A stretch of DNA of 64,000 nt from Pollutimonas subterranea (GTDB lineage Bacteria > Pseudomonadota > Gammaproteobacteria > Burkholderiales > Burkholderiaceae_B): assembly GCF_002849655.1 (NCBI RefSeq), contig NZ_PDNW01000006.1, positions 1-64,000 on the forward strand. The letters are read 5' to 3'. Position numbers and translations under genes: made by a program. Below are positions 1 through 64,000 of the stretch, in pieces. The notes beneath the pieces are model-generated. The model had not been told where the DNA came from and searched no databases. It saw only the letters and a list, made by a program, of their open reading frames with translations. The number at the start of each line of letters is the position of its first letter. The first letter of the stretch is position 1.

Positions 1-1
1 T

Positions 2-97
2 CGTACCGTGCGCAACTGGAAGCGCATAGACCAGGTCTGGCTCAACCCGGATAAGGTCAATAAAGAACTACCGGAAACCATGAAGCTCGTTGCATGA
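2..97 (+). CDS. 3' end of an unrecognised ORF (partial)
   Basis: An open frame enters from the left edge and ends at TGA 95-97, giving 31 residues that finish PETMKLVA. I do not recognise the family. Its tail abuts and slightly overlaps the remnant of a LysR regulator, so it could be the end of a mobile-element protein or of a gene fused next to the remnant by a deletion. No terminal inverted repeat could be defined because the upstream sequence is missing. Only the open frame and its stop are seen; the mobile-element idea is inference. Confidence 0.3.
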   Translation, partial: RTVRNWKRIDQVWLNPDKVNKELPETMKLVA

Positions 98-461
98 AAA
101 AGCGGACATCATTGTTGACAAACACCGCGGCTCTGGTGCCATACAACTGCTTGATTACAGCGCTGAATCGGGTATAGGCCGGATCCTGCATCAAATTCTT
201 GGACCGGAGCTGGATCGCTTATCTATCCAGACGGTTTTCACGGCGCACCTGGCCTCTGTACTCAGGCCCATGGTGCTTAGCGGCCGCGGTATCGCATGGT
301 TGCCGCAATCTTTAGTCGCCGACGACCTGCACGCCGGGCGCCTGGTGCTTGCCGGCCCGGAGCAGTGGCATATTCCCTTGCAAGTTCGGCTTTATCGCGA
401 TCGCTCGACATTGAGCCAAGCGGCTGAAATGTTCTGGCAGGCTGTTTGCGACCGTGATTGA
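90..461 (+). pseudogene. LysR-type regulator, N-terminally truncated remnant
   Basis: The frame encodes about 123 residues that look like the C-terminal half of a LysR-type effector-binding domain, including the typical segment LRPMVLSGRGIAWLPQS followed by a late beta strand and a final helix. Intact LysR proteins are near 300 residues with an N-terminal winged helix, which is absent: the frame has a stop at 81-83, just upstream. A TTG at 90 can open the frame but has no convincing ribosome binding site. The remnant probably lost its DNA-binding half through the rearrangement that placed the unknown ORF end at 97. It is probably non-functional. Confidence 0.6.
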
Positions 462-561
462 AATCAGGCGGTCGGCTTTCATGGTCTTTGCAGGATGCTG
501 ACACCGATGAGCTTCTTTGCGAATCCATTCCCGAATTACAGGTTTTAAGCTGTATTGCGGT

Positions 562-610
562 TTTACAAATCAAATTGCGTATGTCTAGATTACGCAGTAC
601 CATTTGTAAA
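562..610. promoter_or_regulatory. hipBA operator candidate: nested dyad
   Basis: Two pairs of inverted arms share the same centre at position 586. The outer arms are TTTACAAAT (562-570) and ATTTGTAAA (602-610). The inner arms are TGCGTA (576-581) and TACGCA (591-596). The dyad ends 24 bases before the hipB start. HipB proteins are known to repress their own operon by binding palindromes upstream, so this is the expected place for an operator. The match is to symmetry, not to a known consensus sequence. Confidence 0.6.
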
Positions 611-634
611 CCGAAATAACAGCCTGAGGTTTGT

Positions 635-895
635 ATGGTCGACTTCCCCGTCCGGACGGCAGAGCAACTGCCGGCATTGCTCCAGGGCTTTCGAAAGCAG
701 GCCGGTTTGACTCAGGCTGCCACGGCATTACGGCTGGGTGTTACGCAACAGACACTCTCCGCGTTGGAGCGCAATGCAGACAAAATCAGTGCTGATCGCC
801 TGCTACAGGTTCTCAACATTTTCGGCGTAGAGCTCGTCTTGCGCCAAGTGGGCGACCCGCCAGCAAGCCAGAACTCCTCCGGCCCCGTATGGTAA
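635..895 (+). CDS. hipB: HipB-like antitoxin, XRE-family repressor
   Basis: An 86-residue protein with one helix-turn-helix of the XRE/Cro type at about residues 22-46 (LTQAATALRLGVTQQTLSAL), the size and layout of HipB antitoxins. HipB dimers neutralise the HipA kinase and bind the operon operator. The start ATG at 635 follows GAGG within the sequence CCTGAGGTTTGT. The partner kinase gene begins 4 bases after the stop, so the two are co-transcribed and probably translationally coupled. A nested dyad just upstream is the likely autoregulatory site. Confidence 0.85.
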   Translation: MVDFPVRTAEQLPALLQGFRKQAGLTQAATALRLGVTQQTLSALERNADKISADRLLQVLNIFGVELVLRQVGDPPASQNSSGPVW

Positions 896-899
896 GCCC

Positions 900-2252
900 A
901 TGGGTCGACGTTCTCACACACGAGCCCTCGGCCTCTGGATGAATGGCGCCTTCGTTGGTACGTGGAGCGTTCAGCCCCATACCGGCGAAGCCCTTCAGTA
1001 CAGCAACGACTGGGTAGCTTCCGAACAGGGCCGACCGTTGTCGCTGTCCCTTCCTTTCACGCCAGGCAATGGGCCTCATCGCGGCGATGCTGTTCGTGCC
1101 TACTTCGAGAACCTGTTGCCGGACAGCAAGGCCATTCGCGAGCGTGTTGCACGCCGGTTTCGGGCAGGCTCTACCGATGCGTTCACCTTGCTGGCCGAGG
1201 TTGGCAGGGACTGTGTGGGTGCGTTGCAAGTACTGCCCGACGGTGCAGTGCCAACACGCGTTACGTCGGTACAGGCAACGCCTATGAGCGACGCCGAGGT
1301 GGCGCAGCTACTACGTGGTGTAGTGACGCCGGCACAAATGGGCGGCCCTGAACTCGACGATGATGACTTTCGCATCTCTATCGCCGGTGCGCAGGAAAAG
1401 ACAGCGCTGTTGCGGTTCAACGGCCAATGGAGCCGGCCGCGGGGCGCGACTCCAACCTCCCACATCTTCAAGCTGCCGCTGGGTCTGGTTGGCAACATGA
1501 AGCTTGATTTAAGCGAGTCGGTCGAGAATGAGTGGCTGTGCTCGCAAGTTCTGGGCGCTTACGGCTTGCCGGTTGCGCGCACCGAGCCTTTGCAATTCGA
1601 GGACATGAAGGTGCTCGCGGTGGAGCGGTTTGACCGGATGTGGTGGGACAACCAAGATGGGGCGCCTTGGCTTATCCGGCTGCCGCAGGAAGACATGTGC
1701 CAGGCCACCGGCACGCAGCCACACCTGAAATACGAGGCCGACGGCGGCCCCGGAGTAGATCGCATCATGGGCTTGCTGGAGACATCCCGGCAGTCCGAGC
1801 GTGACCGGCGGACGTTCTTCCAGTCCCAGGTGTTGTTCTGGATGTTGTGCGCGCCGGATGGCCACGCGAAGAATTTCAGCCTGTTCCTGCGTCCGGGTGG
1901 CAGCTACGAGCTCACGCCGCTGTACGATGTGCTGTCAGCCTATCCAATTCTCGGGGAAGGGCGAGGGAAGCTGTCGCCCTTCCGTGCGAAGATGGCCATG
2001 GCCGTGCGCGTCAAGAACCCACACTGGGTCATGCGCGACATCCGGCGCCGGCACTGGCTGGCCGTGGGCGAGCGCTACGGTGTTGTGACCGCCGATGGCC
2101 GTGGGGCGCAACTTGTCGTTGACGACTTGGTCTCCCGAACACCGGATGTCCTGCGCGTAGTCCGTGCCAAGCTGCCGCATGGATTCCCTGAAGGTTTGGT
2201 CGACAGCATATTGAGCGGGCTGCAGGCGGCAGCCGATCGGCTCGCTGGCTAG
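900..2252 (+). CDS. hipA: HipA-like serine/threonine kinase toxin
   Basis: A 450-residue protein close to the usual HipA length (E. coli about 440). The N-terminal couple-HipA domain covers roughly residues 10-115. The P-loop segment ISIAGAQEKT starts at residue 159; its Ser160 corresponds to the autophosphorylated Ser150 of E. coli HipA. The catalytic loop APDGHAKNFS (about residue 318) and the metal-binding segment LYDVLSA (about 341) are both present, so the kinase should be active. HipA of E. coli phosphorylates glutamyl-tRNA synthetase and causes growth arrest; the target here is not known. The start is ATG at 900; the ribosome binding site is weak, consistent with coupling to hipB. Confidence 0.88.
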   Translation: MGRRSHTRALGLWMNGAFVGTWSVQPHTGEALQYSNDWVASEQGRPLSLSLPFTPGNGPHRGDAVRAYFENLLPDSKAIRERVARRFRAGSTDAFTLLAEVGRDCVGALQVLPDGAVPTRVTSVQATPMSDAEVAQLLRGVVTPAQMGGPELDDDDFRISIAGAQEKTALLRFNGQWSRPRGATPTSHIFKLPLGLVGNMKLDLSESVENEWLCSQVLGAYGLPVARTEPLQFEDMKVLAVERFDRMWWDNQDGAPWLIRLPQEDMCQATGTQPHLKYEADGGPGVDRIMGLLETSRQSERDRRTFFQSQVLFWMLCAPDGHAKNFSLFLRPGGSYELTPLYDVLSAYPILGEGRGKLSPFRAKMAMAVRVKNPHWVMRDIRRRHWLAVGERYGVVTADGRGAQLVVDDLVSRTPDVLRVVRAKLPHGFPEGLVDSILSGLQAAADRLAG

Positions 2253-2321
2253 AATTTGGCCAAGTAGTCCGGAAACGATGGCCGGCCGCATGGATCGTGG
2301 AGCAGGATGTGCGCAATGGCC

Positions 2322-2678
2322 TCAGACGTCGACAATAGGCACAAAGCCGCCGAATATCATCCGCTTGCCATCGAAGGGCATTTCTTCTCCCATGGCTTTC
2401 ATACGGGGGTCGGACATCATCTTCTCGTTGGCGGCGTCTCGCACCTCTTTGGATGGATACTCGAGCCAGCTGAATACAACGACCTCGTCGTCCTTGGCTT
2501 TCACCGCGCCGCGGAAGTCCGTCACCTTGCCCCCGGGCACATCGTCCCCCCAGCACTCGACGAAACGGGTGGCGCCGAACTCCTTGAACAGATGGGACGC
2601 CTGCTCGGCATGCTTGCGGTACGTCTCTTTGTTCGCGGCCGGTACCGCTACAACGAATCCTTCTACGTAGTTCATCAT
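2322..2678 (-). CDS. DUF1428 (YbaA-like) family protein
   Basis: A 118-residue protein beginning MMNYVEGFVV. It has the ferredoxin-like alpha/beta pattern of the DUF1428 family, including VVFSWLEYPSKEVRDAAN and the MIFGGFVPI end. The family has no established function; members resemble dimeric alpha+beta barrel proteins. The start was set at 2678 because GGAGAAC lies directly before the tandem ATG codons. A longer reading frame upstream has no support. The neighbour upstream on the same strand is a GntR regulator, 124 bases away. Confidence 0.75.
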   Translation of the reverse strand: MMNYVEGFVVAVPAANKETYRKHAEQASHLFKEFGATRFVECWGDDVPGGKVTDFRGAVKAKDDEVVVFSWLEYPSKEVRDAANEKMMSDPRMKAMGEEMPFDGKRMIFGGFVPIVDV

Positions 2679-2802
2679 TGTTCTCCTGGTTGAAGCCGGG
2701 ACGGCTCCGGGCGCAGGCATCCTGGAACGCAAGAACCCGGTCTGCATGAGAATAAGATTGAACTCGAGTATGGTCAATGCCCCATGCTGCGGGCGTTTTT
2801 GA

Positions 2803-3507
2803 TCATAAATAGATGCGGGCAAGGCCTTGCGTGATTGACGCGACGATGCGCTCGCGCCGGCTGCAAATATGCTGGGCAAGGATGGCCTGTGCGCGATCCT
2901 GGTCGCGTTTGACCAGCGCTTCGACAATTTCTGAATGCTCGCGCTGGGTGGAATCCCGACCAACGTTCTCCATGTCGATCCAGCGGATGAAGCGCAGTCG
3001 TTCGTTCAGGCTGTTAAGTATGCGCTTGAGTTCGGCGTTGCGCGCCATGTCCGCGATGCGCAAATGAAAACCTTCGTCGAGTTCGACCAGCTTCTCGCTT
3101 GATGCGGTGGCCGGCGTCGCCATGCTGGCCGCCAGGAACTCGGAGATATCCTGCAGCTGCTGTTCCGTTGCGCGGTCGAATGCCAGGCGCAGGCATTCAC
3201 GCTCTATTGCCATTCGGGCTTCGTAGAGATCGGCCATTTCCTGGATGTCCAGCGGCTTGCGTATATAGCCTCGGGTGGACTCCACCAACAGGCCTTCACT
3301 CGCCAGGCGGTTCAGGGCTTCGCGTATCGGTGTGCGACTGACGCCGAAACGCGCCGCGAGTTCCAGTTCATTCAGGCGCTCGCCAGGCTTCATTTCGTAG
3401 GAAATGGCCATGTTTCTGAGGGCGGCGAATACACCCGCGGCCCGGCCGCGCTGGCTGGGCTTGGCGCTGGGCTTTGCATCGGGCTTGGTAGGCTTGGACG
3501 TTGCCAT
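2803..3507 (-). CDS. GntR-family regulator, FadR/FCD type
   Basis: A 234-residue protein. The winged helix lies at about residues 20-85 (ELAARFGVSRTPIREALNRL) and is followed by an all-helical FCD effector domain with the DEGFHLRIADMARN and QREHSEIVEAL metal-ligand segments. It is transcribed divergently from the ThDP enzyme gene, so it most likely controls that operon and itself; FCD-type regulators usually respond to a small carboxylate. The start at ATG 3507 (MATSKPTKP) has no strong Shine-Dalgarno sequence; an upstream ATG at 3552 would add 15 residues and is also poor. Confidence 0.85.
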   Translation of the reverse strand: MATSKPTKPDAKPSAKPSQRGRAAGVFAALRNMAISYEMKPGERLNELELAARFGVSRTPIREALNRLASEGLLVESTRGYIRKPLDIQEMADLYEARMAIERECLRLAFDRATEQQLQDISEFLAASMATPATASSEKLVELDEGFHLRIADMARNAELKRILNSLNERLRFIRWIDMENVGRDSTQREHSEIVEALVKRDQDRAQAILAQHICSRRERIVASITQGLARIYL

Positions 3508-3581
3508 GTTTATCTGTCTGTATACCGAAAGGAACTGTAATTTAAACGGCATTTAGGAGGGGTGCCGCCGTTTTCCCGGAA

Positions 3582-3600
3582 TCGGGACGCTGCGTCCCGA
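3582..3600. repeat. Perfect 8-bp dyad in the GntR/ThDP intergenic region
   Basis: TCGGGACG and CGTCCCGA form perfect arms around a 3-base centre. The dyad lies 5 bases before the AT-rich operator candidate, between the divergent genes. It may be a second protein-binding site or an RNA hairpin in one of the two leaders; no T-run makes it a convincing terminator. Confidence 0.4.
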
Positions 3601-3604
3601 ATCT

Positions 3605-3630
3605 TTAAGTATATTATTATGTATACTTAA
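3605..3630. promoter_or_regulatory. GntR operator candidate
   Basis: TTAAGTATA (3605-3613) and TATACTTAA (3622-3630) form a perfect 9-bp inverted repeat with an 8-base spacer, about 98 bases before the ThDP gene and 98 bases before the GntR start. FadR-subfamily GntR proteins bind short AT-flanked dyads of this kind. The position between divergent regulator and target supports an operator; the exact contact bases are unknown. Confidence 0.55.
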
Positions 3631-3727
3631 ATGCATCATGGCAGTGTTGGCGTGCCGGTCCAGTCCGAGCGGCGTGATGAGCGTCATAGTCAATACAAGC
3701 CTGTCGGTGTGCACCTGAGGAGATGTG

Positions 3728-5422
3728 ATGAGCAAGATAAATGGCGCGGATGCGTTGGTCCGCATGCTGCAACTGAACGGCGTAAAGCATATTTTCGGCC
3801 TATGTGGCGATACCAGCTTGCCGTTCTACGATGCGCTGGCGCGCCTGGATCACGGCATTGACCACATACTCGCTCGTGACGAGCGCAGTGCGGGCTACAT
3901 GGCAGACGCGTATGCACGCGTCACCAATAAAGTCGGCGTGTGTGAAGGTCCCAGCGGCGGCGGCGCGACATATTTGCTGCCCGGCCTGGTCGAAGCTAAC
4001 GAGTCGTCAATCGCCGTTCTTGGGATCACGACTGACGTATCCGTTACCTCGCGCGGCAAGTTTCCCTTGACTGAACTGGACCAGCAGTCCTTATATCGTC
4101 CGCTGACCAAATGGAATACGACCGTAAATCGCGTTGAAGAAATTCCCGATGCAGTACGGGGCGCGTTCCGGGCAATGACCACCGGCAAGCCGGGTGCCGC
4201 CCATATATGCCTGCCTTACGATGTGCAGAAGCAGCAGATCGACGCGGCATCGGTATGGGCGCAAGAAGGCCACGACACTTTCCCGGCCATGCGTAGCGCT
4301 CCGAATGCCGCCGATATCGAAAAAGCGGCCGAGAAACTGGTGGCGTCCAGCGCGCCGGTCATTATTTGCGGCGGCGGCGTGGTGCTGTCGGGAGCGTGTG
4401 AAGCGCTCGACATTCTGGCCACCACGCTGAACGCGCCGGTTTGCACGACCATCAGCGGCAAAGGCAGCTTGGCCGATACACACCCATTGAATGCGGGTGT
4501 GATTGGCGCCAATGGCGGCACGGACGCAACGCGCGCAGTGGTCGCCGGCGCGGACCTGGTGCTGTTTATCGGCTGCCGTGCGGGATCCACGACGACGGAA
4601 CACTGGCGCTTTCCATCGCGCAGCATTCCCGTCCTGCATATTGATGCGGATCCGATGGTGATAGGAACCAATTATCAAACCGATGTGGCAATGGTCGGCG
4701 ATGCCTTGCTGGCCTTGACGCTGCTGAACCAGGCCGTAACGGATCGTATTGGGAAACGTCCGGCAGCCGTGGCGGACGGACGGGCAATCACACAGGCCGC
4801 ACGCGATGCCAAGCAAAAGGCCTTATTGGGCTTGGCCTCCGAGTTGTCGACCCCCATTAAGCCCGAGCGAGTGCTCGATGCCTTGAATCGCTTGCTGCCC
4901 GACCATGCCGTGGTGGTCGCGGATCCAGGAACACCTTGTCCTTATTTTTCCGCCTACTTTAATTCCAACCGTCCGGGCCGTCACTTCATTACCAACCGCG
5001 CCCACGGCGCGCTGGGCTTCTCGCTGGCAGCCGGTATCGGAGCTTCGTTCGGCCGGCCCGACTCGGTGGTTGTCTCCGTCATGGGCGATGGAAGCTTCGG
5101 CTTTACCTGCGGCGAATTGGAGACGCTGGTACGTCGCAATATTCCCTTGAAGATGATCGTGTTTTCGAATAGCGTTTTCGGCTGGATCAAGGCGAGCCAG
5201 CAAGAAGGCTACGAGCAGCGCTATTTTTCCGTTGATTTCAGTCGCACGAACCACGCCAAGGTGGCCGAGGCGTTTGGCGTCAAGGCATGGACGGTTTCCG
5301 ACCCGGCCGATGTGGATGCGGCAATCAAGGCGGCGCTGGCGCATGACGGTCCCGCGCTGGTCGACGTGATTTCGCAGGAGCTGCAGGACACAGCCGTTCC
5401 TGTCAGCCAATGGATGGGGTAG
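3728..5422 (+). CDS. Thiamine diphosphate-dependent enzyme, acetolactate synthase-like
   Basis: A 564-residue three-domain ThDP enzyme. The N-terminal pyrimidine-binding domain holds the conserved activator Glu in ARDERSAGYMADAYAR (about residue 51). The central domain is Rossmann-like. The C-terminal pyrophosphate domain carries GDGSFGFTCGELETL, with the metal-binding Asn in the segment IVFSNSVFGW. These fit the family of acetolactate synthase, benzoylformate decarboxylase and sulfoacetaldehyde acetyltransferase; the substrate cannot be read from the sequence. ATG 3728 follows AGGAG with 5-base spacing, better than the GTG at 3725. It is divergent from a GntR regulator and upstream of a cysteine-desulfhydrase-like gene, which suggests 2-oxo-acid or sulfur-compound breakdown. 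Confidence 0.8.
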   Translation: MSKINGADALVRMLQLNGVKHIFGLCGDTSLPFYDALARLDHGIDHILARDERSAGYMADAYARVTNKVGVCEGPSGGGATYLLPGLVEANESSIAVLGITTDVSVTSRGKFPLTELDQQSLYRPLTKWNTTVNRVEEIPDAVRGAFRAMTTGKPGAAHICLPYDVQKQQIDAASVWAQEGHDTFPAMRSAPNAADIEKAAEKLVASSAPVIICGGGVVLSGACEALDILATTLNAPVCTTISGKGSLADTHPLNAGVIGANGGTDATRAVVAGADLVLFIGCRAGSTTTEHWRFPSRSIPVLHIDADPMVIGTNYQTDVAMVGDALLALTLLNQAVTDRIGKRPAAVADGRAITQAARDAKQKALLGLASELSTPIKPERVLDALNRLLPDHAVVVADPGTPCPYFSAYFNSNRPGRHFITNRAHGALGFSLAAGIGASFGRPDSVVVSVMGDGSFGFTCGELETLVRRNIPLKMIVFSNSVFGWIKASQQEGYEQRYFSVDFSRTNHAKVAEAFGVKAWTVSDPADVDAAIKAALAHDGPALVDVISQELQDTAVPVSQWMG

Positions 5423-5522
5423 GCGAGTTCAGCTGAAGCAATTTTGTGGCTGGCGTTACTATGGCTACCCGCGCTGATCTTCACGTGGCGTCAAGCATGC
5501 AAATATTTTGGACAATGAAAAC

Positions 5523-6638
5523 ATGACACAGCAGAAGTGGGTGCAGCAGGCCGTATCCAGCATCGAGGCCGACTTCAACCGTTCGGCCGACACCCACCTC
5601 ATTCCCGTGGCGCTTCCAGCGTATCCGGGAATCCAGCTGTATCTGAAAGATGAGTCCAGTCATCCCACTGGCAGCCTGAAGCACAGGCTGGCTCGTTCAT
5701 TATTCCTGTATGCGCTATGCAATGGCTGGCTGAACGAGCACAGTACCGTGATCGAAGCGTCATCCGGCTCGACGGCGGTGTCAGAGGCTTATTTTGCCCG
5801 CCTTATCGGCTTGCCTTTCATCGCCGTCATACCAAAGAGCACGTCAGTCGAGAAGATTGCCGCCATCGAGTTCTATGGCGGACATTGCCATTTGGTGGAT
5901 AAGTCCCACGAAATCTACGGTGAGTCGGAGCGGCTGGCACGCGAACTGGGCGGCCATTACATGGATCAGTTCACGTATGCGGAACGGGCGACGGACTGGC
6001 GCAGCAACAACAATATTGCCGAGTCGATTTTTAACCAGATGCGGCAAGAGAAACACCCTATACCGGCATGGGTGGTCTGCAGCTGCGGAACAGGGGGCAC
6101 GACAGCCACCATAGGGCGCTACATCCGCTACCGTGGCTATGAAACCCGGGTTTGCGTGGCCGACCCTGAGAACTCTGTGTTCTATGACGCCTATACCTCC
6201 GGCGACAGCACCTTATCGCATGAGCAGGGTTCGCGTATCGAAGGCATCGGGCGCCCCCGGGTCGAGAAGTCATTCATTCCCAGCGTCATCGACTGCATGG
6301 TCAAGGTGCCCGACGTGGCCTCTTTGGCCGCCTTGCGATATTTGCACGGCAGCCTGGGGCGGCGCAGCGGCGGCTCTACCGGCACCAACTTTATCGCTGC
6401 GCTGCATCTGGCCCGGCAAATGCACGAAGCGGGCCAAAGCGGTTCGATTGTGACGATACTGTGCGACAGCGGCGAGCGCTACATGCAAACCTACTATGAC
6501 GATGCGTGGTTGACGTCACGACAATTGGATATCGCGCCGGCGCTTGCCGCGCTGACAGCCTGCGCGGACCACGGCGATGACATGCCGTGGGATCTGGCCG
6601 AAGGCGTGCGCAGCACCAAGGTTTTCACGCACAATTAG
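5523..6638 (+). CDS. PLP fold-type II enzyme, Cds1-like L-cysteine desulfhydrase
   Basis: A 371-residue protein of the cysteine synthase/cystathionine beta-synthase fold. The PLP lysine is in [14 protein letters not shown], the substrate loop is [14 protein letters not shown], and the phosphate loop is [15 protein letters not shown]. From memory these segments and RSADTHL resemble the Mycobacterium Cds1 cysteine desulfhydrase more than CysK or CysM; Cds1 converts L-cysteine to sulfide, ammonia and pyruvate. This is a recollection, not a search. It lies 100 bases downstream of the ThDP enzyme on the same strand and is probably co-transcribed. The start is uncertain: ATG 5523 is preferred over TTG 5508, and neither has a strong ribosome binding site. 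Confidence 0.7.
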
Positions 6639-6667
6639 CCGCTACAGCAATCGTGCGCTGTTTGGCT

Positions 6668-7393
6668 CTAGCCTTTCGATGCGAGCACCTGGCCGGCGGC
6701 CTCGGCGGCGACGCGAGCGAGCTTATAAGACTCATCCAATACCCTTGTGGCGTAGCCGCGTGCATTGCCTGAGTATTTTTTAAGTGCTTTATTCAGGCTG
6801 CCATCGGCTTTTTCCAGATACTCTTCCAGTACGTCGGCCCCGACCCGGATATTCACTTCGGGATCGAAGAGCGACTCGGAAGGGTGCAGCTTATCGGGGT
6901 GCCATCGGCGAACCACCTGCATCAAACCTTGGGCGCCATAGCGGCTTTGCACTTTTGGACGAAACGCGCTCTCTTTCTGCATCATGGCAATAAGAAGCTC
7001 CGGTGACATCCCTTCGCGCTTGCTTGCTTCTTTCCAGGCCAATTCCACGTACTCGCGAATCGTCGATTCGCTTTTGCCAAACTTGGCGGCCAGATACTCG
7101 GTTTGTGCTTGTATCTTCGCTTCGTTCTCGAGCCCTGGCAACTGACCCTGCTCCAGGGATTTGAAGCGCGGAGTCGGCGCTGAATAGCTGCCAGGCTCCA
7201 GTGGTTGCAGTTGCAACGTGACCCGCTGGGTCAAGGGATGCCATTCCTGTCCGTAAAGCTCTCCGGCCACGACGGCCTGAGGGACAAGGGCACCCGCCGT
7301 CAGAATCAGCGTGGTGGTAAGTTGACGGACGCTACGGGTAGTGAAGGCTTGCGCTGCGGATATAGTCTGTTCAAGCTGCTTAATGAAGTTCAT
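6668..7393 (-). CDS. Lytic transglycosylase, SLT domain
   Basis: A 241-residue exported protein. An N-terminal hydrophobic stretch (about residues 20-42, ending AVVAGE) looks like a signal sequence. The C-terminal half is a goose-lysozyme-like SLT domain with the catalytic Glu in MMQKESAFRP, then RYGAQGLMQVV and the late NPEVNIRVGA-like segment DPEVNIRVGADVLEEYL. Such enzymes cleave the glycan strands of peptidoglycan. The start MNFIKQ at 7393 follows AGGA with 4-base spacing; the frame stays open further upstream but without support. No secretion-system genes are nearby, so a general cell-wall role is likely. Confidence 0.85.
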   Translation of the reverse strand: MNFIKQLEQTISAAQAFTTRSVRQLTTTLILTAGALVPQAVVAGELYGQEWHPLTQRVTLQLQPLEPGSYSAPTPRFKSLEQGQLPGLENEAKIQAQTEYLAAKFGKSESTIREYVELAWKEASKREGMSPELLIAMMQKESAFRPKVQSRYGAQGLMQVVRRWHPDKLHPSESLFDPEVNIRVGADVLEEYLEKADGSLNKALKKYSGNARGYATRVLDESYKLARVAAEAAGQVLASKG

Positions 7394-7815
7394 GGGTCCT
7401 GAGCCGCCACAGCCCGACCAAGTACGCAGAGCTGGCCTACGGCCTTTCAGGCTGGCCGTTATCGAGGAGTTCTGGCACTGGCGGCGATCGAGTCCCTTGA
7501 AAGGGGAAAACTCAATCAATGGCTGTGTTGCGGTCTGATTTATTGATGTTCCGCGCCGGTCGAGGCCGCGTTTTGTGTTGGGGACCATATCATTGACTCT
7601 CCCATGCTGCACTTACCAAATGTAAAAGACCTACTGAATAGCAACAGGATCGAATTTCCCGTTTGGAGGTCGCGCAAGCACCGGTGGCCCTGGGAATTGC
7701 AGGTTTCCACTGCAACAAGCAGGAGCTTCCGGATAGGCGTACGGTAGGATAGTTTTACGTTTTGGCGCTATGGGCCAAGCGCTTTACCTTTTATGGCGGT
7801 TGTCCGAATGGCGCT
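7394..7815. other. 422-base stretch without a clear gene
   Basis: The stretch lies between the transglycosylase start and the 3' end of the VOC gene and must hold the transglycosylase promoter and leader. On the minus strand a stem ACGGCC/GGCCGT (7439-7459, 9-base loop) sits about 45 bases before the start codon. I see no recognised riboswitch or tRNA. Frames open through here are short and lack ribosome binding sites. Confidence 0.4.
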
Positions 7816-8244
7816 TTAGAAGGTCACTTTCACGGAGGCGGCACTGCGATTGGCCTTGCCGTGGTAGACCGCCTCGATATTATTGCCATCGGGATCCAGT
7901 ACGAAGGCCGCGTAATAGTCGGGATGGTATTCACGCAGGCCGGGTGCGCCGTTACCCTTGCCACCATGATCAAGTGCGGCCTTATAGAACGCATCGACCA
8001 TTGCCCGGTCTTGCGCCTGGAACGCCAAGTGATGGCGCCCGGTCAATTGGCCGGTGGCGGCCGGGCTATCCGCGGTCGAGATGACCAGTTCATCGGCCCA
8101 GAAGTAGCCATCACCGGTTCCACCGATAGGGATGTTCAGGACGTCAAGGACAGCGCTATAAAATTTCTGGCTCGCCGCCAGATCGCGTACGATAAGCTGG
8201 ATATGGTCGATCAAGCGACCGCGATGCAATTCCTGGATTTCCAT
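7816..8244 (-). CDS. VOC superfamily (glyoxalase/bleomycin-resistance fold) protein
   Basis: A 142-residue protein with the paired beta-alpha-beta-beta-beta modules of the VOC superfamily. Likely metal ligands are His14 in IDHIQLIVRDL, the His pair in GRHHLAFQAQD, and Glu in DGNNIEAVYHG. Members include dioxygenases, glyoxalase I and antibiotic-binding proteins; the segment DPDGNNIEAVYHG is common in uncharacterised members and gives no substrate. The start at 8244 follows AGGAG with 6-base spacing. It is divergent from the ampC gene, with 42 bases between the two starts, so the promoters must overlap. Confidence 0.82.
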   Translation of the reverse strand: MEIQELHRGRLIDHIQLIVRDLAASQKFYSAVLDVLNIPIGGTGDGYFWADELVISTADSPAATGQLTGRHHLAFQAQDRAMVDAFYKAALDHGGKGNGAPGLREYHPDYYAAFVLDPDGNNIEAVYHGKANRSAASVKVTF

Positions 8245-8286
8245 GGCGCTCTCCTGTTAGCAAAGGCTGGAAAAGGATAAATCAAT

Positions 8287-9444
8287 TTGACGATCTTGCC
8301 AAAACTCTGCTTTGCCGCTTTCGTCGGTATGGCTGCCAGCGCTGCGAGTTGGGCTGGCGATGATGCGGCGCGCATTCGCGGCATCGTCGAAACCGCCATT
8401 CGTCCGGTTATGGCAGAGCATGACGTGCCCGGCATGGCCGTTGCACTTACCATCGACGGCCAGGCCTTCTATTTCAACTACGGCCTCGCGTCGAAACAGG
8501 GCAATGTACCGGTGACCGAGCGAACGCTGTTCGAGCTCGGGTCCATCAGCAAGACGTTCACAGGACTGCTGGCTGCATACGCCCAGGTGTCGGGGAAACT
8601 GTCGCTGGCCGACCACCCGGGTAAATTCATGCCCCGGCTTAAGGGAAGTGCGATCGACCGCGCCAAGCTGCTTCATCTCGGAACCTATACGGCGGGCGGA
8701 CTGCCGCTGCAATTTCCCGATGACATCATGGATGAGGCTCAGACCACCAGCTACTTTCAGGCGTGGGCTCCAGATGCCGAGCCCGGCAAGTTTCGTCGGT
8801 ATTCCAATCCAAGCATAGGCTTGCTTGGGCATATTGCGGCGCTTGCCCTGGACGGCGATTTTGCCGAGGCCATTGAAACGCGGCTCTTTCCCGAATTGGG
8901 TTTGAACAGCAGCTATGTCCGCGTGCCGCAAGAAGCGATGGCAGATTACGCATGGGGATACGACCAGGCGAATAATCCCATACGTGTGAATCGAGGCCCG
9001 TTGGACGCGCAAGCGTATGGTGTGAAGTCGTCGACCGCCGACATGATTCGCTATGTGCAGGCCAATATCGATCCAAGTCCGCTAAAGGCACCCTGGCGGC
9101 GTGCCATCAAGGACACCCATCAGGGTTACTTCACGGTCGGCGATATGGTGCAGGGACTGGGATGGGAGCACTATCGACACCCAATCACTCTGGACCGACT
9201 GTTGGAGGGAAATTCGCGCGGCATGGCTTTGGAGCCCAGGATCGCGACACCGCTGGTCCCGCCGGAATTGTCGTCGGGGCTAACCTTGTTCAACAAGACC
9301 GGTTCCACGAACGGCTTTGGCGCCTACGTGGCCTTCATTCCACAGAAACAAATAGGCATCGTGATGCTGGCGAACAGGAATTTTCCGATACCGGCCCGGA
9401 TCCGCGCGGCATATGCGATCATGGAGCAACTCACGCCTTTCTAA
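8287..9444 (+). CDS. ampC: Class C beta-lactamase (AmpC)
   Basis: A 385-residue protein of typical AmpC length with a signal sequence (about residues 1-23, ending ASWAG). The active-site serine motif SISK is in ELGSISKTFTG, the tyrosine motif is RYSNPS, and the KTG triad is NKTGSTNGFG. The family-diagnostic segment TYTAGGLPLQFPDD is intact. It should hydrolyse cephalosporins in the periplasm. The start is TTG at 8287, with AAGGA 9 bases upstream, suggesting low expression. No ampR is adjacent; the divergent neighbour is a VOC protein. The eutB gene starts only 31 bases after the stop on the same strand, so co-transcription is possible. Confidence 0.93.
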   Translation: MTILPKLCFAAFVGMAASAASWAGDDAARIRGIVETAIRPVMAEHDVPGMAVALTIDGQAFYFNYGLASKQGNVPVTERTLFELGSISKTFTGLLAAYAQVSGKLSLADHPGKFMPRLKGSAIDRAKLLHLGTYTAGGLPLQFPDDIMDEAQTTSYFQAWAPDAEPGKFRRYSNPSIGLLGHIAALALDGDFAEAIETRLFPELGLNSSYVRVPQEAMADYAWGYDQANNPIRVNRGPLDAQAYGVKSSTADMIRYVQANIDPSPLKAPWRRAIKDTHQGYFTVGDMVQGLGWEHYRHPITLDRLLEGNSRGMALEPRIATPLVPPELSSGLTLFNKTGSTNGFGAYVAFIPQKQIGIVMLANRNFPIPARIRAAYAIMEQLTPF

Positions 9445-9475
9445 CGCTGCCCAGGTCAGCACTGGAGCTCCAGGC

Positions 9476-10870
9476 ATGGCATACCAGCACACCATCGATA
9501 GCCATACGTGGGCCTTCGCGGACCTGCGGGAACTCATGGCCAAGGCGAGCCCCCAAAGGTCCGGGGACGAACTCGCGGGCATTGCCGCAGGCAATGCGGT
9601 AGAACGCATGGCCGCGCGCATGTGCCTGGCCGACGTGCCGCTGGCGCGTTTCCTTGACGAGGCGCTGATCCCGTACGAGGCCGATGAGGTCACCCGTCTC
9701 ATTCTCGATAACCATGATTCCGTGGCCTTTGCGGCGGTCGCTCATCTTACCGTCGGCGCTTTTCGCGACTGGCTGCTGTCGGATCTGGCGAACGAGACAT
9801 CATTGAAGCAATTGACGACCGGAATAACGCCGGAAATGGCGGCCGCGGTCAGCAAGCTCATGCGCAACCAAGACTTGATCCTTGCCGCACGCAAGTGCCG
9901 TGTCATCACGCGCTTTCGCAACACGCTGGGACTCCCGGGCCGCGTCGCCGTGCGCCTGCAACCCAACCATCCCACTGACGATATGCAGGGGATTGCCGCC
10001 TCGATGGTTGACGGCCTGCTTTACGGCGCGGGAGATGCGGTGATAGGCATCAACCCTGCGACGGATAGTATTCCGGCTCTTGGCCGGCTGGTGTGCATGC
10101 TGGATGATGTCATTTCCCGGCTTGATATTCCGACCCAGTCCTGTGTGCTGACGCACGTGACCAATACCCTGCGGGTGATGGAACAGGGGATGCCCGTGGA
10201 CATCGTGTTCCAGTCCGTCGCGGGCACGCAGGCTGCCAATGCGGGCTTTGGGATCAATCTGGGCATACTGCGCGAAGCGCGCGACGCCGCGTTGTCGCTA
10301 CGCCGCGGCACAGTGGGTGAGAACGTCATGTATTTTGAAACGGGCCAGGGCAGTGCGCTTTCCGCCAGCGCGCACCACGGCGTGGACCAGCAAACCTGCG
10401 AGGCACGGGCGTATGCGGTGGCAAGGGAGTTCAAGCCGCTGCTGTCCAACACAGTGGTCGGCTTTATCGGACCCGAATACCTTTACGATGGCAAGCAGAT
10501 TACGCGGGCGGCGCTGGAAGACCATTTCTGCGGCAAATTGCTGGGCCTTCCGCTGGGTTGCGACATTTGCTATACGAACCACGCCGAGGCGGACCAGGAT
10601 GATATGGATACCCTGCTGACCGTGCTCGGCGTGGCGGGCGTGACCTTCATCATGGGTGTGCCGGGGGCGGACGACGTCATGCTCAACTACCAGAGCACAT
10701 CTTTTCACGACGGCCTTTACCTGCGCTCTGTGCTGGGCTTGAAACGCGCGCCGGAATTCGAGGATTGGCTGCTGCGCATGCAATTGATCGATTCGGCGGG
10801 CAGCGCTTTGCCTCTGGCGCCCTCGCATCCGGCCCTGGGTGCATTGCGCCGGCTCCGCTTCGGCTCCTGA
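9476..10870 (+). CDS. eutB: Ethanolamine ammonia-lyase, large subunit
   Basis: A 464-residue protein, the usual EutB length. It forms the TIM-barrel catalytic subunit of the adenosylcobalamin-dependent enzyme that converts ethanolamine to acetaldehyde and ammonia. Recognisable segments are RFRNTLGLPGRVAVRLQPN, GDAVIGINPATDS and YFETGQGSALSA, with GVPGADDVMLNYQSTSFHD near the end. The ATG at 9476 has GGAG 10 bases before it; a longer frame begins inside ampC but is unlikely. eutC follows after 11 bases. No eutA reactivase or microcompartment shell gene is present in this window, so this is a short, non-compartmental ethanolamine module. Confidence 0.95.
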   Translation: MAYQHTIDSHTWAFADLRELMAKASPQRSGDELAGIAAGNAVERMAARMCLADVPLARFLDEALIPYEADEVTRLILDNHDSVAFAAVAHLTVGAFRDWLLSDLANETSLKQLTTGITPEMAAAVSKLMRNQDLILAARKCRVITRFRNTLGLPGRVAVRLQPNHPTDDMQGIAASMVDGLLYGAGDAVIGINPATDSIPALGRLVCMLDDVISRLDIPTQSCVLTHVTNTLRVMEQGMPVDIVFQSVAGTQAANAGFGINLGILREARDAALSLRRGTVGENVMYFETGQGSALSASAHHGVDQQTCEARAYAVAREFKPLLSNTVVGFIGPEYLYDGKQITRAALEDHFCGKLLGLPLGCDICYTNHAEADQDDMDTLLTVLGVAGVTFIMGVPGADDVMLNYQSTSFHDGLYLRSVLGLKRAPEFEDWLLRMQLIDSAGSALPLAPSHPALGALRRLRFGS

Positions 10871-10881
10871 AAAGGTACATC

Positions 10882-11700
10882 ATGTCCAATACGCCTGTTG
10901 ACGAAGATCCCTGGACGGACCTGCAACAGTACACGCGAGCACGCCTTGCCTTGGGACGTGCGGGAAACAGCATTCCTACGGCGGAGGTGCTGCGCTTCGG
11001 CTACGCCCATGCGCAGGCACGCGTTGCGGTACACACGGCGCTCGACGTGGATGCAATGCGCGCAGCACTTGAACGGGACGGTTTGACTGCTGTGGGTGTC
11101 CAGAGCGCCGCACCCGACCGGGCCACGTACCTCGCTCGCCCGGACCTGGGTCGCCAGTTGGCGCCGGACAGTGCAATGGTCTTGCGCGACTATGCTGGTG
11201 GGCGGGGCGGGCGGCAGGATGATGTGGCGTGCGATCTCCTGCTTATCGTCGCCGACGGCCTGTCTTCGACCGCCATTTCGCGCCATGCCCGGCCGCTGGT
11301 TTCGGAAATTGTGGGCCGCGCCCCAGCGGATTGGGTGCTCGGTCCGGTGGTGATCGCCACCCAGGCCCGCGTTGCCCTGGGCGATGAAATCGGCGAAATT
11401 CTAGGGGCCCGCATGAGTGTGATGCTTATCGGCGAGCGTCCAGGGCTCAGCTCTCCGGACAGCCTGGGCATGTATCTGACCTGGGGACCTCATCGCGGTT
11501 GTACCGATGCGCAGCGCAATTGCATATCTAATGTGAGGCCGGAAGGGCTTGCATACCGTGAAGCCGCCCGGCGGCTATGGTGGCTTTGCACTGAGGCGCG
11601 TCGGCTGCAACTGACGGGGATTGCCTTGAAAGACGGCAGCGATGTCACTGAGCTGACGTCTGATTTGCCTCAGTCTTCTCGTGATTCGTTGAGCAACTGA
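10882..11700 (+). CDS. eutC: Ethanolamine ammonia-lyase, small subunit
   Basis: A 272-residue protein matching the EutC small subunit, which helps bind the cobalamin cofactor. The C-terminal half holds the cofactor domain: CDLLLIVADGLSSTAI, IGERPGLSSPDSLGMYLTW and CTDAQRNCISNVRPEGL. It begins 11 bases after eutB behind AAAGG and is translated from ATG 10882. Its last 31 bases overlap the 3' end of the convergent nasR gene, so transcripts of the two would be antisense to each other at their ends. Ethanolamine use as a nitrogen source would fit its place beside nitrate assimilation genes, but that link is inference. Confidence 0.94.
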   Translation: MSNTPVDEDPWTDLQQYTRARLALGRAGNSIPTAEVLRFGYAHAQARVAVHTALDVDAMRAALERDGLTAVGVQSAAPDRATYLARPDLGRQLAPDSAMVLRDYAGGRGGRQDDVACDLLLIVADGLSSTAISRHARPLVSEIVGRAPADWVLGPVVIATQARVALGDEIGEILGARMSVMLIGERPGLSSPDSLGMYLTWGPHRGCTDAQRNCISNVRPEGLAYREAARRLWWLCTEARRLQLTGIALKDGSDVTELTSDLPQSSRDSLSN

Positions 11701-12932
11701 CCAGCGATATCGCCCAGCGACAAGCCCCCGTCCATGGCTACGCGTTGCATGCGCTCATGGGCCTGTTGCTCGCTAAGATGATAGCGGCTCACGAGCAGCC
11801 ACTTGGCCTTTTCGATCTGCTTTCGCTCGTCAAGAGAACGCCGGACGCTAGTCAGCGCATCGGCGGCGTCCTGCATGCGCAAAGTTTGTTCGCGGAGTAT
11901 GTCCACGATAGAGCGATCCATGTCACGGCCAATACCGTCTTGCGGAGGAATATCGGCAATGCGGCCTTGTACACGGAACACCATGCTGGGTTCCTTGCCG
12001 CTCGCACGGTCCGTGAAACGACGTAGCAGCAGGCTGCGGTCGCCCAATTCTTTACGTGTTTCCGCAATGCGTTTCTCGCATTGTTGTGCCAGGGCCTTGG
12101 CCAGCAGATTTTCCACATTGCGCATGCCGTCAATACGCTGTGTGCAGAGGTCCAGCCAGACTTCTGTCAGCGCGACCCCCACACGCTGCGATTCCGACGT
12201 GTTATCAAGCATGGCCTGCATACGCTGCACGTCTTGCGATTGCTGATCCAGCCCTTCCCAGCACTGCAAGGCTGCTGGCGGTGCAAACTGTGTGAATACA
12301 TCGACGCTGCGGTTTCGAGCGGCCACCAACGCCGCCATGCGTGCTTTTTGGACTTCGGTGAAGTAGCCGGCCTGGAAGCCCACCACCCCATAGGCACGCT
12401 CCTGCCCGCTGAGCTCTTTGCCTTGTATGAAGTTGAGCAAGGCAACGAGAATGCGCGTTACATCGGGATCGAGCGCGGAATCGGCTGCCTCGAAAACCAT
12501 GGCGAGCAAACTGGCGATCAGGTCGGTAAACGTCGACTCTGCCTCTTGTGCGGATGTGCGCCGATCACGGATACCCCGTCGCAGGCCGGGCAGGGCCTCC
12601 AGTCTATGGAGAGCCGACGCCACGCAGTTGAAGAAATGCGCCTTGTCGCTGGCCGGCCCAGACCCGGCGTCCAGGTCATCCAGGTACCGGCGCATCTCGT
12701 GCTCGGCGTCCGCCGCGTGCCGGCCTAGTTCAGCAAGCGTCGGCAGCCCATCGTCATCCTCGCTGCATAAATACAGATTGGACCAGCCTCGCTCCTTCTG
12801 CAGGGCATGGACCAGCTTGCCGGCCAGAACCACGAGTTCGCACGTGCCCGCCAGCGATTCCAGCGCATGCAGTTCGCAGCGACGGGCGGCCAGCAAGAAA
12901 CGCAGTGTCGGAGGAACGTAGTTGTTGCTCAT
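11670..12932 (-). CDS. nasR: NasR-type nitrate/nitrite antitermination regulator (NIT + ANTAR)
   Basis: A 420-residue protein with an N-terminal all-helical NIT sensor domain (about residues 40-290, including ALQKERGWSNLYLCS) and a C-terminal ANTAR domain (about residues 350-412, ERKQIEKAKWLLVSRYHLSE then AHERMQRVAMD). NasR of Klebsiella senses nitrate or nitrite and binds a stem-loop in the nascent leader RNA, preventing formation of a terminator before the nitrate genes. A matching leader precedes nirB here. The gene is the last in the nirB-nirD-nirC-nasR series, 37 bases after nirC, so it probably controls its own synthesis. AAGGA lies 9 bases before ATG 12932. Confidence 0.9.
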   Translation of the reverse strand: MSNNYVPPTLRFLLAARRCELHALESLAGTCELVVLAGKLVHALQKERGWSNLYLCSEDDDGLPTLAELGRHAADAEHEMRRYLDDLDAGSGPASDKAHFFNCVASALHRLEALPGLRRGIRDRRTSAQEAESTFTDLIASLLAMVFEAADSALDPDVTRILVALLNFIQGKELSGQERAYGVVGFQAGYFTEVQKARMAALVAARNRSVDVFTQFAPPAALQCWEGLDQQSQDVQRMQAMLDNTSESQRVGVALTEVWLDLCTQRIDGMRNVENLLAKALAQQCEKRIAETRKELGDRSLLLRRFTDRASGKEPSMVFRVQGRIADIPPQDGIGRDMDRSIVDILREQTLRMQDAADALTSVRRSLDERKQIEKAKWLLVSRYHLSEQQAHERMQRVAMDGGLSLGDIAGQLLNESRED

Positions 12933-12969
12933 GTCAGTGTGTCCTTGAAGGCGCGTCCCTGTCGCCCTA

Positions 12970-13782
12970 TCAGTTGAAGCTGCGCTTGGGGCCCGTCCTG
13001 AGATGTGTCGTGTACAAGGTCAGGCCTGTCAGCGATATCCCGCCGACCAGGTTGCCCAGCACCACCGGGATCTCGTTCCATATCAGGTAATCCATGACCG
13101 AAAAATTGCCGCCCATGATAAGCGCAGAGGGGAAAAGAAACATATTGACGATGGAATGCTCGAAACCCATGGCGAAGAACAGCATCACCGGCATCCACAT
13201 GGCGATGACCTTGCCACTGACCGAGGTGGAAATCATTGCGCCGACGACGCCCAGGGACACCATCCAGTTGCATAGCACGGCCCGGATGAAAATGGTGAGC
13301 ATGCCTGCGGCGCCGTATTCCTTGTATCCCAACGTCCGGTCCTCGCCAATATGGGCAATGACCTGTCCGACATCGTTAGGCGGAACCGAGAATCCGTAGG
13401 TAAAGACTATGGCCATGAGGAAGGCAACCGTGAGCGCTCCCAGGAAATTTCCCAGGAAAATGATACCCCAGTGTTTCAGGATGGCGCCTCCGGTGACGCC
13501 GAGGCGGCGATCAAACAGCGCGAGCGGGGTCAACACGAAAACACCGGTAAGTAGGTCGAAGCCCATCAGGTAGAGAATGCAAAAGCCCACGGGAAACAGT
13601 GCCGCGCCAAGGATGGGCGAGCCGGTTTGCACGCTGACGGTAACCGCGAACACTGCCGCAATAGCCAGGATGGCTCCTGCCATATAGGCCCTGATGAGGG
13701 CGTCGCGCGTGGCCATGAAGATTTTTGATTCGCCGGCATCCACCATTTTGGTGACGAATTCCGACGGGATTAAATAAGACAT
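12970..13782 (-). CDS. nirC: Formate/nitrite transporter family protein, NirC-like
   Basis: A 270-residue FNT-family membrane protein with six predicted transmembrane helices. It carries the typical re-entrant segment and pore-region motifs, such as NWMVSLGVV and AMGFEHSIVNMF. FNT channels form pentamers that pass formate or nitrite across the inner membrane. Its place between nirD and nasR points to nitrite. The start at 13782 follows AAGGA with 7-base spacing. It is 55 bases downstream of nirD on the same strand, and I see no terminator between them. Confidence 0.9.
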   Translation of the reverse strand: MSYLIPSEFVTKMVDAGESKIFMATRDALIRAYMAGAILAIAAVFAVTVSVQTGSPILGAALFPVGFCILYLMGFDLLTGVFVLTPLALFDRRLGVTGGAILKHWGIIFLGNFLGALTVAFLMAIVFTYGFSVPPNDVGQVIAHIGEDRTLGYKEYGAAGMLTIFIRAVLCNWMVSLGVVGAMISTSVSGKVIAMWMPVMLFFAMGFEHSIVNMFLFPSALIMGGNFSVMDYLIWNEIPVVLGNLVGGISLTGLTLYTTHLRTGPKRSFN

Positions 13783-13837
13783 GATGTGTTCCTTGATCGG
13801 ATGAAATAGAGAGTGACCGTTGCGGTGCCAGGGAGCC

Positions 13838-14188
13838 CTAGGCCAGCTCCACCGAATCGCCGTTGAAGCGGGCTTTCCAGGTTTGCAGTCGATGCTCCGG
13901 GTATTCGAGGCAAAGGCCGTCGATCAGCCTGAAGTGCTGTTTGTAGATCGGTGATGCGACAACCAGGTCACCGCCGATGTGTCCCACAATGCCTCGTCCA
14001 ATGACATTTGCGCCTGATTTGGGATCGTGGTTTTCGATGGCATACAGCGTTTGCTCCCCGGCGTCCGGTACAAAAAACAGGGCGACCTGTATGCCGTCGA
14101 CCAAAGCGACGCCACCGGAATTGGCCACCAGGTCGGCGCGGGTGCAAACTGGGCGCCAGACGGGCTGGCTGTGTGATTGAGTACGCAT
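13838..14188 (-). CDS. nirD: Nitrite reductase small subunit
   Basis: A 116-residue Rieske-like-fold protein with the NirD pattern (VWRPVCTRADLVANSGG, YAIENHDPKSGANVIGRG, SPIYKQHFRL, CLEYPEH). NirD proteins of this type lack the Rieske Cys/His cluster ligands, and none are visible here. It pairs with NirB in NADH-dependent assimilatory nitrite reduction to ammonia in the cytoplasm. Its ATG at 14188 shares one base with the nirB stop (TGATG), indicating translational coupling. A GTG one codon upstream is less likely. Confidence 0.92.
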   Translation of the reverse strand: MRTQSHSQPVWRPVCTRADLVANSGGVALVDGIQVALFFVPDAGEQTLYAIENHDPKSGANVIGRGIVGHIGGDLVVASPIYKQHFRLIDGLCLEYPEHRLQTWKARFNGDSVELA

Positions 14189-16743
14189 CACGCTATCTCC
14201 TCAACGATAGGAATTACACGGGCGCGAGGCGGGGCCGGGCGTCGCTGGCCGCGCTCTTCGACAAAATGGATATCCGGATCACCGCCGCTTTCATTCACGA
14301 AGGTGCGGAAGCGTTTAAGCTTTTCCGGATCGCCGATGGTGTTGGCCCACTCGCACTCATATCTATCTACCACCAGCTGCATCTGCGCCTCGAGTTCAGC
14401 GCCCAGGTCCAGGCTGTCGTCGATCACCACCGCCTTCAGGTAGTCCAGGCCGCCTTCCAGCGATTCGCGCCAGACCGACGTGCGCTGCAGTTTGTCGGCG
14501 GTACGGATATACAGCATCAGCAAGCGGTCGATGTAGCGGATCAGGGTGGCGTCGTCCAGGTCGGTGGCAAACAACTCGGCATGACGGGGACGCATGCCTC
14601 CGTTGCCGCAGACATAAAGGTTCCAGCCGTTTTCGGTGGCGATTACGCCGATGTCTTTGCTTTGCGCCTCGGCACATTCGCGGGTGCAGCCCGAGACCGC
14701 AAACTTGAGCTTATGCGGGGCGCGCAGGCCCTTGTAGCGATGTTCGATGTCCAGGGCCATCTTCACGCTGTCTTGCACGCCATAGCGGCACCAGGTGCTG
14801 CCTACGCAGGACTTCACCGTGCGAGTCGACTTGCCATAGGCGTGGCCTGTCTCGAACCCGGCGGCGATCAGCTCGGCCCAGATATCCGGCAGCTGGTGGA
14901 GTTCGGCGCCGAACAGGTCTATGCGTTGTCCGCCTGTGATCTTGGTATAGAGTTCGTATTTTTTTGCCACCGCCCCAATGGCGATGAGACCCTCGGGCGT
15001 GATCTCGCCCGCCGGAATCCGGGGCACTATCGAGTAGGTGCCGTTTTTCTGCATATTCGCCATGAAGGTGTCGTTGGTATCTTGCAGCGGAACCAGCTTC
15101 GGGTCCTGGATCGGCCGGTTCCAGCACGAGGCCAGGATGGATCCCACAACAGGCTTGCAGATGTCGCAGCCCATCTTCCCGCGGCCATGGCGGGCCAGCA
15201 TTTCCTCGAACGTTTCAATGCCTTCGACGCGGGTAAAGGCGTAAAGCTCCTGGCGGGTGTAGGCGAAGTGCTCGCAAAGACTTTTGTCGACGGCCACGCC
15301 CCGGCAGGCCAGCTCATGCTCGACCACCTGCTTCAGCAGGCCGGCACAGCCTCCGCAGCCAGTTCCCGCCTTGGTGCAGGCCTTGACGCCGGCGACATCG
15401 GTGCACCCTTCATCAATGGCGCAACAGATGGCGCCCTTGCTGACGTTGTGGCACGAACAGATGGTGGCTGTGGCCGGCAATACGTCTATGCCCAGCAGCG
15501 GCGCGGCCTGGCCCGCCGGCAGTATGAGACTGGCCGGATCCATGGGTGGAGCAATGGTATTTTGCACGTATTGCAGCAAGGTATCGTAGTAGCTGTTGTC
15601 GCCGATGAGGACGGCGCCCAGCACACGTTTTCCGTCCTGCGAGATCACCAGGCGTCGATAGCTGGACGTGGCTTCATCGATATAGCGATAGCTGCGCGCG
15701 CCAGGCGTTGCACCGTGCGCATCGCCGATGGATCCGACATCCACGCCCAGCAATTTCAGTTTGGTCGACATGTCGGCGCCGGCAAAGGGCTCTACCAATT
15801 CGCCACAGAGCTCGCCGGTGACGATGCGGGCCATTTGATACCCTGGCGCGACGAGACCAAAGATGTTGCCGTTCCACACGGCGCATTCGCCAATTGCGTA
15901 GATATGCGCATCGCTGGTTCGGCAGCGCTCGTCGACGATGATCCCGCCGCGCTCTCCGATCGCAAGTCCGCTCTTTTTCGCCAAGCCGTCGCGGGGACGG
16001 ATTCCGGCCGAGAAGACGATGAGGTCGGTTTCCAGTGCCGTCTTGTCGGCGAAGAGCATCTGATAGCGGTGCTTTCTGCCGGATTTGATTTCCTGCGTGG
16101 CCCGGGACAGGTGCACGCCGACACCTAGGCTTTCGATGCGGGACTTGAGCGATGCGCCACCCATTTCATCGAGCTGTACAGGCATAAGACGCGGAGCAAA
16201 CTCGACGACATGCGCCTCGAGATCCAGCGACTTCAGCGCGTTGGCAGCCTCCAGGCCCAGCAGGCCTCCTCCGACTACAACGCCGCGGCGCGCGCCTTGT
16301 GCGGCATTGCGAATAAGGTCCAGGTCGTCGATCGTGCGGTACACCAGCCGTGAATTTCCTTCGGCACCGGCCACGGGCGGCACAAAGGGGTACGATCCCG
16401 TGGCAAACACCAAGCTGTCGTAGCTAAAGCTGCCTTCCGCGGTGATCACTTGCCGCCGATGGCGGTCCACCCCGGTTACTACGGCGTTCAAATGCAGGGT
16501 CAAGCCTTCCTGCCGGTAGAAGGCGGCGTCGCTTAACGCCATCGATTCCGCGTCGCGGCCGCCCAGGTATTCGGAAAGATGCACGCGATCATACGCACGT
16601 CGGGACTCTTCGCCGAAGACGTGTATGCGATAGCGTTCAAGGGCGCCTCTTGCTACCAATTGCTCTACGCAATGGTGGCCTACCATGCCGTTCCCGATCA
16701 CAATCAGGGTTTGCAACGGGTTGGATGCGGTCACTGCGTTCAT
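14188..16743 (-). CDS. nirB: NADH-dependent assimilatory nitrite reductase, large subunit
   Basis: An 851-residue multi-domain enzyme that reduces nitrite to ammonia. An FAD/NADH module covers about residues 1-300 (VIGNGMVGHHCVEQL, GGGLLGLEAANAL). A BFD-like [2Fe-2S] domain with CSCHNVSKG and CTKAGTGCGGC lies around residue 430. The nitrite/sulfite reductase half-domains follow, with the [4Fe-4S]-siroheme ligands in CVGSTWCRYG (about 646) and SGCTRECAEA (about 684). The start ATG 16743 follows GAGGA with 7-base spacing; a longer frame upstream would read through the leader terminator and is rejected. It opens the nirB-nirD-nirC-nasR operon, driven by a sigma-54 promoter with a leader attenuator. 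Confidence 0.95.
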   Translation of the reverse strand: MNAVTASNPLQTLIVIGNGMVGHHCVEQLVARGALERYRIHVFGEESRRAYDRVHLSEYLGGRDAESMALSDAAFYRQEGLTLHLNAVVTGVDRHRRQVITAEGSFSYDSLVFATGSYPFVPPVAGAEGNSRLVYRTIDDLDLIRNAAQGARRGVVVGGGLLGLEAANALKSLDLEAHVVEFAPRLMPVQLDEMGGASLKSRIESLGVGVHLSRATQEIKSGRKHRYQMLFADKTALETDLIVFSAGIRPRDGLAKKSGLAIGERGGIIVDERCRTSDAHIYAIGECAVWNGNIFGLVAPGYQMARIVTGELCGELVEPFAGADMSTKLKLLGVDVGSIGDAHGATPGARSYRYIDEATSSYRRLVISQDGKRVLGAVLIGDNSYYDTLLQYVQNTIAPPMDPASLILPAGQAAPLLGIDVLPATATICSCHNVSKGAICCAIDEGCTDVAGVKACTKAGTGCGGCAGLLKQVVEHELACRGVAVDKSLCEHFAYTRQELYAFTRVEGIETFEEMLARHGRGKMGCDICKPVVGSILASCWNRPIQDPKLVPLQDTNDTFMANMQKNGTYSIVPRIPAGEITPEGLIAIGAVAKKYELYTKITGGQRIDLFGAELHQLPDIWAELIAAGFETGHAYGKSTRTVKSCVGSTWCRYGVQDSVKMALDIEHRYKGLRAPHKLKFAVSGCTRECAEAQSKDIGVIATENGWNLYVCGNGGMRPRHAELFATDLDDATLIRYIDRLLMLYIRTADKLQRTSVWRESLEGGLDYLKAVVIDDSLDLGAELEAQMQLVVDRYECEWANTIGDPEKLKRFRTFVNESGGDPDIHFVEERGQRRPAPPRARVIPIVEEIA

Positions 16744-16755
16744 TGGGATATCCTC

Positions 16756-16789
16756 AAAAAAGCGCCCGGAACCTTGCGGTCGCGGGCGC
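16756..16789 (-). terminator. Leader terminator (attenuator) of nirB
   Basis: On the minus strand GCGCCCG (16789-16783) pairs with CGGGCGC (16768-16762), with an inner ACC-GCAA-GGT mini-stem in the loop and six Ts (16761-16756). The T-run directly abuts the GAGGA Shine-Dalgarno sequence (16755-16751) of nirB. An intrinsic terminator between promoter and first gene is the hallmark of NasR-type control, and a NasR homologue lies in the same operon. Confidence 0.85.
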
Positions 16790-16814
16790 CATTGCCTGTC
16801 GTACACAAATTGTC

Positions 16815-16840
16815 GTACCGGGTCTTCACTGATCCGGTAC
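16815..16840 (-). promoter_or_regulatory. First leader stem-loop, candidate NasR RNA target
   Basis: On the minus strand GTACCGG and CCGGTAC form a perfect 7-bp stem around a 12-base loop, starting about where the sigma-54 promoter predicts transcription to begin. In the Klebsiella nas leader the NasR-binding stem-loop also lies at the 5' end of the transcript, ahead of the terminator. ANTAR targets usually have six-base loops; here the loop is larger unless inner bases pair, so the recognition details are uncertain. Confidence 0.6.
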
Positions 16841-16850
16841 TAGGGTCTAC

Positions 16851-16865
16851 GCAATTCACGTGCCA
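16851..16865 (-). promoter_or_regulatory. Sigma-54 promoter of the nirB operon
   Basis: The minus strand reads TGGCACG, four bases, TTGC, an exact match to the sigma-54 -24/-12 core (TGGCACG-N4-TTGC). It lies 108 bases before the nirB start and immediately upstream of the leader stem-loop. Sigma-54 promoters of nitrate assimilation genes are usually activated by NtrC under nitrogen limitation. Further upstream, GCTT-N6-GGTGC (16949-16963) resembles one good and one poor NtrC half-site. Confidence 0.82.
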
Positions 16866-17154
16866 GAAATGGGAGCCGTCTTCCGTGGCCACTGCGTAGC
16901 AAGAGACGTTGCAGGGCGGGAAGGACGTTACCGGGAGAAGGCCGGGATGCTTCATTGCGGTGCACAATCGTCGTTTGCCGCATCCTTTTGGGTCAAGCGC
17001 CTGTGATGTGCCGAGCCGGCGGGCTCCGGTTTTCCGGCGCCAGATCGGCGTCGCAGGTATGGATTAGGTTGCTTGCGGGCACATTTGAAGATACTCTGGC
17101 GGGCGCCCTTTCGCGGGCGAATACATATATAAGAATGAGAAAGGGGACAAAACA

Positions 17155-17985
17155 ATGCAGCGAATAAGTGGGTGCCGGAGGCGATGGTGTACCGCCTTAT
17201 TGCTCTTCTGTCTGGCCGTCATCGCTTCCGCCCATGCCACAGCGGCAACGGTCAGCATAGGGGGCACCGGTGCGGCGGTAGGGACGATGCGCTTGCTCGG
17301 AAAAGCGTTCGAACAGGTCCAGTCACAACATGCGGTCAGGGTATTCGACAGCTTGGGGACGACGGGCGGCGTAATGGCCTTGCGTAGCGGGCGGCTCGAT
17401 ATAGCGGTGACCTCGCGCAACATCACTTCCGCCGAAGAAGAAGGCGGACTGGTGGCACGCAAGTATGGGACGACTGCTTTCATCTTCGTCAGCCACCCCG
17501 ATACGGCGCCCTTGCCCCTCACCCCGGAAAGAATCGCTGAAATCTTTACCGATCAATTTGCCGCCTGGCCCGATGGAGAGCCGCTACGGCTGGTGCTGAG
17601 GCCGCTTAGTGATGCCGATACCAGGCAGCTTGGCCGTATTTCTCCCGAGGTCGAGCACGCTGTGGCCGCAGCCCATGCACGCGAAGGCATGATCATGGCG
17701 GTGACGGATATCGAATCCGCCGACCAGGTGGAGACAACCCCGGGTGCGTTCGCCACGTCCACGTTGGCGGTCATATTGTCTGAAGGCCGTCACGTTACGG
17801 TGCACCCGATGAATGGAACGCTTCCATCCCGCGATTCGTTGGCAAAGGGCAGCTACCCCCTTGTCAGAGACCTATATATGTTTACGCCCCGCCAGCCCTC
17901 AGACGCCGCCAGGAGGTTCCTGCAGTTCGTTTTTTCCCCTCAAGGTGGCGAAATACTGCGCGCCACCGGCCACAAGATAGACTGA
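17155..17985 (+). CDS. PstS-like periplasmic substrate-binding protein
   Basis: A 276-residue exported protein with a signal peptide (about residues 10-31, ending AHATAA). The mature part begins with a PBP-like fold (SIGGTGAAVGTMRLLGKAF) and holds DSLGTTGGVMALRSGRLDIA then VTSRNIT, which resembles the anion-binding loops of PstS-type phosphate-binding proteins. It is not linked to pstCAB. Instead, a membrane GGDEF/EAL protein starts 6 bases after its stop, so it probably acts as a periplasmic sensor subunit rather than in uptake. AGGGGA lies 9 bases before the ATG. The ligand could be phosphate or another oxyanion; this is inference. Confidence 0.75.
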   Translation: MQRISGCRRRWCTALLLFCLAVIASAHATAATVSIGGTGAAVGTMRLLGKAFEQVQSQHAVRVFDSLGTTGGVMALRSGRLDIAVTSRNITSAEEEGGLVARKYGTTAFIFVSHPDTAPLPLTPERIAEIFTDQFAAWPDGEPLRLVLRPLSDADTRQLGRISPEVEHAVAAAHAREGMIMAVTDIESADQVETTPGAFATSTLAVILSEGRHVTVHPMNGTLPSRDSLAKGSYPLVRDLYMFTPRQPSDAARRFLQFVFSPQGGEILRATGHKID

Positions 17986-17991
17986 GCGGGT

Positions 17992-20232
17992 ATGTTTCAT
18001 CCACGCAAACTCAAACTGCTTACCGTTTTTGCTGCTGTAGTGGCATTCCTGGTATTTGTCCTGCCCCCTATCACCTATATTGCGTTGAGATATCAGCACG
18101 AGAAAGCCGTGGTGTCGGTGGAAACGCATGTCAATGCGCTGGCCGTCAGCGAACTGATCAATAACAATCCGGAGTTATGGAGGTTCGAGCAACTGCGGCT
18201 TATCGAGCTCCTGTCGTTCCGCAGCGGTAGCGTCGGCGCGGCGGAGTCGCGTACGGTCTTCGATATAGACGGCACCATCGTTGCGGAAAGCAGGCGGGTC
18301 GTTCATGCACCGCTGATACGATCGACCCGCCTGCTGTTTGATGCGGGAAGGCCGGTAGGGCGTATCGATATTGCGCGATCGTTTCGCGAGCCGCTCGTTC
18401 ATGGCATGGGGATAGCTGCAATCAGCCTCGTGGTGGCCATCCTGCTTTTTCTCGGGACCTACGGACTGCCGTTGCGAACACTGCGCAAGGCCTTCAACGA
18501 TTTGCGGCAGGAAAAGGAGAAAGCCCTTATCACGCTGCAGTCTATCGGCGACGCGGTGATCACGACCGATGTAAACATGCGCATCGAGTATCTGAATCCA
18601 GTCGCCGAAAAACTGACTGGCTGGACGACATTGGAAGCCCGCTCCAGGCACATGGATGAGGTGTTCAAGATATTCAACGAGAAGACACGTGAACCCTCGG
18701 TCAACCCCATCAAGGAATGCCTGGACACCAACACGGTCGTCGCAATGGAAAACCACACCATATTGGTTCGCCGGGGCGACGGCGAGGAATTCCATATCGA
18801 GGACTCTGCTGCTCCCATACGGGTGAGCGACGGGGCCATCATCGGCGCGGTGATGGTCTTTCATGACGTGACCGATCGCAGGAAGGCCCAGAACCGCCTG
18901 CACCATATCGCCTTCCATGATGAGTTGACCGGTCTGCCGAACCGGTCATTTTTCCAGGAAAGCCTGCGTCGGGCCATGCAGGAGGGCCATGTCCTGAACC
19001 GCCGGGTGGCCGTGCTTTTTATGGATCTGGACAAGTTCAAGACTGTCAATGACAGCCTGGGGCACGCCATAGGCGATGAGTTGCTGGTGCTGGTCGCCAA
19101 GCGCTTGCAGGCATGCGTGCGCGATCACGATATGGTCAGCCGCATGGGGGGCGACGAGTTTACCGCGGTGCTGACCGATTTGCCTTCTGCCGAAAGTGCG
19201 GCGATCGTGGCAAAGAAAATCATCAAGGCGCTGTCGACACCATTCGAGCTGCACGGAAATACCCTGCGGATCTCGACAAGCATCGGTATTACGGTATTTC
19301 CGCGTGACGGTGAGAGCATAGGTGTTCTGCTGAAGAACGCGGACACGGCGATGTATCACGCCAAGAGTTGCGGGCGGAATAACTTTCAGTACTACATCTC
19401 TGCAATGAGTGCGCGGGCGCTTGATGTCCTCTACATGGAAAACGCCTTGCACACGGCGCTGGACAACGACGAGTACTATCTGGAATATCAACCCAAGCTT
19501 GATTTGAAAACCAGGCGCATCGTGGGCGTCGAGGCATTGCTCAGATGGGATAGCCCCCAACTCGGCTGTGTCATGCCTTCGAACTTTATCAGCGCACTGG
19601 AAGAGTCTGGTGATATCTGCCAGGTGGGCAGCTGGGTACTCGAAACGGCGATAGCGCAGGCCAAGGTGTGGATGGATGCGGGGCGGCCCATGGTCGTATC
19701 GGTCAACGTGTCCGCGCGTCAGTTCAAGCAGCCCGATTGGGTCGATGAAGTGATGGCCTTGCTTGATACCGCAGGCCTGCCGCCCGGGTTGCTTCAGATC
19801 GAAGTCACGGAAAGCCTCTTGATGGACGGCGCCGATCGAAACGAAGCAATGATCAGGGCCTTGACCCAGCAGGGCGTAAGGGTGGCGCTGGATGACTTCG
19901 GTACGGGGTTTTCATCACTGAGCTACCTGCGCCGCTTTCCCATCACCGAGTTGAAAATCGATCGGTCATTTGTTGTGGATATTCGTAAGAACACGACCGC
20001 CTACAAGGTCATAAAGACTATTATTGATCTCGGCCAGGCGCTCGATATACGAGTCATTGCAGAGGGGGTGGAAACGCCCGAGCAATATGGCCTGCTTGCC
20101 GAAATGGGCTGCGATGAGATCCAGGGCTATTTGCTGAGCAGGCCGCTAAGCGTGCCTGCGTTCGAAGCGTTCCTCGATAATTTCGGGGGCGGCCAGGTGG
20201 CCGCATGCCAAAGCCAGGACAAGCTCCAGTAA
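17992..20232 (+). CDS. Membrane PAS-GGDEF-EAL protein (cyclic di-GMP turnover)
   Basis: A 746-residue protein. Transmembrane helices at about 9-32 and 138-158 enclose a periplasmic sensor segment of roughly 105 residues. A PAS domain follows (about 180-295), then GGDEF (signature GGDEF at 386-390, with an RDHD inhibitory site at 377-380) and EAL (EAL at 514-516, later DDFGTGFSSLSYL and ITELKIDRSF). Both catalytic signatures are intact, so it could make and degrade cyclic di-GMP. It starts 6 bases after a periplasmic binding protein gene; the binding protein probably regulates it through the periplasmic loop, as seen in principle in other binding-protein sensor pairs. The ligand is unknown. 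Confidence 0.9.
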   Translation: MFHPRKLKLLTVFAAVVAFLVFVLPPITYIALRYQHEKAVVSVETHVNALAVSELINNNPELWRFEQLRLIELLSFRSGSVGAAESRTVFDIDGTIVAESRRVVHAPLIRSTRLLFDAGRPVGRIDIARSFREPLVHGMGIAAISLVVAILLFLGTYGLPLRTLRKAFNDLRQEKEKALITLQSIGDAVITTDVNMRIEYLNPVAEKLTGWTTLEARSRHMDEVFKIFNEKTREPSVNPIKECLDTNTVVAMENHTILVRRGDGEEFHIEDSAAPIRVSDGAIIGAVMVFHDVTDRRKAQNRLHHIAFHDELTGLPNRSFFQESLRRAMQEGHVLNRRVAVLFMDLDKFKTVNDSLGHAIGDELLVLVAKRLQACVRDHDMVSRMGGDEFTAVLTDLPSAESAAIVAKKIIKALSTPFELHGNTLRISTSIGITVFPRDGESIGVLLKNADTAMYHAKSCGRNNFQYYISAMSARALDVLYMENALHTALDNDEYYLEYQPKLDLKTRRIVGVEALLRWDSPQLGCVMPSNFISALEESGDICQVGSWVLETAIAQAKVWMDAGRPMVVSVNVSARQFKQPDWVDEVMALLDTAGLPPGLLQIEVTESLLMDGADRNEAMIRALTQQGVRVALDDFGTGFSSLSYLRRFPITELKIDRSFVVDIRKNTTAYKVIKTIIDLGQALDIRVIAEGVETPEQYGLLAEMGCDEIQGYLLSRPLSVPAFEAFLDNFGGGQVAACQSQDKLQ

Positions 20233-20259
20233 TTGCATTTTCCGACAGGTGACGCACCC

Positions 20260-21540
20260 ATGATCAATGACGATATCTACAACGATGACGCGCAGCGCAT
20301 TTTAGGCTGGGCCGAATCCCTGGCCGCGCACACCGATGTTCCCGGTGAGCTCACCTGCACGTATCTGACGCCCGCCCATCGTGCAACGGCACAACAGATT
20401 GCCCGATGGATGAATGATTGCGGCTTTGACGAGGTCCGCCACGACGCCGTGGGCAACGTCATCGGGCGCTATAAGGGCAGCGCTGGGGGCGGCCTGGTCT
20501 CCACGGGCAGCCACTACGACACCGTGCGCAATGGTGGCCGCTACGATGGACGCCTTGGCATCCTTGTACCCATGGCCGTGGTGGCGTCTATGCGGGCTCG
20601 TAATGAGCGCCTGCCTTTCGATCTTGAGGTCGTCGGCTTTGCCGAAGAAGAGGGCGTGCGTTTCGGTGGCACATTCCTTGGCTCATCGGCGTATGCCGGC
20701 CTGTACGATCCGGCGCTGCTGGGCTTGCGCGATGGCGATGGGGTGTCGGTGAGCGAGGCGATGCTGGCCGCTGGCCTCGACCCCGCCGCGCTGGCGCAAC
20801 CGGGCAGCGGCCCAACCGATCGCGGTCCGACCGACCTGCGCCACTACTTCGAAGTCCATATCGAGCAAGGCCCGGTGCTGCTGGAAAGCAACAGGGCATT
20901 GGGCGTGGTCAGCGCGATCGCCGGCTGCGTGCGGCGCATGGTGGTACTTGAAGGGTTGGCCGGCCACGCGGGTACGGTGCCCATGGCGCTGCGGCGCGAT
21001 GCGGCGGCGGCCGCGGCGGAAATAGTGTTGGCCGTGGAGCGTATTTGCAGCGCACAGGCCGGGCTGGTCGGGACCGTCGGCATATTGGAAGTCCCGGGCG
21101 GCTCGATCAATGTCGTGCCGGGTCTATGCCGGCTGTCGGTCGACGTGCGTGCCGGTAAAGACGAAATCCGTGACCAGGCGCTGGCTGTCATCGATGCGGA
21201 AGTTGACGCGATTTGCCGACGGCGGAACATAGCCTGGACATCGACCGAGTTGCTGCGTGCCGCGGCGGTGCCATGCAGCGACGAGGGCCGCGGCCTGTGG
21301 CGCAAGGCGCTTGGGGAGCAGGGGCATGAACCCTTTGAACTTCCATCCGGCGCCGGACATGACGCCATGCTGATGGCCCGCATCGTCCCCGTCAGCATGT
21401 TGTTTCTGCGTTGTGGCAACGGCGGCATCAGCCATAATCCGCTGGAAACGGTCGACGCCGCCGATGTGGCGGCCGCCTGCGGCGCCACGCGGCGCTTCCT
21501 GGATGCCCTGGCATCCGAGGGTGCGGCGGCCGGCGGATAG
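20260..21540 (+). CDS. M20-family amidohydrolase (allantoate/N-carbamoyl-amino-acid hydrolase type)
   Basis: A 426-residue zinc-dependent amidohydrolase. The metal-binding segments are TGSHYDTVRNGGRYDGRLG, AEEEGVRFGGTFLGSSA and FEVHIEQGPVLE-like (HYFEVHIEQGPVLLES), with a late SGAGHDAM and NGGISHNP. This set separates allantoate amidohydrolase, N-carbamoyl-L-amino acid hydrolase and beta-ureidopropionase from other M20 enzymes but does not choose between them. All release ammonia from ureido compounds, in the cytoplasm. AGGTGA precedes ATG 20260. The stop directly abuts the stop of the convergent M20 gene. No hydantoinase or allantoinase gene is nearby. Confidence 0.85.
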   Translation: MINDDIYNDDAQRILGWAESLAAHTDVPGELTCTYLTPAHRATAQQIARWMNDCGFDEVRHDAVGNVIGRYKGSAGGGLVSTGSHYDTVRNGGRYDGRLGILVPMAVVASMRARNERLPFDLEVVGFAEEEGVRFGGTFLGSSAYAGLYDPALLGLRDGDGVSVSEAMLAAGLDPAALAQPGSGPTDRGPTDLRHYFEVHIEQGPVLLESNRALGVVSAIAGCVRRMVVLEGLAGHAGTVPMALRRDAAAAAAEIVLAVERICSAQAGLVGTVGILEVPGGSINVVPGLCRLSVDVRAGKDEIRDQALAVIDAEVDAICRRRNIAWTSTELLRAAAVPCSDEGRGLWRKALGEQGHEPFELPSGAGHDAMLMARIVPVSMLFLRCGNGGISHNPLETVDAADVAAACGATRRFLDALASEGAAAGG

Positions 21541-22806
21541 TCAGCGGCTCTGCAAGAGTTCGGCCAGTGTCAGCGCCACGACTTTCGTGGCGCCATTCAG
21601 GTCGTTCAGCCGCAGGTTTTCATCCGTGTTGTGGCCGCGCGCCTCCATCAGGGTACGCGGTCCGGCACCGTACAACACCGTCGGTATGCCGCGTTGGGTG
21701 TAGTGCCGGGCGTCTGTATAAAGAGGCACGCCGTGCGCCGGGATTTCCACGCCGAAAAGCTTCCCGGCGTGGCGCTGCAGCGGTTCTATCAGGCGGTCCG
21801 CGCCCGGCAGGCGTTCCAGGGGAACGGCAAGCATGATCCGCCTAAAGGCCACGGTAATGCCCGCATGTGCGTCCGCCGCTGCCTGGACTACCTGGCGCAG
21901 TTCGCCTTCCACGTCTGTACCGGTCTCTTCCGGAATCATGCGCCGATCGATACGCAAGCAGACCAGATCCGGCACGACGTTTGTGTTGATGCCTCCGTGG
22001 ATCAGTCCGACGGTAAGCGTGGGTGTCTCAATGCCCGGCGTCGCTGAACGGCGTCGCGCCAACGTGTCGCGATAGGCGTACAGGGATTGCAGCACCGATG
22101 TCGCGGCCTCCAGGGCATCGGCGCCGGTATGCGGCATGGCCGCATGGGCCTGCTTGCCATGCACGGCCACCTCCAGGTGCAGGCAGCCATTGTGCGCCGT
22201 CGTCACGCCATACGAGAATCCTGCGGAAATAGCCAGGTCGGGCGTCGTGATTCCTTCGTCGAGCAGCCATTTCGGACCGAGATCGCCGCCGGCTTCCTCA
22301 TCGTAGGTGAGGTGCAATTCCAGTACGCCATTCAGCTCGACGCCCTGGCGTGCCGCCTCGCGCAGGGCGAGCAGCGCCCAGGTGTAGGTGGCGAAGTCGG
22401 ACTTCGATACGGCCACGCCGCGTCCGTACATGACCGGCCCATGTTCGGCGCAGTCAACGACCTCTCCCCCATAAGGCTGATGCTGCCATCCCTGCCCCGG
22501 TGGCACCACGTCGCCGTGTGCATTCAAGGCAATGGTCGGACCGCCGTTTCCGAAAACCTCACGCACCACCAGATTGGTGATCGACACCATGCCATGGGCT
22601 TGCACCTGTGCCTGTGGAACGGGATAGGCGTTTGCCTCGACGCCAAGCTGCTTCAGCAGGAGCGCTGTCTGTTCTGCATGAGGTGCGCAGTCGCCCGCGG
22701 GGTTGTCGGATGGAATGCGCACCAATGCCTGCAGGAATGATTCCTGTGCGGCACGCTGGCCGTCGATGAAATGGATCAGGGTAGGGGCGGTGTCGACGGC
22801 AGGCAT
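21541..22806 (-). CDS. M20-family metallopeptidase (ArgE/DapE-like deacylase)
   Basis: A 421-residue M20 protein with two-metal centre motifs: NAHGDVVPPGQGW, MYGRGVAVSKSD, and LTYDEEAGGDLGP with the catalytic Glu pair. A dimerisation domain follows (VAVHGKQAHAAMPHTG). The family includes acetylornithine deacetylase, succinyl-diaminopimelate desuccinylase and dipeptidases; the exact substrate is not evident. The start was set at ATG 22806 (MPAVDTAP); a GTG at 22869 would add 21 residues, and neither has a good ribosome binding site. It is convergent with the carbamoylase-type gene, with no base between the stops. Confidence 0.8.
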   Translation of the reverse strand: MPAVDTAPTLIHFIDGQRAAQESFLQALVRIPSDNPAGDCAPHAEQTALLLKQLGVEANAYPVPQAQVQAHGMVSITNLVVREVFGNGGPTIALNAHGDVVPPGQGWQHQPYGGEVVDCAEHGPVMYGRGVAVSKSDFATYTWALLALREAARQGVELNGVLELHLTYDEEAGGDLGPKWLLDEGITTPDLAISAGFSYGVTTAHNGCLHLEVAVHGKQAHAAMPHTGADALEAATSVLQSLYAYRDTLARRRSATPGIETPTLTVGLIHGGINTNVVPDLVCLRIDRRMIPEETGTDVEGELRQVVQAAADAHAGITVAFRRIMLAVPLERLPGADRLIEPLQRHAGKLFGVEIPAHGVPLYTDARHYTQRGIPTVLYGAGPRTLMEARGHNTDENLRLNDLNGATKVVALTLAELLQSR

Positions 22807-22979
22807 GGGAGGCAAGTCCAGGGAAAAGCGAAACGAAGAAGCGTCACGCACTCCGGCACTGTAGTGCACGCTACACGTCTACGCAATGCTATGGTTACCT
22901 GCTTAACAAGCAGTGCGCTGTTTTTTTTACGACGCTGATTGTTGTATCCTCTTTAACTCATTTAGAAGGAGTACTACTC

Positions 22980-24226
<1,247 letters not shown>

Positions 24227-24258
24227 GTTCTTTCGCGCATGCAAGCGCAGGACGGATG

Positions 24259-26187
24259 TCAGCCGCCGCCACGCACCGCGGGTACCTGTTCGGCAACACA
24301 GGTCCTGTCGCGTCCGGAGTGCTTGGCCTGATACAGGGCTTTGTCAGCCTGCTCGAATAGATCGTTGAGGGCGACCGTGACTTCATCGAGGAACGCCAGG
24401 CCCATGGAGCAGGTAAACCGCAACGAGGCGCCGGAACGCAGTATCACTTCGTTGCTGCGTATCGCCTCATGCAAACGGTGTGAAACACCGAGCGCTGCGT
24501 CGATATCGGTTTCGGGCAGCAGAATAGCGAACTCCTCGCCGCCTGTGCGTCCCACAATATCGACGTCGCGCACTATGCTCGTGACGATCGCGGCGAATTC
24601 CTGCAGCACCAAGTCGCCGGCTTGATGGCCGTGCGTGTCGTTGATGCTCTTGAAGTGATCCAGATCCAATGTCAGCAACGACAAGGGCCGTTCGTAGCGT
24701 TGCGCCCGGATTATCTCGGCTTCCGCCATATCCATGAAGTGCCGGCGGTTGGCCAGGCCTGTCAGAGGATCTCGCCATGCCTGCTCCTCCAATAAGGTCA
24801 TCCTCGTTACGTGCTGCGTGACGTCGCGTCCTATGTAAATCAGGCTGGACACATGACCGTGGTCGTCGAGCAAGGCGTGTGCGGTCCAATGCAGATGGCG
24901 CAAGCCATCAGCGGTGTTTTCCCGCAGGCTTACGGTCGCCGCGTAAGGCGGATGAAACAGTGACTCGAAGAACGCATCCGCTTGTTGCCGGTCCTCCGGG
25001 ACGACATGTTGTCCCTGGAGTTTCCCCGCCATCGACCCCAGGTTCTCATTGAACATCTGCTCAAACGCGGGATTGACATAGGTATAGGCGCCACCGGAAT
25101 CAAGTTTGATGACGACGTCCCTAGTGTTCTCGACAATAAGCCTGTGGTTCTCTTCGCTGGCTCGCAAGGCGGCGCTGGCATGGGCTTCCTTGCGGTCGAA
25201 CTCGCGTTCCCGGCGTTGATAGGCATAAAGGCCCAGCACGGTCACCAGCGAAATGATCAGAAAAAGGCCGGATTGCAAGAGGACGCGGTGCGTCCAGGTA
25301 AGGAACACCGTATCCAGCGTGCGCCCGGTCGAGATAACCAGCGCCTTGTCCATATGCAATTCGGCGGGATCTATGGTGTGCTGGGCCACGATTTGTTTAT
25401 TGTCGGTGCCCTGCTGCGGCGTTCCGGTCAGTACGGTCGTCGCCTTTCCGCTTTCCACGTGGCGAGTAAAGAAAGTGCCGGGCTGGGCTACGTTGCGGGC
25501 GGGTTGATCGCTATTTGGAACGCGCAAGAACATGGAGCCGTCCGAGTGCACAACCGCGTCCCACATATCTGGCGCGTATAGCACGGACCCCATCAATGTG
25601 CGGAAATAATCGCTGTTCAGTGTGGCGAAGACAATGCCTTGAAACTCGCCTTGTGGACCCAGTGCCGCCCGCGCGATATTGATGACGTCAGAGCCAAAAA
25701 TGCTTTGGTAAGGAGACGATATGTACAGCGTTTCACCATTGGCTTGCCACTTGGCCGTCTGGAAGTAATTGCGATGGCTGAAGTCCATACCCAGAACGCC
25801 CACATGGTTCGACGCAACCAGGATGCCGTCGGCATCGATGATGCCCATGCTGCGGATTCCGGGCATGGCCGTGGCGATGGCGCGAATGTATTCAATATGA
25901 GTCTGTCGATCAAAGGCGTCCCGCCATACGGAAAGGTCGCCCAGCAGGGCCTCCAGGGCGCGATTGGCGGTGGCCAGCTGCTGCTCCATGTTCAGGGCAA
26001 TGATGCGGGCCTGGGTAGACAGTCGGTCACGCTCGCGCGCTCCGGTCTGGCGGTGGTCCTGCAGTAGATTGAATGCGATGGCGGCGCCCAGCACGCCCAA
26101 CGCAAGAAGCAGCGCGAACCACTGGATCACGAATCTTTGCTTTGCTCTTCTGGAAAGAGAGTAATTGGCTTGGGCGTCGGCTTGCAT
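24259..26187 (-). CDS. Membrane diguanylate cyclase (periplasmic sensor, PAS, GGEEF)
   Basis: A 642-residue protein. Two transmembrane helices (about 21-43 and 300-320) bracket a large periplasmic region that looks like a dCache sensor (MGIIDADGILVASNHVG, MDFSHRNYFQTAK). A PAS domain follows (from about residue 345), then a GGDEF domain with GGEEF near residue 555. The RDVD site five residues before it is a product-inhibition I-site. LTGLANRRHF and LDLDHFKSINDTHGH are typical. It should make cyclic di-GMP in response to an external ligand. It is convergent with kdsA, 32 bases apart. The ATG at 26187 has a poor ribosome binding site. Confidence 0.9.
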   Translation of the reverse strand: MQADAQANYSLSRRAKQRFVIQWFALLLALGVLGAAIAFNLLQDHRQTGARERDRLSTQARIIALNMEQQLATANRALEALLGDLSVWRDAFDRQTHIEYIRAIATAMPGIRSMGIIDADGILVASNHVGVLGMDFSHRNYFQTAKWQANGETLYISSPYQSIFGSDVINIARAALGPQGEFQGIVFATLNSDYFRTLMGSVLYAPDMWDAVVHSDGSMFLRVPNSDQPARNVAQPGTFFTRHVESGKATTVLTGTPQQGTDNKQIVAQHTIDPAELHMDKALVISTGRTLDTVFLTWTHRVLLQSGLFLIISLVTVLGLYAYQRREREFDRKEAHASAALRASEENHRLIVENTRDVVIKLDSGGAYTYVNPAFEQMFNENLGSMAGKLQGQHVVPEDRQQADAFFESLFHPPYAATVSLRENTADGLRHLHWTAHALLDDHGHVSSLIYIGRDVTQHVTRMTLLEEQAWRDPLTGLANRRHFMDMAEAEIIRAQRYERPLSLLTLDLDHFKSINDTHGHQAGDLVLQEFAAIVTSIVRDVDIVGRTGGEEFAILLPETDIDAALGVSHRLHEAIRSNEVILRSGASLRFTCSMGLAFLDEVTVALNDLFEQADKALYQAKHSGRDRTCVAEQVPAVRGGG

Positions 26188-26302
26188 TGCTTATATGGTA
26201 ATGAAAAACCATACGCCGCGCGTTATTTAAGCTTGTGGTCAGGCTAACTGTGCCGGATCTGTTTCCTTTAACCTACATGAGGCTGCCGTCTCGGCATAGC
26301 GG

Positions 26303-26917
26303 TTAGCGATGCCCGCTTGCCAGCGCCGGGTACCGGTGGCAATCGGTCGTGTGGTCCATGATGCAGCCCACCGCCTGAAGGTAGGAATAACAAATCGTGG
26401 GGCCGACGAAATTGAATCCGGCCTTCTTCAATGCCCGGCTCATGCTTTCAGCTTCGAGGGTAGTGACGGGTACGTCTGCAAGCCGGCCGTGGCAATTGAC
26501 CTTGGGGACGCCGTCGACAAAAGACCATATGAGCGCGACAGGATCGTCAAGTTTGAGCCATGCCTGGGCGTTCTGCCGGGCTGACCGAAGTTTCAGCCGA
26601 TTGCGAATGATGCCGGGATCCTGCATAAGCGTATCGATGTAGGCATCGCTCATGGCGGCCAGTTTCTCGGGATCGAAATTGAAGAGCACTTCGCGATAGC
26701 GGGGGCGTTTTTTAAGTACCGTAATCCACGATAACCCGGCCTGGAAGCCTTCGAGCAACAGCATTTCGAACAAATGCCGGGGGTCGTGCGACGGCACGCC
26801 CCATTCCGTATCGTGATAGGCCATGTAGGCTGGATCATCGGTGCACCAGCCGCAACGCGTGACGGTTGCCGGCAACTTAGCCGCCGCAGCCGCCGCAGCA
26901 CGCGCTATCTTCGCCAT
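26303..26917 (-). CDS. tag: DNA-3-methyladenine glycosylase I
   Basis: A 204-residue base-excision enzyme that removes 3-methyladenine from alkylated DNA. It begins with the CGWC segment and DTEWGVPSHD, holds FQAGLSWITVLKKRP, and ends with the zinc-site DHTTDCHRYP; Cys, His, His and Cys ligands are all present. The N-terminus has an Ala-rich extension before CGWC that is absent in E. coli Tag. The ATG at 26917 lies inside the 3' end of the upstream HMA gene (41-base overlap), without a clear ribosome binding site, so translation may depend on coupling. Confidence 0.9.
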   Translation of the reverse strand: MAKIARAAAAAAAKLPATVTRCGWCTDDPAYMAYHDTEWGVPSHDPRHLFEMLLLEGFQAGLSWITVLKKRPRYREVLFNFDPEKLAAMSDAYIDTLMQDPGIIRNRLKLRSARQNAQAWLKLDDPVALIWSFVDGVPKVNCHGRLADVPVTTLEAESMSRALKKAGFNFVGPTICYSYLQAVGCIMDHTTDCHRYPALASGHR

Positions 26918-27134
26918 GAACCGGCTTGGCGATGCTGTAGCCGGCGTCTTGTACGGCTACCTGCAGGCGCTGGGTCGACACGATCTCTTCGTCGTAGGTA
27001 ACCGTGGCCTTGCTGTCGCCAAACGATACGCTGGCATTGCTGACGCCATTGACAGCCTTCAAGGCCTGGGCGAGTACGCCGGCGCAGTTTTCGTTTTTCA
27101 GGCCGGCGAGTTTAAGCATTCCTATTTGCATCAT
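26877..27134 (-). CDS. HMA-like small protein with a lost CxxC first cysteine
   Basis: An 85-residue protein with the HMA fold pattern (GLKNENCAGVLAQAL, then GVSNASVSFGDSKATVTYDEE and DAGYSIAKP). In canonical copper chaperones the motif is GMxCxxC; here the first Cys is Asn (NENC), so only one thiol remains in the loop. A C-terminal tail holds two adjacent and one further cysteine (ACCGGCGG). It may bind metal through the tail or be a thiol-based variant; this is inference. Two ATGs occur (27134 and 27131), preceded by AAGGA. It overlaps tag and is probably co-transcribed. Confidence 0.7.
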   Translation of the reverse strand: MMQIGMLKLAGLKNENCAGVLAQALKAVNGVSNASVSFGDSKATVTYDEEIVSTQRLQVAVQDAGYSIAKPVHGEDSACCGGCGG

Positions 27135-27198
27135 TTTTCCTTGGAGTCGTGGGGGTAGTCGAAGGCGCATAGTGGAGCGTAGCGACATAAGATGTATA

Positions 27199-27843
27199 TT
27201 AAATAGATCTTATGTTTTTCGCAAGCGCCCACCACTGTTGTATGCACGGCCTGCTGGCCTGCCGTTCGACATATCTCTTTATTTTTCCAGGGACTGGGTC
27301 GCCGTTTGCGCACAGCCGATTCAACATGACGGACAGATCCACGTCGGCTATCGACCATGATTCAAAAAGATGATTGCCTTGGTCGTCGATAAGCAGGTCG
27401 GCCACGGTCAGGAGTTTTTCGGCTGCCTGTTGGCCCTGCGGAGACAACGGCGCGGGATTCCTGGCGCCGAAAATGACGGTGGTGGGACGTTCCTCGCGAA
27501 GGGCGTCCAGGTCGCTGCGCACCCATGCCTGGATTTGTCGCGCACGCGCTTTTTGTTCGAGATCGTCCGGGTACACGGAAGCGAAATCGGGTTGTGGGTA
27601 AGCCTCTTCCAGGTATTCGATAATCGCCGAGGATTCGGACAGGGAGAACTCGCCTACGACCAGCGCGGGCACGCGCGACGTCAGCGACAGTCGCGCGTAG
27701 TCCTGGCTCAGATGTTCGCCCGCCGCAAGGTCGACGGTGCGCAGTTCAAAAGGCACGCCTTTTTCAAGCAAGGTTGCGTAGACTGAAAGCGCATAAGGGC
27801 TGGAGTACTGGCTGTTGGTGTACAAACGGACGTTCTGGCTCAT
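27199..27843 (-). CDS. Glutathione S-transferase, YfcF-like
   Basis: A 214-residue protein with a thioredoxin-like N-terminal domain (VRLYTNSQYSSPYALSVYATL) and the family segment SLTSRVPALVVGEFSLSESS, then a helical C-terminal domain (SWSIADVDLSVMLNRL). It resembles the E. coli YfcF class of glutathione transferases, which have peroxidase or dehalogenase-like activities; the substrate is not known. The start at 27843 follows GGGAG. It is followed on the same strand by the HMA gene, 64 bases away, and preceded by cobA. The 131-base gap from cobA holds nothing I recognise. Confidence 0.85.
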   Translation of the reverse strand: MSQNVRLYTNSQYSSPYALSVYATLLEKGVPFELRTVDLAAGEHLSQDYARLSLTSRVPALVVGEFSLSESSAIIEYLEEAYPQPDFASVYPDDLEQKARARQIQAWVRSDLDALREERPTTVIFGARNPAPLSPQGQQAAEKLLTVADLLIDDQGNHLFESWSIADVDLSVMLNRLCANGDPVPGKIKRYVERQASRPCIQQWWALAKNIRSI

Positions 27844-27974
27844 GGCGCTCCCGGGGCGAAGATATGCAGTTCACGAAGACGCAAGCAGCGCGGTCAGAAA
27901 CGTGTCGGGCAAGCGTGCCGTTGTCGGTACATGCAGTTTAGAGAGAAACGCTGGGCAGGGATAGCAGGATGTGT

Positions 27975-28772
27975 TCAGGCCGAGCGCTGCACGGGTACGG
28001 CTTGCGCGGCGCTGTCGGCCTGCACCTGCCGGTGCCGAACGACCTCTCCCAGCACAATGACCGCTGGGCTGCCCAGCTGATGCGCTTCGATATCCCTGTC
28101 CAGGTTTTCCAGCGTGGTTGCGATGTGCCGTTGTGCGATGCATGAAACATGCTGGACGACCGCCACCGGCAGCGTGGCAGCGAAACCGGCCTCCATTAAT
28201 TCGGCGACGAGTTGACCGGCGCGCGCCATCCCCATGTAGCAGACGATGGTCAGGCCGCTATCGGCCAGTGCCCGCCAGTCGGGGCGTGCACCATCGACGG
28301 TATGCGCCGTGACCAGCGTGACACCGCGCGATACCTCGCGATGCGTCAAGGGCAGGCCCAGCGCACTGCCCACCGCCAGGCCGGCTGTTATGCCGCTGAT
28401 GCTTTCCACATCAACGCCGCGTTGGCCCAGCCACGCCATTTCTTCGCCGCCTCGCCCGAATATGAAGGGATCGCCGCCCTTGAGTCGCGCAACGGTATGG
28501 CCGCTGCGGGCGTAACGTGCCATGAGCCGCAGGATAAAGTCTTGCGGCGTCGAGGCGCAGCCCCCACGCTTGCCGACATTGACGATGCGCGTGCCCGCCG
28601 ACGCGAGTTCCAGGATGTCCGGGCCGACGAGGTCGTCGACCAGCCATACCGTACAGGTCTTCAGTATCCGCGCTGCTTTTAGCGTAAGTAGCTCGACATC
28701 GCCGGGGCCCGCTCCGATTAGCCATACTTTGCCGGATGATGCCGGCCCGGGTGTAGTAATGGGTGAGGTCAT
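27975..28772 (-). CDS. cobA: Uroporphyrinogen-III C-methyltransferase
   Basis: A 265-residue SAM-dependent methyltransferase (SUMT) that makes precorrin-2, the precursor of siroheme. Motifs are VWLIGAGPGDVELLTLKA, VGKRGG, RLKGGDPFIFGRGGEE and GITAGLAVGSALGLPLTHRE. It is the single-domain form, without the CysG dehydrogenase/chelatase half, so another protein must oxidise and chelate precorrin-2. Its ATG overlaps the nasA stop by 4 bases (ATGA). As the last gene of the nrt-nas operon, it raises siroheme supply for NirB when nitrate is used. Confidence 0.94.
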   Translation of the reverse strand: MTSPITTPGPASSGKVWLIGAGPGDVELLTLKAARILKTCTVWLVDDLVGPDILELASAGTRIVNVGKRGGCASTPQDFILRLMARYARSGHTVARLKGGDPFIFGRGGEEMAWLGQRGVDVESISGITAGLAVGSALGLPLTHREVSRGVTLVTAHTVDGARPDWRALADSGLTIVCYMGMARAGQLVAELMEAGFAATLPVAVVQHVSCIAQRHIATTLENLDRDIEAHQLGSPAVIVLGEVVRHRQVQADSAAQAVPVQRSA

Positions 28773-31504
28773 ACTCGAATCTCCTGGGTGTTATGGCGTT
28801 GGATCATGCGTTTTATCTCCGGCAGGCACGACCCGCAGGAAGTACCGCATTTCAGAGTGGCCTGCAATCCTTCCAGCAGGTGTCCAGCGGTGATCCCGGC
28901 GTCAATGGCCGTATCGCTCACGTTCTCGCAACTGCATACGGTGCGCGCACGTGCCGCGGCCCGGGCGCGCCCTTGCAGCAACTGCCCTGGGTCGGCGGGG
29001 AGCACGTGCGTATCGGCCCACTGCAACAGGGCTTCGTGGCCTCGTGTGTCGCCGGCCAGCAGAAAGGCATCGACCCGAGCGCCGCAATACTGGATGCGCC
29101 TCGTGATGCCTAGTGCCGGATCGTCAAAGGTCAGGCCGGCGTCATCCAGTTGCAGGTCGCGAACCAGTTCGGTCAGTGTCGCGGTGTCGGGCTTTTCGGG
29201 ACTCGCAAAACGCATGCGCAGTCCTTCGCCGCCGACGGCCGAAGGCATCAAGACGGCATAAGGAAATACGGCGAGCCACTTGGACAGCCGTTGCCGCAGC
29301 GAGGGAATGTAGCCGCGTATCCAGGCGGTTGCTTGCCATGCGTAGTTCTGCACGGAGATGCCGGCCGCGCTATGCTTGAGTTCGGGTTGTTGCGAAATGG
29401 GATCACGGGCGCTGTTGGCCAGGGCGTTGACGCCATTGCCGGCCATGAAGGCGCTGCCCCAGTGCATGGGCAGCCAGGCGTGGCCTGGATTCAAATTCTC
29501 ATCGGCCATGGCCGCGAGCACGATATGACCGCGCCGGGTCTCCACCTTGACGAATGCGTCATCCTGGATATTGTGGCGCAGCATGTCGTTGGGATGCAGG
29601 TAAATGAAAGGCTCTTCGGCGTGACGGGTCAGTGCCGGCACGAGGCCGCTACGGCTCATGGTGTGCCACTGATCCCTCATGCGCCCTGTCGTCAATCGCA
29701 AGGGATAGCCGGTCGAAACGCGCTCGGCAACAGGTACGTAGTCCACATCCATGAAACGGGCACGGCCATTGGCCGTTGCGAATACGCCGTCCGCATACAA
29801 GCGTACGGGTGCGCTACGGGGCCCTTTGTATGGCCATTGCTGGGGACCGTCCTTGTCCAGCGTCGCATAATCAAGTGCGCTGTAGTCCAGGTCCCGCCCT
29901 GCTGTGAAGCGTACATGTTCCGCAAATATCTCGGCTTCGTCCTGATAGTCGAACAGGCGTGTTTTTTCGGGCGCAATGCGTAGTGCCAAACGACGTGCAA
30001 TCCCGCACACCAGTTGCCAATCCGGCCGGGCGTCGCCGGGTGCTTCGATGGCGGCTCGTACGCGGCTGATGCGCCGTTCTGAATTGGTCACTGTCCCGCT
30101 TTTCTCGGGCCAGGTGGCTGCCGGCAGGACCAGGTCGGCATAGGCCAGTGTTTCCGTATTCGCAAATGCTTCTTGCACGATGACGAACTCAGCGGCGTTC
30201 AGCGCGGCACGGACCTTTGCCTGGTCCGGCATGGATTGCGCGGGATTCGTGGCCGCGACCCACAACACTTTTACTCGGCCGTCGAGCACCGCGTCGAACA
30301 TGTCGATGGCGGTGTGGCCGGGCTTATCGGGCACGGCGTCGACCTTCCACAGGCGTGCCACCTCGGCCCGATGCTGGGTGTCGTTGGGGTCCCGATGTCC
30401 CGGCAGCAAGGTGGCCATGCCGCCTGCTTCCCGGCCACCCATGGCGTTGGGCTGACCGGTAAGCGAGAACGGGCCGGCGCCTTTCTTTCCGATCTGGCCG
30501 GTCGCCAGATGCAGATGGATCAGGGCCGAGTTCTTGGCCGTGCCGCTGCTGGATTGATTCAAACCCATGGTGTACAGGGAAAGGGCTGCCTGCGCATTGC
30601 CGAACCAGCGGGCGCATTGCACGATGTCGGCAGCCGATACGCCACAGAGCTCCTGTGCAAGTTCGGGGGTGAACGCGCGGATACGCGTCTCGACCTGCGC
30701 ATAGCCCTCAGTGTGGCGGTCAATGTAGTCCAGGTCCACCAGACCTCCGCGCGCCATCACATTGAGCATGGCATGGAACAGTGCCACATCGCTGCCGGGC
30801 GTGATGGCCAAGTGTATATCTGCGATATCGCAGGTGTCCGTGCGCCGGGGGTCGACCACGATGATTTTCATGTCGGGGCGACGTTCCTTGGCGGCTTCCA
30901 GCCGACGAAACAGCACGGGGTGCGCGTATGCCATATTGGAACCCGCAATCATGACGGTATCGGCATGATCCAGGTCGTCATAGCATGCCGGCGGCGCATC
31001 GGCACCCAGGGTGAGCTTGTAGCCCGACACGGCGCTGGACATGCAAAGGCGGGAGTTGGTGTCGATATTGTTGGTGCCCACCAGCGCGCGTGCCAGCTTG
31101 TTGAAGACGGCATAGTCTTCGGTAAGCAACTGTCCGGATAGATAGAATCCGATCGAGTCCGGACCGTGCGTGCCAATGACATCCGCCAGCTTGGCGGCGG
31201 CAATGTCGCAAGCGTCGTCCAGAGCGATGTTGCGACGCGGTTCGTCTTTGCTCTCGCGCCATTGCGCCGACAGTATCCGGCTGCCGTCACGGCGTACTGT
31301 CGCCCCCAGCGCCATGCCTTTGCTGCATAGCTTGCCCAAGCTGGACGGATGCCGCTCATCGCCGCTTACCTTCAGGACTTGATTGCCATCGGTGTGAATC
31401 TTCACGCCGCAACCCGTGCCGCAATAGCAGCAGATGGACGACAGGATGCGGGGCTGGGCGCCAGGGCCGGTGCCGGTCAACGAAGGCATATCGACAAGGT
31501 TCAT
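28769..31504 (-). CDS. nasA: Assimilatory nitrate reductase, catalytic subunit
   Basis: A 911-residue molybdopterin (bis-MGD) enzyme reducing nitrate to nitrite. An N-terminal [4Fe-4S] site (CCYCGTGCGV plus a later Cys in KLCSKGMAL) starts at about residue 24. The molybdopterin domains span most of the chain. A BFD-like [2Fe-2S] domain with CSCENVSD and CGTSCGSC follows from about residue 857, which distinguishes NasA-type from NarB-type enzymes. It overlaps nasC by 4 bases (ATGA) and cobA by 4 bases (ATGA), showing tight translational coupling. No Tat or Sec signal is present, so it is cytoplasmic. Confidence 0.95.
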   Translation of the reverse strand: MNLVDMPSLTGTGPGAQPRILSSICCYCGTGCGVKIHTDGNQVLKVSGDERHPSSLGKLCSKGMALGATVRRDGSRILSAQWRESKDEPRRNIALDDACDIAAAKLADVIGTHGPDSIGFYLSGQLLTEDYAVFNKLARALVGTNNIDTNSRLCMSSAVSGYKLTLGADAPPACYDDLDHADTVMIAGSNMAYAHPVLFRRLEAAKERRPDMKIIVVDPRRTDTCDIADIHLAITPGSDVALFHAMLNVMARGGLVDLDYIDRHTEGYAQVETRIRAFTPELAQELCGVSAADIVQCARWFGNAQAALSLYTMGLNQSSSGTAKNSALIHLHLATGQIGKKGAGPFSLTGQPNAMGGREAGGMATLLPGHRDPNDTQHRAEVARLWKVDAVPDKPGHTAIDMFDAVLDGRVKVLWVAATNPAQSMPDQAKVRAALNAAEFVIVQEAFANTETLAYADLVLPAATWPEKSGTVTNSERRISRVRAAIEAPGDARPDWQLVCGIARRLALRIAPEKTRLFDYQDEAEIFAEHVRFTAGRDLDYSALDYATLDKDGPQQWPYKGPRSAPVRLYADGVFATANGRARFMDVDYVPVAERVSTGYPLRLTTGRMRDQWHTMSRSGLVPALTRHAEEPFIYLHPNDMLRHNIQDDAFVKVETRRGHIVLAAMADENLNPGHAWLPMHWGSAFMAGNGVNALANSARDPISQQPELKHSAAGISVQNYAWQATAWIRGYIPSLRQRLSKWLAVFPYAVLMPSAVGGEGLRMRFASPEKPDTATLTELVRDLQLDDAGLTFDDPALGITRRIQYCGARVDAFLLAGDTRGHEALLQWADTHVLPADPGQLLQGRARAAARARTVCSCENVSDTAIDAGITAGHLLEGLQATLKCGTSCGSCLPEIKRMIQRHNTQEIRV

Positions 31505-32721
31505 GACTGGCTCTCCGCGCCTTCGCCGAACATAAGCTGTCCACGCTGGCGGCTAACGGACTTGCCCTCTCGTATCAGCCGCAGGTACCAGGCGCTGTCT
31601 GCCGTGTCGCCATACAGGCAGGCGCCTATCAACTTATCGTCCTTGATGACCAGCTTCTTATAAATTCCAGCCATTGCGTTCGCCAGGGTAATGGATTGGG
31701 TGCCGGCATTACCGATGAAGTCGCCCGCTGAAAACACGTCGATCCCCGTGACCTTCAACTTCGTCGACAGGGCGCTGCCGGAATACCGTCCTATGCCATG
31801 GAAGGCGAGGTGGTTGGCGGCGACTTTGGCCTGCTCGAACAAGGGCGCGACCAGCCCATAGGCCATGCCTCGGTGGCTGACGCATTCACCCACAGCGTAG
31901 ATGCTGGGGTCGTAGGTTTGCAGCGTGTCGTTGACAGTGATGCCGCGTTCGGTATGAATTCCGGCCTTTTGGGCCAAGTCGGTATTGGGTCGTATGCCGA
32001 CCGCCATGACGACCAGGTCAGTCTTGCATTCCGAGCCATCCGTGAAGCGTATGGCCTGCACAGCGCCTTCTTCGTCGCCCACTATGCATTCGGTCTGGCG
32101 GTTCATCAGGAAGCGCATCCCGCGGCGTTCGAGGTCTTTTTGCAGCAGCGTGGCGGCCGACTTGTCCAGCTGCCGGTTCAGCAAGGTCTCGCCAAGATGC
32201 ACAACGGATACTTCCATGCCGCGTGCCGCCAGTCCATTGGCCGCTTCCAGTCCCAGCAATCCGCCGCCGATCACGACAGCCCGCTTCAGTTTGCTGGCCG
32301 CAGCTATCATCAGGTTGACATCGTTGATATCGCGAAACGTGATGACGCGCTTCAAGTCATTGCCCGGCACGGGAAGGATGAATGGATTGGATCCTGTGGC
32401 CAGCAGCAGGCGGTCGTACTTGGCTATTGTGCCGTCATCGGCAACGACTTCCCGCCGCGCACGGTTTATTCGTGTGACGGTGGCGTTCAGATGAAGGGTA
32501 ATCCCGTTCTTTCGATACCAGTCTGCGTCGTTCAGGATGATGTCCTGAACGGTCTGTTCGCCGGTCAGCACGGGCGACAGCAGGATGCGGTTGTAGTTGG
32601 TGTACGGCTCCGCGCCGAACACCGTAATATCGTACAGGTCGCGATCCAGCTTAAGCAGTTCTTCCAATGTGCGGATTCCGGCCATGCCATTGCCGACGAC
32701 GACGAGCTTGCGCTTTTTCAT
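31501..32721 (-). CDS. nasC: FAD/NADH-dependent nitrate reductase electron-transfer subunit
   Basis: A 406-residue FAD-dependent pyridine-nucleotide oxidoreductase resembling the N-terminal half of NirB: VVVGNGMAGIRTLEEL, GGGLLGLEAANGL, and YAVGECVSHRGMAYGL. In Klebsiella the nasC product passes electrons from NADH to NasA; the same role is inferred here because it sits directly before nasA with a 4-base ATGA overlap. The start ATG 32721 overlaps the upstream nrtD stop in the same way. A longer frame upstream of 32721 is only an alternate frame of nrtD. Confidence 0.85.
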   Translation of the reverse strand: MKKRKLVVVGNGMAGIRTLEELLKLDRDLYDITVFGAEPYTNYNRILLSPVLTGEQTVQDIILNDADWYRKNGITLHLNATVTRINRARREVVADDGTIAKYDRLLLATGSNPFILPVPGNDLKRVITFRDINDVNLMIAAASKLKRAVVIGGGLLGLEAANGLAARGMEVSVVHLGETLLNRQLDKSAATLLQKDLERRGMRFLMNRQTECIVGDEEGAVQAIRFTDGSECKTDLVVMAVGIRPNTDLAQKAGIHTERGITVNDTLQTYDPSIYAVGECVSHRGMAYGLVAPLFEQAKVAANHLAFHGIGRYSGSALSTKLKVTGIDVFSAGDFIGNAGTQSITLANAMAGIYKKLVIKDDKLIGACLYGDTADSAWYLRLIREGKSVSRQRGQLMFGEGAESQS

Positions 32722-33572
32722 GGTTGGGCAACAGACGAGGATAGGGCTTCTTGCGGATCCGGAAGCGCGTTCCGGACGGTGTTTTGGTCTGGATGCCGAT
32801 GCCGCTGATGCAGGAAACTCAGCACAGCAGCGCGATACGCGGCGTATCGGGCGTCGTCGAGAAGCGCAAGGCGATTGCGTGGGCGATCCAGATCCACCTG
32901 AACGATATCGCCTATCGTGGCGGCAGGACCGTTGGTCAGCATTACGATGCGATCGGACAAGAGCACGGCTTCGTCCACATCGTGCGTTACCATCACGGCG
33001 GTGGTCGATGTGCTGGCCACGATACGTAGCAGCTCGTCCTGGAGATGAGCACGGGTCAGCGAATCGAGGGCACCGAAGGGTTCGTCCAGCAACAATACCT
33101 TGGGTTCCAGGGCCAGCGCACGCGCAATACCGACCCGCTGCTTCATGCCGCCCGATATCTCCTTGGGAAGTTTGTGTTGGGCGTGACGCAAGCCGACCAG
33201 GTTCAGTGCTGAAGCAGTCCTGGCTTTCAGCTGGCCCACCGTGTCGGTGCGCGAGAACACGCGTTCGACGGCTAGATAGACGTTCTGGAAGCAGGTAAGC
33301 CATGGCAGCAGCGAATGGTTCTGGAACACGACCGCACGGTCCGGTCCGGGCCCCTTGATTTCCTTTTCGCCGCACAGCAGGACACCCGTGGTGGGCGTGG
33401 CGATACCGGCAATCAGGTTGAGCAAGGTGGATTTACCGCAACCGGAGTGCCCGATCAATGAAACGAATTCGCCTTTGCGTATATTCAGGTTTATGTCGCG
33501 CAAGGCAACAAAGTCGCCTTTCTTCGAGGAAAATGTTTGTCCTACGTATTCAATGCGTACGAATTTTTCCAT
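32718..33572 (-). CDS. nrtD: Nitrate ABC transporter, ATP-binding protein
   Basis: A 284-residue ABC ATPase of the nitrate/sulfonate/taurine type. The Walker A site is GHSGCGKST, the Q-loop region is VVFQNHSLLPWL, the signature is EISGGMKQR, the Walker B site is VLLLDEP, and the switch is VTHDVDEA. It powers nitrate uptake with the permease and binding protein encoded directly upstream. It is the simple form, without the NrtA-like C-terminal extension seen in cyanobacterial NrtC. It begins 12 bases after nrtB, and its stop overlaps the nasC start. Confidence 0.93.
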   Translation of the reverse strand: MEKFVRIEYVGQTFSSKKGDFVALRDINLNIRKGEFVSLIGHSGCGKSTLLNLIAGIATPTTGVLLCGEKEIKGPGPDRAVVFQNHSLLPWLTCFQNVYLAVERVFSRTDTVGQLKARTASALNLVGLRHAQHKLPKEISGGMKQRVGIARALALEPKVLLLDEPFGALDSLTRAHLQDELLRIVASTSTTAVMVTHDVDEAVLLSDRIVMLTNGPAATIGDIVQVDLDRPRNRLALLDDARYAAYRAAVLSFLHQRHRHPDQNTVRNALPDPQEALSSSVAQP

Positions 33573-33584
33573 GGCGTTATGATC

Positions 33585-34412
33585 CTAGGCCTCGTAGTTG
33601 AATCGCCGCGCTACAGCGAGCAAAGCCAGGTCCAGTGCCAATCCCACGACACCGATGACCAGGACGGCGATCAGGATGTTCTGTACGTTCAGGTTGTTCC
33701 ACTCATCCCACAGCCAAAAGCCCAGGCCGGTTCCGCCGGTCAGCATTTCGGCAGCGACGATCACCAGCCATGCCGTTCCTATGGAAAGCCGTACGCCGGT
33801 CATGACGTAGGGCATGACCGAGGGCAAAAGAATGCGTGTAAACACCTTCCACTCGGACAAGTCCAGCACACGCGCCACATTCAGGTAGTCTTGCGGCACG
33901 CGCTTGACGCCTTCCGCCGTATTGATGATCATGGGCCAGATCGAACAGATGAAGATGGCCCAGATGGCGGCGGGATTGGCGGCCTTGAACAGCAACAGGC
34001 CCAGGGGCAGCCATGCCAGGGGCGAGACCGGTCGGAGCAGGCTGATGACCGGTGAGCAGATGGCATTGATGGACGGCACCCGGCCGATCAGGAAGCCCGT
34101 CGGAATGCCGACAGCGGCCGCCAGCACGAATCCCAGTGCTACCCGACCCAGCGAGGCCAGGATATTCCAGCCTATGCCTACGTCGTTGGGTCCGTTGTCG
34201 TAGAAGGGATCGCTGAACAATTCCAACGCTGCCAGCAAGGTGGATTCGGGTCCCGGAATCTCGATGATCTTCAGCGAGATAATCTTCCATATAACGAGCA
34301 GCAAGGCAAAACCCGTGGCCGGACCCGCGAGGGCACCGGCAATTCGTTCCACTTGGTCGCGCAAGTTATCCCTTCGCATAAATGCCGTGAAATGTGCCGC
34401 CATCGTATTCAT
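33585..34412 (-). CDS. nrtB: Nitrate ABC transporter, permease
   Basis: A 275-residue inner-membrane permease with about six transmembrane helices. The cytoplasmic EAA loop reads DYLNVARVLDLSEWKVFTRILLP, typical of nitrate/taurine-type importers, and the segment AAEMLTGGTGLGFWLWDEWN marks the NrtB group. The start MNTMAAH at 34412 follows AAGGAG with 6-base spacing; a longer frame upstream is only an alternate frame of nrtA. nrtA lies 11 bases upstream and nrtD 12 bases downstream. Confidence 0.93.
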   Translation of the reverse strand: MNTMAAHFTAFMRRDNLRDQVERIAGALAGPATGFALLLVIWKIISLKIIEIPGPESTLLAALELFSDPFYDNGPNDVGIGWNILASLGRVALGFVLAAAVGIPTGFLIGRVPSINAICSPVISLLRPVSPLAWLPLGLLLFKAANPAAIWAIFICSIWPMIINTAEGVKRVPQDYLNVARVLDLSEWKVFTRILLPSVMPYVMTGVRLSIGTAWLVIVAAEMLTGGTGLGFWLWDEWNNLNVQNILIAVLVIGVVGLALDLALLAVARRFNYEA

Positions 34413-34423
34413 GTCTGCTCCTT

Positions 34424-35734
34424 TCAGGGCGCTTTGATCTTGAAACCATCCGCATAGGCGGCCGGATCGCTTCCATCCCACGTCACGCCGTCGAGCAGCG
34501 TGCTGGAGCGCATTTCGCTGTTGGGAAGTGCAGTGCCGGTGGCCTGCGCGGCCTGCTTGTAGATGTCGATGCGATTGACTTCCCGCGCCACCGCAAGATA
34601 GTCGGGATGGTCCGTGGCAAGGCCCCAGCGCTTTTGCTGAGTCAGGAACCACATGCCGTCGCTCAGGTAAGGGAAGTTGGCGCCGCCGTCAGCGTAGAAG
34701 CGCATAGGATGCGTGTCGGCCCATGACTTCCCCAGGCCGTTCTCGTACTGACCGAGCATACGGTCCACGATGGTGTCCACGTTTGTGTTCACATAGGATT
34801 TGGCCGCTATGGTTTCCGCCGTCTTGCGCACGTTGGCCGGCGAGCTGTCTATCCATCGGCTGGCCTCCAGGATGGCGGCCGTTACGGCACGGGCGGTGTT
34901 CGGGTGTCGGTCCACAAAATCGCGCCGCGTACCCAGTACCTTTTCAGGATGGTCGGCCCAGATATCCTGCGACGTTGCTACGCTGAAACCCAGCTTGTCG
35001 ATGATGGCGCGGGCATTCCAGGGTTCGCCCACGCAAAAGCCATCGACGTTGCCTATCCGCATATTGGCAACCATTTGCGGAGGCGGCACGGTGACCGTGC
35101 GGGCGGTCAGTGGATTGATCCCATAGCTGGCCAGCCAGTAATACAGCCACATGGCATGGGTGCCCGTAGGAAACGTGTGGGCAAAGGTATATTGGCGCGG
35201 ATCGCCCGCTATCTTTTTCTGCAGCGATTCACCATCAATGACGCCTGCTTCGCGCAATTGATTCGAGAGGGTGATGCCCTGCCCATTCTGGTTCAGGCTC
35301 ATCAGGACGGCCATGTCCTGCTTCCCACCGGCAATTCCCATTTGCATTCCATAGATCAGCCCGTACAGGACGTGGGCGAAATCCAGGTCGCCGTTGGAGA
35401 GCTTCTCCCTGACGCCCGCCCACGATGCTTCTTTGGCCGGCACGATAGTGACACCGTGCTTCTTGTCGAAACCCATCACCGATGCCATGACGACCGATGC
35501 GCAGTCGGTGAGGGGAATGAATCCGATCTTCACCTCGCTCTTTTCAGGAGCATCGGAGCCTGCCGCCCATGCCCCGGCGCGGATCAAGGGATCAACCAGC
35601 GACATGAGCCCCAGGCCCGCGGCGGCTTTCGCCGTATTGCCCAGCCAGGTCCGGCGCCGGCTATTGACCGGCGCAGCCTGGGCCAGGGTTGTGGAAGGAG
35701 CTGGAACAGCAATAGGCGTGTCGTTGGATTTCAT
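34424..35734 (-). CDS. nrtA: Nitrate-binding periplasmic protein
   Basis: A 436-residue nitrate-binding protein of the NrtA/NasF group. The N-terminus has a twin-arginine-like segment (SRRRTWLGN at about residues 27-35) followed by a hydrophobic stretch, so Tat export or a lipidated form is likely. The mature part contains VKIGFIPLTDCASVVMAS and GDPRQYTFAHTFPTGTHAMW, plus NVDGFCVGEPWNARAI. It is the first gene of the nrtABD-nasC-nasA-cobA operon. ATG 35734 is chosen because the upstream sigma-54 promoter leaves only a short leader; GGA lies 8 bases before it. Confidence 0.93.
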   Translation of the reverse strand: MKSNDTPIAVPAPSTTLAQAAPVNSRRRTWLGNTAKAAAGLGLMSLVDPLIRAGAWAAGSDAPEKSEVKIGFIPLTDCASVVMASVMGFDKKHGVTIVPAKEASWAGVREKLSNGDLDFAHVLYGLIYGMQMGIAGGKQDMAVLMSLNQNGQGITLSNQLREAGVIDGESLQKKIAGDPRQYTFAHTFPTGTHAMWLYYWLASYGINPLTARTVTVPPPQMVANMRIGNVDGFCVGEPWNARAIIDKLGFSVATSQDIWADHPEKVLGTRRDFVDRHPNTARAVTAAILEASRWIDSSPANVRKTAETIAAKSYVNTNVDTIVDRMLGQYENGLGKSWADTHPMRFYADGGANFPYLSDGMWFLTQQKRWGLATDHPDYLAVAREVNRIDIYKQAAQATGTALPNSEMRSSTLLDGVTWDGSDPAAYADGFKIKAP

Positions 35735-35769
35735 TTGTGATCCGTCAAAGAAGATGCCCCATGGCTTAC

Positions 35770-35784
35770 GCAAAGGCCGTGCCA
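35770..35784 (-). promoter_or_regulatory. Sigma-54 promoter of the nrtA operon
   Basis: The minus strand reads TGGCACG, GCCT, TTGC, matching the sigma-54 core exactly, 36 bases before the nrtA start codon. The predicted leader is only about 25 bases, too short for a terminator-type attenuator, unlike the nirB leader. Control here is therefore probably at initiation, through NtrC. Confidence 0.82.
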
Positions 35785-35896
35785 CAATTTTTCGACGCGT
35801 TCCGCAGCGCCTTCGTCATAGCAGGCGCCCAAGCGCATCGGGGGTTCAGGCACGGGCGCATGGGCCGCACCGCCGGCGGGCGGATTGTTGTGCATC

Positions 35897-35911
35897 GCAC
35901 CAATCCTGTGC
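35897..35911. promoter_or_regulatory. NtrC-type enhancer site candidate
   Basis: The plus strand reads GCACC-AATCCT-GTGC, that is GCAC-N6-GGTGC on the other strand, which agrees with the NtrC sites before enterobacterial glnA. It is centred about 127 bases upstream of the nrtA sigma-54 core, a usual enhancer distance. It also overlaps the expected -35 region of the divergent dinB promoter. No ntrBC genes are in the window. Confidence 0.6.
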
Positions 35912-35924
35912 AGGCGCCGGGGTT

Positions 35925-35948
35925 TATAATCCCTGGGTTTTTGTACAG
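35925..35948 (+). promoter_or_regulatory. dinB -10 element and LexA box candidate
   Basis: A perfect -10 hexamer TATAAT (35925-35930) is followed by CTGG-N8-ACAG (35933-35948), one base from the LexA consensus CTGT-N8-ACAG. A LexA box overlapping the start of transcription would block dinB until DNA damage. No good -35 hexamer is visible. The dinB start codon lies 14 bases after the box. Confidence 0.6.
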
Positions 35949-35961
35949 CTTGTGCACCGCC

Positions 35962-37137
35962 ATGGCTTCCAGTCCTCTAGCTCTACCTCCTGAACGCCGG
36001 ATCGCGCATCTGGACATGGATGCCTTCTACGCGTCGGTAGAGCTTTTGCGTTATCCCGAACTGCGCGGTTTACCCGTGGTCATTGGCGGGGGCGACAACG
36101 CACAGCCCAAAACGCTTCAGGACGGTACCCGCCTGTTCTCCCGACTGCGTGGCTACGTCGGGCGCGGGGTCATTACCACGTCAACGTACGAGGCGCGTGC
36201 CCTCGGTGTGTTTTCGGCCATGGGCACCATGAAAGCGGCGCAGCTCGCCCCCGATGCCATTTTGCTGCCGGTTGATTTCGTGGCATATCGGCATTTCTCG
36301 CGCCTGTTCAAGGCAGCCGTCGCCCAGGTGGCTCCCCTTATCGAGGACCGCGGCATTGACGAGATTTATATAGACCTGACCGAACATCCCGAGGAAACGG
36401 TGTTGCTGGCGCAGCGCATCAAGGCGGCGGTCGAACAGGCAACGGGCCTGTCCTGTTCCATCGGCATTTCGCCGAACAAGCTCCTGTCCAAAATTGCGTC
36501 CGACCTGGACAAGCCCAATGGCCTGACTATCATTGGTCCCGGCGACCTCCAGCGCAGGATCTGGCCGCTGCCGGTGGCTAAGGTCAACGGCATAGGGCCC
36601 AAAGCCAATGTCAAGCTTGCCGCCATCGGGATACACACCATTGCCGATCTCGCCCAAGCGCCGGCCGATCTGCTGCAGGATCATTTCGGGCTGACTTATA
36701 CGCGGTGGCTCATGAATGTGGCGCATGGCATTGATGATCGCTGCGTGGTGACTCATTCGGAGCCGAAGTCCATCAGCCGCGAAACCACCTTCGAGCGCGA
36801 CCTGCATGTGCAGCGGGATCGCGCCGCCTTGTCGGAGGTCTTTGTGCGTTTGTGCGCACAGCTGGAATCCGACCTGTTGCGTAAAGGCTATGTTGGGCGC
36901 ACTATTGGCATCAAGCTGCGGTTCGACGACTTTCGCACGGTAACGCGCGACCTGACCTTGCCGGCCTATACCTCTGACGCCGACGTCATACATCGCACTG
37001 CTGGACAATGTCTTAAACGTATCAAGCTTGATCACAAGATTCGTCTGCTGGGCGTGCGGGTCGGCAGCTTGTTGCCCGAGGTTCAGGTCGGAAGGGCCGC
37101 CCAGCTTCAAGAGCCTCGTCAGCTAAGCCTGTATTAA
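35962..37137 (+). CDS. dinB: DNA polymerase IV (Y-family)
   Basis: A 391-residue translesion polymerase. The catalytic segments are HLDMDAFYASVELL (the first metal Asp pair) and EDRGIDEIYIDLTE (the second Asp/Glu site). The little-finger region holds SRETTFERDL, and the chain ends with PRQLSLY, which fits a beta-clamp-binding tail. It copies damaged DNA with low fidelity and is SOS-induced in other bacteria; a LexA-like box lies directly upstream. ATG 35962 is chosen because earlier frame codons lie before the -10 element. It is longer than E. coli DinB (351) by N-terminal and internal additions. Confidence 0.93.
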   Translation: MASSPLALPPERRIAHLDMDAFYASVELLRYPELRGLPVVIGGGDNAQPKTLQDGTRLFSRLRGYVGRGVITTSTYEARALGVFSAMGTMKAAQLAPDAILLPVDFVAYRHFSRLFKAAVAQVAPLIEDRGIDEIYIDLTEHPEETVLLAQRIKAAVEQATGLSCSIGISPNKLLSKIASDLDKPNGLTIIGPGDLQRRIWPLPVAKVNGIGPKANVKLAAIGIHTIADLAQAPADLLQDHFGLTYTRWLMNVAHGIDDRCVVTHSEPKSISRETTFERDLHVQRDRAALSEVFVRLCAQLESDLLRKGYVGRTIGIKLRFDDFRTVTRDLTLPAYTSDADVIHRTAGQCLKRIKLDHKIRLLGVRVGSLLPEVQVGRAAQLQEPRQLSLY

Positions 37138-37277
37138 GGCATGCACTTTTATAACGAATCCGCGCTTTTAGCAAGTTCATTATTTCTTTTGGTGATATAT
37201 AAGTAATAATCCAATAGTTATAAGTCGGTTGAAAGCTTGCTAGCATGATGCTTTCCCCGACCCTTAGGCAGATAAAA

Positions 37278-38087
37278 ATGAAGCTATCCCGATTCGTAGG
37301 CGGCTTGCTGGCCGCCGGTGCTACCGCTTTCTCGGTCCTGGCCGCCAGCGGCGCCCATGCTGCCGACTTGCTCGATACGGTCAAAGAGCGTGGCACATTG
37401 ATCGTGGGTGTGGAGGGCACTTATCCGCCCTTTAACTTTGTGGACACCAAAACCGGCCAGCTCGAGGGCTTCGATATAGAAGTGTCCAATCTGCTCGCCG
37501 ACAAGCTCGGCGTAAAAGTCCAATTCGTGAAGACGGAATGGAGCGCGATCCTGGCCGGCCTCAGCTCAGGCAAGTTCGACGTGATCCTGAATCAAGTGGG
37601 CATCACGCCCGAGCGGGAAAAGGCCTTTGATTTTTCCGTTCCCTATGTCGCTTCCAGCCCACAGCTGATTCTTCGCAAGAACGATGACAGCGCTTATAAG
37701 AGCTTTGCCGACCTCAAAGGCAAGCGACTGGGCGTTTCACAAGGCAGCAATTACGAAACCCTGGCCAAGGCGCAGGAAGGCGTCCAGGTCAAAAGCTATC
37801 CGGGTGCGCCGGAATACCTGTCCGACCTGGTCAGCCAGCGTGTCGATGCAGCGCTTAACGATCAGTTGATGACCGCCTACCTCGTCAAGACCTCGAATAT
37901 ACCGATCAAGGGCGGAGCCATCGTAGGCGAACCCAAGTTCAATGGCATTCCCTTCAGGAAAGGCAACCCGGAATTCAAGGCGGCTCTGAACAAGGCGCTC
38001 CAGGACTCCTTTGACGATGGCACATTCGCCAAGATATCGAACAAATGGTTTGGCATCGACGTCAGCAAGGTCCGGGCACCCCAGTAA
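37278..38087 (+). CDS. Polar amino acid ABC transporter, substrate-binding protein
   Basis: A 269-residue periplasmic binding protein of the SBP family 3 type. A signal peptide covers about residues 1-27 (ending GAHAAD). The mature part has GTLIVGVEGTYPPFNFVD, EGFDIEVSNLLA and QVGITPEREKAFDFS, close to cystine-binding (FliY/TcyA-type) proteins. The permease gene begins 3 bases after its stop. The ATP-binding subunit is not adjacent. The start ATG 37278 gives a clean signal peptide; an ATG at 37245 would add 11 residues. Confidence 0.88.
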   Translation: MKLSRFVGGLLAAGATAFSVLAASGAHAADLLDTVKERGTLIVGVEGTYPPFNFVDTKTGQLEGFDIEVSNLLADKLGVKVQFVKTEWSAILAGLSSGKFDVILNQVGITPEREKAFDFSVPYVASSPQLILRKNDDSAYKSFADLKGKRLGVSQGSNYETLAKAQEGVQVKSYPGAPEYLSDLVSQRVDAALNDQLMTAYLVKTSNIPIKGGAIVGEPKFNGIPFRKGNPEFKAALNKALQDSFDDGTFAKISNKWFGIDVSKVRAPQ

Positions 38088-38090
38088 GTC

Positions 38091-38750
38091 ATGAACCTCG
38101 TCGAATTATTGACCCTGGCCGCCCCGATATTGTTGAAAGGCACGGGTTATACGCTGATCTTCGCCTTTGCGGCCATGTTCGGCGGGTTACTGGTAGGGTT
38201 CGTGCTGGCGGTCGCGCGTATCGTCCCCAGCCGCTGGTGCAACATACCGGCTGCGTTGTATGTCAGCATGATGCGCGGCACGCCTTTATTGGTGCAAGTG
38301 TTCATCATTTATTACGGCTTGCCCAGCATCGGCATTTCTTTCGAGCCGCTGACCGCCGGTGTTCTGGCGCTAAGCCTGAACGCGGGCGCGTATATCTCGG
38401 AAAGCCTGCGCGGCGCCATCCTGGGTATTTCCCGGGGTCAATGGTCGGCCGGCTATAGCCTGGGCCTGAACTACGGTCAGAATTTGTATTATGTGGTGAT
38501 ACCCCAGGCAATGCGACTGGCCGTACCGTCCATGAGCAATACCCTGATCAGCCTCATCAAGGACACATCTCTGGTGTCGGTCATTACCGTGACTGAGCTG
38601 CTGCTAGCCACCAAAGACGTCATCGCCACGACTTTTCAGCCTTTGCCTTTATACCTGGCGGCCGCCTTCATCTACTGGATGCTCAGCCTGTGCCTGGAGC
38701 ACATACAACGCCGCCTTGAAAGGTATTTCAGCCGAACCGTGGCCACCTGA
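38091..38750 (+). CDS. Polar amino acid ABC transporter, permease
   Basis: A 219-residue permease of the His/Glu/Gln/Arg-type family with about five transmembrane helices. The EAA loop reads GAILGISRGQWSAGYSLGL, and LYVSMMRGTPLLVQVFIIYYG is family-typical. It resembles TcyB/YecS cystine permeases and forms a unit with the binding protein 3 bases upstream. No ATPase gene follows; the next gene, a MOSC protein, is on the opposite strand. The transporter probably borrows a GlnQ-type ATPase from elsewhere. Confidence 0.9.
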   Translation: MNLVELLTLAAPILLKGTGYTLIFAFAAMFGGLLVGFVLAVARIVPSRWCNIPAALYVSMMRGTPLLVQVFIIYYGLPSIGISFEPLTAGVLALSLNAGAYISESLRGAILGISRGQWSAGYSLGLNYGQNLYYVVIPQAMRLAVPSMSNTLISLIKDTSLVSVITVTELLLATKDVIATTFQPLPLYLAAAFIYWMLSLCLEHIQRRLERYFSRTVAT

Positions 38751-38812
38751 TTGTTTCCGCCATGCACGGCGGCGGCGCCACGGTATCCGCGTGAAGCCTG
38801 GTTCAATCTGGT

Positions 38813-39685
38813 TCAAACGTTGAATTCCAGTTCGGCCGTATCGCCGGTTCGCAAGCTGGCTCCGTTAACGGAACCGGCCACGACGGCATTGACGCCGAAC
38901 AATATGCCTTCGGCAAAGCGCCGATACGACGAGAGGGTGAGTATCGGTTCCGGACCGGATTCCGCCGTGGATTGATTGATGCCGGGTATGGGGCAGCGGG
39001 CGCAACGCTTGACGAAGGCAAATGTCAGGGCACCGACCTGCATGCTCGCCAAGTAATCCTCTTCGTAAGCGTCCAGGCCTTGCACGACGATATTGGGCCG
39101 GAAGCGATTCATGGGAACCGGAGCCTGCCCCTTGCCGACCAATTGCTGGTTCAGGGCATCCAGCGAGCCCTGGTTGGCAACCAGGAACGGAAAACCGTCG
39201 GCAAAGCCGAACGGGTGGTCGGCGGGAAAGTCTGGAACCTGTTCATGATGCTTGCGGCGCCATGCATTGACGTGATCTCGGCTCGCCAGGCGTTCGGCCA
39301 AGGGATGTACGCGCAAGAGGCGACACGGGGTGCCCATGAATTCGCCCAGCCATAGTGCCACGGCATCGCCCTCATCCAGGCCCAGGGTGTCGCTGCCGAA
39401 GATGCGCACCGAGACTGGTGGCGGCGCGGGCGTATCCGCCGCGGGTGCAAGTACAAACGTAGCCATCCCGGGGGCGTTCAAGGTCAGGGACCCTTCTTCG
39501 GGCGTGGGCTGGATCAGCGCCATTTTGGCGTACTGGCGCTGGGTCATGAAGACACCTTGCCGATCCACAATGACCCATTGCCGGTCAAATGCCAGCCCCG
39601 CCTGCGTCAGGCCTACCTCGGTGTGAGAAATGCCGGCGCACGATTTGACGGGATAGCTATGCAAACTCAGGATAGTGATGGTCAT
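38813..39685 (-). CDS. MOSC-domain protein (YcbX/mARC-like)
   Basis: A 290-residue protein with a MOSC N-terminal beta-barrel domain (LHSYPVKSCAGI at the start) and a MOSC domain (FRPNIVVQGLDAYEED, then KRCARCPIPGINQ with the likely molybdenum-ligand Cys). Related proteins hold the molybdenum cofactor and reduce N-hydroxylated compounds. No C-terminal [2Fe-2S] ferredoxin domain is present, unlike E. coli YcbX, so a separate electron donor is needed. It is convergent with the amino acid permease gene. Confidence 0.85.
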   Translation of the reverse strand: MTITILSLHSYPVKSCAGISHTEVGLTQAGLAFDRQWVIVDRQGVFMTQRQYAKMALIQPTPEEGSLTLNAPGMATFVLAPAADTPAPPPVSVRIFGSDTLGLDEGDAVALWLGEFMGTPCRLLRVHPLAERLASRDHVNAWRRKHHEQVPDFPADHPFGFADGFPFLVANQGSLDALNQQLVGKGQAPVPMNRFRPNIVVQGLDAYEEDYLASMQVGALTFAFVKRCARCPIPGINQSTAESGPEPILTLSSYRRFAEGILFGVNAVVAGSVNGASLRTGDTAELEFNV

Positions 39686-39771
39686 GGCTGACGAGCGGTT
39701 GATGGCAGGCCGGGAACACGACCCATGTGGCGCATAATAGCGCTTGCCTGCAATAGATGTGAAGGAATACC

Positions 39772-40668
39772 ATGCCCGCGAAAGATTGGCTGGCTGCTCT
39801 TGTGGTGGTCATCGCCTGGGGTCTGAATTTTGTCGTGATCAAGCAGGGCCTGAGCGAAATTCCGCCGCTGCTCCTGGGTGCCTTGCGATTTTCGTTCGTC
39901 GCGCTTCCCGCTGTGTTCTTCATCAAGCGCCCCGCGTTGCCCTGGCGCATCGTTGTCCTGTACGGACTGACCATCAGCCTGGGCCAGTTCGTCTTCTTGT
40001 TTACCGCCATGTATGTCGGCATGCCGGCGGGCCTGGCTTCATTGGTGCTGCAGGCGCAAGCGTTCTTCACGGTGTTGATGGCAGCGCTGTTCCTGCGCGA
40101 AAAGGTACGACTCCATAATGTGCTGGGCATGGCGGTGGCGGTCGTGGGGCTGCTGTTCATTGAGCAAGGCGCCATGCCGGGCAGCGTGCCGATACTGGGC
40201 TTCGCCCTGACGCTGCTGGCCGCAATGAGCTGGGCTGCCGGGAATATCGTCACCAAGGGGGCGGGCAAGATCGATATGCTGAGCCTGGTCGTTTGGGGCG
40301 CCCTGATTCCGCCTGCGCCATTCTTCATCTTGTCGTGGGCATTCGAAGGTCCGGACGCAATACAGGCCAGCCTTGCCGGGATAAGCTATGTGGGCGTGCT
40401 CGCCGTTTTCTACTTGGCCATGATTGCGACTATCGTGGGGTATGTGCTTTGGGGGCGCCTGTTGAGCCGGCATCCAGCCAGCAAGGTTGCGCCCTTGAGC
40501 CTTCTGGTGCCGGTGGTAGGACTGATTTCGGCCGCCGTGTTCCTGGGCGAGCATCTGGCATCCATCCAATGGATGGGCGGTGCACTGGTGATGCTGGGGC
40601 TGGCCATAAACGTATTTGGCCTGGTACTGTGGAATCAGCTTCGAAATTCCAAACTGCTACTGCGTTAA
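39772..40668 (+). CDS. eamA: EamA-family exporter, O-acetylserine/cysteine type
   Basis: A 298-residue DMT-superfamily membrane protein with ten predicted helices in two EamA repeats. It is close in pattern to E. coli EamA (VVIAWGLNFVVIKQGL, YGLTISLGQFVFLF and MPAGLASLVLQAQAFFTV), which exports O-acetylserine and cysteine. AAGGA lies 6 bases before ATG 39772. It is divergent from the MOSC gene and 89 bases upstream of argD. Confidence 0.87.
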   Translation: MPAKDWLAALVVVIAWGLNFVVIKQGLSEIPPLLLGALRFSFVALPAVFFIKRPALPWRIVVLYGLTISLGQFVFLFTAMYVGMPAGLASLVLQAQAFFTVLMAALFLREKVRLHNVLGMAVAVVGLLFIEQGAMPGSVPILGFALTLLAAMSWAAGNIVTKGAGKIDMLSLVVWGALIPPAPFFILSWAFEGPDAIQASLAGISYVGVLAVFYLAMIATIVGYVLWGRLLSRHPASKVAPLSLLVPVVGLISAAVFLGEHLASIQWMGGALVMLGLAINVFGLVLWNQLRNSKLLLR

Positions 40669-40687
40669 AATTTGCAGCTCGCAGCAG

Positions 40688-40717
40688 TGGCTGCCACAGC
40701 GATGGCTGCCGAAGCGA
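40688..40717 (+). repeat. Short tandem repeat, 15-base unit twice
   Basis: TGGCTGCCACAGCGA is followed directly by TGGCTGCCGAAGCGA, 13 of 15 bases identical. It lies in the gap between eamA and argD, about 40 bases before the argD start. A role is not apparent; it may be slippage-derived. Confidence 0.5.
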
Positions 40718-40757
40718 CTGCTGTCGTCACCTCTTTTTCTGAATACAGGATGCCAAT

Positions 40758-41948
40758 ATGAAATTTGATCGGTCGGGTGTGGATGCGCTTATGGAAATCA
40801 CTTCGCGCCCGGAGCTGGTTTTCATGCGCGGGCAGGGCTCTTGGCTTGAGGACCACACAGGCAAGCGATACCTGGATTTCATCCAGGGCTGGGCCGTGAA
40901 TTGCCTTGGCCATAGTCCGGTGGAGATCGTCCAGGCGATCAACAAGCAAGCCGCGCTGCTGATCAATCCTTCTCCGGCATTTTATAACCTGCCCTCCATG
41001 GAGCTCGCCAAGCGCCTTACCGGCGCGTCGTGCTTCGATCGAATTTTTTTCGCCAACAGCGGTGCCGAGGCCAATGAAGGCGCCATCAAGCTTGCCCGAA
41101 AGTGGGGGCGCCTGAATCGCAAGGGAGCGTTCAAGATCATCACGTTCGACCACAGCTTTCATGGCCGCACGATAGCCACCATGTCGGCGTCGGGCAAGCC
41201 TGGTTGGGACACCTTGTATGCACCACAGGTCGATGGCTTTCCCAAGGCCGACTTGAACGACCTCGAATCGGTCCGCGCACTGATCGATGACCAAACCGTT
41301 GCCATCATGCTGGAACCTGTGCAGGGCGAAGCCGGCGTCATCCCGGCCACCCGCGATTTCATGCATGGCTTGCGCAAGCTGGCCGACGAGCACGGCCTGT
41401 TGTTGATCGTCGACGAGGTGCAGACAGGCATGGGACGCACCGGCAAGCTGTTCGCGTATGAGTTGTCGGGTGTGACGCCCGACATTATGACGCTGGGCAA
41501 AGGCATAGGCGGCGGCGTGCCGCTGGCCGCCCTGTGCGCGCGCGAGGCCGTGTCGTGTTTCGAGCACGGCGACCAGGGTGGTACCTATAACGGCAATCCC
41601 CTGATGACCGCGGCTGGCGTGGCGGTGTTCGATGCACTTACCGCGACGGGCTTTATGGATGCGGTCAACGCCCGCGCCCAACAGCTATCCGAAGGGTTGC
41701 TGGCTTTGTCGGCAAAATGGGGCATGAAGGGCGAACGCGGTGAAGGCCTGTTGCGCGCGCTGATGCTCGATCGTGACGATGGCGCGGCCATCGTGGAAGC
41801 GGCGCGCGACTGGGCCCCGGAAGGCATGTTGCTGAATGCGCCGCGTCCAAACCTGTTGCGTTTCATGCCGTCCTTGAACGTAACCGCCCAGGAAGTCGAC
41901 CTTATGCTGGAGCGGCTGGACGAAGTCATCAACAAGGTACGCAGCTAG
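40758..41948 (+). CDS. argD: Class III aminotransferase, acetylornithine type
   Basis: A 396-residue PLP-dependent aminotransferase. The segments [37 protein letters not shown] and [12 protein letters not shown] are followed by the Schiff-base lysine in [12 protein letters not shown]. These fit acetylornithine aminotransferase, which makes N-acetylornithine in arginine synthesis; some members also act in lysine synthesis or on other omega-amino acids, so the assignment is by family only. AGGA lies 8 bases before ATG 40758. A GntR gene follows in the same orientation after 161 bases. Confidence 0.85.
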
Positions 41949-42109
41949 TAAAAACGGAGAGGCTGGCGCGAAGGCGCGCCGGCCAACTCGAGCAGCCGCT
42001 CAGTATGGCTGCTTTACCAGGAAAGCATAATGCCGAGCGCCGCGATTACTGGCGGCTAAAATATTAGTATATTCGGGCATGGCCTGATGCTTTTTTGTAA
42101 GGGACCAAT

Positions 42110-42808
42110 ATGGGTTTGCCTATGAAGCCGAACACTGAGCTTGACCGTGGCCGGCATGCATCCCCGCAGTTATACGAGTTGCTCAGGGCCCAGATCGTAT
42201 CGTTGGCGCTGGAGCCGGGCGCGCCGTTGTCGCGCGTCAAACTGTCGGCCGAATTCAATGTAAGCCAGACCCCGGTGCGGGAAGCCTTATTGAAGTTGAC
42301 CGAGGAAAAGCTGGTCGATGTCTTTCCGCAGGCTGCCACCCGAGTCAGCCTCATCGATATCGAGTTTGCGCAGGAGACACATTTTCTACGCCGTGCGATC
42401 GAGCTGGAGATCGTGCGCGAGCTGGCATTGAGCCGGCCGCCACAATTGATCGGCGAATTGAAGATGCTGCTGAGCCGTCACGAGGCCTTGCGCGATAAAC
42501 CCGATCTGGCTGGCTTCTCCCAGACTGACGAGGCCTTTCATCGCTGCATGTACCGGGCGGTGGGCAAGGACGCGTTATGGTCGCTGGTGCACAGCCGCAG
42601 CGGCCACATTGACCGCTTGCGGCGCCTGCACCTGCCTGCCCGCGGCAAGCTGGAACGCATAGTCAGCGATCACAGGCTGTTGCTTGATGCCATAGAAGCC
42701 GGCGATGCGTTGCAGGCCCAGGAGGCACTGCGTACGCATCTGTCGGGCACGTTGGAGTATGTCGAGAAAATCCGCCAGGCTCACCCCCAGTATTTCACCA
42801 GGCGGTGA
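42110..42808 (+). CDS. GntR-family regulator, FCD type
   Basis: A 232-residue regulator with a winged helix (about residues 25-90, KLSAEFNVSQTPVREALLKL) and a helical FCD effector domain (DEAFHRCMYRAVGKDALW, SDHRLLLDAIEAGD). The target is unknown. Candidates are the convergent malate synthase gene, whose 3' end is 18 bases away, or argD upstream. An AT-rich dyad AATAT...ATATT (42060-42073) in the leader may be its own operator. AAGGGA lies 6 bases before ATG 42110. Confidence 0.85.
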   Translation: MGLPMKPNTELDRGRHASPQLYELLRAQIVSLALEPGAPLSRVKLSAEFNVSQTPVREALLKLTEEKLVDVFPQAATRVSLIDIEFAQETHFLRRAIELEIVRELALSRPPQLIGELKMLLSRHEALRDKPDLAGFSQTDEAFHRCMYRAVGKDALWSLVHSRSGHIDRLRRLHLPARGKLERIVSDHRLLLDAIEAGDALQAQEALRTHLSGTLEYVEKIRQAHPQYFTRR

Positions 42809-42826
42809 GCGGGCCGGCGGTGTTGT

Positions 42827-44989
42827 TTACAAGGATGCCTTCACGGTCTGGCGCCATTGATGCAGTAGCGGTTCCGTGTAGCCGTTAGGCTGTTCCAGCC
42901 CCTTGAACACCAGGTCGCAAGCGGCCTTGTAGGCGGCCGATTTCTCGAAATTCCCCGCCATGGGCTGGTAGGCCGAATCGCCGGCGTTCTGGCCGTCAAC
43001 GACCGCGGCCATGCGCTGCATGGTTTCCGTCACCTGTTCCTTGCTGACGATATTGTGGCGCAGCCAGTTGGCCATGTGCTGGCTGGAAATACGCAGCGTG
43101 GCACGGTCTTCCATGAGGCCGACGTTATGGATGTCGGGTACCTTGGAGCAACCTATGCCCTGGTCGATCCAGCGCACGACATAACCCAGGATACCTTGGG
43201 CGTTGTTGTCGAGCTCTTCCTGGATTTCCTGTGCCGACCAGTTGGTGTCGGTCGCCACTGGGATGGTCAGGATCTTGTCCAGCAATGGCTCGGACTTGCC
43301 TTCCATGCCGCGCTGGATTTCCTGCACGTCGACCTGATGGTAGTGCAGGGCATGCAGTGTGGCTGCCGTCGGAGACGGTACCCAGGCGGTGTTGCCGCCG
43401 GCTTTCAGGTGACCGATCTTCTGGGCCAGCATATCGGCCATGAGGTCGGGCATGGCCCACATTCCCTTGCCGATCTGGGCCTGGCCCCGCAGTCCGCATT
43501 CCAACCCGACCTGGACATTATTGCGCTCGTAGGCATCGATCCAGACGCTGCGCTTCATGTCGCCCTTGCGCACCATGGGTCCGGCTTCCATGGAGGTGTG
43601 CATTTCATCGCCGGTGCGATCCAGGAAGCCGGTGTTGATAAAGGCGACCCGTTCGGTGGCTTGCGCAATGCAGGCTTTCAGGTTGGTGCTGGTGCGCCGC
43701 TCTTCGTCCATGATGCCCATTTTTATGGTGTTGGGCGCCAGTCCCAGCAAGGCTTCTGTGCGGGCGAAAAGTTCGCTGGCGAAGGCCACTTCGTCGGGGC
43801 CATGCATTTTCGGCTTCACAATGTAGATTGAACCGCTGCGCGAATTGCCGCGTTTCTTGAGGTCGTGCATGGCGACGAGTGAGGTGAAGACGGCGTCGAG
43901 TATGCCTTCGGGTATCTCCGCGCCTTGTTCATCCAGTATGGCCGGGTTGGTCATGAGATGGCCGACATTGCGTATGAACATCAGGGACCGGCCATGCAGT
44001 TCGCTTGTCTCGCCATTGGTATCGGTGTAGCGGCGGTTCGGGTTCAAGCTGCGTGTGAACGTCGTGCCCCCCTTTGAAACCTCTTCGACCAGCGTGCCGT
44101 TCATCAGGCCGAGCCAGTTCCGATACGCGCTGACCTTGTCTTGTGCGTCGACGGCGGCGATGGAATCTTCGCAGTCCATGATAGTGGTCAGGGCCGACTC
44201 CATGAGCACGTCCTTGATGCCGGCGCCGTCCTGCTGGCCGATGGGATGGGAGTTGTCGATCTGGATTTCAAAGTGCAGGCCGTTGTGCTTGAAAACCAGC
44301 GCCTCGGGTGCTGATGCGTCGCCGCGATAGCCCAGAAACAGCTCGGGTTGCGCAAGCGTCGTGTGCTGCTCTTCGCCCAAGCTGACTTTAAGCCGGCCAT
44401 TTTCGACCGAGTACGCGGTGGCATCGGTGTGCGAACCCTGCGCCAGCGGGATGCTGTCATCAAGGAACTTGCGTGCAAATGCAATGACTCGGGTGCCGCG
44501 CACCGGGTTGTAGCCACCGGCGCGTGTGGCGCCGTCTGCCTCGGAAATGGCGTCGGTGCCGTACAGCGCGTCGTACAGGCTGCCCCAACGCGCGTTGGCC
44601 GCATTAAGGGCATAGCGAGCGTTGGTGATGGGTACCACCAGTTGCGGGCCGGCCTGCTGGGTGATTTCGGTGTCTATATTGCTGGTGTGGACCGAAACGG
44701 CGGCCGGAATGTCACTCAGGTAGCCGATCTCGCGCAAGAAGGCCTGGTAGCCGGAGGCATCGGCAATGGGTCCGGGATTTTGGCGATACCAGTTGTCGAG
44801 TTCGGCTTGAAGGCGATCGCGCTCGGCCAGCAACTGCCGGTTCTTCGGAGCCAGGTCGTGTACCAGCTTGTCCAGCCCCGACCAGAAGACATCGGAAGCG
44901 ACGCCGGTGCCGGGCAGCGCCTCCTGCTCGGCAAATTGGTGAAGCTCGGGGGCCACTTGCAATCGTCTGCATGAAATTCGGGCGGTCAT
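42827..44989 (-). CDS. glcB: Malate synthase G
   Basis: A 720-residue enzyme, the usual length of the G isoform, condensing glyoxylate and acetyl-CoA to malate. Typical segments are [30 protein letters not shown]-like ([14 protein letters not shown]) and [18 protein letters not shown], with the catalytic Asp near the C-terminus. It serves glyoxylate and C2-compound use. The start [10 protein letters not shown] at 44989 follows AAAGGA with 6-base spacing. No isocitrate lyase or glycolate oxidase gene is in the window. It is divergent from phhB, with 276 bases between that hold nothing else recognisable. Confidence 0.94.
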
Positions 44990-45265
44990 GGTACGTCCTT
45001 TAATATTGATGAAATAGCCGGGCACGCAAAGGCGTCGGCCAGGGAGCCCTGCCATGTAATGTATAGGCGTTGTAACCTGGAACGAGTAGACTGTTGCGAA
45101 GGCGCGCACCTATTATGGCCTCTGGCGAAGCAGGACTCAACACCACCCGGAGTTATAGGACCTGGTACAAAAAGTACCTGATCCGCCTTCGGTGTAGCCT
45201 TATTCCATTACCCAGGTGCATTAGTACGTCGCCTGCTTTGGCCTCTCCACGACAAAGGAAAGCTC

Positions 45266-45553
45266 ATGAAAAACCAAGTGAAATTGATCGGCGCCCCTTC
45301 AGCCATGTTGCTGCTGGAAGGCTGGTCTGCGCTCGAAGGGCGCGATGCCATCAATAAAACTTTCATTTTCAAGAATTTCAATGAGGCGTTCGGTTTCATG
45401 ACCTGCGTAGCCATGCAGGCCGAGAAACTCGACCATCATCCTGAATGGACGAACGTCTACAACCGGGTTACCGTCACCTTGTCCACCCATGACGCCAAGG
45501 GCGTTACCGAACGCGATGTGGCGCTAGCCCTGTTCATGGATAAATTGGCATAA
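45266..45553 (+). CDS. phhB: Pterin-4a-carbinolamine dehydratase
   Basis: A 95-residue protein with the full dehydratase motif: [19 protein letters not shown], then [10 protein letters not shown]. It regenerates tetrahydrobiopterin-type cofactors after aromatic amino acid hydroxylation. No phenylalanine hydroxylase gene is adjacent; the neighbour 15 bases downstream is a substrate-binding-domain protein, and the two may be co-transcribed. AAAGGAAAGCTC precedes ATG 45266. Confidence 0.92.
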
Positions 45554-45568
45554 CTTACGGAAACCCCG

Positions 45569-46297
45569 ATGCAGACAACGCTGACACCCGTCATCCAGGA
45601 CCTCGTACCCACCGGCACTTTGCGCGTGGCCATCAACTTCGGCAATCCGGTGCTGGCGCAGCCGCACCCGCAAACGGGTGCGCCCATGGGCGTGTCGGCC
45701 GACCTGGCCAGCGAGCTTGCCCGGCAACTGACTGTGCCGCTGGAGTTTGTGACGTATGACGGCGCCGGCAAGGTGTTTGCCGCGGCCGATACCGACGCCT
45801 GGGATATTGCCTTCATGGCCATCGACCCGCAGCGGGCCGAAAAAGTTCTGTACACCAGACCCTATGTCATCATCGAGGGCAGTTACGTGGTGCATTCCGA
45901 CTCGCCATTGAAGACCATAGAAGATGTCGACCAGGAAGGCGTGCGTATCGCGGTAGGCAAGGGCGCGGCCTACGACCTGTTCCTCAGCCGCAGCCTGCGG
46001 CACGCCGAAATCGTGCGCGCCGACACGTCTATCGCCGCCCTTGAGCTATTTCTGGCCCAGTCGCTGGATGCGGCAGCGGGCGTGAGGCAGCCGTTGCTCG
46101 CGTTCGCTTCAAGCCACGATGGCTTGCGTGTCATCGATGGCCGTTTCACCGCCATCGAGCAAGCCATGGCCACCCCAAAAGGGCGTAATCGCGGATTGGA
46201 ATTCCTGACCTCTTTTATCGACGACATGAAGGCCAGCGGTTTCGTGGCAGAGTCTTTGGCACGCAGCGGCCAGGGCGACGCCAGCGTGGCGCCTTGA
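45569..46297 (+). CDS. SBP-family-3-like protein without a signal peptide
   Basis: A 242-residue protein with the fold of polar amino acid binding proteins (TLRVAINFGNPVLAQ, MGVSADLASELARQL, and WDIAFMAIDPQRAEKVLYT). It has no hydrophobic N-terminal segment, starting MQTTLTPVIQ, so it should stay in the cytoplasm, unlike transporter subunits. Similar cytoplasmic proteins may act as enzymes or sensors; the function is unknown. It starts 15 bases after phhB. The ligand-binding residues cannot be assigned with certainty. Confidence 0.75.
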   Translation: MQTTLTPVIQDLVPTGTLRVAINFGNPVLAQPHPQTGAPMGVSADLASELARQLTVPLEFVTYDGAGKVFAAADTDAWDIAFMAIDPQRAEKVLYTRPYVIIEGSYVVHSDSPLKTIEDVDQEGVRIAVGKGAAYDLFLSRSLRHAEIVRADTSIAALELFLAQSLDAAAGVRQPLLAFASSHDGLRVIDGRFTAIEQAMATPKGRNRGLEFLTSFIDDMKASGFVAESLARSGQGDASVAP

Positions 46298-46328
46298 ATA
46301 GCCGTCTGAGGTAACGGGGCTGGCGCTT

Positions 46329-47273
46329 CTACGGGGTGGAACCTGGTCCCAGTAACGCTACCATTACGGACACCGTCGCTACCGACAACACCGTTGAAAT
46401 CAGTATCGCGCCGGAGGCCGTTTCCGGTTCGCGCTCATAGAGCTTGGCCAGCATGAAAGGACCCGTGCCCACCGGCAGGGCGGCGAGCAGGATGGCGGTG
46501 CTGGCCCAGAGCGGCGGCATATCGAATACCCAGCGCACCAGCACGAAGGCAATCAGCGGGTGCAGGAACAATTTCAAGGCCACAATCCGCCACACCGGGG
46601 TCAGGTGCAGTGTCAGCTTGCCCTGCGCCAGGAACAGGCCTATGGTAACCAGGGCACAAGGGCTGGCGGCCGCGCCCAGCAGGCCCGTAAATTGCAGGAC
46701 GGCATAGGGCAGCGGTATCTGCAAGGCGGCCACGATCGCGCCCAGCACAGGGGCGGCGACCAAAGGATTGCGCAACAGCGACATCGCGACCTTGCGCGTA
46801 GTGACGCGCACGCTGCCGGGGCCCACCAGATCAACCTCGATCAACACGATGGAAAACGCGAACAAGGCGCAGGCAGTCAACAGGATGGCGATGATGACGG
46901 GGGGCAGGCTGTCGGGGCCGAACACCATGAGACACAAGGGGATGCCCATGAAACCCGAATTCGAATAGGATGCCGCCAGGCCTTCGATGCTGGCGTCGGC
47001 CAGTCTGCCGCGGCGGCGCCGGTCCAGGGCGTAGGACGTGGCGAACACGAACGCGATAGCCAGGAACGAAGCGGCCACATAGCCGGGCTGGTTGACTTGT
47101 TCCCAGGTAATCTGGGCCATGGCCTGGAATAGCAATGCCGGCAGCGCCATCCAGACAACGAACTTATTAAGGCTGTCGACCGCGCCGGCGCCCAAAAGCC
47201 GCTTTCGTCCGCTGATATAGCCGACAAGTATCAGCGCAAACAGAGGGAATACGGCATTGATGATGACGCTCAA
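46329..47273 (-). CDS. AEC-family transporter (auxin efflux carrier fold)
   Basis: A 314-residue membrane protein with about ten predicted transmembrane helices in two inverted halves, matching the auxin efflux carrier family used in bacteria for malonate and similar acids. Typical segments are YSNSGFMGIPLCLMVFG and SPCALVTIGLFLAQG. The substrate is not known from the sequence. It lies between the convergent SBP-like gene and the divergent amn gene, with a 144-base upstream gap. The ATG at 47273 is clear. Confidence 0.85.
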   Translation of the reverse strand: MSVIINAVFPLFALILVGYISGRKRLLGAGAVDSLNKFVVWMALPALLFQAMAQITWEQVNQPGYVAASFLAIAFVFATSYALDRRRRGRLADASIEGLAASYSNSGFMGIPLCLMVFGPDSLPPVIIAILLTACALFAFSIVLIEVDLVGPGSVRVTTRKVAMSLLRNPLVAAPVLGAIVAALQIPLPYAVLQFTGLLGAAASPCALVTIGLFLAQGKLTLHLTPVWRIVALKLFLHPLIAFVLVRWVFDMPPLWASTAILLAALPVGTGPFMLAKLYEREPETASGAILISTVLSVATVSVMVALLGPGSTP

Positions 47274-47417
47274 GGAGGGCTCCGGCCAGGGCAGGTTGAA
47301 TGTCCGGTATTAAAGCAAATAATCTGGACCTGCGTTGCATCGTGCGCCTGGATGTGCGGTATCAGGCGTTTAGTGTCATAGTGCGTTTCTATACTGTAAT
47401 TTTGTCTGTGAGCAGCC

Positions 47418-48917
47418 ATGTTTGATACCTCCCATCCCGACACGCCCACCTTGTTGCCCCCGCTTATTCCATTTGCGGCATTCATGGATCCGGCCGCCGC
47501 GGTAGAAAGGCTGGTGGAAATCTATGAGCGCAACACGGGGTTCATACGCGATGCTTTTTCCGAATACGCCAAGGGGCGGTTCACGCCCCGGCAACGCGTG
47601 CGTGCCTACTATCCCGCCATACGTATCAAGGTCGATACCTATCAGGGCGTGGACAGCCGCCTGTCTTACGGCCATGTCGTGGAGCCCGGCGTCTACATGA
47701 CCACCGTCACGCAGCCCGACCTGTATTTTGATTACCTGCTCGAACAATTGGGCCTGCTGATCAAGAATCACGGTGTGCCGGTGGAAATCGGCGAGTCCGA
47801 TCTACCGATACCGTTGCACTTCTCGTTCACCGATGGCCAGTATGTGGAAGGGGTCTATTCGGACAAATTGGGTGATTCGCTGCGCGATCACTTCGATGTG
47901 CCGGACTTGTCGGTGACCGATGATGCTATTGTCAATTGCACGTGGGAAGGTAAACCGGAAGAGCCTCTGCCGCTTGCACCCTTTACCGCGCCGCGCGTGG
48001 ACTATTCGCTGCACCGGCTGCAGCATTACACGGCAACGGCCCCGGAGCACTTTCAGAACTTCGTGCTCTTTACGAACTATCAGTTCTACATCGACGAGTT
48101 CTGCCAGTGGGCCAAGGAAACGCTGGCTTCCGGCGAGGGCGGCTATACCGCCCTGGTGGAGCCGGGCAACGTCATAACGCGTGCCGGACCGGACGCCGAG
48201 CGTACCGGCCTGCCATTAAGCCGCATACCGCAAATGCCGTCCTACCATCTGGTACGCGACAAGCATATGGGCATCACCTTGATCAACATCGGGGTGGGGC
48301 CCTCTAATGCCAAGACCATTACCGATCATGTCGCGGTGTTGCGCCCGTCGGCGTGGTTGATGCTGGGGCACTGTGCCGGCTTGCGCACCACTCAGCGGCT
48401 GGGCGACTACGTATTGGCCCATGGCTATGTGCGCCAGGACCATGTGCTGGACGATGACTTGCCCAGTTGGGTTCCGGTTCCGCCTTTGGCGGAGATCCAG
48501 GTTGCGCTGGAAGAGGCGGTCGCCGAGGTGGCGGGATTGTCGGGTTGGGAGCTCAAGAAAATCATGCGTACCGGTACGGTTGCCACTATCGACAATCGCA
48601 ACTGGGAGCTGCGTGATCACCGCGAGCCGGTGCAGCGCCTGTCGCAGTCGCGCGCCATCGCGCTCGATATGGAATCCGCCACCATCGCGGCAAATGGCTT
48701 TCGCTTTAGGGTGCCCTACGGCACATTGCTGTGCGTATCGGACAAACCGTTGCACGGGGAGCTCAAGCTGCCTGGAATGGCCAGCGATTTCTACCGTACG
48801 CAGGTGAACCAGCATTTGCACATCGGTATCCGTGCCCTGGAAAACCTGCGCGAGATGCCGCGCGAACGCTTGCATTCACGCAAGCTGCGCAGCTTCATTG
48901 AGACCGCTTTCAAGTAG
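47418..48917 (+). CDS. amn: AMP nucleosidase
   Basis: A 499-residue enzyme that cleaves AMP to adenine and ribose 5-phosphate. The N-terminal Amn domain (GRFTPRQRVRAYYPAIRI) is followed by a nucleoside-phosphorylase-like catalytic domain with the family segments GHCAGLRTTQRLGDYVLAHG, ALDMESATIAANGFRF and the end YGTLLCVSDKPLHGELKLPG. It controls adenine nucleotide pools. The next gene, a nucleoside 2-deoxyribosyltransferase, starts 9 bases after its stop, so the two form a nucleotide-salvage operon. Confidence 0.93.
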   Translation: MFDTSHPDTPTLLPPLIPFAAFMDPAAAVERLVEIYERNTGFIRDAFSEYAKGRFTPRQRVRAYYPAIRIKVDTYQGVDSRLSYGHVVEPGVYMTTVTQPDLYFDYLLEQLGLLIKNHGVPVEIGESDLPIPLHFSFTDGQYVEGVYSDKLGDSLRDHFDVPDLSVTDDAIVNCTWEGKPEEPLPLAPFTAPRVDYSLHRLQHYTATAPEHFQNFVLFTNYQFYIDEFCQWAKETLASGEGGYTALVEPGNVITRAGPDAERTGLPLSRIPQMPSYHLVRDKHMGITLINIGVGPSNAKTITDHVAVLRPSAWLMLGHCAGLRTTQRLGDYVLAHGYVRQDHVLDDDLPSWVPVPPLAEIQVALEEAVAEVAGLSGWELKKIMRTGTVATIDNRNWELRDHREPVQRLSQSRAIALDMESATIAANGFRFRVPYGTLLCVSDKPLHGELKLPGMASDFYRTQVNQHLHIGIRALENLREMPRERLHSRKLRSFIETAFK

Positions 48918-48926
48918 GGGAAGGTA

Positions 48927-49421
48927 GTGAAGAAGATTTATTTGGCCGGCTTCGACGTGTTTCGCCCGGACGCCCAGCAATACGGAGCGTTGTTGAAGAC
49001 TTTATGCGAGAAATATGGTTTCGAAGGGCTTTATCCACTGGATAACTTGGTACCCCGGAACCTGACCACCCTGGAGACGGCGCGCTGGATATACCGAGCC
49101 AATATTGCCTTGATCGAAGAGGCCGATATCGTGATGGCGAACGTGAATCTGTTCCGAGGCGCGGAGCCCGATTCCGGCACGGTGTTCGAGGTGGGCTACG
49201 CGACGGCGTTGAATAAGCCGGTGTGGGTGTATACGGATCAGTCACGTTCTTTGGTACAGCAGGTGGCGGCGCACAAGGTGCCCGGCACGCGCAGCTATGT
49301 GGATAACCTTGGCTATACGGTGGAAGACTTTGGCCTTAACCTGAACTTGATGATTGCATGCAGTGCGCACGTGGTGGTGGGGAGCGCGGAGGATTGCTTG
49401 CAGAAGATCGGTCCGGGGTGA
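48927..49421 (+). CDS. Nucleoside 2-deoxyribosyltransferase family protein
   Basis: A 164-residue protein of the deoxyribosyltransferase/DNPH fold (PF05014). The start MKKIYLAGFDVFRPDA holds the first loop, EEADIVMANVN the central strand, and SGTVFEVGYATALNKP the catalytic Glu. It moves or hydrolyses base-sugar bonds in nucleosides; some members act on nucleoside monophosphates. It follows amn after 9 bases and probably works with it. The start is GTG 48927, preceded by GGGGAAGG. Confidence 0.88.
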   Translation: MKKIYLAGFDVFRPDAQQYGALLKTLCEKYGFEGLYPLDNLVPRNLTTLETARWIYRANIALIEEADIVMANVNLFRGAEPDSGTVFEVGYATALNKPVWVYTDQSRSLVQQVAAHKVPGTRSYVDNLGYTVEDFGLNLNLMIACSAHVVVGSAEDCLQKIGPG

Positions 49422-49428
49422 GGGGTCT

Positions 49429-49453
49429 CCAGACCCGAAGTACGGGTTTCTGG
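49429..49453 (+). terminator. Bulged hairpin after the amn operon
   Basis: CCAGACCCG and CGGGTTTCTGG pair with a two-base bulge around a five-base loop, 8 bases after the deoxyribosyltransferase stop. No T-run follows, so this would be a weak or Rho-assisted terminator. The larger repeat element starts 36 bases further on. Confidence 0.4.
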
Positions 49454-49488
49454 ATCGTCGAGCGTACTAGTTTCTAGCTCCGCGCGTC

Positions 49489-49707
49489 AGGTCCTATGGG
49501 GTGGTGTTGCGCTCCTCGTTGCCGGTTCGTCGCCCTACGGCGCCGAACATCGCGTAGCCCCGCTCGTACGCCCCCTCCGGGGCTCCCTTCGCGTGCGGCT
49601 CGCTCGACCCCGAAAGTCGCTGCAACACCACCCCATAGGACCTGCCACGCTGCAACATGGAAGCTTGGAATGTCGTTGGGACGAGTTGAGTGCTTGGCCT
49701 TTTTACG
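49489..49707 (+). repeat. Intergenic palindromic element, copy A
   Basis: The element has perfect 22-bp arms (49489-49510 and 49622-49643), which begin AGGTCCTATGG on the left, around a GC-rich core. The core shares GCTCCTCGT (49511), GGGCTCCCTTCG and CGAAAGTCGC (49611-49620) with copies B and C. A 3' box follows at 49675-49707: TGGGACG, TGCTTGGC and a TTTTTACG tail. No coding function is seen in either strand. It lies just after the amn operon, between convergent genes. Confidence 0.75.
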
Positions 49708-49810
49708 AGCGTACTGCGATCGTCATTGATACCTGCCCCGATGTCCGAGCGGCCCGGCTGGCGGGACGCGCAGGACGAGCGCATGAGTTCTTTTGGACCA
49801 GCCTGACGGA

Positions 49811-50056
49811 CGCAAAAATGCCAAGCACGCAAGCCGTCCCAGCATTCTTACCAATACACGTAATACAGCCGTTGGCGCGGTGATGAAGATGTGGGAGACT
49901 TTCGTGGCGCCCGGCGTAGGGGCCTCCAGCGGGCCGGAAGCGAAGGGAACCCCTACGCCGGGCGCCCCGAATGGGGTGGACGAGCGAGGCCGCGCTGGTT
50001 CGGCGCGCAGGGCGCCGAACAGGGTCACGAGGAGCCCATATCCTCATCACCACGCC
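49811..50056 (-). repeat. Intergenic palindromic element, copy C (inverted)
   Basis: Read on the minus strand this copy has the outer GTGGTGATGAGGAT, GCTCCTCGTGA (50035-50025), TTCGGCGCC (50019-50011), a strong hairpin, CGAAAGTC (49904-49897), and the 3' box with TGGGACG, GTGCTTGGC and a TTTTT tail (49843-49811). The hairpin has perfect 17-bp arms (49906-49922 and 49950-49966). It is tail to tail with copy A and sits just past the 3' end of dctP. Region 49708-49810 between the copies holds nothing I recognise. Confidence 0.75.
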
Positions 50057-50094
50057 AGCGGCGTGTTAAGAAGAATTGTGAGCAGCGGCCCTTC

Positions 50095-51126
50095 TTACTT
50101 CTTACGCGCAGCAATATCCTTCTGGGCCTGCGAAACCAGATCTTCCCCTATGGTTTTCTTCCACTTTTCAAACACAGGCTTGGTCACCTTCACGAACGCA
50201 TCGTGCTGTTCCGGCGTCAGGCTGGTGACCGTGACGCCATGGCCTTCGATTTCCTTCAGCATGGAAGGATCTTCAGGTGTCACGCCTTTGCGTGCAATGA
50301 CGATCTCTTGCTTGGCCGCTTCGATGGCGGCCTCTTGCACGATCTTGCGGTCGGCTTCGGTCCAGGATTCCCAGACTTGCTTGTTCACCACGAAAATCAG
50401 TGGATCCGCCACGTAGTTCCATAGCGTCAGGTACTTTTGCCCTACCGTGTACAGCTTGGAACCGGCGTAGATGGACAAGGGGTTTTCCTGGCCATCGACC
50501 GCGCCACTGGCCAGTGCGGGTTGTGCGTCGGCCCAGCTCATTTGCGTGGGGTTTGCGCCCAGGGCGGTGAATGTGTCGATGTACAAGGGTGAGCCCACCA
50601 CACGCAGCTTCATGCCCTTGAGGTCCTCGGGCGCCTTGATGGCATGCTTGGAGTTACTGAGCTGCCGATAGCCGTTTTCGCCCCAGGCCAGCGGCACCAC
50701 GCCCGCTTTCTCGATGTCCTTGAATAGCTTCTTGCCGACTTCGCCGTGGATCAGCGCGTCGATGGCGGCATAGTCGGGCATGAGGAAGGGCAGTGAAAAC
50801 AGGTTCAGCTGCTTGACTTGCGGCGACCAGTTGATGGTGGAGCCAACGGCAAGGTCGATCAGGCCCTGGCGGATTGCGGTGAACTCGCGTGTCTGGTCGC
50901 CTTGTACGAGCGATGTGCCAGGGTAAATCTTGATATTGATCCGCCCGTCGGTACGCTCGCGCACCAGCTTGGACCAGATCTCGGCGCCCTGGCCCCATGG
51001 AAAGGCGGTACCTACCACGATGGACAGCTTGTATTCGGATTTGTAGTCGGCAGCGTAAGCCGTGGATGTCGCGGCAAGAGCGGCGACCGAGCAGGTGAGG
51101 GCGCCGAGTAAAGCACGAATCTTCAT
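50095..51126 (-). CDS. dctP: TRAP transporter, substrate-binding protein (DctP type)
   Basis: A 343-residue periplasmic binding protein with a signal peptide (about residues 1-25, ending AYAAD). The family segments are RIKIYPGTSL-like (RINIKIYPGTSLVQGDQT), LKGMKLRVVGSPLYIDTF and AVDGQENPLSIYAG, with the conserved Arg in KLRV. TRAP systems import organic acids with a sodium gradient; the substrate is unknown. It is the last gene of dctQ-dctM-dctP on the minus strand, 64 bases after dctM, behind AAGGA. Confidence 0.9.
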   Translation of the reverse strand: MKIRALLGALTCSVAALAATSTAYAADYKSEYKLSIVVGTAFPWGQGAEIWSKLVRERTDGRINIKIYPGTSLVQGDQTREFTAIRQGLIDLAVGSTINWSPQVKQLNLFSLPFLMPDYAAIDALIHGEVGKKLFKDIEKAGVVPLAWGENGYRQLSNSKHAIKAPEDLKGMKLRVVGSPLYIDTFTALGANPTQMSWADAQPALASGAVDGQENPLSIYAGSKLYTVGQKYLTLWNYVADPLIFVVNKQVWESWTEADRKIVQEAAIEAAKQEIVIARKGVTPEDPSMLKEIEGHGVTVTSLTPEQHDAFVKVTKPVFEKWKKTIGEDLVSQAQKDIAARKK

Positions 51127-51190
51127 GGGAATTCCTTTTTGCAGAGTTAAGACAGCTTGGAACGACAGGTCACAACGTAACTTTTCAGGT

Positions 51191-52489
51191 TCAATATCCC
51201 AGGTATCGGGGCAGCCACAAAGCCAGTTCCGGGAACACAATCACCAGCACTAGCACCATGAACATGGACGCCAGCAGCCATACGACCCATCGCACTGTGC
51301 TCTCCATGGGTACTTTGGCAATGCGGCAGGAAACCATCAGGTTGACGGCCAGTGGCGGCGTGAATTGCCCCAGCGCTACCTTGAGCGTCAGCAAGACGCC
51401 GAACCACACCGGGTCCCACTGGTAGGCGTTGGCGATAGGCATAAGCAAGGGCACGAAAATCAGGAAGATCGAAATACCGTCCAGGAACATGCCCAGGGTC
51501 ATCAGCAGCAAGACCAGCAGCGCCAGCACTCCATACTCGCCCAAGCCGGAATTGACGATGGCATGGGTGATGGGATCGATGACGCTGAGTGTGGACAAGG
51601 CCCAGGCAAAGATGCCGGCAAGCGTAACCACCATCATGATGACCGCCGACAGCTCGGCCGCTTCACGCAAGATGAGGAACAGGTCTCGAAATTTGATGGT
51701 GCGATGCACGCACATGCCTACGAAAAGGCCATAGAACACAGCGACGACGGCGGCTTCCGTGGGGGTGAAGAACCCCATGCGCATGCCACCCAATATCAAT
51801 ACAGGAGCGATGAGGCCCCACGCGGCTTCGAACATGCTGCGCCAGAACGGTGGGCGCGGCAAGTCGTGTTCGAGCACGCCCATATTATGGCGGCGCGATA
51901 GCCATACGGCCGGAATGATGAGGGCAATGCCCGCCATCAGCCCGGGCACCATGCCTGCCGCGAACATGGCAGGTACCGATGCTTGTGGAACCAGTATTGA
52001 ATAGATGATGAAAGCAATGGAAGGGGGGATCAGGATATCGGTCGATGCACCGGCTGCCACGATGCTGGCCGAAAACGGCTTGGGGTATCCGGCCTTGGTC
52101 ATGGCGCCTATCATGACGGCACCGACGGCTGCCGCGCAGGCAGGTCCGGACCCTGAAATACCCCCTAGAAACATGGCGACCGCAATGGCCACCAGCGGCA
52201 GCATGCCCGGTCCGCGGCCCACGATGGCAATGGCGAAATTGACCAGCCGGCTGGCTACCCCCGAGCGGTCGAAGATGGATCCCACCAGTACGAACATGGG
52301 AATGGCCAGCAAGGGGTATTTGGCCAGGCCGGCATAGAAGCTCTGGGGCACCGCCAGCAGGCCGAACCACTGCGTATCCAGGTTTGACAGCACGATGGCC
52401 AGCGTGCCGGCTACGCCCAGGGACACGCCTACCGGAACGCCGATGGTCATAAGCAGCAGGAAGGATACGAACAGCAGGGTGACGATCAT
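51191..52489 (-). CDS. dctM: TRAP transporter, large membrane subunit (DctM)
   Basis: A 432-residue membrane protein with about twelve helices, the DctM/TRAP-large size. It holds PMFVLVGSIFDRSGVASRLV, PPSIAFIIYSILVPQASVP and GVLLTLKVALGQFTPPLAVN, all typical. It forms the sodium-driven channel that receives solute from DctP. The start ATG 52489 overlaps the dctQ stop by 4 bases (ATGA), so the longer upstream frame is rejected. Confidence 0.92.
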   Translation of the reverse strand: MIVTLLFVSFLLLMTIGVPVGVSLGVAGTLAIVLSNLDTQWFGLLAVPQSFYAGLAKYPLLAIPMFVLVGSIFDRSGVASRLVNFAIAIVGRGPGMLPLVAIAVAMFLGGISGSGPACAAAVGAVMIGAMTKAGYPKPFSASIVAAGASTDILIPPSIAFIIYSILVPQASVPAMFAAGMVPGLMAGIALIIPAVWLSRRHNMGVLEHDLPRPPFWRSMFEAAWGLIAPVLILGGMRMGFFTPTEAAVVAVFYGLFVGMCVHRTIKFRDLFLILREAAELSAVIMMVVTLAGIFAWALSTLSVIDPITHAIVNSGLGEYGVLALLVLLLMTLGMFLDGISIFLIFVPLLMPIANAYQWDPVWFGVLLTLKVALGQFTPPLAVNLMVSCRIAKVPMESTVRWVVWLLASMFMVLVLVIVFPELALWLPRYLGY

Positions 52490-53016
52490 GCGCGCGCTCG
52501 CAGCAGGCGGCGCAGCATTCCCGCCATGCGCAGGGCGATGGCGCTTGCTAGTATGGGCATCCATATCGAATACCACCACGCCGGCACGCCGATGGCCGGC
52601 GACGTGTCGCCGTAGCTGTAATCGTCGTAAGCCATGCGCGCCGACAGCACGGCCAGCAGTATGAAGAACAGCAGCACCACGACGGCGGAAATCAGGGCCA
52701 GCCGGCGGCGGCGCTGCGCAGAGCCGCCGTCGGCAATGAGTTCTATGCGTATGTGCTGATTCCGCACAAACGCCGACGCTCCGGCTGTCATGGTCAACAC
52801 AATAAGGAGGAATACCGATATCTCTTCCGTCCACGCAAACGATGTGTCGGTAAGATAGCGTCCGATGACGTTGCCGAAGGTGATGAGCGCGAGTGAGGAA
52901 AGAATGAGTACCGACGCCCAGTCCTCGAGCTTCAGCGGTATCTTGACGGCTGGGTCCGGGATCTCGGGAAGTATGGGCTCTATCGGTTCATCGTGATGCG
53001 CATCGGGTATTGCCAT
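52486..53016 (-). CDS. dctQ: TRAP transporter, small membrane subunit (DctQ)
   Basis: A 176-residue DctQ-family subunit with four predicted helices after a Pro/Glu-rich N-terminal extension of about 35 residues. Segments such as FAWTEEISVFLLIVLTMTAG are characteristic. It is first in the operon and ends in a 4-base overlap with dctM. The substrate is not indicated by neighbours; the divergent gene beyond the SET protein is an acetolactate synthase. Confidence 0.88.
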   Translation of the reverse strand: MAIPDAHHDEPIEPILPEIPDPAVKIPLKLEDWASVLILSSLALITFGNVIGRYLTDTSFAWTEEISVFLLIVLTMTAGASAFVRNQHIRIELIADGGSAQRRRRLALISAVVVLLFFILLAVLSARMAYDDYSYGDTSPAIGVPAWWYSIWMPILASAIALRMAGMLRRLLRARA

Positions 53017-53082
53017 TGGTCTCCAACCTGTACGGCTTACTGCTTTATTGTTTTGTATCTGTTTTAAATAACAGCCAACATG

Positions 53083-53586
53083 CTAACCCGCCGCGTCGGT
53101 TTTGCGAGTCCGGGGTTTCCCGCGTTTTGGCAGTGCCAGCATAGTGCCGCGGCATGTGGACGCGCCGCACAGGCATTCGTATTGTTTGCGCAAGGCTTTG
53201 GTAATGCGTCCTTCCATGACCAGCCCGTAGTCGTAGAAGAGCTCGGCGCCCGCCGGGATATCTTGCAAGGCCACGATGTACACCCGTTTTCCCTTGGTAC
53301 TCTCCTGGGATTCGCAGTTGGGTCCGCAAGAGTGGTTGATCCAGCGCGCGTCATTGCCCTTGTCGCCGCCGTCGATGACATTGCCGCTGCTCAGGGAAAA
53401 GAAAAAAGTATGGAAGGGATCTTCCGGGTTTACCGGATGCAGCTCATCAGCTCGCTCCGATGTGATCCGCTTGCCGCCGTACTCGATGATGCGGGTGCCC
53501 TTTGGAATATCAACGGCGGCGAATACGCCCATGCCGTGCAAGGTGGATTCTTTGACGATGTGCCAGGGTTTTGATTGGGGAGCCAT
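53083..53586 (-). CDS. SET-domain protein (lysine methyltransferase fold)
   Basis: A 167-residue protein with a complete SET domain: HGMGVFAAVDIPKGTRIIEY (start), RWINHSCGPNCE (residues 82-92, SAM/catalytic knot), ELFYDYG (115-121) and a post-SET-like cysteine cluster (C138, C140, C145). Eukaryotic relatives methylate histone lysines; bacterial members are sporadic and their targets are mostly unknown. The C-terminal tail is basic (KRGKPRTRK). It is divergent from the acetolactate synthase gene with 73 bases between. Its function is open. Confidence 0.88.
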   Translation of the reverse strand: MAPQSKPWHIVKESTLHGMGVFAAVDIPKGTRIIEYGGKRITSERADELHPVNPEDPFHTFFFSLSSGNVIDGGDKGNDARWINHSCGPNCESQESTKGKRVYIVALQDIPAGAELFYDYGLVMEGRITKALRKQYECLCGASTCRGTMLALPKRGKPRTRKTDAAG

Positions 53587-53659
53587 AGGTGCGATCTGAT
53601 CAAGGCGAAAGAGGATAAACTGCTATAGATCGTTATCTTATGCAATAAAAGCGGACTCC

Positions 53660-55408
53660 GTGAATACTTCTGCCGACCCAAGCAGCCGTAATGGCGCGCA
53701 AGCATTACTCCAGACCCTCATTGCCCATGGCGTGGATACTATTTTCGGCTATCCCGGCGGTGCCGTGCTGCCGCTGTATGATGCCTTGTATTCCGAGCCT
53801 CGAATTCGCCACGTGCTGGTGCGCCACGAGCAAGGCGCGGTGCACGCCGCCGAGGGCTACGCGCGTTCCACCGGCAAGCCGGGCGTGGTTATCGTGACTT
53901 CCGGACCGGGTATGGCCAATACGACATCCGGCCTGCTGGACGCCATGTGCGACTCCATACCGGTACTGTGCATCAGCGGTCAGGTAGCGACTGGCGCCAT
54001 CGGCACCGACGCCTTCCAGGAGTGCGATGCCATCGGCATTTCGCGCCCGGTCACCAAATGGAATGCCCAGATACGGCGCACCGAAGACGTCGCCGCCATG
54101 GTTGCCAAGGCATTCACTCTGACCACATCCGGACGCCCGGGCCCTGTGCTGCTCGATTTTCCGAAAGACATGCAGATCGGCCTGGTCCCGCCCGAGGCGC
54201 CGGCCACATCCGACGGCCCTGACCTGGTCAGTGTCGAGACCACGTCCCCGGCGGCCGAGGCCGCGATCAAGCGCGCCGCTGCGCTGATTGCCAACGCGAA
54301 GCGCCCCGTCTTCTACGGGGGCGGGGGCTTGATAAATTCGGGCCTTGATGCCTGCCACGCCTTCACCAGTCTGGTGCAGGATATGGCGGCGCCATGTACG
54401 CTCACCCTGATGGGCTTGGGCGCTTTCCCGGCCGACGATCCTTTATTTCTCGGTATGCTGGGCATGCACGGAACGCTGGAAGCCAATCTGGCCATGCACC
54501 ATGCCGACCTCATTGTTTGCGTGGGAGCCCGCTTTGACGACCGGATAACCGGGCGGCTTTCCGACTTTTGCCCCCATGCCAGCAAGATCCATCTCGATAT
54601 CGATCCGGCCTCCATCAACAAGGTGGTGCGGGCCGATGTAGCCATGGTGGGCGATTGTTATCCTCTATTGCGCGCCTTGCGCCGCGAATTGGCGCAGGTC
54701 GAGCAGGCGCCCGGCCGACTGGATGCCTGGTGGCAGCGCATCGGGGTCTGGCGGGCGACCGATTGCCTGAAGGTCACGCCGTCGCCCGACCACATTCTTC
54801 CCCAGCACCTGATGCAACGGGTTGACCATGTGCTTACCGGCCTGGACGCCATTATCTCCACCGACGTTGGCCAGCACCAGATGTGGGCGGCCCAGTACAT
54901 CAAGTTCAATCGCCCCAACCGCTGGCTCACGTCGGGCGGTGCGGGCACCATGGGCTACGGCCTGCCGGCGGCCATAGGCGCCCAGATAGCACATCCGGAC
55001 AAGCCGGTGGTGTGCGTAAGCGGTGACGCCTCGGTGCTGATGAATATCCAGGAGCTTGCAACCGCCACCCAACACCAGACGCCGGTCAAGGTCGTGCTGT
55101 GCAATAACGGCCATATGGGCATGGTGCGCCAATGGCAGGAACTGATACACGACGGCCGCTATAGCCACAGCTATAACGCGTCCATCCCGGACTTCGTGGC
55201 CCTGGCCAAAGCCTTTGGATGGGGAGCCGCCCGCGTGGAGGACCCGGCCCAACTGGACGCGGCCCTGGCGGAGTGCATGGCGCACGACGGCCCGTTTTTC
55301 CTGGACGTCGTTGTGCTGGCCCAGGAAAACTGCTTTCCCATGATGCCGGCCGGCTACGGGCACCAACAAGTCATGTTGTCGGAAGACACCTGGTACGTCG
55401 AAGACTAA
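53660..55408 (+). CDS. Acetolactate synthase, large (catalytic) subunit-like, unpaired
   Basis: A 582-residue ThDP/FAD enzyme of the AHAS group. The activator Glu is in [20 protein letters not shown], the FAD region is [16 protein letters not shown], and the ThDP site is [14 protein letters not shown] with [12 protein letters not shown]. It makes acetolactate or acetohydroxybutyrate in branched-chain amino acid synthesis. No ilvH/ilvN small subunit or ilvC lies next to it, so it may be a second, unregulated copy or act on other 2-oxo acids. The start is GTG 53660, with a weak ribosome binding site. Confidence 0.85.
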
Positions 55409-55495
55409 AGAAAACCCCAATACTCTTGTAGGCACGATTGCTGTACAACTCTCGCTTGAGTCAAAAACCAACCATTTATTAGTATTAGGGACAAA

Positions 55496-56476
55496 ATGCG
55501 TAAAACGTGGATTTCAAAGTGCGTGCTGGCCGTTACGATGGCAGGCATTTTTAGTGCGGCTCCGGCATTGGCCGAAACAACGTTGAAAATGGCCTATGCG
55601 CTGTCGACCAATTCGCACTATGGCGCCGGCGCCGACGCCTTCGCCAAGGCACTGGGCACCAGCACGTCCAATAATTTCAAGGTCCAGCAGTTCGCCAATA
55701 GCGCCCTGGGCGGCGAGCGCGAAGTTATTGAAGGCCTGCAGCTTGGCACTATCGACGTCGCCATCGTATCGACCGGCGCCACGCTGAATTTCGTACCCAA
55801 AACCGGCGTTTTTGACATCCCCTTCCTGTTTCGCGACCTGGCTCACGCCCGCAAGGTGCTCGATGGCCAGATCGGCAAAGACTTGCTTGCCGAATTCCCC
55901 AAGCGCGGTCTCGTTGCACTGGCATGGGGCGAGCAAGGCTTTCGTCAGCTGACCAACAACGTTCGCCCGGTGGCCAAGCCTGAAGACGCCAAGGGCCTGA
56001 AAATCCGCACGACCGAAAACCCTATCCACATTGCTGCATTCCGCGAACTGGGTGTGCTGGCCACGCCCATGGCATGGCCGGAAGTCGCCACAGCCTTGCA
56101 GCAAGGCACCATAGACGGACAGGAAAATCCGCTGTCGGTTATCGTGTCGGCCAAGTTGCCGCAGTTGCAGAAGTACCTGTCGCTGACCGCCCATGTGTAT
56201 GGTCCCGCCCTGGTACTGATGTCGCCTAACGTCTACAACGACCTGTCCGATGCCGATAAGGCCAAGTTCCAGGCAGCCGGCCATGATGCCGCAATCGCCA
56301 TGCGCGATTATGTCGATGCCGTGGAAAAAAGCGGTCTTGAAGAAGTCAAGAAGCAGGGCATGAAGGTCAATACCGTCGACCAAGCAGCGTTCGCCAAGGC
56401 TGTTGAGCCCGTCTATCCTCAGTATTACAAGCAGTTCGGCAAGGATTTGGTCGAATCGATCCGCAACACCAAGTAA
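55496..56476 (+). CDS. dctP: TRAP transporter, substrate-binding protein (DctP type, second system)
   Basis: A 326-residue binding protein with a signal peptide (about residues 1-26, ending ALAET). Family segments include SNNFKVQQFANSALGGEREV, LKIRTTENPIHIAAF and GTIDGQENPLSV. It differs from the dctP at 50.1 kb (only moderate similarity by eye), so the two systems are not a recent duplication. The ATG follows AGGGA. A strong hairpin separates it from dctQ downstream, so it should be made in excess over the membrane subunits. Confidence 0.9.
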   Translation: MRKTWISKCVLAVTMAGIFSAAPALAETTLKMAYALSTNSHYGAGADAFAKALGTSTSNNFKVQQFANSALGGEREVIEGLQLGTIDVAIVSTGATLNFVPKTGVFDIPFLFRDLAHARKVLDGQIGKDLLAEFPKRGLVALAWGEQGFRQLTNNVRPVAKPEDAKGLKIRTTENPIHIAAFRELGVLATPMAWPEVATALQQGTIDGQENPLSVIVSAKLPQLQKYLSLTAHVYGPALVLMSPNVYNDLSDADKAKFQAAGHDAAIAMRDYVDAVEKSGLEEVKKQGMKVNTVDQAAFAKAVEPVYPQYYKQFGKDLVESIRNTK

Positions 56477-56500
56477 TTCAATTCGGCTTTTTTGCAATAT

Positions 56501-56526
56501 AAGGGCTGACGCAATCGTCAGCCCTT
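56501..56526 (+). terminator. Strong hairpin between dctP and dctQ
   Basis: AAGGGCTGACG and CGTCAGCCCTT form perfect 11-bp arms around a CAAT loop, 25 bases after the dctP stop. A moderately T-rich stretch (TTGTTGATTCTTTC) follows. It probably acts as a partial terminator or 3' stabiliser, so the binding protein is produced in excess over the membrane subunits. Confidence 0.75.
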
Positions 56527-56583
56527 GTTGATTCTTTCTCGAACATACTGCATCAGGCCAGCCAGACATATACAGGACAAGCC

Positions 56584-57078
56584 GTGCCAATTATCCGCAT
56601 CATGGACCGCAGCTTATTCCGGTTCGTTTCTGTCGTAACGCAGCTCCTATTGCTGTCCTCCGTGGCGGCGGGATTTTACCAAGTCGTCGCGCGCTTTGTG
56701 CTGGAGTCGCCGGCCGACTGGAGCGAGGCCTGGACACGAGCGTCGCTTATCTGGACCGTCATGCTGGGTGTTGCGCTTGCGTTTCGGCAAGGCGCCATGC
56801 TAAGCGTCGAAATGCTGCACAGCATGCTGGCACCCCGCAACAAGCGGTGGCTCGAGCACGTAATACTGTTTATCTGCGTAAGCTTTCTGGGTTTCATGGC
56901 TTGGGCCGGCGGGCAAATGACCTGGCGCGTGCGCTTCCAGACCATGCCCAGCCTCGACGTATCGATCTCCTGGGTGTACATCTCGATTCCCATAGGCATG
57001 GTCCTGGCCATACTCGCCGTAGTTTCCTTTTGGGCTGAAGGTCCGCGCGTGGCCGTTGTTGACGATACCGTCATCTGA
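56584..57078 (+). CDS. dctQ: TRAP transporter, small membrane subunit (DctQ, second system)
   Basis: A 164-residue DctQ-family protein with four predicted helices (VTQLLLLSSVAAGFYQVVAR, WSEAWTRASLIWTVMLGVAL and later segments). GTG 56584 is the likely start, as AGGA lies 6 bases before it; ATG 56602 is an alternative. It follows the dctP hairpin and is 49 bases before dctM. Confidence 0.88.
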   Translation: MPIIRIMDRSLFRFVSVVTQLLLLSSVAAGFYQVVARFVLESPADWSEAWTRASLIWTVMLGVALAFRQGAMLSVEMLHSMLAPRNKRWLEHVILFICVSFLGFMAWAGGQMTWRVRFQTMPSLDVSISWVYISIPIGMVLAILAVVSFWAEGPRVAVVDDTVI

Positions 57079-57127
57079 TCCACCGATTCCAAGCCGCTAA
57101 CTAACAATGCACACGCCGGGTGAATGA

Positions 57128-58405
57128 ATGTCGCAGTTGATGGTTGTTTCAATGTTGTTGTTTTTTGTGCTGTCTGTTCCGGTGGCTGTTGCTATCGGGC
57201 TGGGCAGCATGCTGGGAATTGCTTTTGATGGCAAGATGACATGGTTGGTCGTCGCTCAGCAAATCTATGCGTCGCTCGACAAGTATCCCCTGGTCGCCGT
57301 GCCATTCTTCATCCTTGCCGGCAACCTCATGGAGGCCGGTGGCATTTCCGAGCGCATGGTGGCGTTTGCAAAAAGCGTGGTGGGTGGATTCCAGGGCGGC
57401 CTGGCCTGCACCTGCGTCCTGACCTGCATGATCTTTGCCGCCGTGGCCGGTTCAAGCGTGGCCACCACTTTTGCGGTGGGCGCCATTCTTATTCCTGCGA
57501 TGGTCCAGCATGGCTACCCCAAGCCTTTTGCTGCATCGTTGCAGGCTTCTGCGGCGGAACTGGGCGTGATCATCCCGCCTTCCATCCCCATGATCCTGTT
57601 CGCCGTTGCAACTGATACCTCCGTTGGCGAGCTCTTCATTGCCGGTATAGGCCCCGGCTTGCTCATCAGCGGGGCCTTGATGCTGTACGTGTGGCTGTAC
57701 GCACGCAGGAATGGCTATGGCAAGAACGATGGCGACGGGCGCCTGGCGCTATGGCCGGCTTTCAAGCAGGCCTGGCTTGCACTGCTGATGCCGGTCATTA
57801 TTCTGGGCGGCATCTACGGCGGTATCTTTACGCCTACAGAGGCCTCGGCCGTGGCGGTCGTTTACGCCCTTGTCATTGGAATATTCGTCTATCGGCGCCT
57901 GACTTTCGCGAACCTGTCCAAGACCTTGCACCGGTCTGTCGTCTCCACAGCGGTGATCATGTTCGTGATCGCCAACGCGGGCGTCTTCGGCTTCCTGCTT
58001 AACCGGGCCGGCATCCCTGCCGCGCTCGGAGAATGGCTGGGCGAGATTTTCAGCAGCAAATACACCTTTCTGCTGGGCGTCAATGCCGTCCTGTTCGTCA
58101 TCGGCATGTTTATCGAGACCTCGGCTTCCATCGTCGTGCTGGCGCCTTTGCTGCTGCCGGTTGCCATGCATTTCGGCGTCGATCCAGCGCACTTCGGGAT
58201 CATTATGGTGGTAAACCTGGCGCTGGGCATGGTGACGCCGCCGTTCGGGGTGAATCTGTTCGCGGCATGCGCGGTGGCCAAACTCCCCATCGAGAGGCTG
58301 GTCCGCCCGCTCTTGCCCTTCGTTGGCGTGATCGTGGCGTGCCTGTTGCTGATTACTTATATTCCGGAGATATCGCTCTTTTTCAAAGAGCTGGTTTACG
58401 GGTAG
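57128..58405 (+). CDS. dctM: TRAP transporter, large membrane subunit (DctM, second system)
   Basis: A 425-residue DctM protein with about twelve helices. Family segments are VPFFILAGNLMEAGGISERM, IIPPSIPMILFAVATDTSVG and MVTPPFGVNLFAACAVA. It is the last gene of the dctP-dctQ-dctM unit. Its ribosome binding site is weak. The downstream 252 bases hold repeat copy B and no other gene, and the next gene is convergent. Confidence 0.92.
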   Translation: MSQLMVVSMLLFFVLSVPVAVAIGLGSMLGIAFDGKMTWLVVAQQIYASLDKYPLVAVPFFILAGNLMEAGGISERMVAFAKSVVGGFQGGLACTCVLTCMIFAAVAGSSVATTFAVGAILIPAMVQHGYPKPFAASLQASAAELGVIIPPSIPMILFAVATDTSVGELFIAGIGPGLLISGALMLYVWLYARRNGYGKNDGDGRLALWPAFKQAWLALLMPVIILGGIYGGIFTPTEASAVAVVYALVIGIFVYRRLTFANLSKTLHRSVVSTAVIMFVIANAGVFGFLLNRAGIPAALGEWLGEIFSSKYTFLLGVNAVLFVIGMFIETSASIVVLAPLLLPVAMHFGVDPAHFGIIMVVNLALGMVTPPFGVNLFAACAVAKLPIERLVRPLLPFVGVIVACLLLITYIPEISLFFKELVYG

Positions 58406-58445
58406 GAGCGACGGCTGACGCGCGTCGATGGTTCGTTGCTTCTCG

Positions 58446-58659
58446 ACATGTCGGCGGGGTGGTGGCGAGGATGTCCGCTCCTTGTGGCCCTATTCGGCGC
58501 CTTCGCCGCCCGTTCGGGCTCCTTTCGCCGACAGCCCGCTGGGGCGCCCCTATGCGGGCGCCCCGAAAGTCGCGAACATCCCCACCAGCACCCCTCCGAC
58601 TGCATAGGGGATGATTGCAGGTTCGCTGGGACGATCGGCATGCTTGGCATATTAGCGTC
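58446..58659 (+). repeat. Intergenic palindromic element, copy B
   Basis: The outer segments GGGGTGGTGGCGAGGATGT and its imperfect complement ACATCCCCACCAGCACCCC bracket a core with GCTCCTTGTGGCCC, TTCGGCGCC (58493-58501) and a GGGGCGCCC/GGGCGCCCC hairpin (58541-58549, 58556-58564). CGAAAGTCGC follows at 58564-58573 and the 3' box (TGGGACG, TGCTTGGC) at 58625-58659. It fills the gap between convergent dctM and the ABC gene, and its last two bases overlap that gene's stop codon. Confidence 0.75.
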
Positions 58660-59656
58660 AGATGCGGCCTTCTTCCAGGCCGTGACAGGCGGCTTTGGTA
58701 TCGCCATATGAAAGGGTGGCGGGCGCCTCGATGCGGCAACGGTCGTTGGCGTGAGGGCAACGTGGGTGGAAGGTGCAGCCCGTGGGAGGGTTCAAGGGAT
58801 TGGGTACCTCGCCGCCCACCGGAACGCGGGCGCGGCCTGCGCCGGTGAGGTCGGGGATGGCTCCCAGCAACATGCGCGTATACGGATGCCGCGGGTTGGC
58901 AAACAAATCGTCGCGCGTGGCGACTTCCACCAGCCGGCCCAGGTACATGACGCCGATGCGGTCGGCTACGTGATGGACGACGGCCAGATTGTGCGAGATG
59001 AACAGGTAGGTCAGTCCCAGGTCGCGTTGCAGGTCTTTCATCAAGTTCAGCACTTGTGCCTGCACCGACACGTCAAGGGCGGATGTGGGTTCGTCGCAAA
59101 CAAGGAACTCCGGCCCAAGGGCGAGCGCGCGAGCAATCGAGATGCGCTGACGTTGGCCGCCCGAAAACTGGTGCGGGTAGCGATTCTGGTCGTTGGGGTC
59201 CAGGCCTACCTGGGCCAGGAGTTCGTCTACCTTGCTGCGTTGCTGGGCAGCCGTCATGCGGGTGTGCGTTGCCAGGGGTTCGGCGATGATGCGCCCCACG
59301 CGCCATCGCGGATTCAGGCTTGCATACGGGTCCTGGAAAATCATCTGCAGCCGTTTGCGCATTGCGTGGCGCGCCTTGCGGCTCATGGACTGTACCGTCT
59401 GGCCGTCGAACTCGATGCTGCCGTGGGAGGGCTGGTACAGGCCCGCCAGCAGGCGGGCAATCGTCGATTTGCCGCAGCCCGATTCGCCCACCAGCGCCAG
59501 TGTTTCGCCTTTATTGATGTGGAACGATACGCCGTCTACCGCGCGCAGCGTGACGCGCGGCTTTCGATGAATGACTCGATCCAGCCATGGTATGGATACG
59601 TCAAACCAGCGCGCGGCATCGTTGACCAGTATGAGCGGATGTTCAGGCGGGTTCAT
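58658..59656 (-). CDS. Oligopeptide/dipeptide ABC transporter, ATP-binding protein (DppF/OppF type)
   Basis: A 332-residue ATPase with Walker A GESGCGKST, Q-loop MIFQDPYASLNPRW, signature FSGGQRQRISIARAL, Walker B FLVCDEPTSALD and switch FISHNLAVV. The oligopeptide-type C-terminal extension is present, with the Cys-rich CTFHPRCPHANDRC. The start at 59656 follows AGGAG with 7-base spacing and overlaps the upstream ATPase gene by 14 bases. Longer upstream residues are not used. Confidence 0.92.
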   Translation of the reverse strand: MNPPEHPLILVNDAARWFDVSIPWLDRVIHRKPRVTLRAVDGVSFHINKGETLALVGESGCGKSTIARLLAGLYQPSHGSIEFDGQTVQSMSRKARHAMRKRLQMIFQDPYASLNPRWRVGRIIAEPLATHTRMTAAQQRSKVDELLAQVGLDPNDQNRYPHQFSGGQRQRISIARALALGPEFLVCDEPTSALDVSVQAQVLNLMKDLQRDLGLTYLFISHNLAVVHHVADRIGVMYLGRLVEVATRDDLFANPRHPYTRMLLGAIPDLTGAGRARVPVGGEVPNPLNPPTGCTFHPRCPHANDRCRIEAPATLSYGDTKAACHGLEEGRI

Positions 59657-60626
59657 GAGTGTGCTCCTGCGCATGCAGCCAACAGGCGGCGCGGCTTGCT
59701 GCCGCGGACAAGAGCTCAGGCCGCTCCTGCGTGCAGCGAGGCATGGTGAACGTGCAGCGCGGATGAAAGGCGCAGCCCGGCGGTATGGCGTTAAGTCGCG
59801 GCATGCTGCCGTCGATCTGCACCAGCCGTTCCACGTTCTTGTCCAGCATGGGGATGGACCCCATCAGTCCTGCCGTGTAAGGGTGCTGCGGGTGCCGGAT
59901 GACATCGGCCACGGGGCCAAGCTCGACAATGCGGCCCGCATACATGACGGCGACCCGGTCAGCGGTCTCGGCGATGACGCCCATATCGTGCGTAATCAGC
60001 ATGACTGACGCTCCTTGCGATTTGCACAGCGTCTTCAGCAAGTCAATGATCTGCGCCTGTATCGACACGTCCAGCGCTGTGGTCGGCTCGTCGGCCACGA
60101 TGAGCTTGGGCTGGGCGGCAAGGGCCAGGGCGATGACCACCCGCTGGCGCATGCCGCCCGAGAAATGGTGCGGATAGTGATCAATGCGTTCGCGCGCCGC
60201 GGGAATTCCCGTGGATTCCAGCAACTCGATGGCGCGCTCGCGCGCCTGCTTTTGCGATAGCGGCAGGTGCGTGACGATGGTCTCGGTAAGCTGCTGGCCG
60301 ACGGTGTACAACGGGTTGAGCGAAGTCAGCGGGTCCTGGAAGATGGCCCCGATCTCGCGTCCGCGTATGCGGCGCATCTGGCCGTCGGGCAAATTGTCGA
60401 TGCGCTTGCCGTCCAGCAGGATTTCGCCGCCTGATATCCGTCCGGGTGGATCCAGCAGCCCGATAATCGATGCGCCGGTCAGCGACTTTCCTGCACCGGA
60501 CTCGCCCACCACACCCAGGATCTCTCCCTGCGCGATGGTGAAGCTGACGTCCTGCAACGCCTTTAGCGTGCCGCGCCGACTGGGAAATTCGACGTTAAGG
60601 TTTCTGACTTCAAGGAGTTCGGTCAT
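59643..60626 (-). CDS. Oligopeptide/dipeptide ABC transporter, ATP-binding protein (DppD/OppD type)
   Basis: A 327-residue ATPase with Walker A GESGAGKSLTG, Q-loop IFQDPLTSLNPL, signature HFSGGMRQRVVIALAL, Walker B LIVADEPTTALD and switch ITHDMGVIAE. The oligopeptide-type tail holds CAFHPRCTFTMPRC. It works with the DppF-type ATPase encoded next. The gap to the permease gene upstream is 12 bases. Confidence 0.93.
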   Translation of the reverse strand: MTELLEVRNLNVEFPSRRGTLKALQDVSFTIAQGEILGVVGESGAGKSLTGASIIGLLDPPGRISGGEILLDGKRIDNLPDGQMRRIRGREIGAIFQDPLTSLNPLYTVGQQLTETIVTHLPLSQKQARERAIELLESTGIPAARERIDHYPHHFSGGMRQRVVIALALAAQPKLIVADEPTTALDVSIQAQIIDLLKTLCKSQGASVMLITHDMGVIAETADRVAVMYAGRIVELGPVADVIRHPQHPYTAGLMGSIPMLDKNVERLVQIDGSMPRLNAIPPGCAFHPRCTFTMPRCTQERPELLSAAASRAACWLHAQEHTHEPA

Positions 60627-60638
60627 GCTTGGGCCCGT

Positions 60639-61553
60639 TCAATTCAGCTTGGGGTTGAGCGCATCGCGCAGCCAATCGCCCAGCAGGTTGACCGAAAGCA
60701 CCAGCAACACCAGCATCATGCCCGGGAAGATGGTGATCCACCATTCGCCGGAAAACAGGAAGTCGTTGCCGATACGTATGAGGGTGCCCAGGGATGGCGA
60801 GGTTGGCGGCACTCCTACGCCAAGGAAGGAGAGCGTGGCTTCGGTGATGATGGCGGTTGCCAGATGCACGGTGGCCAGCACCAGGACGGGCCCCATGACG
60901 TTAGGCAACACGTGGCGGAACATGATGATCAGCGGGGCGACGCCGATAACGCGCGCCGCCTGTACGTACTCGCGGCTTTTCTCGACCATGGCCAGGCCGC
61001 GAACGGTGCGTGCATATTGGGGCCAGCCAGCCAGGGCAATGGCCCCTACCAACACGGGGAAGGCCAGTATGTCGTGCAGCTCCCGAGGCATGGCGGCGCG
61101 CGCCACGCCATCGATCAGCAAAGCGATGAGGATTGCCGGAAAAGACAACTGCACATCGGCCACCCGCATGATGAATGCATCGACACGCCCGCCCACATAG
61201 CCGGCCAACAAGCCCAGGCATATGCCGGCGATCAGAGCCAATACGACCGACGCGAGACCGATAAGCAGCGAAACCCGGGTGCCGTAGAGCAATGCGGAAT
61301 AAAGGTCCCGGCCCTGGCTGTCGGTCCCCAGCAGGAAAGTCCACTGTCCGCCTTCCATCCACACAGGTGGCAACAAGGCATCTAGGAGCTCGACCGTGGT
61401 CAGGTCGAAGGGGTTATGCGGCGCCACCCACTGGGCGCCGAAAGCGCCAATTAAAAGCAGCACGAAAAGCGCCGTGGACAGCCAGGCGACAGGCGTATTG
61501 CGCCACGACCAGGCCAGGTCGCTGTCGGCCCAGCGTTTCAATATGGCTCTCAT
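60639..61553 (-). CDS. Oligopeptide/dipeptide ABC transporter, permease (DppC type)
   Basis: A 304-residue permease with about six helices and the EAA loop REYVQAARVIGVAPLIIMFRHVLPN. The N-terminal OppC region (WRNTPVAWLSTALFVLLLIG) and GTDSQGRDLYSALLYGTRVS are diagnostic. The start MRAILKR at 61553 shares one base with the stop of the upstream permease (TGATG), so a longer upstream frame is rejected. It pairs with the DppB-type permease. Confidence 0.92.
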   Translation of the reverse strand: MRAILKRWADSDLAWSWRNTPVAWLSTALFVLLLIGAFGAQWVAPHNPFDLTTVELLDALLPPVWMEGGQWTFLLGTDSQGRDLYSALLYGTRVSLLIGLASVVLALIAGICLGLLAGYVGGRVDAFIMRVADVQLSFPAILIALLIDGVARAAMPRELHDILAFPVLVGAIALAGWPQYARTVRGLAMVEKSREYVQAARVIGVAPLIIMFRHVLPNVMGPVLVLATVHLATAIITEATLSFLGVGVPPTSPSLGTLIRIGNDFLFSGEWWITIFPGMMLVLLVLSVNLLGDWLRDALNPKLN

Positions 61554-62539
61554 CAATGGCCCCCCGAGTGTCCCAGGCTGCTGCGCAGCCTGGGATCGAC
61601 CACGAAGTAGAGCAGATCGACGACGAGGTTGATGCACACGAACACCAGTGCAATCAGGCACAGATAGGCGGCCATGACGGGCACGTCAGCAAACTGTACG
61701 GCCTGGATGAAAAGCAGGCCCATGCCCGGCCACTGGAAGACCGTCTCGGTGACGATGGCAAACGCGATGATGCCGCCCAGTTGCAAGCCGGTAATCGTGA
61801 TGACGGGCACCAGGGTGTTCTTGAGCGCATGGCCGAAATGGATGGCGCGCTTGCGCAATCCGCGGGCACGCGCGAACTTGATGTAATCGGTACGCAGGAC
61901 TTCGAGCATTTCAGATCGTACCAGCCGCAATATCAGCGTAAGTTGGAACAGCGACAGCGTAATGGCGGGCAGAATAAGGTGTTTCCAGCCGTCGACGGTA
62001 AGCAGGCCGGTGCTCCACCAACCCAGCTTTACTACCTCGCCGCGTCCGTAGCTCGGCAGCCAACCGAGCATCACCGAAAATATGAGTATCAGCAGTATGC
62101 CTATCAGGAAGGTAGGCAGCGATACGCCCAACAGCGAGAACGCCAGTATGATCTGCGAACCTTTGCCTTTGCGCCGCAACGCCGTATACACGCCCAAGGG
62201 CAAGCCGATGATCAGCGCCAGCACCGCTGCCGCGATCGAGAGCTCGACGGTGGCGGGGAGACGGTCGCGTAGCAGTTCAGACACCTTCTGCCCCTGGCGC
62301 AGAGACAGTCCGAAATCGCCGCGAGCGGCGTTGGCGACGAAATGGGCAAACTGAACGGGCGCGGACCGGTCCAGGCCCAGGCTTTGGCGCAATTCGATGC
62401 GGTCCTGGTCGGTGGCGTCCTGCCCCAGCATGATCGTGACCGGATCACCGATATAGCGGAACAGGACGAAGGCCAGCAAGGCGACTGTCAGCATGACAAC
62501 CACCGCCTGGGCCAGGCGGCGTAATATGAAAGGCAGCAC
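61553..62539 (-). CDS. Oligopeptide/dipeptide ABC transporter, permease (DppB type)
   Basis: A 328-residue permease with about six helices. The start MLPFILRRLAQAVVVMLTVA, the LGLDRSAPVQFAHFV segment and the EAA loop DYIKFARARGLRKRAIHFGH are diagnostic. It overlaps the DppC-type gene by one base and follows the binding-protein gene after 6 bases, forming a tight operon. Confidence 0.93.
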   Translation of the reverse strand: MLPFILRRLAQAVVVMLTVALLAFVLFRYIGDPVTIMLGQDATDQDRIELRQSLGLDRSAPVQFAHFVANAARGDFGLSLRQGQKVSELLRDRLPATVELSIAAAVLALIIGLPLGVYTALRRKGKGSQIILAFSLLGVSLPTFLIGILLILIFSVMLGWLPSYGRGEVVKLGWWSTGLLTVDGWKHLILPAITLSLFQLTLILRLVRSEMLEVLRTDYIKFARARGLRKRAIHFGHALKNTLVPVITITGLQLGGIIAFAIVTETVFQWPGMGLLFIQAVQFADVPVMAAYLCLIALVFVCINLVVDLLYFVVDPRLRSSLGHSGGH

Positions 62540-62545
62540 GATGGG

Positions 62546-64000
62546 TTAGTCTATCGTTACCCAGTCGGCAGACAAGCGATTGTCGGCACGGTGCACGACA
62601 TTGACGTTCTTGCCCATGGCCCATGGAATGACTTGGTCATGGAGTGGAATATGACCAAATTCACTGGCATGGATTTCCAGCACTTTTTGTATGGCTGCAT
62701 CGCGCTTGGCTGTGTCGGTCTCGGTCTTGATCTGCTTGATCAGCGTGTCGGCTTCGGGATTGGCATAGCCGCCGAAGTTGAAGGAACCGTCGGCACCTTC
62801 GCCTTTGCTGTGGATCAGGCTTTGCAAGGTGTACAAGGCGTCGAACGTGGGTACACCCCAGCCGAACAGGTAAGCGCTGGAATCAAACGATTGCACTTTG
62901 GGGAAGTAAGTGGCGCGCGGCATGGAGTTAAGCGTCGCCTTGACGCCAACCTTGGCCCACATGCCGACAACGGCTTGGCAGATGGCTTCATCGTTGATAT
63001 ACCGATTGTTCGGGCAATCGAGCGTGAAATCGATACTGTTTTCGTAGCCGGCCTCTTTAAGCAGGCTGCGGGCCTTATCAATATCGTACGGAATGCGCTG
63101 GGCAAGGTCTTTGGACCAGCCATGCACTTGCGGGGCGATCATGGTGCCGGTGGGCGACGAGGAGCCGCGCATCACGGCCTTCTTGATGGCCTCGACATCG
63201 ATGGCACGGTAAAGCGCTTCACGCACACGCACGTCGGCGAAGGGGTTCTTGCCCTTGATGCTGGAATATTTCAGTTCCGGGCTCTTTTGGTCCAGGCCCA
63301 GGTAAATGGTGCGGTATTCGTTGCCTTCGACCACTTTTGCCTGCTGCTTGATGCGTGCAAGGTCTTGTGCCGGAGGGTCGAGGATGAAATCGATCTCGCC
63401 TGACAACAGCGCCGCCGTGCGCGTGGCGTTTTGCTTGATGGGTGTATAGATTACTTCAGTCACATTGCCGACCTTGTTGGCCTTGCCCCACCAATCGGCG
63501 TTTTCGACAAAGACGGTACGCACGTCGACCTCGCGGGCCTCAAGTTTGTAGGCGCCGGTGCCGTTTGCATTACGCGCGGAGAAGGTCTCTTGTTTCTTGG
63601 CAAAATCCTGCGGCGCCGTGGCGCCATTTTTCTCGGCCCAGTCGCGGTTCATGATGAACACATTGGTCAGCTGGCGCAGCAAAACAGGGTTGGGGCCGCC
63701 TGTAATCACTTCGACAGTGTGATCATCCACCTGCCTGACATCGGTAATGCCATTGACGTATGCCTTGAAATTGGACGTAGGCGACAGGGCGCGCTTGACT
63801 GAAAACACAACGTCGTCCGCGGTGAACGGGGTGCCGTCATGAAACTTGACGCCTTCACGTAGCTTGAAACGCCATACGGTGGGTTCGGGCTGTTCCCATG
63901 AAAGGGCCAGGCCGGGGCTAAGCTTGAAGTCTTTGTCATAGGCAATCAGCGTATCGTACACATAACTCGATGCCGCGATGGTCAGGCCCTCGTTTTGCGC
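62546..64000 (-). CDS. Oligopeptide/dipeptide ABC transporter, substrate-binding protein (partial)
   Basis: 485 codons of a family 5 solute-binding protein; the N-terminus, including the signal peptide, lies beyond the right edge. Segments include VYDTLIAYDKDFKLSPGLAL, KFHDGTPFTADDVVFSVKRA and ADVRVREALYRAIDVEAI, with the late YLFGWGVPTFDALYTLQ. The ligand may be a di- or oligopeptide, glutathione or another compound. It is the first known gene of the five-gene operon. Confidence 0.92.
   Translation of the reverse strand, partial: AQNEGLTIAASSYVYDTLIAYDKDFKLSPGLALSWEQPEPTVWRFKLREGVKFHDGTPFTADDVVFSVKRALSPTSNFKAYVNGITDVRQVDDHTVEVITGGPNPVLLRQLTNVFIMNRDWAEKNGATAPQDFAKKQETFSARNANGTGAYKLEAREVDVRTVFVENADWWGKANKVGNVTEVIYTPIKQNATRTAALLSGEIDFILDPPAQDLARIKQQAKVVEGNEYRTIYLGLDQKSPELKYSSIKGKNPFADVRVREALYRAIDVEAIKKAVMRGSSSPTGTMIAPQVHGWSKDLAQRIPYDIDKARSLLKEAGYENSIDFTLDCPNNRYINDEAICQAVVGMWAKVGVKATLNSMPRATYFPKVQSFDSSAYLFGWGVPTFDALYTLQSLIHSKGEGADGSFNFGGYANPEADTLIKQIKTETDTAKRDAAIQKVLEIHASEFGHIPLHDQVIPWAMGKNVNVVHRADNRLSADWVTID

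Follow-up and report, generated by a model that had tools for sequence, protein, structure and literature searches.

ERIC, NEMIS/Correia, and similar repeats are noncoding, dispersed, foldable, and probably nonautonomous. REPs are palindromic units of 20 to 40 bp, and the REP/BIME families tagged by GTAG or CGTC are dispersed, palindromic, and intergenic, often as inverted dimers, and lie 3′ of genes and between convergent or unidirectional ones (PMC3733652). ERIC and NEMIS/Correia are themselves named as intergenic hairpin repeats (PMC3110155 and PMC1590033). The ~90-bp Beta-proteobacterial repeat element (BRE) occurs in tandem copies, also in the Comamonadaceae and Rhodocyclaceae, and is described as mostly intergenic, possibly mobile, and situated in a transcribed region (PMC3110155). 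Bordetella, a genus of similar bacteria, carries the stem-loop families Bor (26 to 30 bp), Bor-1, and Bor-2 (167 nt, 17 members), the last two being intergenic (PMC1590033 and PMC2267715).

A 64,000-nucleotide stretch of the Pollutimonas subterranea genome (the window) holds three repeat copies, A, B, and C, that share the listed features of REP/BIME. Unlike REP/BIME, however, the family here consists of branched units of ~200 to 250 nt with closing arms of free sequence, forms pairs of ~0.5 to 0.9 kb, and is without a RAYT in 20 of 25 carriers. It is like ERIC and NEMIS/Correia in being noncoding, dispersed, foldable, and probably nonautonomous but differs in pairing tail to tail (31 of 31 close pairs of element matches are convergent), in having arms that vary but match, and in strand-biased folding. 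Like BRE, it is betaproteobacterial, mostly intergenic, and possibly mobile, but its model matches are confined to one bacterial family among the genomes scanned, a separation made by description and not by letters. The Bor units of 26 to 30 bp contrast with ~200 to 250 nt here, and Bor-1 and Bor-2 were compared by description only.

Elements A, B, and C and their family

The preliminary description listed three copies with shared boxes, and these were recovered where it had put them; a covariance model built from eight copies, with A among them and B and C outside, found both B and C. In element A (plus strand), the left outer arm (49482 to 49510, 29 nt) is 93% complementary to the right outer arm (49622 to 49650), with 111 nt between them. 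The outer arms reported for A as 22 bp perfect thus exist, with their size corrected to 29 nt, of which 23 bp are perfect. The conserved branched core (49511 to 49621; model match at 49498 to 49635, 121.6 bits) has the boxes GCTCCTCGT ... GGGGCTCCCTTCG ... CGAAAGTC in that order and two predicted hairpins. The tail (49651 to 49707), which includes TGGGACG..TGCTTGGC.TTTTT, has counterparts in other genera, and the spacer of the A/B pair (49708 to 49805) contains a GC-rich hairpin, resembled by central hairpins in other copies.

Element B lies on the minus strand. Its tail (49806 to 49867) is an inverted match to that of A (36 nt, 81%) and is followed by the right outer arm (49868 to 49896), a core with an extra hairpin (49897 to 50034; model match at 49881 to 50048, 77.7 bits; fold predicted), and the left outer arm (50035 to 50062). 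Element C (plus strand) has a left outer arm (58450 to 58478), a core with a part missing and an extra hairpin (58479 to 58571; model match at 58464 to 58587, 33.5 bits; fold predicted), a right outer arm (58572 to 58600), and a tail (58601 to 58659) reaching as far as the opposing gene's stop codon (58658); the covariance model found no partner element near C. B and C likewise have outer arms, by reading and arm alignment, which corrects the earlier view that each copy has either outer arms or an inner hairpin. The inner stems had been interchanged: the 17-bp perfect stem belongs to B, within a 22-nt, 95% inverted pair, and the 9-bp stem belongs to C.

The 3′ box TGGGACG...TGCTTGGC occurs at 49677 to 49698 (plus), 49820 to 49841 (minus), and 58627 to 58648 (plus, one mismatch). 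Taken alone, this pattern is weakly above chance, as 7 of 100 shuffles gave three matches at ≤3 mismatches. The window contains seven occurrences of CGAAAGTC, compared with an expectation of 1.48, and three of the seven are inside A, B, and C. Upstream of A is a gene of the nucleoside 2-deoxyribosyltransferase family (48927 to 49421, plus; PF05014, E 3.6e-39), and a convergent gene for the TRAP solute-binding protein DctP adjoins B (50095 to 51240, minus; PF03480, E 1.3e-74). Element C lies between genes for the TRAP transporter DctM (57128 to 58405, plus; PF06808, E 2.5e-125) and a convergent oligopeptide ABC transporter ATPase (58658 to 59674, minus; PF00005 and PF08352). As had been proposed, no coding frame is plausible: open reading frames crossing the elements overlap in several frames, and the same is true of one composite copy.

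The three elements are part of a dispersed repeat family. The covariance model found 13 copies in the P. subterranea genome (E 6e-31 to 2.5e-4, with C the weakest), and with A as the query, relatives elsewhere in it appeared at E 6e-33 to 7e-9, plus one at 5e-4; the family is thus far above chance. Across the genomes scanned there were 158 distinct model matches, all in one bacterial family and none outside it; 11 lacking sequence were left out, as were 3 more without flanks, so that 144 were used for folding strand and arm re-pairing. An order-wide scan found the element in at least 3 of 399 genomes, all 3 from the same bacterial family, a lower bound because at most eight candidates were scored per genome. 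A pattern scan of named genomes gave three loci only, all in Candidimonas sp. SYP-B2681. Rfam gave no match in the whole window at the gathering threshold or at 49400 to 50100 (A and B, with C outside) up to E 5, a plasmid search with A found nothing, nor did a plasmid and phage search with one composite, and no paper listed by open-access literature searches was recognized as describing the repeat, the BRE and Bor families being set apart by description only. Thus, these are structured intergenic elements of ~200 to 250 nt, found here in one bacterial family, and the family is apparently undescribed so far. The idea of a structured, dispersed family without a named match therefore stands, and the single-unit view was incomplete, since two elements often stand tail to tail within a larger, composite unit.

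Closing arms and folding strand

Each copy has outer arms of ~29 to 40 bp enclosing the branched core, and arm sequences vary between copies yet match within a copy. In the alignment of model pairs, which was itself fitted to the model, 897 cells were double changed, compared with 284 in shuffles, and the covariation score was 0.523 versus 0.139 in shuffles and 0.047 to 0.085 with the partners slid. None of the outcomes that the preliminary description had named as refuting it came about: the genome has 13 copies, covariation is far above the shuffled level, and Rfam gave no match. When arms were re-paired within each genome, the own-arm match total of 5967 exceeded all 2000 permutations (mean, 3730; maximum, 4143); in the arm survey, 8 of 147 arm alignments scored <24 and went uncounted. 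Where copies share an upstream gene, arm complementarity was kept in 40 cross-genome copy pairs, which are mutually nonindependent, and one dsbD-like locus (gene family by domain search) carries the element in five genomes, across genera. All four Watson-Crick pairs occur in the arms, and wobble pairs are few. In genome G153, rare variants per site numbered 12/360 in arms, 33/291 in the core, and 141/815 in tail plus spacer. Taken together, the closing stem of ~29 to 40 bp is largely free in sequence with its complementarity kept, around a conserved branched core and beside a conserved tail. That the arms change but keep matching suggests that a folded molecule is kept by selection. We dropped an origin of the arms from the target site, since the same arms recur at different sites among the recent copies of G002, G130, and G153.

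The strand on which the boxes had been written (the box strand) is not the better-folding one. Its reverse complement gave the stabler fold in 130 of 144 copies and, by genome average, in 24 of 24 genomes. This excess was greater than in shuffles for 53 of the 56 copies tested (at most three per genome, from the 144), with shuffled sequences also favoring the reverse complement, by 4.0 of 9.5 kcal/mol. DNA folding parameters favored the same strand in 140 of 144 copies, so the bias fits either RNA or single-stranded DNA. Genome G009 had almost no strand difference (−0.4 for the whole element, +0.6 for the core). On the box strand, arm mismatches beyond the outer six positions were A.C 42 times versus G.U 13 times, and pyrimidine-pyrimidine 24 times versus purine-purine 7 times (arms scoring ≥26; a related arm count took ≥30). 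Over all 32 model pairs, G.U and A.C were about equal (90 versus 83; first 125 of 134 rows), and the asymmetry is therefore confined to the arms. Part of it may be mutational, because G153 variants in tail plus spacer show a slight tilt in this direction (50:38) and those in arms are even (5:5). A first idea, in which DNA correction with no strand bias maintains the arms, was weakened by the strand-biased stability and mismatches.

Gene context, composites, and dispersal

The upstream gene was co-oriented with the element in 112 of 137 copies, and 89 of 129 copies lay strictly between convergent genes, the other 40 not being called convergent. For comparison, the window has 10 convergent pairs among its 58 adjacent gene pairs; 8 of these 10 gaps measure −31 to 69 nt, and the remaining two, which hold the elements, measure 673 and 252 nt. 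Most copies lie between convergent genes and have their closing stem close to the stop codon of a gene. No sigma-70 promoter-like site and no intrinsic terminator-like site (a GC-rich hairpin and then a T run) was seen in the A/B region or the L098 composite. In one copy, L008, gene and element are separated by a terminator-like hairpin and its T run, and so the gene's own transcript may end before the element. A sigma-54-like spacing in the tail, checked by eye, was dropped as inconstant.

In G153, a pair with its spacer forms a composite of ~0.9 kb, present whole or in part at 33 listed places, and has dispersed as one unit. Nine aligned G153 loci have inverted ends and flanks that are unrelated outside the shared ends; no target-site duplication was seen by eye in these nine, and there was no close empty site with flanks alignable to the ends. 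The L098 composite is absent from a related site in G152, and A/B are absent from related sites in G002 and G004, which makes the element dispensable there. Among nine genomes of the G153 genus, G152 and G156 gave flank matches only. Many copies at unrelated sites together with absence from related sites are as expected of a MITE, and the earlier suggestion of a nonautonomous mobile element rests on this dispersal and absence; neither a target-site duplication nor a transposase was found, Y1_Tnp being the sole mover searched for. This Y1 transposase (PF01797) was present in 7 of 38 genomes searched, 5 of them among the 25 carriers, and was absent from the other 20 carriers and, by name, from G000, G002, G003, G004, G009, G022, G025, G130, and G153.

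Explanations for the paired elements

We tentatively favor, at slightly less than even confidence, a paired RNA roadblock or 3′-end insulator that acts on the reverse-complement strand and was spread as a nonautonomous composite by some enzyme. The functional molecule would be the strand opposite the box strand, as RNA or single-stranded DNA, and each element's functional strand would be produced when transcription enters it from the opposing gene or the spacer. Transcription running past one gene would then let the hairpin of the distal element fold just before antisense entry into the opposing gene, and the folded hairpin may favor stopping, processing, or 3′-end protection at that point. 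The family probably spread as a nonautonomous composite moved by a putative enzyme. Arguing for the insulator are the covariation, own-arm matching, shared-locus complementarity, folding strand, convergence of pairs, gene context, and low arm variation in G153. Weighing against it are the lack of promoter- or terminator-like sites in the A/B region and L098 composite, the L008 hairpin, G009, the dispensable sites, and the 40 of 129 copies not called convergent, as well as the near equality of G.U and A.C overall, the possibly mutational asymmetry, the bias of shuffles, and the shared prediction of RNA and single-stranded DNA.

A purely selfish nonautonomous mobile element, whose reverse-complement hairpin would be the single-stranded DNA substrate of some transposase or recombinase and whose convergent location would reflect only the harm of insertion elsewhere, is a real possibility that falls well short of probable. 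The composite places in G153 with their unrelated flanks, the presence or absence at related sites, and the strand preference under DNA parameters are all consistent with it, whereas the copies behind the same dsbD-like gene in five genomes (though repeated insertion is possible), the missing Y1 transposase in 20 of 25 carriers, and the lack of a target-site duplication by eye in the nine aligned loci speak against it. A REP/BIME moved by a RAYT would fit the inverted intergenic pairs 3′ of genes, and BIME-like repeats were among the earlier suggestions; we rejected a RAYT mover as highly improbable because PF01797 is absent from G000 and 20 of 25 carriers, and the units of ~200 to 250 nt are far above 20- to 40-bp REPs (PMC3733652).

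The location mostly between convergent genes also suits a DNA-level palindrome, or cruciform, that might provide a site for gyrase, HU, or IHF where the DNA between convergent genes is supercoiled, with arms matched by templated correction between them. A DNA-level role of this type has been proposed for some REPs and BIMEs, and the four Watson-Crick pairs with little wobble and the low arm variation within the G153 burst agree with it. We nevertheless consider it unlikely, since a cruciform would extrude both strands, and the strand bias of stability and arm mismatches does not fit this. Alternatively, the spacer could lie between a pair of small RNA genes that are read outward from it and work in trans, for instance through titration of a protein on purine-rich, GGA-containing loops. 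Such genes would account for the conservation of the tail, which would be the 5′ end, and for the GGA-containing internal loops on the reverse-complement strand, which may resemble CsrA/RsmA sites. Trans action would need no placement at gene 3′ ends, and with no sigma-70 promoter-like site in the two regions inspected, we regard it as quite improbable.

With the insulator reading, the elements could be structured RNAs of a new class, paired insulators of convergent genes that are read on the invading strand, have a closing stem that drifts but is rematched, and spread as a pair without a known transposase; we hold this wider claim to be doubtful. Many dispersed bacterial hairpin repeats are without an agreed function. 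Because this one family combines very strong covariation and strand-biased folding with a preference for the ends of convergent genes and with occurrence at a shared locus in different genera, the question of selfish spread versus 3′-end function is directly testable here, and the family is a candidate entry for RNA databases.

Elements A, B and C, their anatomy and their relatives

The three copies reported in the preliminary description were confirmed in the window sequence: A (49482-49707, plus strand), B (49806-50062, minus strand) and C (58450-58659, plus strand). A and B are paired tail to tail in a 673-nt gap between the convergent nucleoside deoxyribosyltransferase and dctP genes, and C occupies a 252-nt gap between the dctM gene and an ABC ATPase gene that points the opposite way. 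Because the remaining eight convergent gaps called in the window measure only -31 to 69 nt, the elements explain the two long ones. Outer arms are present in all three copies, and the inner-stem lengths first assigned to B and C were swapped: the extra core hairpin is 17 bp in B and 9 bp in C. These two GC-rich hairpins sit at comparable positions in the cores of B (49897-50034) and C (58479-58571) and are absent from the other aligned copies.

In the orientation first described, the element opens with a short outer end (TTCTT-GACGTCG-like), inside which lie a left arm of ~29-40 nt and, directly inside the arm, GCTCCTCGT. The core comprises a first hairpin, GTTCGGCGC..GCGCCGAAC, and a longer, interrupted second hairpin containing TCGTCCG..CTCCCTTCG; CGAAAGTC separates the latter from the right arm, which is followed by CTGCA and by a tail consisting of GGGACG..TGCTTGGC and then a T-rich stretch. 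A recognisable tail of this type is also found in other genera. At three loci (L004, L005, L009), short tandem copies of the outer end, with units TTCTTTTGA or TCTTGACAC spaced 16-25 nt, stand just upstream of the left arms. Just outside the element, the strand read out from the adjacent gene is G/T-rich (0.37, 0.31) and A/C-poor (0.13, 0.20), as measured 25-60 nt before the model match in copies with enough flank.

BLAST with A found relatives elsewhere in the same genome, and eight of its copies were used to make a covariance model, R1 (135 positions, 32 pairs), which matches 13 copies there. In a scan of 61 genomes, R1 gave 126 matches in 16, own genome included. Within the host's bacterial family, at least 23 of 268 genomes carry matches when up to 12 candidates are scored per genome; this is a lower bound, since G149, G150 and G151 contain element pieces yet are absent from that list. 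The two scans together yielded 158 distinct matches, and sequence was available for 147 of them; additional matches in G159 were left out of the counts. Outside the family, R1 matched none of the 24 genomes in the 61-genome scan and none in a 399-genome scan with eight candidates scored per genome. Rfam gave no family match, plasmids no match to A, and plasmids and phages no match to one composite (left element, spacer and right element).

Arm complementarity and the better-folding strand

Arms are unrelated between many copies and complementary within each copy. The summed own-arm score is 5967, versus a mean of 3730 (sd 125, maximum 4143; 2000 permutations) when arms of the same genome are re-paired. 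Where a genome's copies share arms, swapped arms often match equally or better, and the own arm is best in 3 of 23 copies in G002, 4 of 10 in G130, 1 of 12 in G153, 2 of 6 in G025 and 6 of 17 in G022; it is best in every copy of G003 (4/4), G006 (8/8), G014 (4/4) and G024 (4/4). Double changes occur at 30 of the 32 model pairs in a 134-row alignment, with 897 double-changed cells versus 284 in shuffles and 135-206 with partners slid, counts that are favoured by the alignment because its rows were fitted to R1. Copies with a similar upstream gene gave 40 cross-genome pairs (blastn, ≥200 nt), which are not independent where they come from one locus. A dsbD-like gene, assigned by family search on the G006 copy, has an element behind it in G000 (the host genome), G004, G006, G022 and G024. 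The G000 copy (C13:306-439 and C5:115910-115975; L002, L006) is interrupted by a sequence resembling an insertion sequence, the ends of which fall at two contig ends, so the arms of this copy could not be scored. At the A/B locus, G000 and G003 differ at many positions in the B arms, which are complementary in each, and at few in the A arms, not all compensated (A arms score 48 and 43 with their own partners and 43 and 53 after swapping).

On the strand first described, when copies that repeat one context in the same genome are entered a single time, arm mismatches beyond the outer six positions comprise 42 A.C, 13 G.U, 24 pyrimidine-pyrimidine and 7 purine-purine, and those in the outer six comprise 33 A.C, 2 G.U and 29 others; a slightly different count gave 70 A.C, 14 G.U and 58 others. 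The opposite strand turns these mismatches into G.U and purine-purine, which are better tolerated. It is the more stable strand in 130 of the 144 copies, with a difference that averages 9.9 kcal/mol across the whole set, and, on average, in 24 of 24 genomes, although in G009 the advantage is only 0.4 kcal/mol and the core leans 0.6 the other way. The strand excess surpasses shuffles in 53 of the 56 copies tested (-9.5 in the real sequences versus -4.0 in shuffles). Against this bias, G.U (90) and A.C (83) are about equal over all 32 model pairs. Part of the arm asymmetry is possibly mutational, since variants in the G153 tail and spacer lean the same way, 50:38 (Fisher p = 0.02 for 42:13 versus 50:38), and its arm variants stand at 5:5.

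Pairing, gene context and dispersal

Sixty-two of the 126 matches have a neighbour no more than 3 kb away, which gives 31 pairs, every one of them convergent. Because palindromes also give weak antisense matches, the G001 pair (overlapping weak matches) and one G022 pair (2412239/2412377, 11 nt apart, with weak scores) may not be real. A home-made hexamer gene caller gave the upstream gene the same orientation as the element in 112 of the 137 copies for which it made a call, and convergent neighbours in 89 of the 129 with calls on both sides; the other 40 (17 +/+, 13 -/-, 10 -/+) probably include caller errors inside spacers. As background, 10 of the 58 adjacent gene pairs in the window are convergent. 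At L008, a terminator-like hairpin and T run follow the stop codon, ~100 nt before the element.

The G153 composite (~0.85-0.96 kb) matches at least 33 places; 11 of those listed are covered by a single match of 677 nt or more, and the other listed matches are pieces or partial, several at contig ends. Both halves are present at >80% of length in 18 of 31 loci fetched. In nine aligned loci the flanks beyond the shared ends are unrelated, and two of these loci are without most of the left half. Within this G153 burst, rare variants (≤2 copies) are scarcest in the arms, with 12 over 360 sites, followed by the core, with 33 over 291, and are most frequent in tail and spacer, with 141 over 815. 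Arms differ consistently between the left half and the right half, and each half thus folds on itself without needing its partner.

Where L098 has a 958-nt composite between its aligned flanks, G152 has only 181 nt, bounded by the same pair of convergent genes; the G019 site is a 1.1-kb gap with another gene present, and other relatives have gaps of 2.4-2.7 kb (length only). The element-free site L208 (G152:C19, ~8676-8830) contains a different palindromic repeat, of the GGTGCCTGGCTCC...GGTGTCTGGCACC type. The A/B site, occupied in G000 and G003, is about 55 and 25 nt in G002 and G004, with a short palindrome, and has a different neighbour gene in G001.

Known repeat families and a proposed role between convergent genes

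In place and pairing, as described in PMC3733652, the elements resemble REP/BIME repeats; the RAYT transposase (PF01797), however, is absent from 20 of 25 carriers among 38 genomes searched, and we rejected a RAYT-linked REP/BIME assignment. BRE differs from the elements here in being ~90 bp and tandem (PMC3110155). Among the Bordetella stem-loop families Bor (26-30 bp), Bor-1 and Bor-2 (PMC1590033 and PMC2267715), Bor-2 (167 nt; PMC2267715), compared by its description, is the hardest to exclude as a relative. The names of the group and the word "convergent" do not occur in PMC12306157.

Three features together (conservation of the fold, arms that re-match and a location by stop codons) point to a molecule acting where convergent genes meet. 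The main rival is a selfish element whose folded strand would be a single-stranded-DNA substrate, and the strand data fit RNA and single-stranded DNA alike. Since transcription from the opposite side would make the favoured strand of each element, our preferred reading is a paired RNA that serves as a roadblock or 3'-end insulator. Neither of the two regions scanned (the A/B region and the L098 composite) yielded an intrinsic terminator or a sigma-70 promoter; such a role would thus call for factor-dependent stopping, processing or end protection, and we infer the termination or protection step. The paired element would then stand as a roadblock or insulator between convergent genes and would have spread as a non-autonomous composite.
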